A DNA stretch of 40,653 bases, taken from positions 1 to 40,653 of the forward strand of contig JABSSR010000034.1 of assembly GCA_013213965.1 (NCBI GenBank). Reading direction: 5' to 3'. Position 1 is the first letter of the stretch. Every line of letters begins with the position of its first letter. A program made the translations under genes and the position numbers. This stretch comes from Verrucomicrobiales bacterium (GTDB lineage: Bacteria > Verrucomicrobiota > Verrucomicrobiia > Verrucomicrobiales > DEV007). Below, piece after piece: positions 1-40,653 of the stretch. The notes beneath the pieces are model-generated. The model saw only the letters and a list, made by a program, of their open reading frames with translations. It did not search any database and was not told where the DNA came from.

Positions 1-1
1 C

Positions 2-1888
2 AGTACTCTGGAAAGATTTGAAGAATATCATATAAAAGTCTGCAAATCTCCTGAAACCGCACTCGAGGAAGCATTGCAAATGGATGAAATAGATATTCTC
101 ATTGATGCTACAAACTCGCTAGATGATTTTCAGGAAACACTCTTAAAAGAATATCCGGAAATAAAAATTTGTGCATTCAATGAAACTGACAAATCAAATA
201 TTGAAGAATGGCTTAAACGGAACCAGCTGCACTCGAAAGTTCCTGTAGAAAGCACCGTCCCCAGATCTCCTGTTAATCCAATAAGAATCGATGAATCCAA
301 GAAAGATGATGAAATTCCTTTGGCTAATACTTTAACGGCACCAGGAAAAAAATTAGGTGATTATGAACTACTTCGATTCATCAGAAGCGAAGAAGATACT
401 GAAGTTCACGAAGCTATCCAGCTCTCCATTGATCGCAAAGTAGCACTCATCTTACTAAATCCAAAACTCAGTGAAAATGAGAACTCAGTGAATGGATTCC
501 GTGAACTTGTCAGAGCAAAAGCACAAGTTTCCCATCCACACATCGCCGCAATTTATGAAGGCCATGAAGAAGAAGGGACCTTATTTTATACCAGTGAATT
601 AATCTCTGGGCAGAACCTATCTAATTCTCATCATTATGGAATTAAATTAAGTGACGAGCATATTATAAGGCTCCTGAAGACCGTCGTAGAAACCCAATTG
701 TATCTTAAGCACAACCAGATAAACCACCAAACACTCAAAGCTTCGCATATCTACTTGAGCCCTGACGGAATGACCAGAATAGCGAACACGGCAATCAATC
801 ATCAAAGGGAAAGCACTACAGAAGAAAACAACATCCGTTATCTTGGTCAAATACTGCAAGAATTTATCGATGAAGGAAAGAGTGAGATTGGGGCCATTTT
901 ACTGGCAATCATGCGCCATGAATCGGGCCCCAACACATGGGAACAACTAAAGCAAAACATCAGTAAAAGTGAGGAGGGCCTTTCTGAAACACTTCATCTA
1001 CCTGATGACTCACTCATTGCTCGTAAGCAAATCACAAGAACTTGGCCAGTCATTTTCATCATTCTATTAACAGCAACGGCTTACCTTTTATTTAACCGAA
1101 ACAATCAAACGCCTGAACCGATAATCAAACATTCTGATGCCATGATCAAAATCGAAGGCGGAGAATTTACCTATCAAAAAAACACTACAGAAACATTACC
1201 AACTTTCTGGATCGACAAATATGAAATCACAATTGCTCAGTACAAAGCATTCTTAGACGCAATTAAGTCTTCAAAAGGCAAAGCATTTGATCATCCTGAT
1301 CAACCAATAGAGAAATTTCAGCACAAGCCAAATAATTGGGATGAATATTACAAAGCTGCAAGCCTGGGGAAAAAATATGAAGGGAATCTCATTAATATAA
1401 ATTGTCCGGTAATTTACGTAGACTGGTGGGACGCCTATGCCTTCGCAAAATGGAAGAATTGTAGACTTCCCACTGAAAAAGAATGGGAAAAAGCTGCAAG
1501 AGGTAAGAACGGAAGATCATATCCTTGGGGCAATGAACTTCAAACATCACAGCCAAGTTCAATTAAGAAGAACTTCATTGCATGGAAACCTGTAAATTTT
1601 TTCAGAAACGATATTAGCGAGGAGGGCGTTTGTGGACTCTTTGGAAATGTCAGTGAATGGACAAGGAGTCAAGACCCGGACCCAGAAATTCTTGGTAGAT
1701 TTGTTCCTATTGTTCGGGGTGGAAATTTTAATTATTCGCATTCTATAATGCCACAACTCACAACCCGAAAAATTCTTAATAATCGGGATTATAGGACCAA
1801 TTATATTGGCTTCAGGACAGTCTCTGACATTGATCCGAATCTAGGAAAGAGTCCAGATCTCGAAGCAGAAAAAAAACCGGACCCCTAA
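2..1888 (+). CDS. Partial (5' end outside window): degenerate receiver-like segment, Ser/Thr pseudokinase domain, TM helix, FGE/SUMF1-like (formylglycine-generating-enzyme family) domain
   Basis: The ORF-track start (74) is TTG, but the frame is open back to the window edge (STLERFEEYHIKVCKSPETALEEALQMDEIDILIDATNS). The kinase-like fold is recognisable from 'FRELVRAKAQVSHPHIAAIYEGHEEEGTLFYTSELISGQNL' and 'HQTLKASHIYLSPDGMTRIANTAI'. TM helix 'WPVIFIILLTATAYLLF'. FGE signature 'WIDKYEITIAQYKAFL...CRLPTEKEWEKAARG...YPWGNE...GLFGNVSEWT...VRGGNF...GFRTV'. Confidence 0.85.
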   Translation, partial: STLERFEEYHIKVCKSPETALEEALQMDEIDILIDATNSLDDFQETLLKEYPEIKICAFNETDKSNIEEWLKRNQLHSKVPVESTVPRSPVNPIRIDESKKDDEIPLANTLTAPGKKLGDYELLRFIRSEEDTEVHEAIQLSIDRKVALILLNPKLSENENSVNGFRELVRAKAQVSHPHIAAIYEGHEEEGTLFYTSELISGQNLSNSHHYGIKLSDEHIIRLLKTVVETQLYLKHNQINHQTLKASHIYLSPDGMTRIANTAINHQRESTTEENNIRYLGQILQEFIDEGKSEIGAILLAIMRHESGPNTWEQLKQNISKSEEGLSETLHLPDDSLIARKQITRTWPVIFIILLTATAYLLFNRNNQTPEPIIKHSDAMIKIEGGEFTYQKNTTETLPTFWIDKYEITIAQYKAFLDAIKSSKGKAFDHPDQPIEKFQHKPNNWDEYYKAASLGKKYEGNLININCPVIYVDWWDAYAFAKWKNCRLPTEKEWEKAARGKNGRSYPWGNELQTSQPSSIKKNFIAWKPVNFFRNDISEEGVCGLFGNVSEWTRSQDPDPEILGRFVPIVRGGNFNYSHSIMPQLTTRKILNNRDYRTNYIGFRTVSDIDPNLGKSPDLEAEKKPDP

Positions 1889-1910
1889 TTAATAATCAAG
1901 GGCCCGGTTT
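1874..1910 (+). terminator. Probable intrinsic terminator; the stem-loop includes the stop codon of the upstream CDS
   Basis: Arms AAACCGGACCC (1874-1884) and GGGCCCGGTTT (1900-1910), 11 bp with one mismatch, 15-nt loop. The A-run before and T-run after could allow use in both directions. Confidence 0.6.
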
Positions 1911-1939
1911 AAATTAAATAAACAGTAATAAAGAACGCT

Positions 1940-2590
1940 TTAATTTCCGCGCTTAGGGTTAACCATATTCACCTTTCCCCCATATTTGAAAAGGTCGATT
2001 TGACTTCCCTTAACATCTTTCATCGCTCTGTATTGCTCATCCAATCGAACAACTTCACCGCTACCGTCACCAAATACGCACACTGCTTCCATGCCTCCCC
2101 AGATTCCACCAAGTTCTGTCTTTTCCTGAGCATATTTTCCTGGAGTATTTGAGAAACCAGAAGCAAGCATCGGATAACGAGGCTCGAACGTTGAAGTTTT
2201 ATTCACTGCATAGTGATTTTCACCTGCTTCAAGAGCAATTCCCGCAGGTGTACTTCTTTCATGAAGATCATCGCCTCCGCCCGAAGTATTGCCCCTACCG
2301 TGCCACATGCTACCGGCCACATAGAAGGGCTTCTCAGAATCCATATCATAGACAATTTCCTTCATAACGTCATTTGAATTGTCTTCTTCAGGAAGAAATC
2401 CATCCGCACCATAAACCGAGTAAAGTGCTGTATATATACCCTTCGCCTGTTGCAATGACTTATTTAATTTCGCCTTGCGTTGAATTGATGAGAAAACCGG
2501 CATAGACACACTTGCCAGAATTGCAATGATCGTAATGACCACCAATAGTTCGATAAGAGTGAAACCTTTCTGGTTGGACTTAGCTTTCAT
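1940..2590 (-). CDS. Type II secretion / type IV pilin-like pseudopilin (prepilin N-terminal methylation motif)
   Basis: N-terminus MKAKSNQKGFTLIELLVVITIIAILASVSMPVFSSIQRKAK is a classic prepilin peptidase site plus hydrophobic helix. Confidence 0.9.
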   Translation of the reverse strand: MKAKSNQKGFTLIELLVVITIIAILASVSMPVFSSIQRKAKLNKSLQQAKGIYTALYSVYGADGFLPEEDNSNDVMKEIVYDMDSEKPFYVAGSMWHGRGNTSGGGDDLHERSTPAGIALEAGENHYAVNKTSTFEPRYPMLASGFSNTPGKYAQEKTELGGIWGGMEAVCVFGDGSGEVVRLDEQYRAMKDVKGSQIDLFKYGGKVNMVNPKRGN

Positions 2591-2750
2591 TTTTTAATTT
2601 CTAGTGGGATTTTAATTCTAATTAATCGGGGTTCTTTTTTCCGTCAAATCATACAAGTACAAATAAGGCATTAACTTTATGTATTTCGAAGGATTATAAC
2701 ACTTCTACTCTACCAGCAACAAGGATCGGTTCAAGGTCTTTTAAAGTAGC

Positions 2751-3389
2751 TTATAATTGCCATATCCAACTACAAAGAAAACCGTCACGAAGAGTCACTT
2801 TTTTTAGACACTTATAGCGCATCTTTGATAGTAATTTTCCTATTTTTGGAAGTTTGCGAGCCGAAATACCCGTAAATATCCTGAAAAAAATAATCATTTT
2901 CCATACTAAAACTTTGGCAATAAATCTTCCGAGACTCTGTTCCTCAGGAATTGAAAAATCGCTAACGATTAACTTCGTTTGCTTTTTGCACCAGCTTGAT
3001 ATGCGACCAAGAATGACAAGAATTTCATCCTCGCTGAAACAATCGAGAAAAAAATGAGCTCCAATCACATCAGGAATGAAACAAGGGGGAAGGTGATAAT
3101 CTTGTATTTTGCTAAAGACAAAATGGATATTCTGTCCTGAATCCTTTGTCAAAGACTCTGCTAGTTTTAACATTCTCTGGCTCGAATCCACGCATATTAT
3201 TTTTGCAGAGCACCTCGAATCTAATAGCGCTTTAAGAAAACGTCCGTCCCCATCTCCAAGTAATAGAATTGATTCAGCCCTAAGAAAAGTCTCCATGTGA
3301 CTGCAACGGATGCGTTGCAGGTCTGCACCAAAAACAACTGATTCAATCCACTCATAATGCCGAGCTATCCGATCAAAGCTCATGACCAA
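2751..3389 (-). CDS. Class I SAM-dependent methyltransferase
   Basis: Motif I-like 'ILLLGDGDGRFLKALL', acidic 'IICVDSSQRMLKLAE', 'PDVIGAHFFLDCF'. Overlaps the start of the upstream UbiA-like gene by 10 nt. Confidence 0.75.
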   Translation of the reverse strand: MVMSFDRIARHYEWIESVVFGADLQRIRCSHMETFLRAESILLLGDGDGRFLKALLDSRCSAKIICVDSSQRMLKLAESLTKDSGQNIHFVFSKIQDYHLPPCFIPDVIGAHFFLDCFSEDEILVILGRISSWCKKQTKLIVSDFSIPEEQSLGRFIAKVLVWKMIIFFRIFTGISARKLPKIGKLLSKMRYKCLKKVTLRDGFLCSWIWQL

Positions 3390-4255
3390 AAAATAACATA
3401 TACTAAGGCAGGAATGATCACCGCCATGTCCGCCGCAAATCGAAGAAATTGACTCGAGGCTTTCCCATCAAAAAAAGAGAGAACAGTAATGAACCCACAA
3501 CCAATACCAGAAGCCACAAAAATAGGAAACCCTACATGACTATGATTAGTGAAGCTATATACCATTAAACAAATAAAAACTACGCTGGCAATGGCTGGAA
3601 ATAATTTTACTACTTGGGGTAATAACTGAGGCAGGGCATTCGAATCATTATCAACATCATGACTACGTTCCCAAACTGAAATGGCAATGCAATTCATTGA
3701 ACATAATACTCCAAAAATAATCACCGAAGGTGAAAAGAAAGCATCAGGAATAAATTCTCCGGACCAGATATGTCCAGTCAATGTGGCTCCAACAGCAAAG
3801 ATCATCCCAATAAACACTTCCTTAGGTATAACAATCATCATCAGCCCCTTGGCCCAGATTTGATGCAATAAATAAACTACTACAAAGGCACCAACGAATG
3901 CCCCTGTCTTTATCAATTCCATCGGAAGAAAAAAGAGACATAAACAAGCTGTTATAATCGTGAGAATTGCAGTGAGAACAAAAGCACTACGATAGTTCCT
4001 ATGATAAAATGAGTGCCTTAAAGATGCCTCATTAAGTCTCTTCAACATCCGTGCATCCAATAACCGATCCACTGAATAAATGACCCAAACAACAAAGAAC
4101 AGGGTCAGATAATTGGATGCGGGTATCTTTACACGAAAATTACAGGCAAAAAAGTATTGCCAGAGGACAGCTATCGCAGGCGCGTCTATGCCCAAAAGGT
4201 TTGGCCAGAGCCACCAGGATGCACAGGACATGTTCTGTTGCTGAGCTAAGTTCAC
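3380..4255 (-). CDS. UbiA prenyltransferase-like integral membrane protein
   Basis: Multiple hydrophobic helices. Aspartate motifs 'YSVDRLLDAR' and 'SVWERSHDVDNDSNA' sit in the positions expected for UbiA-type proteins. Confidence 0.6.
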   Translation of the reverse strand: MNLAQQQNMSCASWWLWPNLLGIDAPAIAVLWQYFFACNFRVKIPASNYLTLFFVVWVIYSVDRLLDARMLKRLNEASLRHSFYHRNYRSAFVLTAILTIITACLCLFFLPMELIKTGAFVGAFVVVYLLHQIWAKGLMMIVIPKEVFIGMIFAVGATLTGHIWSGEFIPDAFFSPSVIIFGVLCSMNCIAISVWERSHDVDNDSNALPQLLPQVVKLFPAIASVVFICLMVYSFTNHSHVGFPIFVASGIGCGFITVLSFFDGKASSQFLRFAADMAVIIPALVYVIFWS

Positions 4256-4300
4256 TTACTCCTACTAAGCCTCAGGATCGCTCACTGTCCATGTACAGTT

Positions 4301-6265
4301 TTAGGTATAAACAAAAGGAGGTATTGGAGTCCCCATAGAATCTCCAATCGCTCGCAGAATCTCAGCTTCATTACTGGTAATTTTACCATCAGAAATGGCC
4401 GCCTTGCCACAAGCAATTAGAAGGGTCTTTTTTAGTGTCGGAACGCACTTCTCAAACGCTTTTAAGGCCTCATCCATTTGACCTATCCCACAATTCACTG
4501 GGGGCAGGAACTTGAGTTTTCCAGTACCGTACAATTCAAGGACAGCAGCTCCTTTCTTAAAGGCTTGGACACGATTCAGTTCATCTTCATTACCAAAACC
4601 GGCAATAGCAGAAAGAAGAACCGAAGATTCATGGTTCATTTTAGATAAGGTCTTGATCGTTTCTTTTGGTGTCCGGATCCTGCCAAAGAAAGTGTCTAGA
4701 TGAAGCCTAATGATTTTCTGTATCATGAATTCAAAGAGGTCCACTTGTTCATCAATGTTAATCAACTCATTAATGATTTCACAGAATTGTCCGTACTCTT
4801 CAGGTGAAAGGCGCCTCAGAGCGGGAACAGCAAGATCCAATAAGGCAATTTTTTCTGTTGAGTGCATACCTTTGAACTGATCTGAAATAGCCTTAAGAGT
4901 TTTAGATACCTCATCCTCACAGGAGCCCTTAATAACGTTCAACTGATTCTCTCTCACTTGATCATTTTCTGAAAGAAGTAGCGAATACACAATAGCATGA
5001 GCCCCCGACTTCTGATGAATTAATGAAACCAAAGATTCATCTATCTCGGAAATAATCCTCTGGGCAACAATGACCTGATCCGCCATGATCTGACCAATTT
5101 GATTAAGGTCCTCCTCATGGAATGAACCCTTTTGTGGATCAGATGTATGCGTACTCGGATCTGAAAAAGAAGAGACCAAGGACTGACTCTCATCCATACT
5201 GATTTGCCCCGAATCCAATTCTGATTCTTTTACCAAAGTCAGATTTTCATCAAAAGCACCTCCGATGGCTCTTATCCGTTCATCTATCGGCGGGTGCGTT
5301 GCAAAAAGATTGGACAATTTTTTCTTATAACATGATCCAAAGAACATATGACTTGCCTCCTCTCCTCTAGGATGTTCGATCCTTGCTCCAGCAAAACCTC
5401 CTATTTTTTTAAGAGCTCCAGAAATGCCAGAAGGGTCCCGAGTGAACTGAACGGCTGAAGCATCGGCCAAGAACTCTCGTTGTCGAGAAAGGGCAGCCTT
5501 AATGAGTCTGGCCATGATCGAACCCATCAATCCAATGAGAAGTAAGGCAAGAGCAACGACAATTATGAAACCTTCGCCCCCTCCTTTCTTTGAACTGGAT
5601 CTGGACCGGGAAGAAGATCGACCAAAGCCCCTTAAAATTAATTTACCTATGACGAACATCATTAGAATGCCAAACAGAACTGACATCATGCGAATGTTAA
5701 GCCGCATATCACCATTCAGAATGTGACTAAATTCGTGAGCAATAACGCCCTGCAATTCCGAACGGTTTAACTTATTAAGACAACCAGCCGTCACACCAAT
5801 CGTTGCATTGCTAGATGAATGGCCGGCAGCAAAGGCATTAATTCCATCCTCCTGTTCCATTACATAAATGCTCGGAACAGGAACACCCGAGGCAATCGAC
5901 ATCTCTTCGACGACATTAATGAGCCTCCTGTAACGCGGATCACTGGTCGTTGAATCCACTTCCTTTCCTCCGAGGGATTTAGCCACCGCGGCCCCGCCTC
6001 CGGACAGTGCCGCACTTTTAAATATAGTAGATAATATAATTAAGACCAATACCCCCAGCGCAGAATAAAGAAAAAATTCTGAATCAAAAAAACTTTGCCT
6101 TACTAATGGATTCGTCTGGTCAGAGAGCTTGACTAGAAATAGATACCTGGCTCCCAATACTGCAAATCCGAAAGAACATACAATACCAATGACAGCTACA
6201 ATATAATAGAAAATGAGACGCTTGGAATTCTTCCTTGCAAGTTCCTGACGATCAAAGAAATCCAT
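4301..6265 (-). CDS. M48 family (HtpX-like) membrane zinc metallopeptidase with C-terminal TerB-like extension
   Basis: HExxH motif in 'GVIAHEFSHILNGDMRLN'; several TM segments; 'REFLADASAVQFTRDPSGISGALKKI'. C-terminal 'ACGKAAISDGKITSNEAEILRAIGDSMGTPIPP' resembles TerB-like helices. Confidence 0.9.
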   Translation of the reverse strand: MDFFDRQELARKNSKRLIFYYIVAVIGIVCSFGFAVLGARYLFLVKLSDQTNPLVRQSFFDSEFFLYSALGVLVLIILSTIFKSAALSGGGAAVAKSLGGKEVDSTTSDPRYRRLINVVEEMSIASGVPVPSIYVMEQEDGINAFAAGHSSSNATIGVTAGCLNKLNRSELQGVIAHEFSHILNGDMRLNIRMMSVLFGILMMFVIGKLILRGFGRSSSRSRSSSKKGGGEGFIIVVALALLLIGLMGSIMARLIKAALSRQREFLADASAVQFTRDPSGISGALKKIGGFAGARIEHPRGEEASHMFFGSCYKKKLSNLFATHPPIDERIRAIGGAFDENLTLVKESELDSGQISMDESQSLVSSFSDPSTHTSDPQKGSFHEEDLNQIGQIMADQVIVAQRIISEIDESLVSLIHQKSGAHAIVYSLLLSENDQVRENQLNVIKGSCEDEVSKTLKAISDQFKGMHSTEKIALLDLAVPALRRLSPEEYGQFCEIINELINIDEQVDLFEFMIQKIIRLHLDTFFGRIRTPKETIKTLSKMNHESSVLLSAIAGFGNEDELNRVQAFKKGAAVLELYGTGKLKFLPPVNCGIGQMDEALKAFEKCVPTLKKTLLIACGKAAISDGKITSNEAEILRAIGDSMGTPIPPFVYT

Positions 6266-6299
6266 TCCTTATGAATCACCATCAACAAAGTAATGGGGT

Positions 6300-6899
6300 T
6301 TAAAACTGAACAGTAACCTTTTCCTTCTTATCCTCACTCACCTCATAAAGTGATTTGTCCCTAAATCCAAAGAGTCCGGCAATAATATTGGACGGGAATA
6401 CTTCTCGCTTAGTATTGTAAGCAGTCACACTGTCATTGAAGTGTTGCCTTGCAAAAGCAATTTTATTTTCGGTCGTGCTGAGCTCTTCCTGCAATGTGGC
6501 CATGTTCTGATTAGCTTTGAGGTCGGGGTAACTTTCCGAAAGAGCGAAAAGGTTTCCCAGTGCACCGGATAGTCCTGATTCCGCCGCCATGAGTGCTCCC
6601 ATACTGTCCGGATCACCAATATTTGAAGAGGTATTCTTTCTTGCCTGCACGGCCGTATTCCGGGCCTGAATGACCGCATCCAACGTTTCCCTCTCATGCT
6701 TCATGTAACCTTTGACTGTCTCAACGAGGTCAGGGATCAGATCAAAGCGCCGCTCTAGTTGAACATCGATCTGAGCCCAGCCATTCTCGAATTTATTGCG
6801 TAGCTTGACAAGCGAGTTGTACATTCCGCCTATCACAAGAATAGCAAAAATGAAAATTCCGGCAAAAATGCCAAGGATAATTAGTGTGCTTCCAGTCAT
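6300..6899 (-). CDS. lemA: LemA family protein
   Basis: N-terminal TM helix, then 'YNSLVKLRNKFENGWAQIDVQLERRFDLIPDLVETVKGYMKHERETLDAVIQAR', typical of LemA. Adjacent to an M48 protease, a common pairing. Confidence 0.93.
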   Translation of the reverse strand: MTGSTLIILGIFAGIFIFAILVIGGMYNSLVKLRNKFENGWAQIDVQLERRFDLIPDLVETVKGYMKHERETLDAVIQARNTAVQARKNTSSNIGDPDSMGALMAAESGLSGALGNLFALSESYPDLKANQNMATLQEELSTTENKIAFARQHFNDSVTAYNTKREVFPSNIIAGLFGFRDKSLYEVSEDKKEKVTVQF

Positions 6900-7020
6900 T
6901 TGATTTACAGTAACATTTTATTGTGGATAGCACAAGAAAGGAGAAAATACTAAATATTGCCATTACAATTCTCCATCATTTTTATAATATAAAGCAGCTG
7001 TAGTAATTAGTTAGGAAAAA

Positions 7021-7992
7021 TTGAAAGGAACCTGTAATTTTAAGGATACTCTTGCCAGAGAAGGAATCCAACTCAGCCGACAAGATCCTCAGATCCTGCA
7101 ATTAAACCTTGGCAAGTTATGTAATTTAACCTGCTCGCACTGTCATGTAAATGCTGGACCTCATCGAAAAGAAGTCATGCAATCCGATACAGTTACCAAA
7201 ATTCTGGATTGGTTTTCAATGACCAATATCCCAACACTTGACCTCACGGGAGGCACACCGGAAATGATTCCTGACTTTCGTAGGATAGTTGAAGAAGTAA
7301 ATAATTTACAGACTCCTCGAAAGATCATTGACAGACTTAACGCCACTATCATTGAGGAGCCGGGTTACGAATGGGTCGCTGAATTCCTTGCCAGGAATGA
7401 GGTTGAAATTATTGCCTCGATGCCCTGCTACGGACCAGAGAACGTGGAAAAACAACGAGGGAATGGAGTGTTTGAAAAAAGCATAACTGCTTTTCAAAAA
7501 TTAAACAGGCTAGGTTACGGGTCAGATCCAAGGCTAAAGATCCACTTCGTTTATAATCCTTCCGGCGATTTTCTGCCACCGGACCAAGCAGGCCTTGAAG
7601 AACAATACAAGATAATGATGAAGGAGCATTTTCAAATCAAATTCGATCAGCTTTACTGTATCACAAATATGCCGATTGCTCGATTTGCCAGTTGGCTCAA
7701 AAGAGAAGGTCGGCTCAATGATTACAACTCACTTTTAAAAGATGCCTTCAATCCTGAAACCATTGACGGGCTAATGTGCAGGGACACAATTAACGTTAAT
7801 TGGCTCGGTGAAGTTTTTGATTGCGACTTTAACCAAATGCTGAACTTACCTACATATAATAAAAAAGATTCAATCAAAGTATGGGAAATTAATCTAAAAG
7901 AATTATCTAATGCGCCTATCAGAACAGCTACTCATTGCTTTGGATGCACTGCGGGTTCCGGCAGCTCCTGCGGAGGCTCATTATTAGATTGA
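7021..7992 (+). CDS. arsS: ArsS-like radical SAM protein (arsenosugar biosynthesis family, Cys form)
   Basis: TTG start. Radical SAM CxxxCxxC in 'LQLNLGKLCNLTCSHCHVNAGPHRKEVM', 'LDLTGGTPEM', and Cys-rich C-terminus 'CFGCTAGSGSSCGGSLLD', characteristic of this family. Confidence 0.8.
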   Translation: MKGTCNFKDTLAREGIQLSRQDPQILQLNLGKLCNLTCSHCHVNAGPHRKEVMQSDTVTKILDWFSMTNIPTLDLTGGTPEMIPDFRRIVEEVNNLQTPRKIIDRLNATIIEEPGYEWVAEFLARNEVEIIASMPCYGPENVEKQRGNGVFEKSITAFQKLNRLGYGSDPRLKIHFVYNPSGDFLPPDQAGLEEQYKIMMKEHFQIKFDQLYCITNMPIARFASWLKREGRLNDYNSLLKDAFNPETIDGLMCRDTINVNWLGEVFDCDFNQMLNLPTYNKKDSIKVWEINLKELSNAPIRTATHCFGCTAGSGSSCGGSLLD

Positions 7993-8149
7993 TTAATAAC
8001 AACATAACCTTCCCCTATAAAGAATCATCATTCAAAAGGAAGGCTTGGGCATAAATATTTCCCCTCTAAAAGCTTGGAAAATTTAGTGTTCTGATAAGTC
8101 TTTTTTCTGTGAGCTTGTTCTAATTTTCCATATTAGCTAATTTCACATC

Positions 8150-11053
8150 ATGCTCATCCGCAGTTTTGTTCTGAGTTTCTTTCTAATCATCTTCACGCAA
8201 TATACTTTTGCGTTACCTGAATGGATTTGGGTAAAAGGTAAAAAAAAGACAACAATACGATACAACTTTGAGAAAGAGCTCGAAGATTTGAAATCAGCAA
8301 AATTACGTATTGTATCAGACTATGCCAACGTTTCAGTTATCTTGAACAATCAGTTAGCCGGAGTCGCTGAAGGATTTGGATCAGTGCTTAAAGTTAATGT
8401 CTTGAATTATATAGTTGATGGTAAAAATGAAATTATTCTAAAAGCACAAGCAACAGGAAAAGCACCGGCAGCGGCATTAGAAATTGAACTTGTAGATCAT
8501 TCTAACAAAAAACAAATCGTTGCAACTTCAGCAGACTGGAAACCCGAAGAGGCCAATTCAGAAGTTATAGGACTTGGAGACTTGGGTGTCGAAAAATGGT
8601 GGGGTTTATCGGATCTCTTGATTGATGAAGTCGATGATTATACACAATGGAAACGAGCCAGTAATTCCAAGAAAGCCACTGATCCGTCAAGTTTTCAAAT
8701 CCTCCCAGGCTATAAAGTCGAACTGCTCCGTTCAGCCCTACCAGAAGAAGGTTCATGGGTAAATATCGCTTTCGATCCAAAGGGCCGAATCACAGTGGCC
8801 CGAGAAGACAAAGGATTGATCCGGTATTCATTGTCCGAGGAATCCAAGAAAATCGTTAAAATAGAACAAATTAATGATGATCTGAAGGAATGCCGGGGAC
8901 TATTATACGCTCATGGATCTCTATACGTTCATGCTAACAACTCAAAATCTCTATATAGATTAGAAGATAAAGATGGGGACGGAACATTCGAGATAAAAAA
9001 TCTTCTCCACATGAGTGAGGGTGGAGTCGGGCATGGAAGAAACGATCTTGCACTGGGTCCTGAAGGTAGGATCTACGCAATTAACGGTGACTCAGTGAAC
9101 TTGCCTGAAGGGATAATAAATAGAATGTCTCCCTTGAGAAATAAGTATCTACCTTCTCCTAAAAATGAAGGCCATGTCATACGAATGGATTCAGATGGAA
9201 AAAATAAGGAGATTTTTTGTGCAGGCCTAAGAAATCCATATGGAATCGATTTTAATGAGGATGGTGAAGCTTTTACTTATGACGCTGATGCTGAATTTGA
9301 TATGGGTACTCCCTGGTATCGTCCAACCCAGATCAAACACTTAACGAGTGGTGCAGATTTTGGTTGGAGGGCAGTGACAGGAAAATGGCCACCTTATTAC
9401 CCGGATCATCCAGATAATGCTCAGCATTCTGTACACATCGGCAAGGGGTCTCCGACAGGAATACGCTTTGGAACTAAGAGTAATTTTCCGCGGGAATATC
9501 AACGAGCCCTTTATGCTCTTGACTGGGCATATGGCAGAATCATTGCTATTCACTTTGTTACCAGAGGTTCCACTTATATGGGCGCAGCAGAGGTGTTTCT
9601 AAGAGGCAAACCATTAAATGTTACTGACCTTGACTTCGGACCGGACGGATCAATGTATTTTGTGACGGGCGGAAGAAAGACCAAGAGCGGCCTTTATCGG
9701 GTCTCATACATCGGCAAAAAAGTTAATGAGCGTAACATGACATTGCAGGAGAAGAGAAGAAATGAATCATCTCTCCAATATCGCCAACAACGAAAACGTA
9801 TAGAAAAATTACATATAAAAACAAAAGCAACCCCCTTTGAAGGAGTGACTGATCCGCGCATTAGGTACGCTTCAAGAATTAGCGCTGAACACAATGCTGA
9901 TACTTTTGTTTTTTCACCCGCAAAAATCAATAGCATCACTTCACTCGAAGATGCAACTCCTGACCTTGATCACTTAACAGCAAAATTAAACATTGGCTCA
10001 AAAGAAGAAATTACAGCACTTATGGGACTTGGTCCAATCGATAGAAAAAATAGCATCCTGAAAAAATTAAAGGACTGGGAAAAAATGATTCCATCCAAAC
10101 AGTTTGAATATATCGACATCCTTCACCGTTTAATTTCTAGACATAACCTCTCAGAAAAAGCAAAGGAAGAAATCATTGGATCACTTGAAAAGAATTTTCC
10201 TGGTCAAACAGCAAAAATTAATATGGCTATAGCGCCGTTACTCATTGATCTGGATCCCCTCAGCACTGTTCCTAAGATTATCAAATTACTAAAGGAAGAC
10301 TGCTCTCAGCGTGAGGGAATTCATTACCTGTTTCATTTACGAAACACCACTACTGGTTGGTCATTACAGTCACGGGAAATATTTTTTAGGATTCTTGCAA
10401 AATACGAAACTCTTTTAGGAGGAAGGGGATTACCTCAAGCACTCAAAGCAATTCGCAAAGAATCAACAGCAACATTAACAGAAAAAGAAAAGGAACAACT
10501 CAGTGACGTTCTTACCTCTCGCCTGACATTGCCTGACTTTCCTAATCGCTCAGATCGTTCAGTTACCAAGTCATGGACTATTCAAAACTTTAAAAAACTG
10601 TTAAATTTCAATGCAGACAAGCGTGACTTAATGAATGGTAAAAAAGTTTTCGACCTTGCTCTCTGTAGCCGATGCCATCAACACGGTAAAGTAGGATATC
10701 CGATCGGCCCGGATCTGACCAATGTAGCGAGCCGATTCGGTAGAGAAGATTTACTCCAAGAAATCTTGCTACCTTCTAATTCCATAGCAGAGAATTATCA
10801 AGCAATAGAATTGAAGCTCCGGGAAGGAAGAACGGTCAGGGGTCAGATCATACCAAATTTAGATTACCGTGTACCCTATATACAAATTGCTGAAAATTCA
10901 CTTTATCCAAATAAAATAACTAAAATCGATAAGGTTAATATTATCGAGCGTTCACACTCTATCGTTTCTCTTATGCCATCAGGTCTATTGAACTTATTTA
11001 CTATGGATGAAATTCTTGACCTGTTGGCATGGCTAGAAAAGCCTTCACACTAG
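8150..11053 (+). CDS. PVC-type membrane-bound dehydrogenase: beta-propeller with C-terminal c-type cytochrome (heme-binding) domain
   Basis: Signal peptide MLIRSFVLSFFLIIFTQYTFA. Propeller region 'FQILPGYKVELLRSALPEEGSWVNIAFDPKGRITVAREDKGLIRY' and 'CAGLRNPYGIDFNEDGEAFTYDADAEFDMGTPWYRPTQI'. CxxCH in 'GKKVFDLALCSRCHQHGKVGYPIGPDLTNV'. Confidence 0.88.
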   Translation: MLIRSFVLSFFLIIFTQYTFALPEWIWVKGKKKTTIRYNFEKELEDLKSAKLRIVSDYANVSVILNNQLAGVAEGFGSVLKVNVLNYIVDGKNEIILKAQATGKAPAAALEIELVDHSNKKQIVATSADWKPEEANSEVIGLGDLGVEKWWGLSDLLIDEVDDYTQWKRASNSKKATDPSSFQILPGYKVELLRSALPEEGSWVNIAFDPKGRITVAREDKGLIRYSLSEESKKIVKIEQINDDLKECRGLLYAHGSLYVHANNSKSLYRLEDKDGDGTFEIKNLLHMSEGGVGHGRNDLALGPEGRIYAINGDSVNLPEGIINRMSPLRNKYLPSPKNEGHVIRMDSDGKNKEIFCAGLRNPYGIDFNEDGEAFTYDADAEFDMGTPWYRPTQIKHLTSGADFGWRAVTGKWPPYYPDHPDNAQHSVHIGKGSPTGIRFGTKSNFPREYQRALYALDWAYGRIIAIHFVTRGSTYMGAAEVFLRGKPLNVTDLDFGPDGSMYFVTGGRKTKSGLYRVSYIGKKVNERNMTLQEKRRNESSLQYRQQRKRIEKLHIKTKATPFEGVTDPRIRYASRISAEHNADTFVFSPAKINSITSLEDATPDLDHLTAKLNIGSKEEITALMGLGPIDRKNSILKKLKDWEKMIPSKQFEYIDILHRLISRHNLSEKAKEEIIGSLEKNFPGQTAKINMAIAPLLIDLDPLSTVPKIIKLLKEDCSQREGIHYLFHLRNTTTGWSLQSREIFFRILAKYETLLGGRGLPQALKAIRKESTATLTEKEKEQLSDVLTSRLTLPDFPNRSDRSVTKSWTIQNFKKLLNFNADKRDLMNGKKVFDLALCSRCHQHGKVGYPIGPDLTNVASRFGREDLLQEILLPSNSIAENYQAIELKLREGRTVRGQIIPNLDYRVPYIQIAENSLYPNKITKIDKVNIIERSHSIVSLMPSGLLNLFTMDEILDLLAWLEKPSH

Positions 11054-11082
11054 TCCACTTCCGGGATCTGGTAATTATAAAG

Positions 11083-12522
11083 TCAGACCATTATCTTATG
11101 TGCAACCTCACCATGCACATCAGTGAGTCGAAATTCCCTGCCGTTACTGTTAAAAGTGACTTTGGTATGATCAAGACCAAGAATATGAAGCATAGTTGCA
11201 TGAAGATCATGAATCGTCATCCTGTCTTCAATTGCATGATAACCAAACTCGTCAGTGGCTCCGTACCGAATTCCAGGCCTGACACCTCCCCCTGCCATCC
11301 ACATGGTAAAACCGTCCGGATGATGATCTCGGCCCACCTCACCGTTACCTTTTTGAGATGTTGGAGTTCGTCCAAACTCCCCACCCCAAAGGACCAATGT
11401 GTCTTCGAGTAATCCTCTAGCCTTTAGATCCTTTATTAGCCCAGTAATTGGCTTGTCTATTTGCTTCACATTGATTGAATGTCCCTTCTCTAAATGAGAG
11501 TGCTGATCCCACTGTTCATTATTAAATGGAAGACTATTCGCATGACTTACCTGAATGAATCGGACTCCACGTTCAGCTAAGCGCCTAGCAAGAATACATT
11601 GCCTGGCAAAATTATCTGTCTCAGAACCGTCCATCCCATAAAGTTCACGGGTCATTTTTGATTCATTTGAAAGATCCGTCGCTTCGGGAGCAGCCATCTG
11701 CATCCTGAAAGCTAATTCAAAGCTGGCCATACGTGCATCCAAGTCTGTTCCCTGGAACTTATTTTCACCGTGAAGCTTACGTAAAAGTTCAAGTTGCAGT
11801 TCTTGTTCTCTTCTCCCGGCACTAGGATGACGCATATAATGAAACTTAGCATCCTTTGCCGGAGTATTGGGATATCCAGGAGTCCCTAATGGAACGCCCT
11901 GATGCTGAGCTGGGAGGAAAGCCGACCCAAAATTATTGACTCCACCATGAAGGGATGTTGGACAAATAGTTACAAAAGCAGGTAAATTTCTGTTCTCACT
12001 GCCAAGACCATAGCTGACCCATGAACCCATGCTCGGCCTAAGCAGGGCCTCATCACCTGTATGCAGTTTCATGCAAGCACCACCATGCGAGACATTAGTT
12101 TCACACAATGAATTAATCATGCATAGATCATCTGCAACTTCCGGAAGATGCTCCCAAAGTTCAGACATCCAGTGCCCGCTCTGACCGACTTGGCGAAACT
12201 TCCATGGAGGAGCAAAAATATTACTTCTTGCAGCAAACTGAACTGATCTTTCAGGAAAAGGTAATGGCTTACCATGCTCACTATAAAGTTTTGGCTTGTA
12301 GTCGAAGAGATCCACGTGCGATGGACCTCCGTGCATGAACAAGAAAATGATTCTTTTGGCACGAGCAATCTGTTGCGGAAAATGGATTCCTGAATTTGCG
12401 GAAGAATGCTCCTGTAAAAGAGAATTCAAAGCAATGCCACCAAACCCAACACAGATACGATCCAAGGCTTCTCTTCGTGAAATAAAATTACTCTGAAAAT
12501 TACCAGACATGGAGAAATTCAT
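11083..12522 (-). CDS. DUF1501 domain protein (Tat-exported, sulfatase/alkaline-phosphatase-like fold)
   Basis: Twin-arginine 'SRREALDRICVGFGGIALNSLL', 'AKRIIFLFMHGGPSHVDLFDYKPKL', 'VLWGGEFGRTPTSQ...GRDHHPDGFTMWMAGGGVRPG'. Confidence 0.93.
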   Translation of the reverse strand: MNFSMSGNFQSNFISRREALDRICVGFGGIALNSLLQEHSSANSGIHFPQQIARAKRIIFLFMHGGPSHVDLFDYKPKLYSEHGKPLPFPERSVQFAARSNIFAPPWKFRQVGQSGHWMSELWEHLPEVADDLCMINSLCETNVSHGGACMKLHTGDEALLRPSMGSWVSYGLGSENRNLPAFVTICPTSLHGGVNNFGSAFLPAQHQGVPLGTPGYPNTPAKDAKFHYMRHPSAGRREQELQLELLRKLHGENKFQGTDLDARMASFELAFRMQMAAPEATDLSNESKMTRELYGMDGSETDNFARQCILARRLAERGVRFIQVSHANSLPFNNEQWDQHSHLEKGHSINVKQIDKPITGLIKDLKARGLLEDTLVLWGGEFGRTPTSQKGNGEVGRDHHPDGFTMWMAGGGVRPGIRYGATDEFGYHAIEDRMTIHDLHATMLHILGLDHTKVTFNSNGREFRLTDVHGEVAHKIMV

Positions 12523-14887
12523 TGGAAATTAAAAGCGTATGACACACCGACTCCCAGGCTTTTTTCTTGCCGCTTATCTTTGTGTACTCATCAAAAAAAT
12601 GACTAATCCACTGCATTTCCTCAGGGCTCGGAATCCGGGAAAAGAGTGTTAAATATAATTCGCGTACTTTTCCTTCTCCTATTCTGAGAGCAAGACTTTC
12701 AGCCTGACGAATCAAAAAAGGATTATTCATCATTAACAGGGCCTGTGTAGGAACAGTCGTCCGAGAACGTTGCCCCACGGTAGTCGTGGCGTTGGGAAAT
12801 CCAAGAAGAGTCAACAGGTCATACAAATGAGAACGGACAACAGGAAGATAAACGCTCCTGTATGGATAATTTTCATAGCTCTGACGGTTCTTGAGAAGGT
12901 CTGAAGGCGAAGGGTCCTGACTCTTTACCGAAAGAAGTAATGAAGGAGGGGCCATGTTTAAGTTACCGGAAACCAGTAAGATCGAATCACGAAAAGATTC
13001 AGCTTCAAGACGACGCACATCACGGTGCCAATAGAGTAAATTTTTAGGATCCTTCTTTGCTGCCAAGGCATTAGAGTCATCTGCTCCCATCTGATATGTA
13101 TTGGATAATAGAATTTTGCGATGCAGCATCTTAATGGACCAGCCGTTCCTTACAAAATCATTTGCCAAATAATCCAAAAGCTCGGGATGAGAAGGCTCAG
13201 TTCCCGTCATTCCAAAATCATCTACTGTGGAAACGATCCCCTTGCCAAAGTGCCAATACCAGATCCTGTTCACAATGACACGTGCCGTGAGCGGATGATC
13301 GGGCTCTGTCATCCATTTTGCTAACTCGAGCCTACCGCTCGAGCCATCAGCGCAGGCAAGAACCTTGCGGGGAGTGATCTTTGAAAGAAATCCTCGAGGG
13401 ACCAATTTTCCTCTTTCATGCGGATCACCTCTTAAATTGATGTTTATATCAGCCACATCACCGTCTCGGACTGCCATGACTTTGTACATATTATTGTCAT
13501 CAGTCTCGAGCCCGGTCCTCTCCTTCTTCAAATTATCGGTCTTTAAACGCAACGATTTTACTTGGTCCAGAGAACGCACACGTGTCAGACGGATCCGGTC
13601 CAGATGAGACATTAGCGGTTTAGATTCAACTCTAAGAACATGATCTCCTGAATCTAAATGGACATATGCTTCGTGGTTCCAACGCTGATGCTCTGAACTC
13701 CAACCTCCTGTTACCTCAGCCAGTACTGGAATGACCTTATCCTTATCATCATCAATTATCAAACTTCCGGGCCTTGATCTTTCTGCGGCATAACGAAAAT
13801 CAACAGAGTATGTGCCTTCGTTTGGAATTCTTACCTCATATTCCGCAAAATTCTCTTGGCTCCCTGGATCAGAAATATAAGTGGCTTCATTCTCATTATT
13901 CCCTGCAATGACAGATACATTTCCTCGAATGAACTTTTCAGCTTCCCACTGCACAATCGATTCTGCATCTATAAACTCAGAGATCTTCCCTTCAAGATCA
14001 TTTAATCGATTATTAATCGCCTCAAGGCGTGCTTTCTTTTTTTCCTCCTTCTGCTCGTCTCCAGGTTTATTCAAGGACTGATCTTCTATTTTTGTACTGT
14101 GGAATATTCCAGCAAGAGCATAATAATCTGCAATTGGTATCGGATCGAATTTGTGATCATGGCAACGGGCACAAGAGACACTTATACCCATAAAAGAACG
14201 ACTCACAGCATCAATCTGTTCATCAATGATATCGGCCCGTTTTTTTACTCCATCTTTTTCCGCCAAAATCTTTGTGCCTATGGCAAGAAAACCTGTAGCG
14301 GTTACACGACGCGAAAGTTCAGTAGAATTACTTTCAAGAAGATCTCCGGCCAACTGTTCAATTATAAATTCATTGTAGGGCAAATCACGATTGAAGGCAT
14401 CAATAACATAATTCCGATAACGCCAGGCATGGGGGTAAGCATGGTTTTCATCTCCTCCGTTGGAATCGCCATACCTGGCAACGTCCAACCAGTGACGTCC
14501 CCATCTCTCACCATACTGTGGTGAATCTAGTAAATTATTTACGATTCTTGCAAAGGCCTCAGGAGAATGGTCCTTCAAAAATTCTTCTACTTTTTTAGGA
14601 CTCGGAGGCAACCCAATTAAATCGTAATAGATTCTTCTGATCAGCTGAGCAGGTTCCGCCTTCTTGGCAGGCGCAATATCAGAACCTTCTAGATCTGCCA
14701 AAATGAAGTTATCAATTTCATTTTTAACCCATTCCTCAGTTTTAACTGCCGGAACAGAATAAACTTTTGGCGATACGAAGGACCAGTGTTTACCGCCATC
14801 TTCTTCACCAAATCCATTAACAGTTAATAGGAATGCAATAAAGTAGAATATGATCCTTTGGAATCCACCCAACTCTGCGAAAAACAT
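12500..14887 (-). CDS. DUF1549/DUF1553 domain protein with intervening carbohydrate-binding-like module
   Basis: DUF1549 'IDNFILADLE...RIYYDLIGLPPSPKKVEEFLKD...YGERWGRHWLDVARYGDSNG...CARCHDHKFDPI'. DUF1553 'LAKWMTEPDHPLTARVIVNRIWYWHFGKGIV'. Overlaps the DUF1501 start by 23 nt. Confidence 0.92.
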   Translation of the reverse strand: MFFAELGGFQRIIFYFIAFLLTVNGFGEEDGGKHWSFVSPKVYSVPAVKTEEWVKNEIDNFILADLEGSDIAPAKKAEPAQLIRRIYYDLIGLPPSPKKVEEFLKDHSPEAFARIVNNLLDSPQYGERWGRHWLDVARYGDSNGGDENHAYPHAWRYRNYVIDAFNRDLPYNEFIIEQLAGDLLESNSTELSRRVTATGFLAIGTKILAEKDGVKKRADIIDEQIDAVSRSFMGISVSCARCHDHKFDPIPIADYYALAGIFHSTKIEDQSLNKPGDEQKEEKKKARLEAINNRLNDLEGKISEFIDAESIVQWEAEKFIRGNVSVIAGNNENEATYISDPGSQENFAEYEVRIPNEGTYSVDFRYAAERSRPGSLIIDDDKDKVIPVLAEVTGGWSSEHQRWNHEAYVHLDSGDHVLRVESKPLMSHLDRIRLTRVRSLDQVKSLRLKTDNLKKERTGLETDDNNMYKVMAVRDGDVADININLRGDPHERGKLVPRGFLSKITPRKVLACADGSSGRLELAKWMTEPDHPLTARVIVNRIWYWHFGKGIVSTVDDFGMTGTEPSHPELLDYLANDFVRNGWSIKMLHRKILLSNTYQMGADDSNALAAKKDPKNLLYWHRDVRRLEAESFRDSILLVSGNLNMAPPSLLLSVKSQDPSPSDLLKNRQSYENYPYRSVYLPVVRSHLYDLLTLLGFPNATTTVGQRSRTTVPTQALLMMNNPFLIRQAESLALRIGEGKVRELYLTLFSRIPSPEEMQWISHFFDEYTKISGKKKAWESVCHTLLISNEFLHVW

Positions 14888-15035
14888 AAATTAATTGTCT
14901 CTCAAACCTTAATAAGAAGCAACCCTAAGAACGTACTTGGATCAGTAAAACCTCCTCATAAATATAGGAGTAAATCTAATATTATATAGTTGTTCTAATC
15001 ATTGGATCAGCAAGTAAACCCACTAATATGCTCTT

Positions 15036-17306
<2,271 letters not shown>

Positions 17307-17350
17307 TTAAGCAGGGACAGGCGAAAGGTCAAAGATAATTAAAATACGAT

Positions 17351-18580
17351 TTAATTTACTTGATGGATATGTACGTCCTGCTGCGGATAAGGGAAACTGA
17401 TTCCCGCCTGATCAAATTCTGACTTGGCTCTCTTAAGAATATCCCCGTGAACTTGCCTGTAATCCTCGGTCTTTACCCATGGACGACAAATGAAATTAAC
17501 GGATGAATCGGCTAATTCGTGCATTTGAATAACAGGCTGCGGTTCATCAAGAACTAACTCATGCTCACTTAAAATTTGCTCGAGAATTTGCTTGGCCTTT
17601 TCATAATCATCATCATACCCAATACCAAAAATCATATCGACTCGCCTTTCCGTACTTGAGGAAGAATTAGTAATAATTTGCCCCCAAACGTTCTTGTTAG
17701 GAACAAGAACAACCTTGTTATCGAATGTTTTGATAGTGGTACTGACTAGACTAACCTGCCCAATCGTTCCGATCACACCATCCACTTCGACCGAATCGCC
17801 CACGTCAAAGGGACGATAAATTAGAAGCATTACCCCAGCTGCAAAATTACTTAGAGTGTCCTGTAATGCAAAAGCGATAATAAACGAGGCCCCTCCAATC
17901 ACTGTAAGAAGAGCCGCAACATTAATCCCGACTGTTGCAAGTGCGACCAGTAAACCAACCAACAATATAGCTCTAAAAGAAATCTTAATCATGAACTGCT
18001 CAAGGAGTTCAGAAAATCGATTACTTTTTTCAGCAGCTCGGCGCACGATTCGGCGCACAAATGCCGCCAATGCCCAAAAAATCAACATGATCACAGCAAA
18101 CTTCAAGAGCTGAATACCCCACTTGACCCCACCCTCCTTTGAATAAATCCATGAAGAATATCTAGTCCAAAAAGAACGGTTCTCATTAACAGTAAACTCT
18201 GTTCCTGAAACCGCATCGGCATAAATTTTCAAATCACTCGGGTCACCACCTTTTTTCTTCAACTCAGCAAGAACAGTTCTAAGAAGAGCCAATTGTTTAA
18301 CTTTAACTTCTATAAGCTCTGGACTTTTTTTCTCCTCCAAGCTGAGATCCGAAATCTTTTGAACTGTTTCCTTCAGGCTATTTCTCCATGCGTGTGATAT
18401 CTCATCCAGCTCATCTCTGGTCATTGGATTAAGCATGAGTTTTAGTTGCCCCTCTTCCAATGAAGGGTCTCCAATCCGCATTTTTTCGTAATCAATTGCT
18501 AGTTCATCAGCTAATAATGGGAATATCCCAACAAAAATCAGTGATAATAAACCTTGGATAAGAACAGATAAATTTCTCAT
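17351..18580 (-). CDS. MscS family small-conductance mechanosensitive ion channel
   Basis: 'LLTVIGGASFIIAFALQDTLSNFAAGVMLLIYRPFDVGDSVEVDGVIGTIGQVSLVSTTIKTFDNKVVLVPN' is the canonical MscS pore/beta-domain signature. Confidence 0.95.
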   Translation of the reverse strand: MRNLSVLIQGLLSLIFVGIFPLLADELAIDYEKMRIGDPSLEEGQLKLMLNPMTRDELDEISHAWRNSLKETVQKISDLSLEEKKSPELIEVKVKQLALLRTVLAELKKKGGDPSDLKIYADAVSGTEFTVNENRSFWTRYSSWIYSKEGGVKWGIQLLKFAVIMLIFWALAAFVRRIVRRAAEKSNRFSELLEQFMIKISFRAILLVGLLVALATVGINVAALLTVIGGASFIIAFALQDTLSNFAAGVMLLIYRPFDVGDSVEVDGVIGTIGQVSLVSTTIKTFDNKVVLVPNKNVWGQIITNSSSSTERRVDMIFGIGYDDDYEKAKQILEQILSEHELVLDEPQPVIQMHELADSSVNFICRPWVKTEDYRQVHGDILKRAKSEFDQAGISFPYPQQDVHIHQVN

Positions 18581-18686
18581 AATTTGAAGAACATTAATTC
18601 ACTAATCTCGCAAAGTATAAGTTTACCGCAAGCCTTTGATTTATCTAAGTAAACTAATGGAAATCTGAATTTAATCACTCTTATCT

Positions 18687-20087
18687 TTAGGCTATTAAAT
18701 GACCGATTTCACTTGTACTTTCAGCATATCGATCCATTTCCAAACCTAATGCCTTCGCTTGAGTCAGCCATAAATTAGCCAGAGGCAAACCATGGTAAAG
18801 TTGCTGGTATTTTCCTCCCTTCTTTGGGACTGGTCCTGAATTGTCTGAAAGATTGATGTGTTTACCAGTGATCAGTTTTCCTCCTGCAGAGCCTGCCACA
18901 ATGATGGGAAGAGCACTGTATTGGTGAGTCGATCCATCACCTAGGCCCGATCCATAAGTGAAGAGTGTATTGTCAAGAAGGGTCGTTCCGTCAGACTCTT
19001 TGATGGAGTCCATCTTCTCAACTAAATAGGCAAACTGCTCCATATGAAAATAGTCAACTTTTAATAGATCCTCGATGAAACGACCTTGATTGTGTGACAT
19101 TTGATGATGACTTCGAGGCTTTTTAAATAGACTCTCATACATGTATGGAGTATCCCAACGCTCAGGGCCCACCATAAAAGTAGCAACATTCGTTAAGCCG
19201 ACCCGCAAAGCCGTTACCATAAGATCACCCATGAGCCTTATATATTCTCCTCTCGGCAAATGCGCATCGGGCGGTTCCTCGAACTTAGCAAAAGATAATT
19301 TATCGCGAAACTTTTCGAGTCTTTCCACCTGCTCCTCAATGGTCCTGATCGAATCAAAGTATTCGGAAAACTTCTGCTTGTCATCATAGCCAAGATGACG
19401 CTGCATGGATCTGGCATCCTGTAACACCAAATCAGTTATGTTTTTATTGGACTGCACTCCCTGCGTTCCGAAAAGACGATGGTAAATTTTTCGAGGATCC
19501 CTCATGCTTGGAGCTACGTGCTCGGTCCCATACCAAGAAATATTGTCAAACTGGATCGACTCCTTATTGTCCTTGTGACTGTTACAGCTAAACTCAAGAG
19601 TACGGAAAGGAGTGTCCTGACCAATCTTCTCAGCCACTATATGATCCAATGTGCGGGATTGGGGATAAGGAGATTGAGTAATGGTATGAGGGGCCGAGCT
19701 TGTAAGGAAACAGGAAGCACATTGCGCATGAACATCAGTCCCCTCCTGGAAGGTTCTATCCAGGCCCGTAATGAAAGTAATTTTTTCCTTCATTCTCTCG
19801 AGCGGCTTCTGTGTAGGAGTCAGTTTTAACTGATGAGTACCAACCTTGATTCTGGCATCATTTTTTACTTCTGTCCTGCTACCATTAAATTTAGGAATTG
19901 CTGCAGCATCTTCACCTGGGAAAAAACCTCTGCGCACTACACCGATTGGCACATAAAACCAAGCTGCCCGAACAGAAGGCTTCATAGGCTCCGCAGTCTT
20001 TGATAAACTTTCCATCCACGGAATAGCAAGTGCAGCTCCACCCATGCCTCTTACAAAATTCCTTCGACTACTATGGTGAGAGTTCAT
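18687..20087 (-). CDS. DUF1552 domain protein (Tat-exported)
   Basis: N-terminus 'SRRNFVRGMGGAALAIPWMESL'; 'RAAWFYVPIGVVRRGFFP'; 'SSCFLTSSAPHTITQSPYPQSRTLDHIVAEKIG', typical of DUF1552. Confidence 0.92.
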   Translation of the reverse strand: MNSHHSSRRNFVRGMGGAALAIPWMESLSKTAEPMKPSVRAAWFYVPIGVVRRGFFPGEDAAAIPKFNGSRTEVKNDARIKVGTHQLKLTPTQKPLERMKEKITFITGLDRTFQEGTDVHAQCASCFLTSSAPHTITQSPYPQSRTLDHIVAEKIGQDTPFRTLEFSCNSHKDNKESIQFDNISWYGTEHVAPSMRDPRKIYHRLFGTQGVQSNKNITDLVLQDARSMQRHLGYDDKQKFSEYFDSIRTIEEQVERLEKFRDKLSFAKFEEPPDAHLPRGEYIRLMGDLMVTALRVGLTNVATFMVGPERWDTPYMYESLFKKPRSHHQMSHNQGRFIEDLLKVDYFHMEQFAYLVEKMDSIKESDGTTLLDNTLFTYGSGLGDGSTHQYSALPIIVAGSAGGKLITGKHINLSDNSGPVPKKGGKYQQLYHGLPLANLWLTQAKALGLEMDRYAESTSEIGHLIA

Positions 20088-20120
20088 TTTTTTATGACTG
20101 CTGTAAATATCTACAAAAAA

Positions 20121-22163
20121 TCAATTTTCCTGAGGTATGAATTTGCTTTGGAAAGGTTTGCTACGGGTAATTTCATGAATCATTGTCCGTAAACTATAAT
20201 TACGCTCAGCAGTATTTTTTGCAACCAAATCCAGAGCCTCATAGTCTGCCACAGCGATCTCACGACCTAGTGCATAAGCCAATAAGTGTGCGGCCAAAGC
20301 ACGAGCAAAACGGTTCTTCTCTACAAGAATAGCATCCTTAAACTCAATAATACTGGAGAATTCATGCTTTCTAAATAATTTGCCAGACGGATCCACTTTT
20401 TGGCCATTCTCATAATTATCTCGCCATCGACCTACAGCATCAAAGTTCTCTAAAGCAAAACCAAGAGGATCAAGTTTTTTATGACACCCAGCACAATCAG
20501 CACGTTCACGATGCTCTGCAAAACGTTCACGGAATGTTCTCTTCTTAGCATCATTCGGATCTTCACGCTTAAGGGGCGGAACATCGGCCGGAGGCGGTTC
20601 TGGAGGATCGTTAAAAATGACACCAGCAATCCATGCACCTCGTGTTATGGGCTTAGTTTCTTCGGGTCCTGATGTCATTGTAAGAACTGCAGCAGATGTA
20701 ATGACTCCGCCCTGACGGCGATCCGTCAAAGAAACACGCTGAAATGGCATTGTGACTGGACCTCCGAGCCTACCTTCAATATTAGGATCATACCATTTAG
20801 CAAGACGCATAGATCGAAAACTGTAATCCGAATCAATCAGTTCAAGGATAGGACGATCCTCTATGAGTACATTTTCAAAAAGCAGTAGTGGCTCCATCAT
20901 CATATCCATAGTGGTACGATAATTTGGTGGAGCGTAATAAAAGTCCGGATATTTCTTAACATCCGGGACCGACGAAATAATTCGATCCAATTGCAACCAT
21001 TGAGAAGGGAAGCTGTCACAGAAACGTTTGATGCGACGATCCTTAAGCATTCGATCCACTTGCTGATTTAGAATGGTCGAGTCTGATAAATGGCCACTTT
21101 TTGCAGATTCCAGTAAGATTTCATCAGGCAAGCTCCCCCAAAGAAAAAAAGAAAGCCTAGAAGCCAACTCATAATCATCGATTTTCTCTATGGAATTTTT
21201 CCCTACTTGCCTGTCATAAAGATAAAGGAATCGTGGCGATGCGAGAACAGCCGATACGGTCTCCTTCATGGCATCCGTAAAAGATTTACCCGAACTGACG
21301 AGGCTCTTAACGTGTCCCGCGTAACGCTCGATTACATTTTTTTCGACAGGCCTACGAAACGCCTTCGATAAGAAGGGACTTAATCGTTCTCTGGAAACCT
21401 CCACAATATTCGATCCTTGCTCAGGCTGCGCAAACAAAGCATTCCACGAACCACAGGTCTTATTGTTGAAATTAGAACTTTGCACAATCGAACCTGCCAA
21501 AGTAAGAAAGCTTTCCATTAGGATAGGTGATAAAGAAAGATGATCTCCTCGATTATCGAAACCATTCTCCGCTCGGAGATCCTGAGGGAACGGAGCGACC
21601 CCGGCCAACCGAGGCTCAATTAATCCGGACTTGCCGAGAGGACGACTACTGACCGTCATTTTGTCCGGCATTTTACCAGTCTCTGGACGAAAATAATTGC
21701 TGCGGTCCCTCATCATTTTTTCAGGAAGTGGGTATATTTCGACCTTCAGATTAAGAAGATCTTTGACGGCATTGGCGTACTGAAAACGATTCATTCTACG
21801 AATCGGAGTGCGTACGAACGATTTAGTTTCGAGTATCGATATCTTTAATAATGCTTTCAGTTCCGCCAGAATTAATTTCTTTTTTGATTCTGGTATCGGA
21901 GTCTCCTCTTCGGGTGGCATTTCACCGTCCTCTATGGCTGTGATTATTTTTTCAATTCGTTCAGCATCTTCTTGAAATTTGGGCAAGGCATTAATCTTCA
22001 GAAGATTTAATTTCCCTTTAACCTTACCCTTTTCTCCATGACATTTGGTACAGTTTTCTTGGAAGACCGGCTTAATCAGATTATCAAATGCATCCCTTGT
22101 ATCTGACGCCTCCACATGAAGCGTTAAAAAAACAGCCAATAATATTACGCAACCCTGCTTCAT
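20121..22163 (-). CDS. DUF1592-type protein (N-terminal cytochrome c-like, DUF1587/1595/1592/1588/1585 arrangement)
   Basis: 'VFQENCTKCHGEKGKVKGKLNLLK', 'RFQYANAVKDLLNL', 'SRLSFFLWGSLPDEILL', 'CAGCHKKLDPLGFALENFDAVGRWRD', 'LAYALGREI'. The track start (22178) is GTG; ATG at 22163 gives a signal peptide (MKQGCVILLAVFLTLHVEA) with upstream GAGGA, so that start is preferred. Confidence 0.9.
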   Translation of the reverse strand: MKQGCVILLAVFLTLHVEASDTRDAFDNLIKPVFQENCTKCHGEKGKVKGKLNLLKINALPKFQEDAERIEKIITAIEDGEMPPEEETPIPESKKKLILAELKALLKISILETKSFVRTPIRRMNRFQYANAVKDLLNLKVEIYPLPEKMMRDRSNYFRPETGKMPDKMTVSSRPLGKSGLIEPRLAGVAPFPQDLRAENGFDNRGDHLSLSPILMESFLTLAGSIVQSSNFNNKTCGSWNALFAQPEQGSNIVEVSRERLSPFLSKAFRRPVEKNVIERYAGHVKSLVSSGKSFTDAMKETVSAVLASPRFLYLYDRQVGKNSIEKIDDYELASRLSFFLWGSLPDEILLESAKSGHLSDSTILNQQVDRMLKDRRIKRFCDSFPSQWLQLDRIISSVPDVKKYPDFYYAPPNYRTTMDMMMEPLLLFENVLIEDRPILELIDSDYSFRSMRLAKWYDPNIEGRLGGPVTMPFQRVSLTDRRQGGVITSAAVLTMTSGPEETKPITRGAWIAGVIFNDPPEPPPADVPPLKREDPNDAKKRTFRERFAEHRERADCAGCHKKLDPLGFALENFDAVGRWRDNYENGQKVDPSGKLFRKHEFSSIIEFKDAILVEKNRFARALAAHLLAYALGREIAVADYEALDLVAKNTAERNYSLRTMIHEITRSKPFQSKFIPQEN

Positions 22164-22177
22164 TTTTTCCTCAACCA

Positions 22178-23131
22178 CTATCCAATACCAAAACGGAAAG
22201 GATCGGAAGGATCAATCATAATATTGGTCTCTCCGTTGACCCATGCTCGGCCACTTACTGTTGGAATTACTTTTTGATCTTCCAATGGTTCCACTTCCCC
22301 CTCAAAGATAGTTCCTAAAATACCACTCTGCCTCCAAATCTGACCCGGTTTCAATTTTCCAGAAGTATGCAAGCAAGCTAACTTGGCACTAGTGCCGGTA
22401 CCACAAGGAGATCGGTCATATTCTCCTCCCGGACACATTACAAAATTACTGGAATCTGATTTCAAAGAATCAGCAGGAGGACCAAAGATTTCAACGTGAT
22501 CAATTTTACTGCCATCATCACCAAAGACATTGGCAACCTCAAGAGCCTCCATTGCAGCGATCGAAAATGAACTTAATTCATTTAAGTTACTTAATTTAAT
22601 TTCTGGTCCGTAACCTTCGATAAGATAAAACCAATTACCTCCCCAGGCAACATCTCCTAAAACTTTCCCAAATCCTTTCACCTCAATTTCAACATTGCTC
22701 AGATAACGATAGCTAGGAACATTCGTCACACTCACAGAACCATCCGGTTTCAGTTCAGCCTTTATCATTCCGACCGGCGTCTCAATGTAATGGGTTCCAG
22801 TTGAAATACGGCCCATGAATTCAAGAGTCTTAATCAGCCCCATGGTCCCATGAATGCACCCCTTCAATACACCTGAATTATTAAAGAAAATAACACCTGC
22901 AACACACTTCGTATCAACAGGCTCACAAAGCAAAGCCCCCACCATTGCTTTAAATCCTCTAGGTTCGCTTAATAAAGCAGTTCTCAACCAATGAGCTTTT
23001 TCTTCAAACCGATCTCGAAGGTCTGTCATATTTCCTGTTCCAAGATCAGGTGCACCACCAACAACGACTCGGGTCGGCTCACCAGCAGTATGCGAATCAA
23101 TAACTTTGATCTTGTTAGTATCCATGGACAT
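22178..23131 (-). CDS. Proline racemase superfamily, 4-hydroxyproline 2-epimerase-like
   Basis: 'IDSHTAGEPTRVVVGG'. Both catalytic cysteines appear present: 'LKGCIHGTMGLIKTLE' and 'YDRSPCGTGTSAKLACL'. Confidence 0.88.
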   Translation of the reverse strand: MSMDTNKIKVIDSHTAGEPTRVVVGGAPDLGTGNMTDLRDRFEEKAHWLRTALLSEPRGFKAMVGALLCEPVDTKCVAGVIFFNNSGVLKGCIHGTMGLIKTLEFMGRISTGTHYIETPVGMIKAELKPDGSVSVTNVPSYRYLSNVEIEVKGFGKVLGDVAWGGNWFYLIEGYGPEIKLSNLNELSSFSIAAMEALEVANVFGDDGSKIDHVEIFGPPADSLKSDSSNFVMCPGGEYDRSPCGTGTSAKLACLHTSGKLKPGQIWRQSGILGTIFEGEVEPLEDQKVIPTVSGRAWVNGETNIMIDPSDPFRFGIG

Positions 23132-23203
23132 TAATGTATTTCCTAATAACTCTTAAGGCGCCGAGAGTCCAGCACGCACAAACATTAAATTAATTCATAT
23201 CAT

Positions 23204-24505
23204 CTAAGAAAAGCGCCCTGGAAACAACGCGTCTAAAGGTAATTCGTTATATTCATTACAAAGTATATTTGCCATGAGGTGACCAGTTATTGGACCAAGG
23301 CTCAAACCCATCATTGCATGGCCAGTTGCAATAAAAACACCTTCCGCACCTTGCCCGGCCGGACCAATGTATGGCAACCCATCAGGCGAACAGGGCCTAA
23401 GACCAGACCATCTCTTGATACCATTAAAATGGTCGACTTTGAACTGAGGAAAGTAATTGGGAATTGACTTTAGAATACCCTTAACGCGACGAGCATTTAT
23501 GGATAAATCGTTATCACCTAATTCCATAGTTCCTGCAAAACGTAAAGAATCACCCATCGGAGTCACTGCGACACGAGCCTCATTAAGAATAGAACAAACG
23601 CGTGGTAATTGCACAGGTTCTGGCACAGTCATTGAATAACCCTTACCAGCTAGGATCGGAAGATCTAGTCCCAAATCACAAGCCAGAGATGATGACCATG
23701 CGCCTCCCGCAATAACAAATTGATCCGCTTCGACATTATCACTTGAGGATTCATTTTCTCCCAAATTAATACAACGCAAAGCCTTGGCCTGGCCATTCTC
23801 CATAACAAAACCATCAGCACAGACTTGATGGTGTATTTCTGCTCCCATTCCAAGAATTTTTTCTCTCAGCTGATTTAAAAAGATACTAGGATCCAAATGG
23901 CAATCCTGTTTGAACCAAACGCCTCCTTCTACATCCATTTCAATGTCTGGATCAATCTCGGCTAATCTTCTCGAGTCACATACTTCTACTTCAAGACCAA
24001 GGTCATTAGCATCCAATGCTAGACTCGATTCTTCTTCAAGTGCATCAGGCCCTTTGCAAAGCATTAATAGCCCCTTCTTAACCAATTCATAAGAACCGTC
24101 CTTTGCAAGTTCGACAAAGAGCTGTCTGCTCTTCAAATTTAAATCACACAAAAGCTCACGATTATGTATGACATGATTCTTATTCGCTGAACGCCAAAAC
24201 AAATACAACCAACGCATTAATTTTCTGTTCGGTCGTAAACGAATCGCAAAAGGACTTTCGGAACTAAGCATCCATCGAAGTCCCAAAGCTATCATTCCAG
24301 GCGCGGCAAGAGGAACAAAATGACTTGGCACAACCATACCGGCATTCTCTGCAGAACAATTATCACCTTCTTCGGGCTCTCTTTCCAAAAGAACAACTTT
24401 TTTACCAGCTTTCAACGCATAGTAAGCAACACAAAGCCCAATGACTCCTCCTCCAACAATCACGACTCTGTGCTTGTCTTGAAAATTATTTGGAGAGAGA
24501 GACAT
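23204..24505 (-). CDS. FAD-dependent D-amino acid oxidase/dehydrogenase family (DadA-like; candidate D-hydroxyproline dehydrogenase)
   Basis: Rossmann 'VVIVGGGVIGLCVAYYALKAGKKVVLLERE', 'AENAGMVVPSHFVPLAAPGM', C-terminal 'WSGLRPCSPDGLPYIGPAGQGAEGVFIATGHAMMGLSLGPITGHLMANIL'. Adjacent to the epimerase-like gene. Confidence 0.87.
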   Translation of the reverse strand: MSLSPNNFQDKHRVVIVGGGVIGLCVAYYALKAGKKVVLLEREPEEGDNCSAENAGMVVPSHFVPLAAPGMIALGLRWMLSSESPFAIRLRPNRKLMRWLYLFWRSANKNHVIHNRELLCDLNLKSRQLFVELAKDGSYELVKKGLLMLCKGPDALEEESSLALDANDLGLEVEVCDSRRLAEIDPDIEMDVEGGVWFKQDCHLDPSIFLNQLREKILGMGAEIHHQVCADGFVMENGQAKALRCINLGENESSSDNVEADQFVIAGGAWSSSLACDLGLDLPILAGKGYSMTVPEPVQLPRVCSILNEARVAVTPMGDSLRFAGTMELGDNDLSINARRVKGILKSIPNYFPQFKVDHFNGIKRWSGLRPCSPDGLPYIGPAGQGAEGVFIATGHAMMGLSLGPITGHLMANILCNEYNELPLDALFPGRFS

Positions 24506-24692
24506 TAATATAGATAATATTTTGCGCGTTAAATAGTAATACCTTTAAAATATAAGTATTACAGCCTGCTAAATGAACGTCTATTGAGAACGAACAAAAA
24601 GTAAGATGAAACCTACTATAAATATTTCATCATTCATAAGTTTCCTAAAACTGTAATACTTTGTATCATTAGCACCCAATATTTAAATTCTC

Positions 24693-26162
24693 ATGATTCC
24701 CAAAATATCATTTTTCTTTTTCTCAATCCTTCTTTGCATTACGAACTCCGAAGCCAAACCAAATATTCTTTTTATTGCAATTGACGATCAAAATGACTGG
24801 ATTGGTTGTCTGGGAGGCCATCCACAAATCAAAACCCCGAACATAGATAAACTCGCAGCAAGAGGGACCGTATTCCTCAATGCACACTGCCAGTCACCAT
24901 TATGCAATCCATCACGTACAAGTCTAATGACAGGGTTACGCCCAACTACGACTGGAATTTACGGACTATCTCCATGGTTTCGTGATGTTCCTCAGTTGAG
25001 AGATCTAGTCACTCTCCCACAATATCTGAAATCACATGGATATAAGACGATGTCAGCAGGAAAAATTTATCATGGCCGATACGGAAGAAATCCAAAAAAA
25101 GATAAGGAATTTGATATTCTTGGTCCAGGAGCAACTGCGGCCCCTTTTCCAGACAAAAGATTAGTTAAAAAAACTCCTCAATCCCATCGTTTAGTTGATT
25201 GGGGCACTTTCCCGCACAGGGACAAAGACAAGGGAGATTACAAAATAGCCAATTGGGCAATAGAACAAATTAATACTAAACCCAATGAACCTTTCTTTCT
25301 TTCAGTGGGGTTCTTCTTGCCACATGTTCCTTGTTTCGCAACCCAAAAATGGTTTGATATCTACCCTGAAAGCACTTTACAGCTTCCGAAAATTAAACGT
25401 AATGACAGGATAGACACACCTCGATTCTCTTGGTATTTGCATTGGAAACTTCCCGAGGTTCGTCTCAAATTTTTAGAAGAGCATAATGAATGGAAAAATT
25501 TAACTCGATCATATTTGGCATGCACAAGCTTTATCGACGCCCAGGTAGGACGAGTTCTGGAAGCTTTAGACCGAAATAAATTAACCAAAAATACAATCGT
25601 TATACTATGGTCCGATCATGGTTGGCATATTGGGGAAAAAGAAATTACTGGAAAAAATACACTCTGGGATGATGGGACCCGCGTTCCGCTCATCTTCGCC
25701 GGCCCAGGAATAAACAAAGGGCGTTGCACACAACCCGCGGAGCTACTAGACATTTACCCATCCCTTAATGAACTTTGCGGACTCCCATCCAAAAAAGGTT
25801 TAGAGGGCATTAGCCTGATGCCTCAACTTAAAGATGATTCCACAAAACGCGATCGCCCGGCCATCACATGCCACAATCACGATAATAACGGGGTCCGGTC
25901 CGAGAAGTGGCGCTATATCCGATACGCCGACGGCAGTGAGGAACTTTATGATATGATAAAGGACCCAAACGAATGGACTAACCTTGCGGGCAGTGCCGAA
26001 TATCGAGCAATAATGGGAAAGCACCGCAAGTGGATACCGAAAAACAATCAGAAACCAGCACCAGGGAGTAAGCATCGTGTGCTCACTTATGATGCAGAAG
26101 ATGGATCTGTTATTTGGGAAGGTAACCCTATAAAAAGGAATGAACCAATTCCTGAAATTTAA
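24693..26162 (+). CDS. Secreted sulfatase (type I, Cys-type; iduronate-2-sulfatase-like)
   Basis: Signal peptide; 'PNILFIAIDDQNDWIGCLGGHPQIKTPNIDKLAARGTVF'; sulfatase motif C-N-P-S-R in 'SPLCNPSRTSLMTGLRPTTTGIYG'; 'ILWSDHGWHIGEK'. Confidence 0.94.
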   Translation: MIPKISFFFFSILLCITNSEAKPNILFIAIDDQNDWIGCLGGHPQIKTPNIDKLAARGTVFLNAHCQSPLCNPSRTSLMTGLRPTTTGIYGLSPWFRDVPQLRDLVTLPQYLKSHGYKTMSAGKIYHGRYGRNPKKDKEFDILGPGATAAPFPDKRLVKKTPQSHRLVDWGTFPHRDKDKGDYKIANWAIEQINTKPNEPFFLSVGFFLPHVPCFATQKWFDIYPESTLQLPKIKRNDRIDTPRFSWYLHWKLPEVRLKFLEEHNEWKNLTRSYLACTSFIDAQVGRVLEALDRNKLTKNTIVILWSDHGWHIGEKEITGKNTLWDDGTRVPLIFAGPGINKGRCTQPAELLDIYPSLNELCGLPSKKGLEGISLMPQLKDDSTKRDRPAITCHNHDNNGVRSEKWRYIRYADGSEELYDMIKDPNEWTNLAGSAEYRAIMGKHRKWIPKNNQKPAPGSKHRVLTYDAEDGSVIWEGNPIKRNEPIPEI

Positions 26163-26243
26163 ATAGGATACTAGTCATAAAATTGTTCTCAAATCATTGG
26201 GAATTTCTCCTAAAATTCTTTTATTCGGCTTATTATTTTTATG

Positions 26244-26258
26244 GACTATATTATAGTC
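26244..26258. promoter_or_regulatory. Perfect short palindrome directly upstream of the CotH-protein start codon (possible operator or RBS-region hairpin)
   Basis: GACTATA-T-TATAGTC, 7-bp perfect arms, 4 nt before ATG at 26263. Confidence 0.35.
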
Positions 26259-26262
26259 TCCT

Positions 26263-29200
26263 ATGAATCATCCTCCCAAGTGTTATCGGACGATAATATT
26301 GTTATGCTGCTCGATTTTATTTTTAATTTCTAGAGTCTTCTCAGCTCCAATTATTAATGAGTTCGTAGCTCTTAATAAATCAACGCTTTACGATGAGGAC
26401 GGGCAATCATCAGATTGGATCGAAATACACAATCCACACCAAGACACCGTTGATCTTGAAGGATACTTCCTTACGAATGACCCGGAAGATTTGAAGAAAT
26501 GGAAGTTTCCAAAGGTCTCACTTGCTGTTGATGCATATTTAATCGTGTTCGCATCAGGCAAGGATCGTGACAATGGAGAACTTCACACAAACTTTAGAAT
26601 TTCAAAATCTGGGGGATATCTTGGCCTAGTGGATCCTGACGGCAAAACCGTCGTTTCTGAATTATCTGAGTTCCCAGTCCAATTCGAAGATTTCTCATAT
26701 GGCATAAAAACGGACGGGGAAAGCTTTTCAACTACACTAGTTAGGGAAGGAGATGCTTGTAAATTATTAGTGCCCACCAATGACATCGGAACTACTTGGC
26801 ACTCTCTTAATTACAATGATGAAACCTGGTCCGATGCCACGACAGGAATTGGATATGAGCGATCGAGCGGGTACGAAAATCTGATAGGCGCTGGCGGTGA
26901 TATTGAAGAACAAACTTATAATGAAAACTCTACTGCTTATATTCGAATTCCCTTTTCCATCAATTCATTGGATGGACTGTCCAGTCTTACATTTCGAATG
27001 AAATACGACGATGGATTTATTGCATATATCAACGGTACAGAAATCGCTTCAGGAAATAAGCCTGCATCACCTGCCTGGAACTCAGACGCTAGCACAGATC
27101 ATCCTGACAGCCAGGCAACCTCGTTCGTCGATACGGACCTGTCCGCACAAGCTTCAGAGATTGTCCGGACAGGTAACAACCTATTAGCAATCCATGTAAT
27201 GAATGGTGACACGGGAAGTTCTGATCTGCTCGCTCTTCCTCGCCTCGAAGCTCAGTTCGTCATAAAACCTGATGAAGGAGCTGAACCAAAACCACCTGAA
27301 TTAGGATATTTTCAAACTCCAAGCCCAAATAAAAACAATGGATCCGATTCGGGCCTACCTTCCGGACCGGTTTTAATTTCTCAACCTGGTCGAGGCTTCA
27401 CCGGAAACTTAACTTTAAGTTTAACCACAACATCACCTCAAGCACAAATCCGATACACGACTAACGGTTCATTACCGACAGAAGTATCACCTCTTTACAC
27501 GGGCAGCACTATCACCCTCGGAAATTCAACACTACTGCGTGCCCGCTCCTTCGAGGAGGGCTTGACAGCAGGACCAGTATCAGAGTCTGGTTATATAAGA
27601 CTATCAACAGACGCCCAAAACTTCAGTTCTGACCTTCCGGTAATTATTATGGAACGGTTCTCAAATGGTGGCACTACAGCAGCTAATGGTAAAACCTTTA
27701 CTTTCTTTGCATTCTTTGAACCTGATCCACAAACAGGGAGAACACGACTCAACGGACCCTACTCCATCGGTACACGAGGAGGATGGAAAGTAAGAGGATC
27801 ATCATCCACAGGATTTAGTAAAAAAGCATTCTCCATTGAGGCATGGAACGAATTGAACCGAAATAAAAACATCTCACCGCTAGGGCTCCCGGAAGAATCG
27901 GATTTCATTCTAAATGCACGATCAGTATACGATCGCAGTCTAATGAGAAATGCATTTATTTATGAACTCAGTAATCAGGTCGGAAGATATGCGGTAAGAA
28001 CAAAATTCGTAGAACTTTTCAAAGATGATAACGGTGGAAATCTAAGTTATAGCAATGATTATGATGGGGTCTATACGTTCATGGAAAAGATCTCGCGTGA
28101 CAAAGAACGTGTCGATGTCGAAAGACTTACTGAAAATGTATCTGAGGAGCCCGGGATCACTGGAGGATACATTCTTAAAGTCGACCGCCTTGATCCGGGT
28201 GATTCTGGCTTGCGGGCAGGCGGACAAACTCTGGGCTGGGTATATCCTAAAGAAGATGATGTCAGCACTGGTCAGTCAAACTGGGTCCGGGAATACATGA
28301 ATGAAATGAGCTCTGCTCTTAGCACTGATAAATTCGGAGACTACATTAATACCCTTTCCTGGGTAGATCATCATCTACTCAATATTTTAACACTTAATGC
28401 AGATGCATTAAGGCTCTCAACTTTCTTTCATAAAAAACGAAATGGAAAACTTGAGTATGGTCCGATATGGGACTTCGACCGCTCTATGGAATCAACGGAC
28501 GGACGCGATAATAATCCTTCAACATGGTCAGGAGGAACGTCCTATTTTACTTTCCCATGGTGGGGATCTCTATTTGATAACGAAAATTTCTGGCAAGTTT
28601 ATATAGATCGCTACTTCGAGCTTCGCGAAGGTGAATTTGCAACATCAAATGTGCATTCGATAATCGATCGTATGGCAACTGGACTCAATGAAGCTCAGGC
28701 AAGAAATTTCCGAAGATGGTCAGACCAGCCCCGTTTTGGCAGCTTTCAGGGAGAAGTTAATCATCTCAAGGACTGGCTAGGAACCCGGCTCGATTGGATG
28801 GACGGACAATTTGCACCAAGGCCAACAACAAATAAAACAGCAGGAGCTTATCCACCAGGCACAAAAATTACACTGAATGCAAATCTGGCAGGGAATCAGA
28901 ATATTTATTACACCCTTGATGGAAGCGATCCTCGACCACCTGATCAATCGGATCCATTGGATGGAACTACCATTATCGATGAAGATATCCCTGTCCGAGC
29001 ATTGGTGCCAAACTCCGACATTGGTTTATTATGGTACAGGGACTTAAACTTCAATGACGGGTCCTGGATGCAAGGAACTAACGGCGTGGGTTATGAAAGG
29101 AGCAATGGTTATGATCCATACATCAACATAGACGTTGATGATGAAATGAGTGGAAGAACTTCTTGCTATATCAGAATTAAATTCAATCTAACTCAAACCG

Positions 29201-31470
29201 ATATTGAAAAGTGGAACTACATGATCCTTCAAATGCGATACGATGACGGATTCGTGGCTTACCTGAATGGAACACGAATCGCATCTGCTCAGGCCCCTGG
29301 AAATCTTACCTGGAATTCATCAGCCACTCAAACACATGATGACGGATCAGCCACGCTATTTCAAAAGTTCGACACCAGCAATTTTATCAACCAGCTCAAA
29401 TCGGGCCAAAACCTACTCGCCATACACGCACTGAACGAAAGCACCTCAAGTAGTGACTTTCTAAATCAAGCTAAGCTAATCACTGGATTTGATGAAGGGG
29501 CTGGAGAAGGAGGCACTAACGGTTTCAAGTACACTGAACCAATCACTCTTCAAAAAACAGTACGAATCTTCGCTCGAGTCTTTGACAGTGATGGTGGAAA
29601 CTCTACCAGTTCAGGACAGACCCCAGTAGGCACTGGCTGGAGCGCACCCCTCAAAGTCGAATATCTAGTCAATGAGGATCCAGCCTCAGCCACTAATCTT
29701 GTGATTACAGAAATAATGTATGATCCTTATGAGTTCGCAGGACCAGAAACAAATAACAGTGCTTTCGAATGGATCGAACTGCAAAACACTTCATCGAATC
29801 CCATATCACTTACCGGTGTAAACTTCAATGACGGCATCGAATTCACTTTTCCAGGATTAACCCTCGAACCCAAACAAAGTACCGTCATCGTCGGGAACCT
29901 TGAAGAATTTGAAAAAATTTATGGTACTAATACAAACTATTTAATAGCAGGAGAATTTTCTGGAGCACTTGATAACGGAGGCGAGGACATACAACTAATC
30001 ACGGCCGGCGGAGAAATCATCCAGACAATTTCCTATCCTGACAACATTGCAAATGAAGGGCATTCACTTGTCCTAGGATTAGATGGATGGCGCCAAAGTA
30101 GGACTCTTCTTGGTTCTCCCGGCATCAAAGAACTAACCGAATTTGAACTACCAAATATTTTCATTAACGAAGTATTAAGTAATTCAGTGCTACCCCAAGT
30201 GGACACGATAGAATTATACAACCCTAATCCTTTTCCAGTTAACATCTCAGGATGGCTACTCACGGACAACCTTCGGGATCAGCTTAAATTTAAGATACCT
30301 GATGGCACTGAATTACCTGAGAATGGCTATTCGGTTTTCACTGAAAATGATTTCGAAAATTTTGCACTAGATTCATTCGGGGAAGAGGTCTTTCTAATTG
30401 CAAACAATTTAAACGATCAAAGACTAGGTTACGTTGACGGATTCAAGTTCGGAGACTCCGCGTCTGGATTCTCTCTGGGCAGGCACGTAACCTCTGATGG
30501 AAAGATCCGCTACGAACCGATGTCTACTCAGACATTTGGGTCTGCAAATTCCGATCCCGTATCAGGTCCTCTCATAATCACTGAATTAATGTATCACCCT
30601 GAAAATGATAATACGGAATACATCGAAATTAAGAACATAGGATCCTCACCATTTAACCTTCAAGGCACCGGGATTAGCGGGATAGACTATCAATTTGAGG
30701 ACCCAGGTCCTACGCTCGCTCCTGGAGACACTCTACTAGTCGTTAAAGAAGACCCAACAATCTTCCGCAATAACTACAGTGTTCCCGAAAAGGTAGAAAT
30801 TTATGGACCCTTCGTTGGATCCTTAGATAATGGAGGTGAACGAATCAGAATAAGAATTCCAGAAAAGTCTACAATAAATGGTGAACCTGATCTGAAAGTA
30901 TCTATTGATATCGCTGAATACTCAGATCAAGACCCATGGCCAGCTTCTGCAGATGGCCTAGGAAGCTCATTACATAGGACAGATCCTATCAATTATGCCG
31001 GAGATCCAACCAGCTGGAAAGCTGCGGCCCCTTCCCCAGGAATAACAAATAATGATGCGTTCGATTGGAGAGAGCTATTTTTTAGTCCTGAAGAAATTAG
31101 CAATAATGCACTATCGGGCCCCCTCGCAGACGCGGATGCGGATGGCATTGCAAACATACTCGAGTATCTACTTGGTAGTGATCCAAGAAAATCTGAATCA
31201 AGAATATTTAAGGAATTTATGCGACAAGAACGAGCCAATGAAACTGGTAAGTTCGAACTCAAAATTAAGCGTTTAAAAAATATTATAGGGTACGAAATAA
31301 TTATTGAAAGTTCTACTGATCTGATTAATTGGATCGCGCCCACTGAGCAATTAATCTTAAAGGAAGAATCAGACAACGGGGACGGGACTGTCACTATAAC
31401 GTATTCAACATCCAATCCGTTAACTTCTAGAAAAATCTACTTTCGGATAAGAGCTGTTGAATCACCTTGA
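26263..31470 (+). CDS. Very large secreted multidomain protein: CotH-like kinase domain, multiple lamin-tail domains, chitobiase-C-like repeats, duplicated beta-sandwich module, TSP3/dockerin-like C-terminal segment
   Basis: Signal-like N-terminus. LTD motifs 'PIINEFVALNKSTLYDEDGQSSDWIEIHNP', 'LVITEIMYDPYEF...FEWIELQNTS', 'IFINEVLSN...DTIELYNPN', 'LIITELMYHPENDNTEYIEIKNIG'. CotH 'YDRSLMRNAFIYELSNQVG...YDGVYTFMEKISRDKERVDVE...YGPIWDFDRSM'. 'IRYTTNGSLPTEVSPLY' and 'IYYTLDGSDPRPPD'. C-terminal 'DADADGIANILEYLLGSDP'. Confidence 0.9.
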   Translation: MNHPPKCYRTIILLCCSILFLISRVFSAPIINEFVALNKSTLYDEDGQSSDWIEIHNPHQDTVDLEGYFLTNDPEDLKKWKFPKVSLAVDAYLIVFASGKDRDNGELHTNFRISKSGGYLGLVDPDGKTVVSELSEFPVQFEDFSYGIKTDGESFSTTLVREGDACKLLVPTNDIGTTWHSLNYNDETWSDATTGIGYERSSGYENLIGAGGDIEEQTYNENSTAYIRIPFSINSLDGLSSLTFRMKYDDGFIAYINGTEIASGNKPASPAWNSDASTDHPDSQATSFVDTDLSAQASEIVRTGNNLLAIHVMNGDTGSSDLLALPRLEAQFVIKPDEGAEPKPPELGYFQTPSPNKNNGSDSGLPSGPVLISQPGRGFTGNLTLSLTTTSPQAQIRYTTNGSLPTEVSPLYTGSTITLGNSTLLRARSFEEGLTAGPVSESGYIRLSTDAQNFSSDLPVIIMERFSNGGTTAANGKTFTFFAFFEPDPQTGRTRLNGPYSIGTRGGWKVRGSSSTGFSKKAFSIEAWNELNRNKNISPLGLPEESDFILNARSVYDRSLMRNAFIYELSNQVGRYAVRTKFVELFKDDNGGNLSYSNDYDGVYTFMEKISRDKERVDVERLTENVSEEPGITGGYILKVDRLDPGDSGLRAGGQTLGWVYPKEDDVSTGQSNWVREYMNEMSSALSTDKFGDYINTLSWVDHHLLNILTLNADALRLSTFFHKKRNGKLEYGPIWDFDRSMESTDGRDNNPSTWSGGTSYFTFPWWGSLFDNENFWQVYIDRYFELREGEFATSNVHSIIDRMATGLNEAQARNFRRWSDQPRFGSFQGEVNHLKDWLGTRLDWMDGQFAPRPTTNKTAGAYPPGTKITLNANLAGNQNIYYTLDGSDPRPPDQSDPLDGTTIIDEDIPVRALVPNSDIGLLWYRDLNFNDGSWMQGTNGVGYERSNGYDPYINIDVDDEMSGRTSCYIRIKFNLTQTDIEKWNYMILQMRYDDGFVAYLNGTRIASAQAPGNLTWNSSATQTHDDGSATLFQKFDTSNFINQLKSGQNLLAIHALNESTSSSDFLNQAKLITGFDEGAGEGGTNGFKYTEPITLQKTVRIFARVFDSDGGNSTSSGQTPVGTGWSAPLKVEYLVNEDPASATNLVITEIMYDPYEFAGPETNNSAFEWIELQNTSSNPISLTGVNFNDGIEFTFPGLTLEPKQSTVIVGNLEEFEKIYGTNTNYLIAGEFSGALDNGGEDIQLITAGGEIIQTISYPDNIANEGHSLVLGLDGWRQSRTLLGSPGIKELTEFELPNIFINEVLSNSVLPQVDTIELYNPNPFPVNISGWLLTDNLRDQLKFKIPDGTELPENGYSVFTENDFENFALDSFGEEVFLIANNLNDQRLGYVDGFKFGDSASGFSLGRHVTSDGKIRYEPMSTQTFGSANSDPVSGPLIITELMYHPENDNTEYIEIKNIGSSPFNLQGTGISGIDYQFEDPGPTLAPGDTLLVVKEDPTIFRNNYSVPEKVEIYGPFVGSLDNGGERIRIRIPEKSTINGEPDLKVSIDIAEYSDQDPWPASADGLGSSLHRTDPINYAGDPTSWKAAAPSPGITNNDAFDWRELFFSPEEISNNALSGPLADADADGIANILEYLLGSDPRKSESRIFKEFMRQERANETGKFELKIKRLKNIIGYEIIIESSTDLINWIAPTEQLILKEESDNGDGTVTITYSTSNPLTSRKIYFRIRAVESP
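26761..27265 (+). repeat. Copy 1 of an internally duplicated protein module (approximate bounds)
   Basis: 'LLVPTNDIGTTWHSLNYNDETWSDATTGIGYERSSGYENLI...RIPFSI...LTFRMKYDDGFIAYINGTEIASGNKPASPAWNSDA...NNLLAIHVMN'. Confidence 0.8.
29005..29490 (+). repeat. Copy 2 of the internally duplicated protein module (approximate bounds)
   Basis: 'ALVPNSDIGLLWYRDLNFNDGSWMQGTNGVGYERSNGYDPYI...RIKFNL...LQMRYDDGFVAYLNGTRIASAQAPGNLTWNSSA...QNLLAIHALN' aligns with copy 1. Confidence 0.8.
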
Positions 31471-33377
31471 TGAGATTCCCAAATAGCTAAGAACTCTTTT
31501 GCTTGATCAGGATCATTCAAAGTAACACCTTCTCCTTTGTATTTTTCCTTTCGTTGAATACTAAAATAAGCCCATCCATTAGGGTTAAGTTTTTTTTGTA
31601 ATTCGAGTGCCACCCTTCCCATTGTCATCCGGACATTTAATTCTACAACATGCCTCAACATGAGCCTTCCCTGATCATCACGCCAGACCAAAGCATCAAC
31701 TCCAACTGGACCGGAATATCCTGGCAACAGCTTTAATATGGCTGATGGTATCCTTTCATTATACCAGGAAATAAAATCAGCTTCCTTGAACAAAAATTCT
31801 GAAACCTCTGGACTGAGCATCTTGCTAAATCTTGGAGCCAACCTTATCCCTCTGAACTGTCCCCTAGAATCATTAATAAGCTGAGTCATTCCTAGACATT
31901 CAATCTCTCCATTTTGTATTTCATACAAAACTGAAAAATCCTCAACCCTCTGCAAAAAGGGTTCAGAGACAATAAATCCATGCAACTGGATCTTCTTCTC
32001 AGCCCATACTTGCACTTCTTTAGAAAAAGATTTTGCAATCATATGCCCTTTTCCCGAACAGCCATAAGCAGATTTGAAGAGAATTGTATTTCCTCTCAAA
32101 ATATCCATGACTTCGCCCAGATTTCTGCAAAATCCACCTACCACATCTCGAACACCTAGCCTTTCCTCAAGACTGACACCAATTTCTTTAGACAGCCAAA
32201 CCTCTGGAATCGGCTCTCTCCATTGCCAAGGCACCCGATCCGATACCGTCTTCGCATACGGTTTTAAGAAGTCAGAAGCATCTGCCGACCATGCCCATGG
32301 CCGTAACCCTCCAAGCTTGCGATCATCCATATCATGACGGGACAATACTTCAGGCAATTGAAGCCCCATACTTTGTAGTTTCTCTAAATGCCCCAATGAA
32401 GGAACATTACGAAACAACGCGACATCATCTTTCCGACTCCACGCAAGCATTAAAATTTCCAAGTCCTCCTCAATCGCCCGTTCAAACCGATTAGCACGGA
32501 ACTCGATCCCGTTCACTAAGGCAAGAGAATACAGTTCCGCATTTGGGTTAAACCAGTGCACGACAGGAGTCCTTCCCCTCGACTGACCAGAAATCTTCAT
32601 CTGAGAAATAAATTCCTCATTAAAACCTGCATCAAGACGTCCCTCTGAATTAAATGGAACCATTCCCTTTGCTCTGGAAGGTGATAATGGAAAGTGTAAA
32701 GAACTACTAAATGCTTCCCAATCAGAATGATCTTTCTTTTTCCAATGCCGTAACCATTTGAGGCCATGACCAACGTGGTTAATCTCGTCTTGATATATTT
32801 TGTCCAATACTACAGCAGTACCAGTGTCTCCAATGACTCGAAACTGTTCAGCATAATACTTTGAATAGTCCAAATTGGCCTGCTCAAAGATTAGATTCAT
32901 TCGAACGACAAAATCCATGACCGTATCCATTGAAGAAACGACACGCCAAAAATAATCATTCAGCGGCAATTCTCCAAAAGAAACACCACAATCATGCATA
33001 CGTCTAAGATACATCTGCGTGTGCATCTGTTCTTCACGCATCGCTTCATAAACGCCAGCACGATAATTTTTAGGAGCTTCAGGAAATTTCAGCAAAACAA
33101 GTGCCATTAATTCCGCTGCCAAGAGTTCATGATTTGCTAAAAAATGCATCATGACTCCCCGCTCTTTATCATCAATGATCCGGTTAGAACCAGGAAAATC
33201 GGCACGAATTCCACGATCGCCTACAGTCAAGTATTCTGGACGTTCAGGGAATTGAGGTGCCTTGATAGCTTTCCCGCAACAATTATCTTTAGCTCCGCGC
33301 GGACCTAGTAATAATTTATCCTCCAAAGAAGAAGAGAAAAGTATTCGTTCTGCAACTTCTCTTACATTTTCAGCCAT
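31437..33377 (-). CDS. Fusion of DUF455-like ferritin-like (diiron carboxylate) domain with a C-terminal ATP-grasp-like domain
   Basis: N-terminal helices carry E ('ANHELLAAELMAL'), ExxH ('EEQMHTQMYLRRM'), E ('NLIFEQANLDYSKYY'), ExxH ('QDEINHVGHGLKWL'). The C-terminal half carries 'TILFKSAYGCSGKGHMI' (Lys + Gly-rich loop), 'GFIVSEPFLQRVEDFSVLYEI' and 'VGVDALVW...RHVVELNVRMTMGRVALELQ' (ATP-grasp-type metal/ATP residues). Confidence 0.75.
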   Translation of the reverse strand: MAENVREVAERILFSSSLEDKLLLGPRGAKDNCCGKAIKAPQFPERPEYLTVGDRGIRADFPGSNRIIDDKERGVMMHFLANHELLAAELMALVLLKFPEAPKNYRAGVYEAMREEQMHTQMYLRRMHDCGVSFGELPLNDYFWRVVSSMDTVMDFVVRMNLIFEQANLDYSKYYAEQFRVIGDTGTAVVLDKIYQDEINHVGHGLKWLRHWKKKDHSDWEAFSSSLHFPLSPSRAKGMVPFNSEGRLDAGFNEEFISQMKISGQSRGRTPVVHWFNPNAELYSLALVNGIEFRANRFERAIEEDLEILMLAWSRKDDVALFRNVPSLGHLEKLQSMGLQLPEVLSRHDMDDRKLGGLRPWAWSADASDFLKPYAKTVSDRVPWQWREPIPEVWLSKEIGVSLEERLGVRDVVGGFCRNLGEVMDILRGNTILFKSAYGCSGKGHMIAKSFSKEVQVWAEKKIQLHGFIVSEPFLQRVEDFSVLYEIQNGEIECLGMTQLINDSRGQFRGIRLAPRFSKMLSPEVSEFLFKEADFISWYNERIPSAILKLLPGYSGPVGVDALVWRDDQGRLMLRHVVELNVRMTMGRVALELQKKLNPNGWAYFSIQRKEKYKGEGVTLNDPDQAKEFLAIWESHQGDSTALIRK

Positions 33378-33378
33378 A

Positions 33379-34158
33379 TTATAAACTCACGGGAACAGCA
33401 GAAACCGACATCACCGCATGACCATCTCTCATATCATCATTTTCAAAGTCTCCCGAAATTCTGACCTGCTGAAACCCTGCACGCTCTAACAATAATTTAA
33501 TCTCGTATTTTCCATACCATCTCAGTCGGGAAAATTTAATCTCTGAGGATTCAGTGATTCCATTATTATTGATCAACTCAAATCGATGACGAACTTCCAT
33601 TAAGTTTTCGCACCTATCTAAATCAACGCAGGAATGACATAATGCTCGGTTCTCGGAACCTTCAATTTTTTCATCCTTCTCCAAGCGCCAAACTCCATCT
33701 AAAAACTCATGCGAAATTTCATAAAAAGGAGTGAAAAGACTCATGACAAAAAGACCTTCAGGTTGTAGATGTTTTTGAAAATTCTTTAATGCTGCCAAAG
33801 CGTCATTTCGATCGTCAAGCAATTGAAAACTCCCACCAGGAACAATAATCAAATCAAAATTATTCTCACAATTAAAATTGGTCATGTCCTCCTCAATCAG
33901 ACTCGCTGAGATCCCTTCCGAAGAAAGACGCTTCCTGCATTCTTCGATCATGACATTAGAATTGTCCAAACCTGTAATTTTTATTCCTTGTTGAGCAATC
34001 GGAATAAGCACACGACCCGTTCCACAACCCACATCCAGACAATTACCTCCCGCATTCAATGCTAAATCGACATAATATCCTATCTCATCAAAATCATCAC
34101 TCCCCCGGAAAAGATCATACAATTCCGCTTCAAGTCCGGTATATTTTTTAGCTGACAT
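33379..34158 (-). CDS. Class I SAM-dependent methyltransferase, tightly coupled to the DUF455/ATP-grasp gene
   Basis: 'NCLDVGCGTGRVLIPIAQQGIKITGLDNSNVMIEECRKRL', 'FDLIIVPGGSFQLL'. The stop codon is 1 nt from the downstream ATG (TAA-T-ATG). Confidence 0.9.
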   Translation of the reverse strand: MSAKKYTGLEAELYDLFRGSDDFDEIGYYVDLALNAGGNCLDVGCGTGRVLIPIAQQGIKITGLDNSNVMIEECRKRLSSEGISASLIEEDMTNFNCENNFDLIIVPGGSFQLLDDRNDALAALKNFQKHLQPEGLFVMSLFTPFYEISHEFLDGVWRLEKDEKIEGSENRALCHSCVDLDRCENLMEVRHRFELINNNGITESSEIKFSRLRWYGKYEIKLLLERAGFQQVRISGDFENDDMRDGHAVMSVSAVPVSL

Positions 34159-34222
34159 TCGGCTTATTCGCCCGAAATTCGTTGTTCGTCATTATTAATT
34201 TAAAGACTACATTCTTTATTCA

Positions 34223-35383
34223 ATGCCAAATAGCATAGCTCAGACAAATACACAGTTCTTCCACTTTAATAACGAAGAGACTCCTTTTGAGCTCAAGTGT
34301 GGGGAAAAACTAACTAATTTCACTCTAGCCTATGAGGTATATGGACAAATATCACAAAATAAAGACAACGTCATTCTTCTCTTCCATGCACTCAGCGCCA
34401 GTCAACATGCTGCTGGCTTCACGGAAAATATCGAAGGGCTCTCTGTCGAATGGGACAAAGAATGTCAGACAGGATGGTGGAATGATTTTATTGGATCCGG
34501 CAAGGCCCTTGATACAGATAAGTATTGTGTGGTTTGCGCCAACTATCTTGGCGGGTGCTACGGATCAACTGGTCCGAGTTCAATGAATCCTGAAACCGGA
34601 AAACCTTTCGGCGGTTCGTTTCCCCGCATCAGCATCAAGGACATTGTTAAATCACAAATTGAATTACTTAATCATTTAGAAGTAGAACAACTTCACGCAG
34701 TGGCAGGAAGCTCATTAGGAGGACTCATGGCTATTAGCTTGGCCACACAGCATCCAGAAAGAGTTAGAACAATCGTGGCTCTGGCCAGTGGAATAAAAAC
34801 TTCCATCCTGCAGCGAATTCATAACTTGGAACAAATCACTGCAATAGAATCCGACAGTGATTATCTAGGGGGAAATTATTATGGTAAGAACTCCCCTGAG
34901 GATGGACTTGCCCTTGCCAGAATGATTGGACACAAAGTCTTCATCTCACTAGCGACTCTAGAAAGGCGTGCCAGCCAAGAAGTAAAGAAGGAAACTGAAG
35001 AATCATCATGGTATCAAATACAAACTCCTGTCGAATCATACATGTGTCATCAGGGACAGAAATTCGTTAAACGTTTTGATGCTAACACCTACCTTCGCAT
35101 AATGGACGCATGGCAAAATTTCAACATATTAGATGAGTCCGGATTCAGTGATTATGGAGCAATGTTTAGTAGATGCCGTCACCAAAAGTATCTTATATTC
35201 ACTATTAATTCTGATGTTTGTTTCTACCCTGATCAACAAGAAGAACTTGTTTCTGCTATCAACGAAGGAGGTATCACACCTATACATATAACAGTGCACT
35301 CTGAAAAAGGGCATGACTCATTCCTGTTAGAACCAGATTTATACGCACCTCACATCCATTCCGCTTTGGACGAAAACGATTAA
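34223..35383 (+). CDS. metX: Homoserine O-acetyltransferase (alpha/beta hydrolase family)
   Basis: 'FTLAYEVYGQISQNKDNVILLFHALSASQHAAGF...GWWNDFIGSGKALDTDKYCVVCANYLGGCYGSTGPSSMNPETGKPFGGSFPRISIKDIV', 'AGSSLGGLMAISLATQHPERV', 'SEKGHDSFLLE'. Confidence 0.92.
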   Translation: MPNSIAQTNTQFFHFNNEETPFELKCGEKLTNFTLAYEVYGQISQNKDNVILLFHALSASQHAAGFTENIEGLSVEWDKECQTGWWNDFIGSGKALDTDKYCVVCANYLGGCYGSTGPSSMNPETGKPFGGSFPRISIKDIVKSQIELLNHLEVEQLHAVAGSSLGGLMAISLATQHPERVRTIVALASGIKTSILQRIHNLEQITAIESDSDYLGGNYYGKNSPEDGLALARMIGHKVFISLATLERRASQEVKKETEESSWYQIQTPVESYMCHQGQKFVKRFDANTYLRIMDAWQNFNILDESGFSDYGAMFSRCRHQKYLIFTINSDVCFYPDQQEELVSAINEGGITPIHITVHSEKGHDSFLLEPDLYAPHIHSALDEND

Positions 35384-35412
35384 TAACAAATTTTGAAGAT
35401 AATTGGTGCCTT

Positions 35413-36528
35413 TTAGACGTTAAAACGAAATTCTATAACATCACCATCCTTCACTTCATATTCTTTTCCTTCAATACGAAGCTTACCCGCATCACGGGCA
35501 GCAGACTTAGATTCTAACTGAACGTAGTCATCATAATGCAATACTTCTGCAGCAATAAAACCACGTTCGAAATCAGTATGAATGACTCCTGCCGCTTCAG
35601 GAGCCTTGGCCCCAGTCCTGATGGTCCAGGCCCTTGTTTCCTTCTCACCTGTAGTCAGATACGTTCTGAGTCCAAGTAATTGGTATACTGAACGGATCAT
35701 TGTTGAAAAACCACTGTCCATCACTCCCATGTCAGCCAAAAATTCTTTGGCTTCTTCAGGCGATATGTCGATAAGTTCCTCCTCAATGCGAGCTGAAATT
35801 ATTATTATTTCTGCACCATGAGTCTCTTCAGCATATTGCTGGACCCTTGCAACCATTGAATTGTCTTTCGAACTATTGATAGTATCTGCAAGATCATCCT
35901 CAGAAACATTACAAGCGAAAATCGTACGCTTCGAAGTAAGTAGGAAAAATTCCTTCATTATTTCATAATCATCATCATTTATGTCTGCAGTTATAGCCGG
36001 CTTCCCTTGGTCAAGGTGTGGCAGAATCTTATCAATTACTTCTAGTTCTCTCTTGGCCTCTTTGTCATTCCCTCTGGATTTTTTTTCACGTGATACCCTA
36101 CGCTTCGTCAACGATGCATGATCAGCCAAAATAAGTTCAGCGTTAATGATTTCAATGTCTCTTAGAGGATCAACCGTTCCTAACTCATGGATAATATCAT
36201 CATTCTCAAAACAGCGAACAACCTGCACAATGGCATCCGTTTCGCGAATATTTGCCAAAAACTTATTGCCCAGGCCGGCTCCTTCAGAGGCTCCTTGGAC
36301 CAATCCTGCAATATCGACAAATTCTATCGCCGCTGGAATAATCTTCTCGGAACCAGACATTTTACTGAGAACCTCTAACCTAGGATCAGGCACGGTAACG
36401 ACTCCGACATTTGGATCTATCGTACAGAAAGGATAATTCGCCGCTTCCGCATTTCGATTCCGAGTTAAGGCATTAAATAAGGTTGATTTACCAACATTTG
36501 GCATCCCTACTATTCCGGCTTTAAGCAT
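35413..36528 (-). CDS. ychF: Redox-regulated ATPase YchF (Obg-like GTPase family)
   Basis: '[51 protein letters not shown]', '[27 protein letters not shown]', C-terminal TGS '[16 protein letters not shown]'. Confidence 0.97.
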
Positions 36529-36575
36529 AGGACGCTGAGACTAGACGTGAAGAGCAGTGTGCGCAAGAGTATCAG

Positions 36576-37331
36576 ATGCACAAGCTGGACAAAATTGTAG
36601 CTTATCTGGACCAAGAATTAAAAATTAAGCAAATCCCTGACTATCCAGGGGCAATCAACGGTCTACAGTTAAGAGGTAAAAAAAACATTCATAAGATAGG
36701 AGCAGCCGTTGACGCTGCGTTGCCTGTGATTCAAGAGGCTGTAAAAGAAAGCATCGATCTTCTGCTTGTACATCATGGTCTGTTCTGGGGGGGTGCACAA
36801 AGAATCGATGGGCCCCTCTACAAAAAAATCAAAACAGCAATGGATGCAGGAATGGCCATTTATTCCTCCCATATTCCACTCGATGTTCATAACAAATTTG
36901 GCAATAATGCTTTGTTCGCGAAGTCGATAGGACTCACTAAAGGCATTCCATTTTTAGAATGGCAAGGGATCCATGTAGGGCTCCGTTTTAATGTGGAGAT
37001 GAATCGTTCTAATCTCTTAAAGAAAATAGAAAAGACATTGCAAAATAAAATTAACATAGCACCTGGAGGGCCCGCGAAGATAAAGAAATTAGGCATCATC
37101 ACCGGGGGCGCAGGATCTGAAGTTGAAGCAGCCGCAAGAGAAGGGGTTGACACATTCATTACCGGAGAAGGCCAGCATCACACTTTCACTCTCGCTGAAG
37201 AGCTTGGAGTAAACCTCATCTATGCAGGGCATTACGCCACAGAAACTTTTGGAGTCACATCTCTGGCCAATCACTTAGCAAAGAAATACAAATTGAAGAA
37301 GCAATTTATTCATCACCCAACAGGACTATAA
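36576..37331 (+). CDS. Nif3-like dinuclear metal center protein
   Basis: 'LLLVHHGLFWGG', 'IYSSHIPLDVHNKFGNNALFA', 'IITGGAGSEVEAAAREGVDTFITGEGQHHTFTLAEELGVNLIYAGHYATETFGV'. Confidence 0.95.
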   Translation: MHKLDKIVAYLDQELKIKQIPDYPGAINGLQLRGKKNIHKIGAAVDAALPVIQEAVKESIDLLLVHHGLFWGGAQRIDGPLYKKIKTAMDAGMAIYSSHIPLDVHNKFGNNALFAKSIGLTKGIPFLEWQGIHVGLRFNVEMNRSNLLKKIEKTLQNKINIAPGGPAKIKKLGIITGGAGSEVEAAAREGVDTFITGEGQHHTFTLAEELGVNLIYAGHYATETFGVTSLANHLAKKYKLKKQFIHHPTGL

Positions 37332-37345
37332 AACTTGCTAATTTA

Positions 37346-37924
37346 ATGAGACTAAAATCAGATTTTTTTCAAACTGATCCTGTCTCTGCTGCACGCAATC
37401 TTATCGGAAAACGAATAGTCTGTCAGAAATGCTCTGGAATTATAGTTGAAACGGAAGCGTATGCTGACAAGGGAGACGAAGCAGCTCACACTTTTACCAG
37501 GCCCAGCGCTCGTGAATTTGTCACAAAATATGGTGCCGGTTCAGCATATGTTTATCTCAATTATGGGATGTATTGGCTAGCCAATGTCCTCACTAAAGGA
37601 CCAAAGGGTAATGGATTTGTACTCCTCAGAGCCCTCGAACCGGAGAATGGTATTGATTTAATGCGGAAACGTCGCAACCAAAAAAAAATGAAAGACCTTT
37701 GCTCGGGTCCTGGAAAATTGACAATTGCAATGAGCATCAACGGCAAAGATCATGGCCAGTCCTTTACTTCCACAGGAAGTCGTTTCTGGTTTGAGGAAAC
37801 TCATTGTGAAACGAAAATTGTCACAGACACTCGAATTGGAATTACTCGTTCAGCCGATTTGCTCTGGAGATTCCTTAAAAAAAATAATGATTTCGTGAGC
37901 AAGAAAAAAGGCGGGCAGACCTAG
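37346..37924 (+). CDS. mpg: DNA-3-methyladenine glycosylase (AAG/MPG family)
   Basis: 'ARNLIGKRIVCQKCSGIIVETEAYADKGDEAAHTFTRPSARE...GAGSAYVYLNYGMYWLANVLT...GNGFVLLRALEPENGID...LCSGPGKLTIAMSI'. Confidence 0.95.
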   Translation: MRLKSDFFQTDPVSAARNLIGKRIVCQKCSGIIVETEAYADKGDEAAHTFTRPSAREFVTKYGAGSAYVYLNYGMYWLANVLTKGPKGNGFVLLRALEPENGIDLMRKRRNQKKMKDLCSGPGKLTIAMSINGKDHGQSFTSTGSRFWFEETHCETKIVTDTRIGITRSADLLWRFLKKNNDFVSKKKGGQT

Positions 37925-37935
37925 TCCACCCGCCT
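37909..37935 (-). terminator. Intrinsic terminator for the minus-strand small lipoprotein gene, overlapping the 3' end of the glycosylase CDS
   Basis: Perfect 7-bp stem AGGCGGG/CCCGCCT with a 13-nt loop that itself contains GAC-CTA-GTC. On the minus strand it is followed by a TTTTTT run (plus-strand aaaaaa at 37904-37909). Confidence 0.65.
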
Positions 37936-37956
37936 CTTAAAATTATTTACTCCAAA

Positions 37957-38094
37957 CTATTTACCACTATCAATATAGCTTCCCGGAGCAACTGCTGGAG
38001 TATTCTGATAACCTGAGTTTTTAGTTTTGCATGCTCCTAATGTCATGAGGCCGAGTGATGCAGTTGTTAATAATATAATACGAATCGCTTTCAT
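37957..38094 (-). CDS. Small (45 aa) putative lipoprotein, absent from the ORF track because of its length
   Basis: Translation MKAIRIILLTTASLGLMTLGACKTKNSGYQNTPAVAPGSYIDSGK*: n-region KAIR, hydrophobic stretch, lipobox L-G-A-C, then an intrinsic terminator downstream. Confidence 0.65.
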   Translation of the reverse strand: MKAIRIILLTTASLGLMTLGACKTKNSGYQNTPAVAPGSYIDSGK

Positions 38095-38181
38095 AGATCT
38101 TTTTATAATAAGTAAAAATTAATTTAATAATGGTTCACACTGAGAGTAAACGACAGAATCACCTTTGCAAGCCCTACCTTA

Positions 38182-38652
38182 CTAGTCATGAATAAAAACA
38201 GATACTCCAACCGGCAAAAGCTCATAAAGCTCTATGATGTCCTCATTGGACATTCTTATACATCCACAGCTCTTGGGTTGACCTAATAAATCCACATGGT
38301 TAGTACCATGAATATAAATATATCTATCAAATGTATTCGCATTCTCCGGCTCCATGCCATTCAACCAAAGGATTCTACTTAGAATTAGATCTTCATCCGA
38401 AGGTTCTGAAAAATCAAAAACATCTACTGCACAACGACTCTTGAAAATAGTCCCATACTTTTCACCATCTCCAATTTTTTTCTTTATTTCAAAATGCCCT
38501 GCCGGAGTCTTATAACTATCAAATTCATCGCCAATCCCATATTTAGAAGTTGAAATTATATATTCTCTATGCTCGACATTTTTGTGAAAAACACGTAACC
38601 GCTGATCTTTAACCGAAACTTCAACCCTATATACTTCTCCCGTTTGCATCAT
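38182..38652 (-). CDS. L,D-transpeptidase (YkuD) catalytic domain protein
   Basis: 'YKTPAGHFEIKKKIGDG...YIYIHGTNHVDLLGQPKSCGCIRMSNEDIIELYELLPVGVSVFI', a YkuD His...S-x-G-C-I-R-M signature. No obvious signal peptide in the called ORF. Confidence 0.85.
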   Translation of the reverse strand: MMQTGEVYRVEVSVKDQRLRVFHKNVEHREYIISTSKYGIGDEFDSYKTPAGHFEIKKKIGDGEKYGTIFKSRCAVDVFDFSEPSDEDLILSRILWLNGMEPENANTFDRYIYIHGTNHVDLLGQPKSCGCIRMSNEDIIELYELLPVGVSVFIHD

Positions 38653-38710
38653 CTTAACCAGACGCTAAAATGATCATCTAGCAAGAAACGACTTAAAAGT
38701 AATTAAATTC

Positions 38711-39709
38711 ATGTCAGAACCACACGTAGCTATCGTCGGAATCACCGGGGCCGTTGGGCAAGAAATGATCCAATGTTTGGAAAAAAGGGATTTTCCAATC
38801 AAAAAACTTACCCTATTAGCTTCGGCAAAATCTGCAGGAAAGATATTTTCTTTTAAAGGAAAAGAAATACCTGTCCAAGAATTAACATTAGATTCATTTG
38901 ATGATGTAGACATTGCTCTTTTCAGTGCCGGTGGAAGCATTTCAAAAGAATTCGCACCAGTGGCAGCCAAATCTGGCGCAGTAGTTATAGATAACTCATC
39001 TGCTTTCAGAATGGATCCAGAAGTACCACTGATAATACCTGAAATAAATCCTGAAGCCACCCATTCAAACAAAGGAATCATTGCCAATCCCAACTGTACC
39101 ACAACTGTTACGTTAATGGGATTAAATCCACTACATAAAGAATGGCAAGTAAGGGGAATCATTGCATCAAGTTATCAGGCCGTCTCAGGGAGTGGCGCAC
39201 AGGGCATAGAAGAGCTGAAAAATCAGATAAGTGCAATAAATGAAGGTTCAAGTGTTGAACGAAAAGTTTATCCTCATCAAATAGCTTACAATGTCATTCC
39301 ACAAGTGGATACGTTCCTTGAAAATGGTTATACCAAAGAGGAAATGAAAATAGAAAATGAAGGACGCAAGATTCTTGGAAACTCTACATTAAAAGCTTCA
39401 GTTACTTGTGTCAGAGTCCCCGTTTATCGTTCTCACTCAGTTTCAGTTACAGCTCAATTCGCATCGGAACCTGACGTTAATAAAGCACGAGAACTAATCA
39501 ATGCTGCTCCAGGTGTAAGTGTTCGAGACGAACCAGATTCGGGCATTTTCCCAACTCCTCTTGATACCACTGAACAAGATGAGTGTTTGGTAGGGCGTAT
39601 AAGGAAAGACATTGTCCTCGAGAATGCATTATCCTTTTGGGTGGTCGGTGACCAAGTCCGCAAGGGGGCTGCCCTTAATGCCGTACAAATAGCCGAACTT
39701 CTTGTATGA
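38711..39709 (+). CDS. asd: Aspartate-semialdehyde dehydrogenase
   Basis: 'VAIVGITGAVGQEMIQCLEKRDFPIKKLTLLASAKSAGK', 'NPNCTTTVTLMGLNPL', 'SSYQAVSGSGAQGIEEL', 'VPVYRSHSVSVTAQF'. Confidence 0.96.
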   Translation: MSEPHVAIVGITGAVGQEMIQCLEKRDFPIKKLTLLASAKSAGKIFSFKGKEIPVQELTLDSFDDVDIALFSAGGSISKEFAPVAAKSGAVVIDNSSAFRMDPEVPLIIPEINPEATHSNKGIIANPNCTTTVTLMGLNPLHKEWQVRGIIASSYQAVSGSGAQGIEELKNQISAINEGSSVERKVYPHQIAYNVIPQVDTFLENGYTKEEMKIENEGRKILGNSTLKASVTCVRVPVYRSHSVSVTAQFASEPDVNKARELINAAPGVSVRDEPDSGIFPTPLDTTEQDECLVGRIRKDIVLENALSFWVVGDQVRKGAALNAVQIAELLV

Positions 39710-40617
39710 ATAAAAAAAATAATGAGGATTCCAAAATCGATTTGAAAACTTATGCTGCAACTCAGCGTAAACTAATCGACCAAGCACTTAATGGGTTCCT
39801 CCCTCGCGGGTCTGTAAGACCAAAAACCTTACATAAATCTATGCGATACAGCTTATTTGCTGGAGGCAAGAGACTGCGACCAATTTTGTGCCTCGCTGCA
39901 GCTGAAGCCTGCGGAGGAAAGATAGATCAAGCCATGCCCGCCGCATGCGCCGTTGAGTGCATACACACTTATTCTCTTATTCATGATGATCTTCCATGCA
40001 TGGACGATGATGATATTCGTCGCGGCAAACCAACAAACCATAAAGTGTTCGGAGAATCGGTCGCTGTTTTGGCTGGAGATGCCCTTCTAACGCTAGCTTT
40101 TGAAATTGTGGGAGAATCTAATCCAAATCGACGATACGATATAGGAGACATAATAAAAGAGCTCGCCATAACATCGGGAAGTAAGCATCTAGTTGGCGGA
40201 CAAGTCCTAGACATTGAGGGAGAGAATGCAAATATAGGACCAAAAGGTCTCCGATTCATTCACGAAAGCAAGACCGCTGCCCTTCTGACTTGTTCATTAA
40301 GGCTAGGGGCAATGTCAGCAGCAGCCACTCCAAAAAAATTAGAAGCTCTGACTAATTTTGGACACTCCACAGGACTCGCTTTTCAAATTATAGACGACAT
40401 TCTGGATGTTACCCAGACAAGTGAAAAACTTGGAAAAAGTGCCGGCAAAGACGAAGCTGTAAATAAATCAACCTATCCTGCAATTCATGGTCTTAATAAA
40501 TCAAGAAGAGAAGCTGCAAAGTTAACTGAAACTGCTATTAATTCTTTAAAGATCTTTGGGAAATCAGGTGCGCGGCTCAAAGAATTGGCTCATTACCTAT
40601 TGGATCGTGACTATTAG
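39706..40617 (+). CDS. ispA: Polyprenyl synthetase (farnesyl/geranylgeranyl diphosphate synthase family)
   Basis: 'LFAGGKRLRPILCLAAAEACGG', first Asp-rich motif 'SLIHDDLPCMDDDDIRRGKPTNHKVFGE', second 'FQIIDDILDVTQTSEKLGKSAGKD'. 4-nt ATGA overlap with asd. Confidence 0.95.
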   Translation: MNKKNNEDSKIDLKTYAATQRKLIDQALNGFLPRGSVRPKTLHKSMRYSLFAGGKRLRPILCLAAAEACGGKIDQAMPAACAVECIHTYSLIHDDLPCMDDDDIRRGKPTNHKVFGESVAVLAGDALLTLAFEIVGESNPNRRYDIGDIIKELAITSGSKHLVGGQVLDIEGENANIGPKGLRFIHESKTAALLTCSLRLGAMSAAATPKKLEALTNFGHSTGLAFQIIDDILDVTQTSEKLGKSAGKDEAVNKSTYPAIHGLNKSRREAAKLTETAINSLKIFGKSGARLKELAHYLLDRDY

Positions 40618-40653
40618 TGTGGCCTTACCACAATGGTCCCCCATCCTGCCATA

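Follow-up and report, generated by a model that had tools for sequence, protein, structure and literature searches.

The window analysed here, 40,653 nt of contig JABSSR010000034.1 (positions 1-40,653) from a Verrucomicrobiales bacterium, carries two adjacent minus-strand genes, one encoding a fusion of a DUF455 ferritin-like domain with a pre-ATP-grasp and ATP-grasp module and the other a class I SAM-dependent methyltransferase (Table 1). A sequence-only reading of this DNA had described them as a two-gene unit with a TAA-T-ATG junction, and its coordinates, strand, lengths and spacing were all exact: the methyltransferase gene lies 1 nt upstream of the fusion gene (TTA TAA T ATG GCT). Further upstream, the methyltransferase gene is divergent from a MetX-like gene, with 64 nt between them. 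At the opposite end of the unit, the fusion gene runs at its 3′ end for 34 nt into a convergent gene for a 1735-aa protein (26263-31470, plus strand), and this overlap is retained in the three closest relatives. The 1735-aa protein appears to be secreted and contains repeated modules, which by eye are CotH-like and lamin-tail-like. Elsewhere on the window, the gene at 7021-7992 (plus strand) encodes a radical SAM protein with a CNLTCSHCHVNAGP motif and, by eye, a likeness to the ArsS (arsenosugar-biosynthesis) family, while at 22178-24505 (minus strand) a proline-racemase-like gene adjoins a gene resembling FAD-dependent D-amino-acid dehydrogenases, suggesting, again by eye, hydroxyproline catabolism.

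Table 1. Coordinates of the fusion gene, its two modules and the adjacent methyltransferase gene in the window.
Feature	Position (nt)	Strand	Size and basis
DUF455-(pre-ATP-grasp)-ATP-grasp fusion gene	31437..33377	-	646 aa; ORF and translation
DUF455 ferritin-like domain of the fusion, residues 1-261	32595..33377	-	PF04305 match
Pre-ATP-grasp and ATP-grasp module of the fusion, residues 266-646	31440..32582	-	Foldseek; PF18604 in homologues
Class I SAM methyltransferase gene	33379..34158	-	259 aa; Methyltransf_25 match

To delineate the coding status of both genes, substitutions relative to the relative L022 were counted at codon positions 1, 2 and 3, giving 47, 26 and 116 for the fusion gene and 18, 10 and 57 for the methyltransferase gene. 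Among close relatives, position 3 varies ~4.5-6 times as often as position 2 in both genes, and this concentration of changes at third codon positions indicates that both are under coding constraint.

The N-terminal half of the fusion protein (residues 39-257) matches PF04305 (DUF455) with an E-value of 2.6e-44 and 152.1 bits, against a gathering cut-off of 34.3, and the same family was matched by 35/35 sequences in an alignment of near-full-length fusion homologues sharing 36-89% identity with the window protein. The putative diiron ligands E84, E116xxH119, E165 and E198xxH201, six residues in total, are invariant throughout this alignment. In an AlphaFold2 model of the fusion built on the 35-homologue alignment (mean pLDDT 92, pTM 0.86), the putative ligands are distributed over four long predicted helices, one set per helix (residues 70-97, 103-129, 153-181 and 185-212); this modelled four-helix spread of E, ExxH, E and ExxH is a ferritin-like arrangement. 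The DUF455 half modelled alone, from a single sequence without an alignment, gave a model too poor to use (pLDDT 44), and a profile of this half matched ribonucleotide reductase R2 subunits weakly (best E 0.0072). Of the two domains described in the sequence-only reading, the ATP-grasp fold was recognized by Foldseek with a probability of 1.00; all 50 of the Foldseek matches listed for the fusion model fall on the ATP-grasp half and none on the DUF455 half. Weak DUF455 matches in ORFs of 430-596 aa from other families represent a different group and were left out of the counts; one such ORF adjoins a gene resembling phytanoyl-CoA-dioxygenase.

Searches with the window protein alone, Pfam included, returned nothing for residues 266-646, and profiles were required to assign this half. 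Among the 35 homologues, PreAtp-grasp (PF18604) was matched by eight (best E 4.9e-7) and ATP-grasp_3 by three, while some weakly matched an MptN-type cofactor glutamate ligase. Among curated families, this half comes nearest to that of the L-aspartate--L-methionine ligase LdmS (NF047900; curated cut-off 475 bits), which was matched weakly by 6/35 homologues (best E 1.9e-6) and not by the window protein. Foldseek aligned the fusion model to the Streptomyces ATP-grasp peptide ligase 8ynd with a probability of 1.00 and an E-value of 1.2e-11, followed by PGM1 (3wvq/3wvr), SAOUHSC_02373 (7r8p/7r8q) and then biotin carboxylases and BesA, with 8yi6 also matched. Residues K397, K435, E472, D561, E579, N581 and R583 are invariant in the 35-sequence alignment; from general knowledge of ATP-grasp enzymes, we take K397 and K435 to be nucleotide-binding lysines, E472 to be the hinge acid, and D561 together with E579 and N581 (ExN) to bind Mg. 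The proposal that this protein joins a diiron (DUF455) domain to an ATP-grasp enzyme is accordingly borne out by the Pfam match, the invariant catalytic residues of both halves and the Foldseek match to ligases.

Each half of the fusion has recognizable relatives among known or stand-alone proteins. 8ynd and PGM1 are the best structural matches and share the pre-ATP-grasp domain order of the fusion, but they are only 12-16% identical and lack a ferritin-like domain; moreover, both are natural-product enzymes. SAOUHSC_02373, which we take to be LdmS, was the only PDB sequence-profile match to the full fusion alignment. LdmS has the ATP-grasp fold of the C-terminal half in common with the fusion; in contrast to the latter, it is a stand-alone enzyme, with ~13% identity to that half in a structural alignment. 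Clear homology was found with ATP-grasp proteins encoded on their own in Bacteroidales (Parabacteroides WP_122246558.1 and its kin), which are homologous to the whole C-terminal half and share its FNPxxE/D and ExNxRxxMG motifs, although they lack DUF455 and are only 20-26% identical to it. An hhalign comparison of this half with a Bacteroidales alignment free of the window sequence gave a probability of 99.9 and an E-value of 7.5e-38 at 20% identity, and the same Bacteroidales relatives scored 31 bits against NF047900 (cut-off 475). Three Bacteroidales proteins of this kind are unannotated (L161:7992-9200, L162:7998-9107 and L163:7470-8729) and lack a dedicated Pfam family scoring above cut-off. 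For the N-terminal half, the counterparts are stand-alone DUF455 proteins annotated as ferritin-like domain-containing in Sinorhizobium, Azospirillum and Neisseria (28-30% identity), which are single-domain proteins without an ATP-grasp module. The fusion has no close characterized homologue in the PDB, NCBIfam and the open-licence papers searched.

The fusion was detected in 43/57 genomes of its own and related taxa as well as in 80 or more named genome records, the best 80 matches listed being all from Verrucomicrobiota, including Haloferula, Luteolibacter, Rubritalea, Roseibacillus, Pelagicoccus, Opitutales and Chthoniobacteraceae. It was not found in the listed members of one genus of the same order (g19), occurs with ~30% identity in f44, a lineage that lies outside the class, and is patchier in a broader sample of the phylum (22 strong matches in 388 genomes). 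The fusion is, in short, a usually single-copy gene that is widespread in Verrucomicrobiota. In the phylum samples, the strong matches to DUF455 (n=14) and to the ATP-grasp half (n=5) each lay within a single frame of 648-724 aa containing both, so the halves never occur apart there; elsewhere, Proteobacteria have single-domain DUF455 proteins and Bacteroidales have proteins related to the ATP-grasp half that stand alone. No relative of the fusion was found in phage records or viral contigs, and plasmid records contained only separate halves; PADLOC did not match the fusion and returned only generic methyltransferase likeness for its neighbor. Given its exact coordinates, real domains, coding-type evolution and wide occurrence, the fusion is not a chance ORF.

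The upstream gene had been called a class I methyltransferase, and the Methyltransf_25 match (E 7e-19) identifies it as an ordinary enzyme of that class; its score against the daptide-type methyltransferase family NF041820 (88.5 bits) is below the curated cut-off of 175 bits. The two genes adjoin each other in 14 of 103 distinct fusion loci. On the fusion tree, these 14 cluster into one clade that also contains one unlinked member (G020), and the distribution of linkage requires two state changes, one gain and one loss, a number as low as which was reached in 0/500 shuffles. In G020, the methyltransferase is retained at 56% identity on a different contig from the fusion, whereas in G014 a methyltransferase remnant borders the end of a contig, ~3 kb from the fusion and separated from it by two overlapping ORFs (L051:447-2917), the first of which resembles an adenine DNA methyltransferase by eye. 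Within the linked clade, the short same-strand gap is retained at ~55% protein identity, which argues for co-transcription, but the flanking genes, among them the MetX-like and YchF genes with no obvious connection to the fusion, are equally syntenic. Linkage thus has a single origin on the tree and partly reflects general synteny.

These observations bear on whether the fusion and the methyltransferase constitute a dedicated pathway in which three activities act in sequence on one product. The 1-nt spacing here, the conserved short gap in the clade and the retention of the methyltransferase in G020 despite broken linkage are in favor of such a pathway, which is nevertheless quite improbable, considering that the genes adjoin in so few loci through one gain and one loss, that the synteny extends to other flanking genes, and that no methyltransferase relative above 42% identity was found in the remaining fusion carriers among the relatives sampled. 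Outside the linked clade, no neighbor is consistently linked to the fusion: the tight neighbors sampled are of unrelated kinds (a VIT1 transporter, a lactonase, a hexapeptide transferase and an M90 peptidase), and one lineage has a different methyltransferase downstream. Sulfatases, ABC and MoxR ATPases, aminotransferases and hydrolases were considered as partners and rejected, each occurring in few loci and none consistently. The methyltransferase is, plausibly, a lineage-specific accessory rather than a core partner of the fusion. Of the cassette proposed from the window alone, the 1-nt gap stands, and within one clade the two genes are conserved together, but a dedicated gene pair conserved across Verrucomicrobiota is not supported, since the fusion occurs in many unrelated contexts and the methyltransferase accompanies it in one clade only.

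The favored interpretation, considered to have slightly better than an even chance, is that the fusion is a bifunctional enzyme combining amide ligation by the ATP-grasp module with O2-dependent oxidation at the DUF455 diiron site, with methylation added in one clade. The ATP-grasp module, being PGM1/LdmS/BesA-like, would activate a carboxylate as an acyl-phosphate, and attack by an amine, most likely that of an amino acid, would yield a dipeptide or amino-acid conjugate. The putative carboxylate-bridged diiron site of DUF455 would use O2 to hydroxylate, desaturate or cleave either the substrate or the product of ligation. In the clade with the methyltransferase, the product or a precursor would probably be methylated by an enzyme encoded in the same apparent transcription unit. 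The two domains, the invariance of their catalytic residues, the constant pairing of the halves in the phylum samples and the clade-limited methyltransferase linkage are observations; we infer the two activities, the sequence in which they act and a small-molecule substrate. Amide ligation is suggested by the peptide and amino-acid ligases among the Foldseek neighbors and by the amino-acid ligase LdmS as the closest curated family, and bifunctionality by the invariant residues of both halves, the spread of the putative diiron ligands over four helices in a confident model and the fact that all strong matches from the phylum contain both halves together; the lack of conserved pathway neighbors and the restriction of the 50 listed Foldseek matches to the ATP-grasp half count against this interpretation. 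The fusion fits the earlier idea of combined oxidation and ligation, with an amino-acid-like substrate.

A precedent for this logic is provided by the mangotoxin cluster, in which the ATP-grasp ligases MboC and MboD act together with the diiron oxidase MboA, which makes an alkyne on a peptide; in the same study, 1447 haem-oxygenase-like oxidases were counted near an ATP-grasp ligase (PMC13185094). There, as proposed for the fusion, a diiron oxidase and ATP-grasp ligases act on one peptide, but they are encoded by separate genes of a secondary-metabolite cluster and the oxidase is haem-oxygenase-like, whereas the fusion contains DUF455 and is a broadly inherited gene. In line with the expected use of O2, COX1 is present in 13/14 fusion carriers and in 89/275 non-carriers (Fisher p 8e-6, with shared ancestry uncontrolled); no COX1 was seen in the window's own, incomplete genome (84.6%). 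In G096, one COX1 copy (G096:C3:14026-15366) reads through 10 in-frame TGA codons, while the second copy in this genome contains none; the contig may be mitochondrial DNA of a host, or the sequence may be recoded.

Alternatively, the DUF455 domain might be a noncatalytic module for metal binding, oligomerization or redox sensing that regulates or scaffolds the ATP-grasp ligase. Ferritin-like domains can store iron, an EncFtn-like family was weakly matched by 18/35 homologues (best E 0.00098), and the Bacteroidales ATP-grasp homologues work without DUF455. Yet conservation in the homologue alignment is stronger in the DUF455 half, with a mean column identity of 54% versus 38% for the ATP-grasp half, and the DUF455 half contains many invariant polar residues besides the metal ligands, which suggests catalysis and makes a purely structural or sensory role unlikely. 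Modification of a macromolecule (a protein side chain, cofactor or tRNA) rather than a small metabolite seems hardly probable: the nearest structures are small-peptide ligases, no RNA-binding or tRNA-modification domain was found, and linkage to translation genes is not conserved, even though a widely inherited gene that is usually single-copy and lies in no gene cluster has a housekeeping appearance and the weak MptN-type matches would suit a cofactor. For the tRNA modification once offered as an option, nothing supportive was found.

In the open-licence papers searched, no description of DUF455 function or of a ferritin-like/ATP-grasp fusion was found. The kinds of domain are all familiar; their combination, how widely it occurs in the phylum and its lack of any function assignment seem, from the sources searched, to have gone undescribed. 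It is possible, at somewhat less than an even chance, that the fusion represents an undescribed, self-contained "oxidase-ligase" class, with a DUF455 diiron oxidase and an amino-acid ligase on a single chain, that makes a new amide-linked metabolite of the normal physiology of O2-using Verrucomicrobiota, with clade-specific methylation. As the gene is usually present in one copy, is inherited broadly and belongs to no conserved cluster, the product of a bifunctional enzyme of this kind would probably be a general metabolite of a large and little-studied phylum. The fusion of DUF455 to an enzyme class with predictable chemistry also offers a handle on the reaction of DUF455 itself, and finding that reaction might also explain the Bacteroidales homologues in which the ATP-grasp half stands alone, some of which come from species associated with humans.
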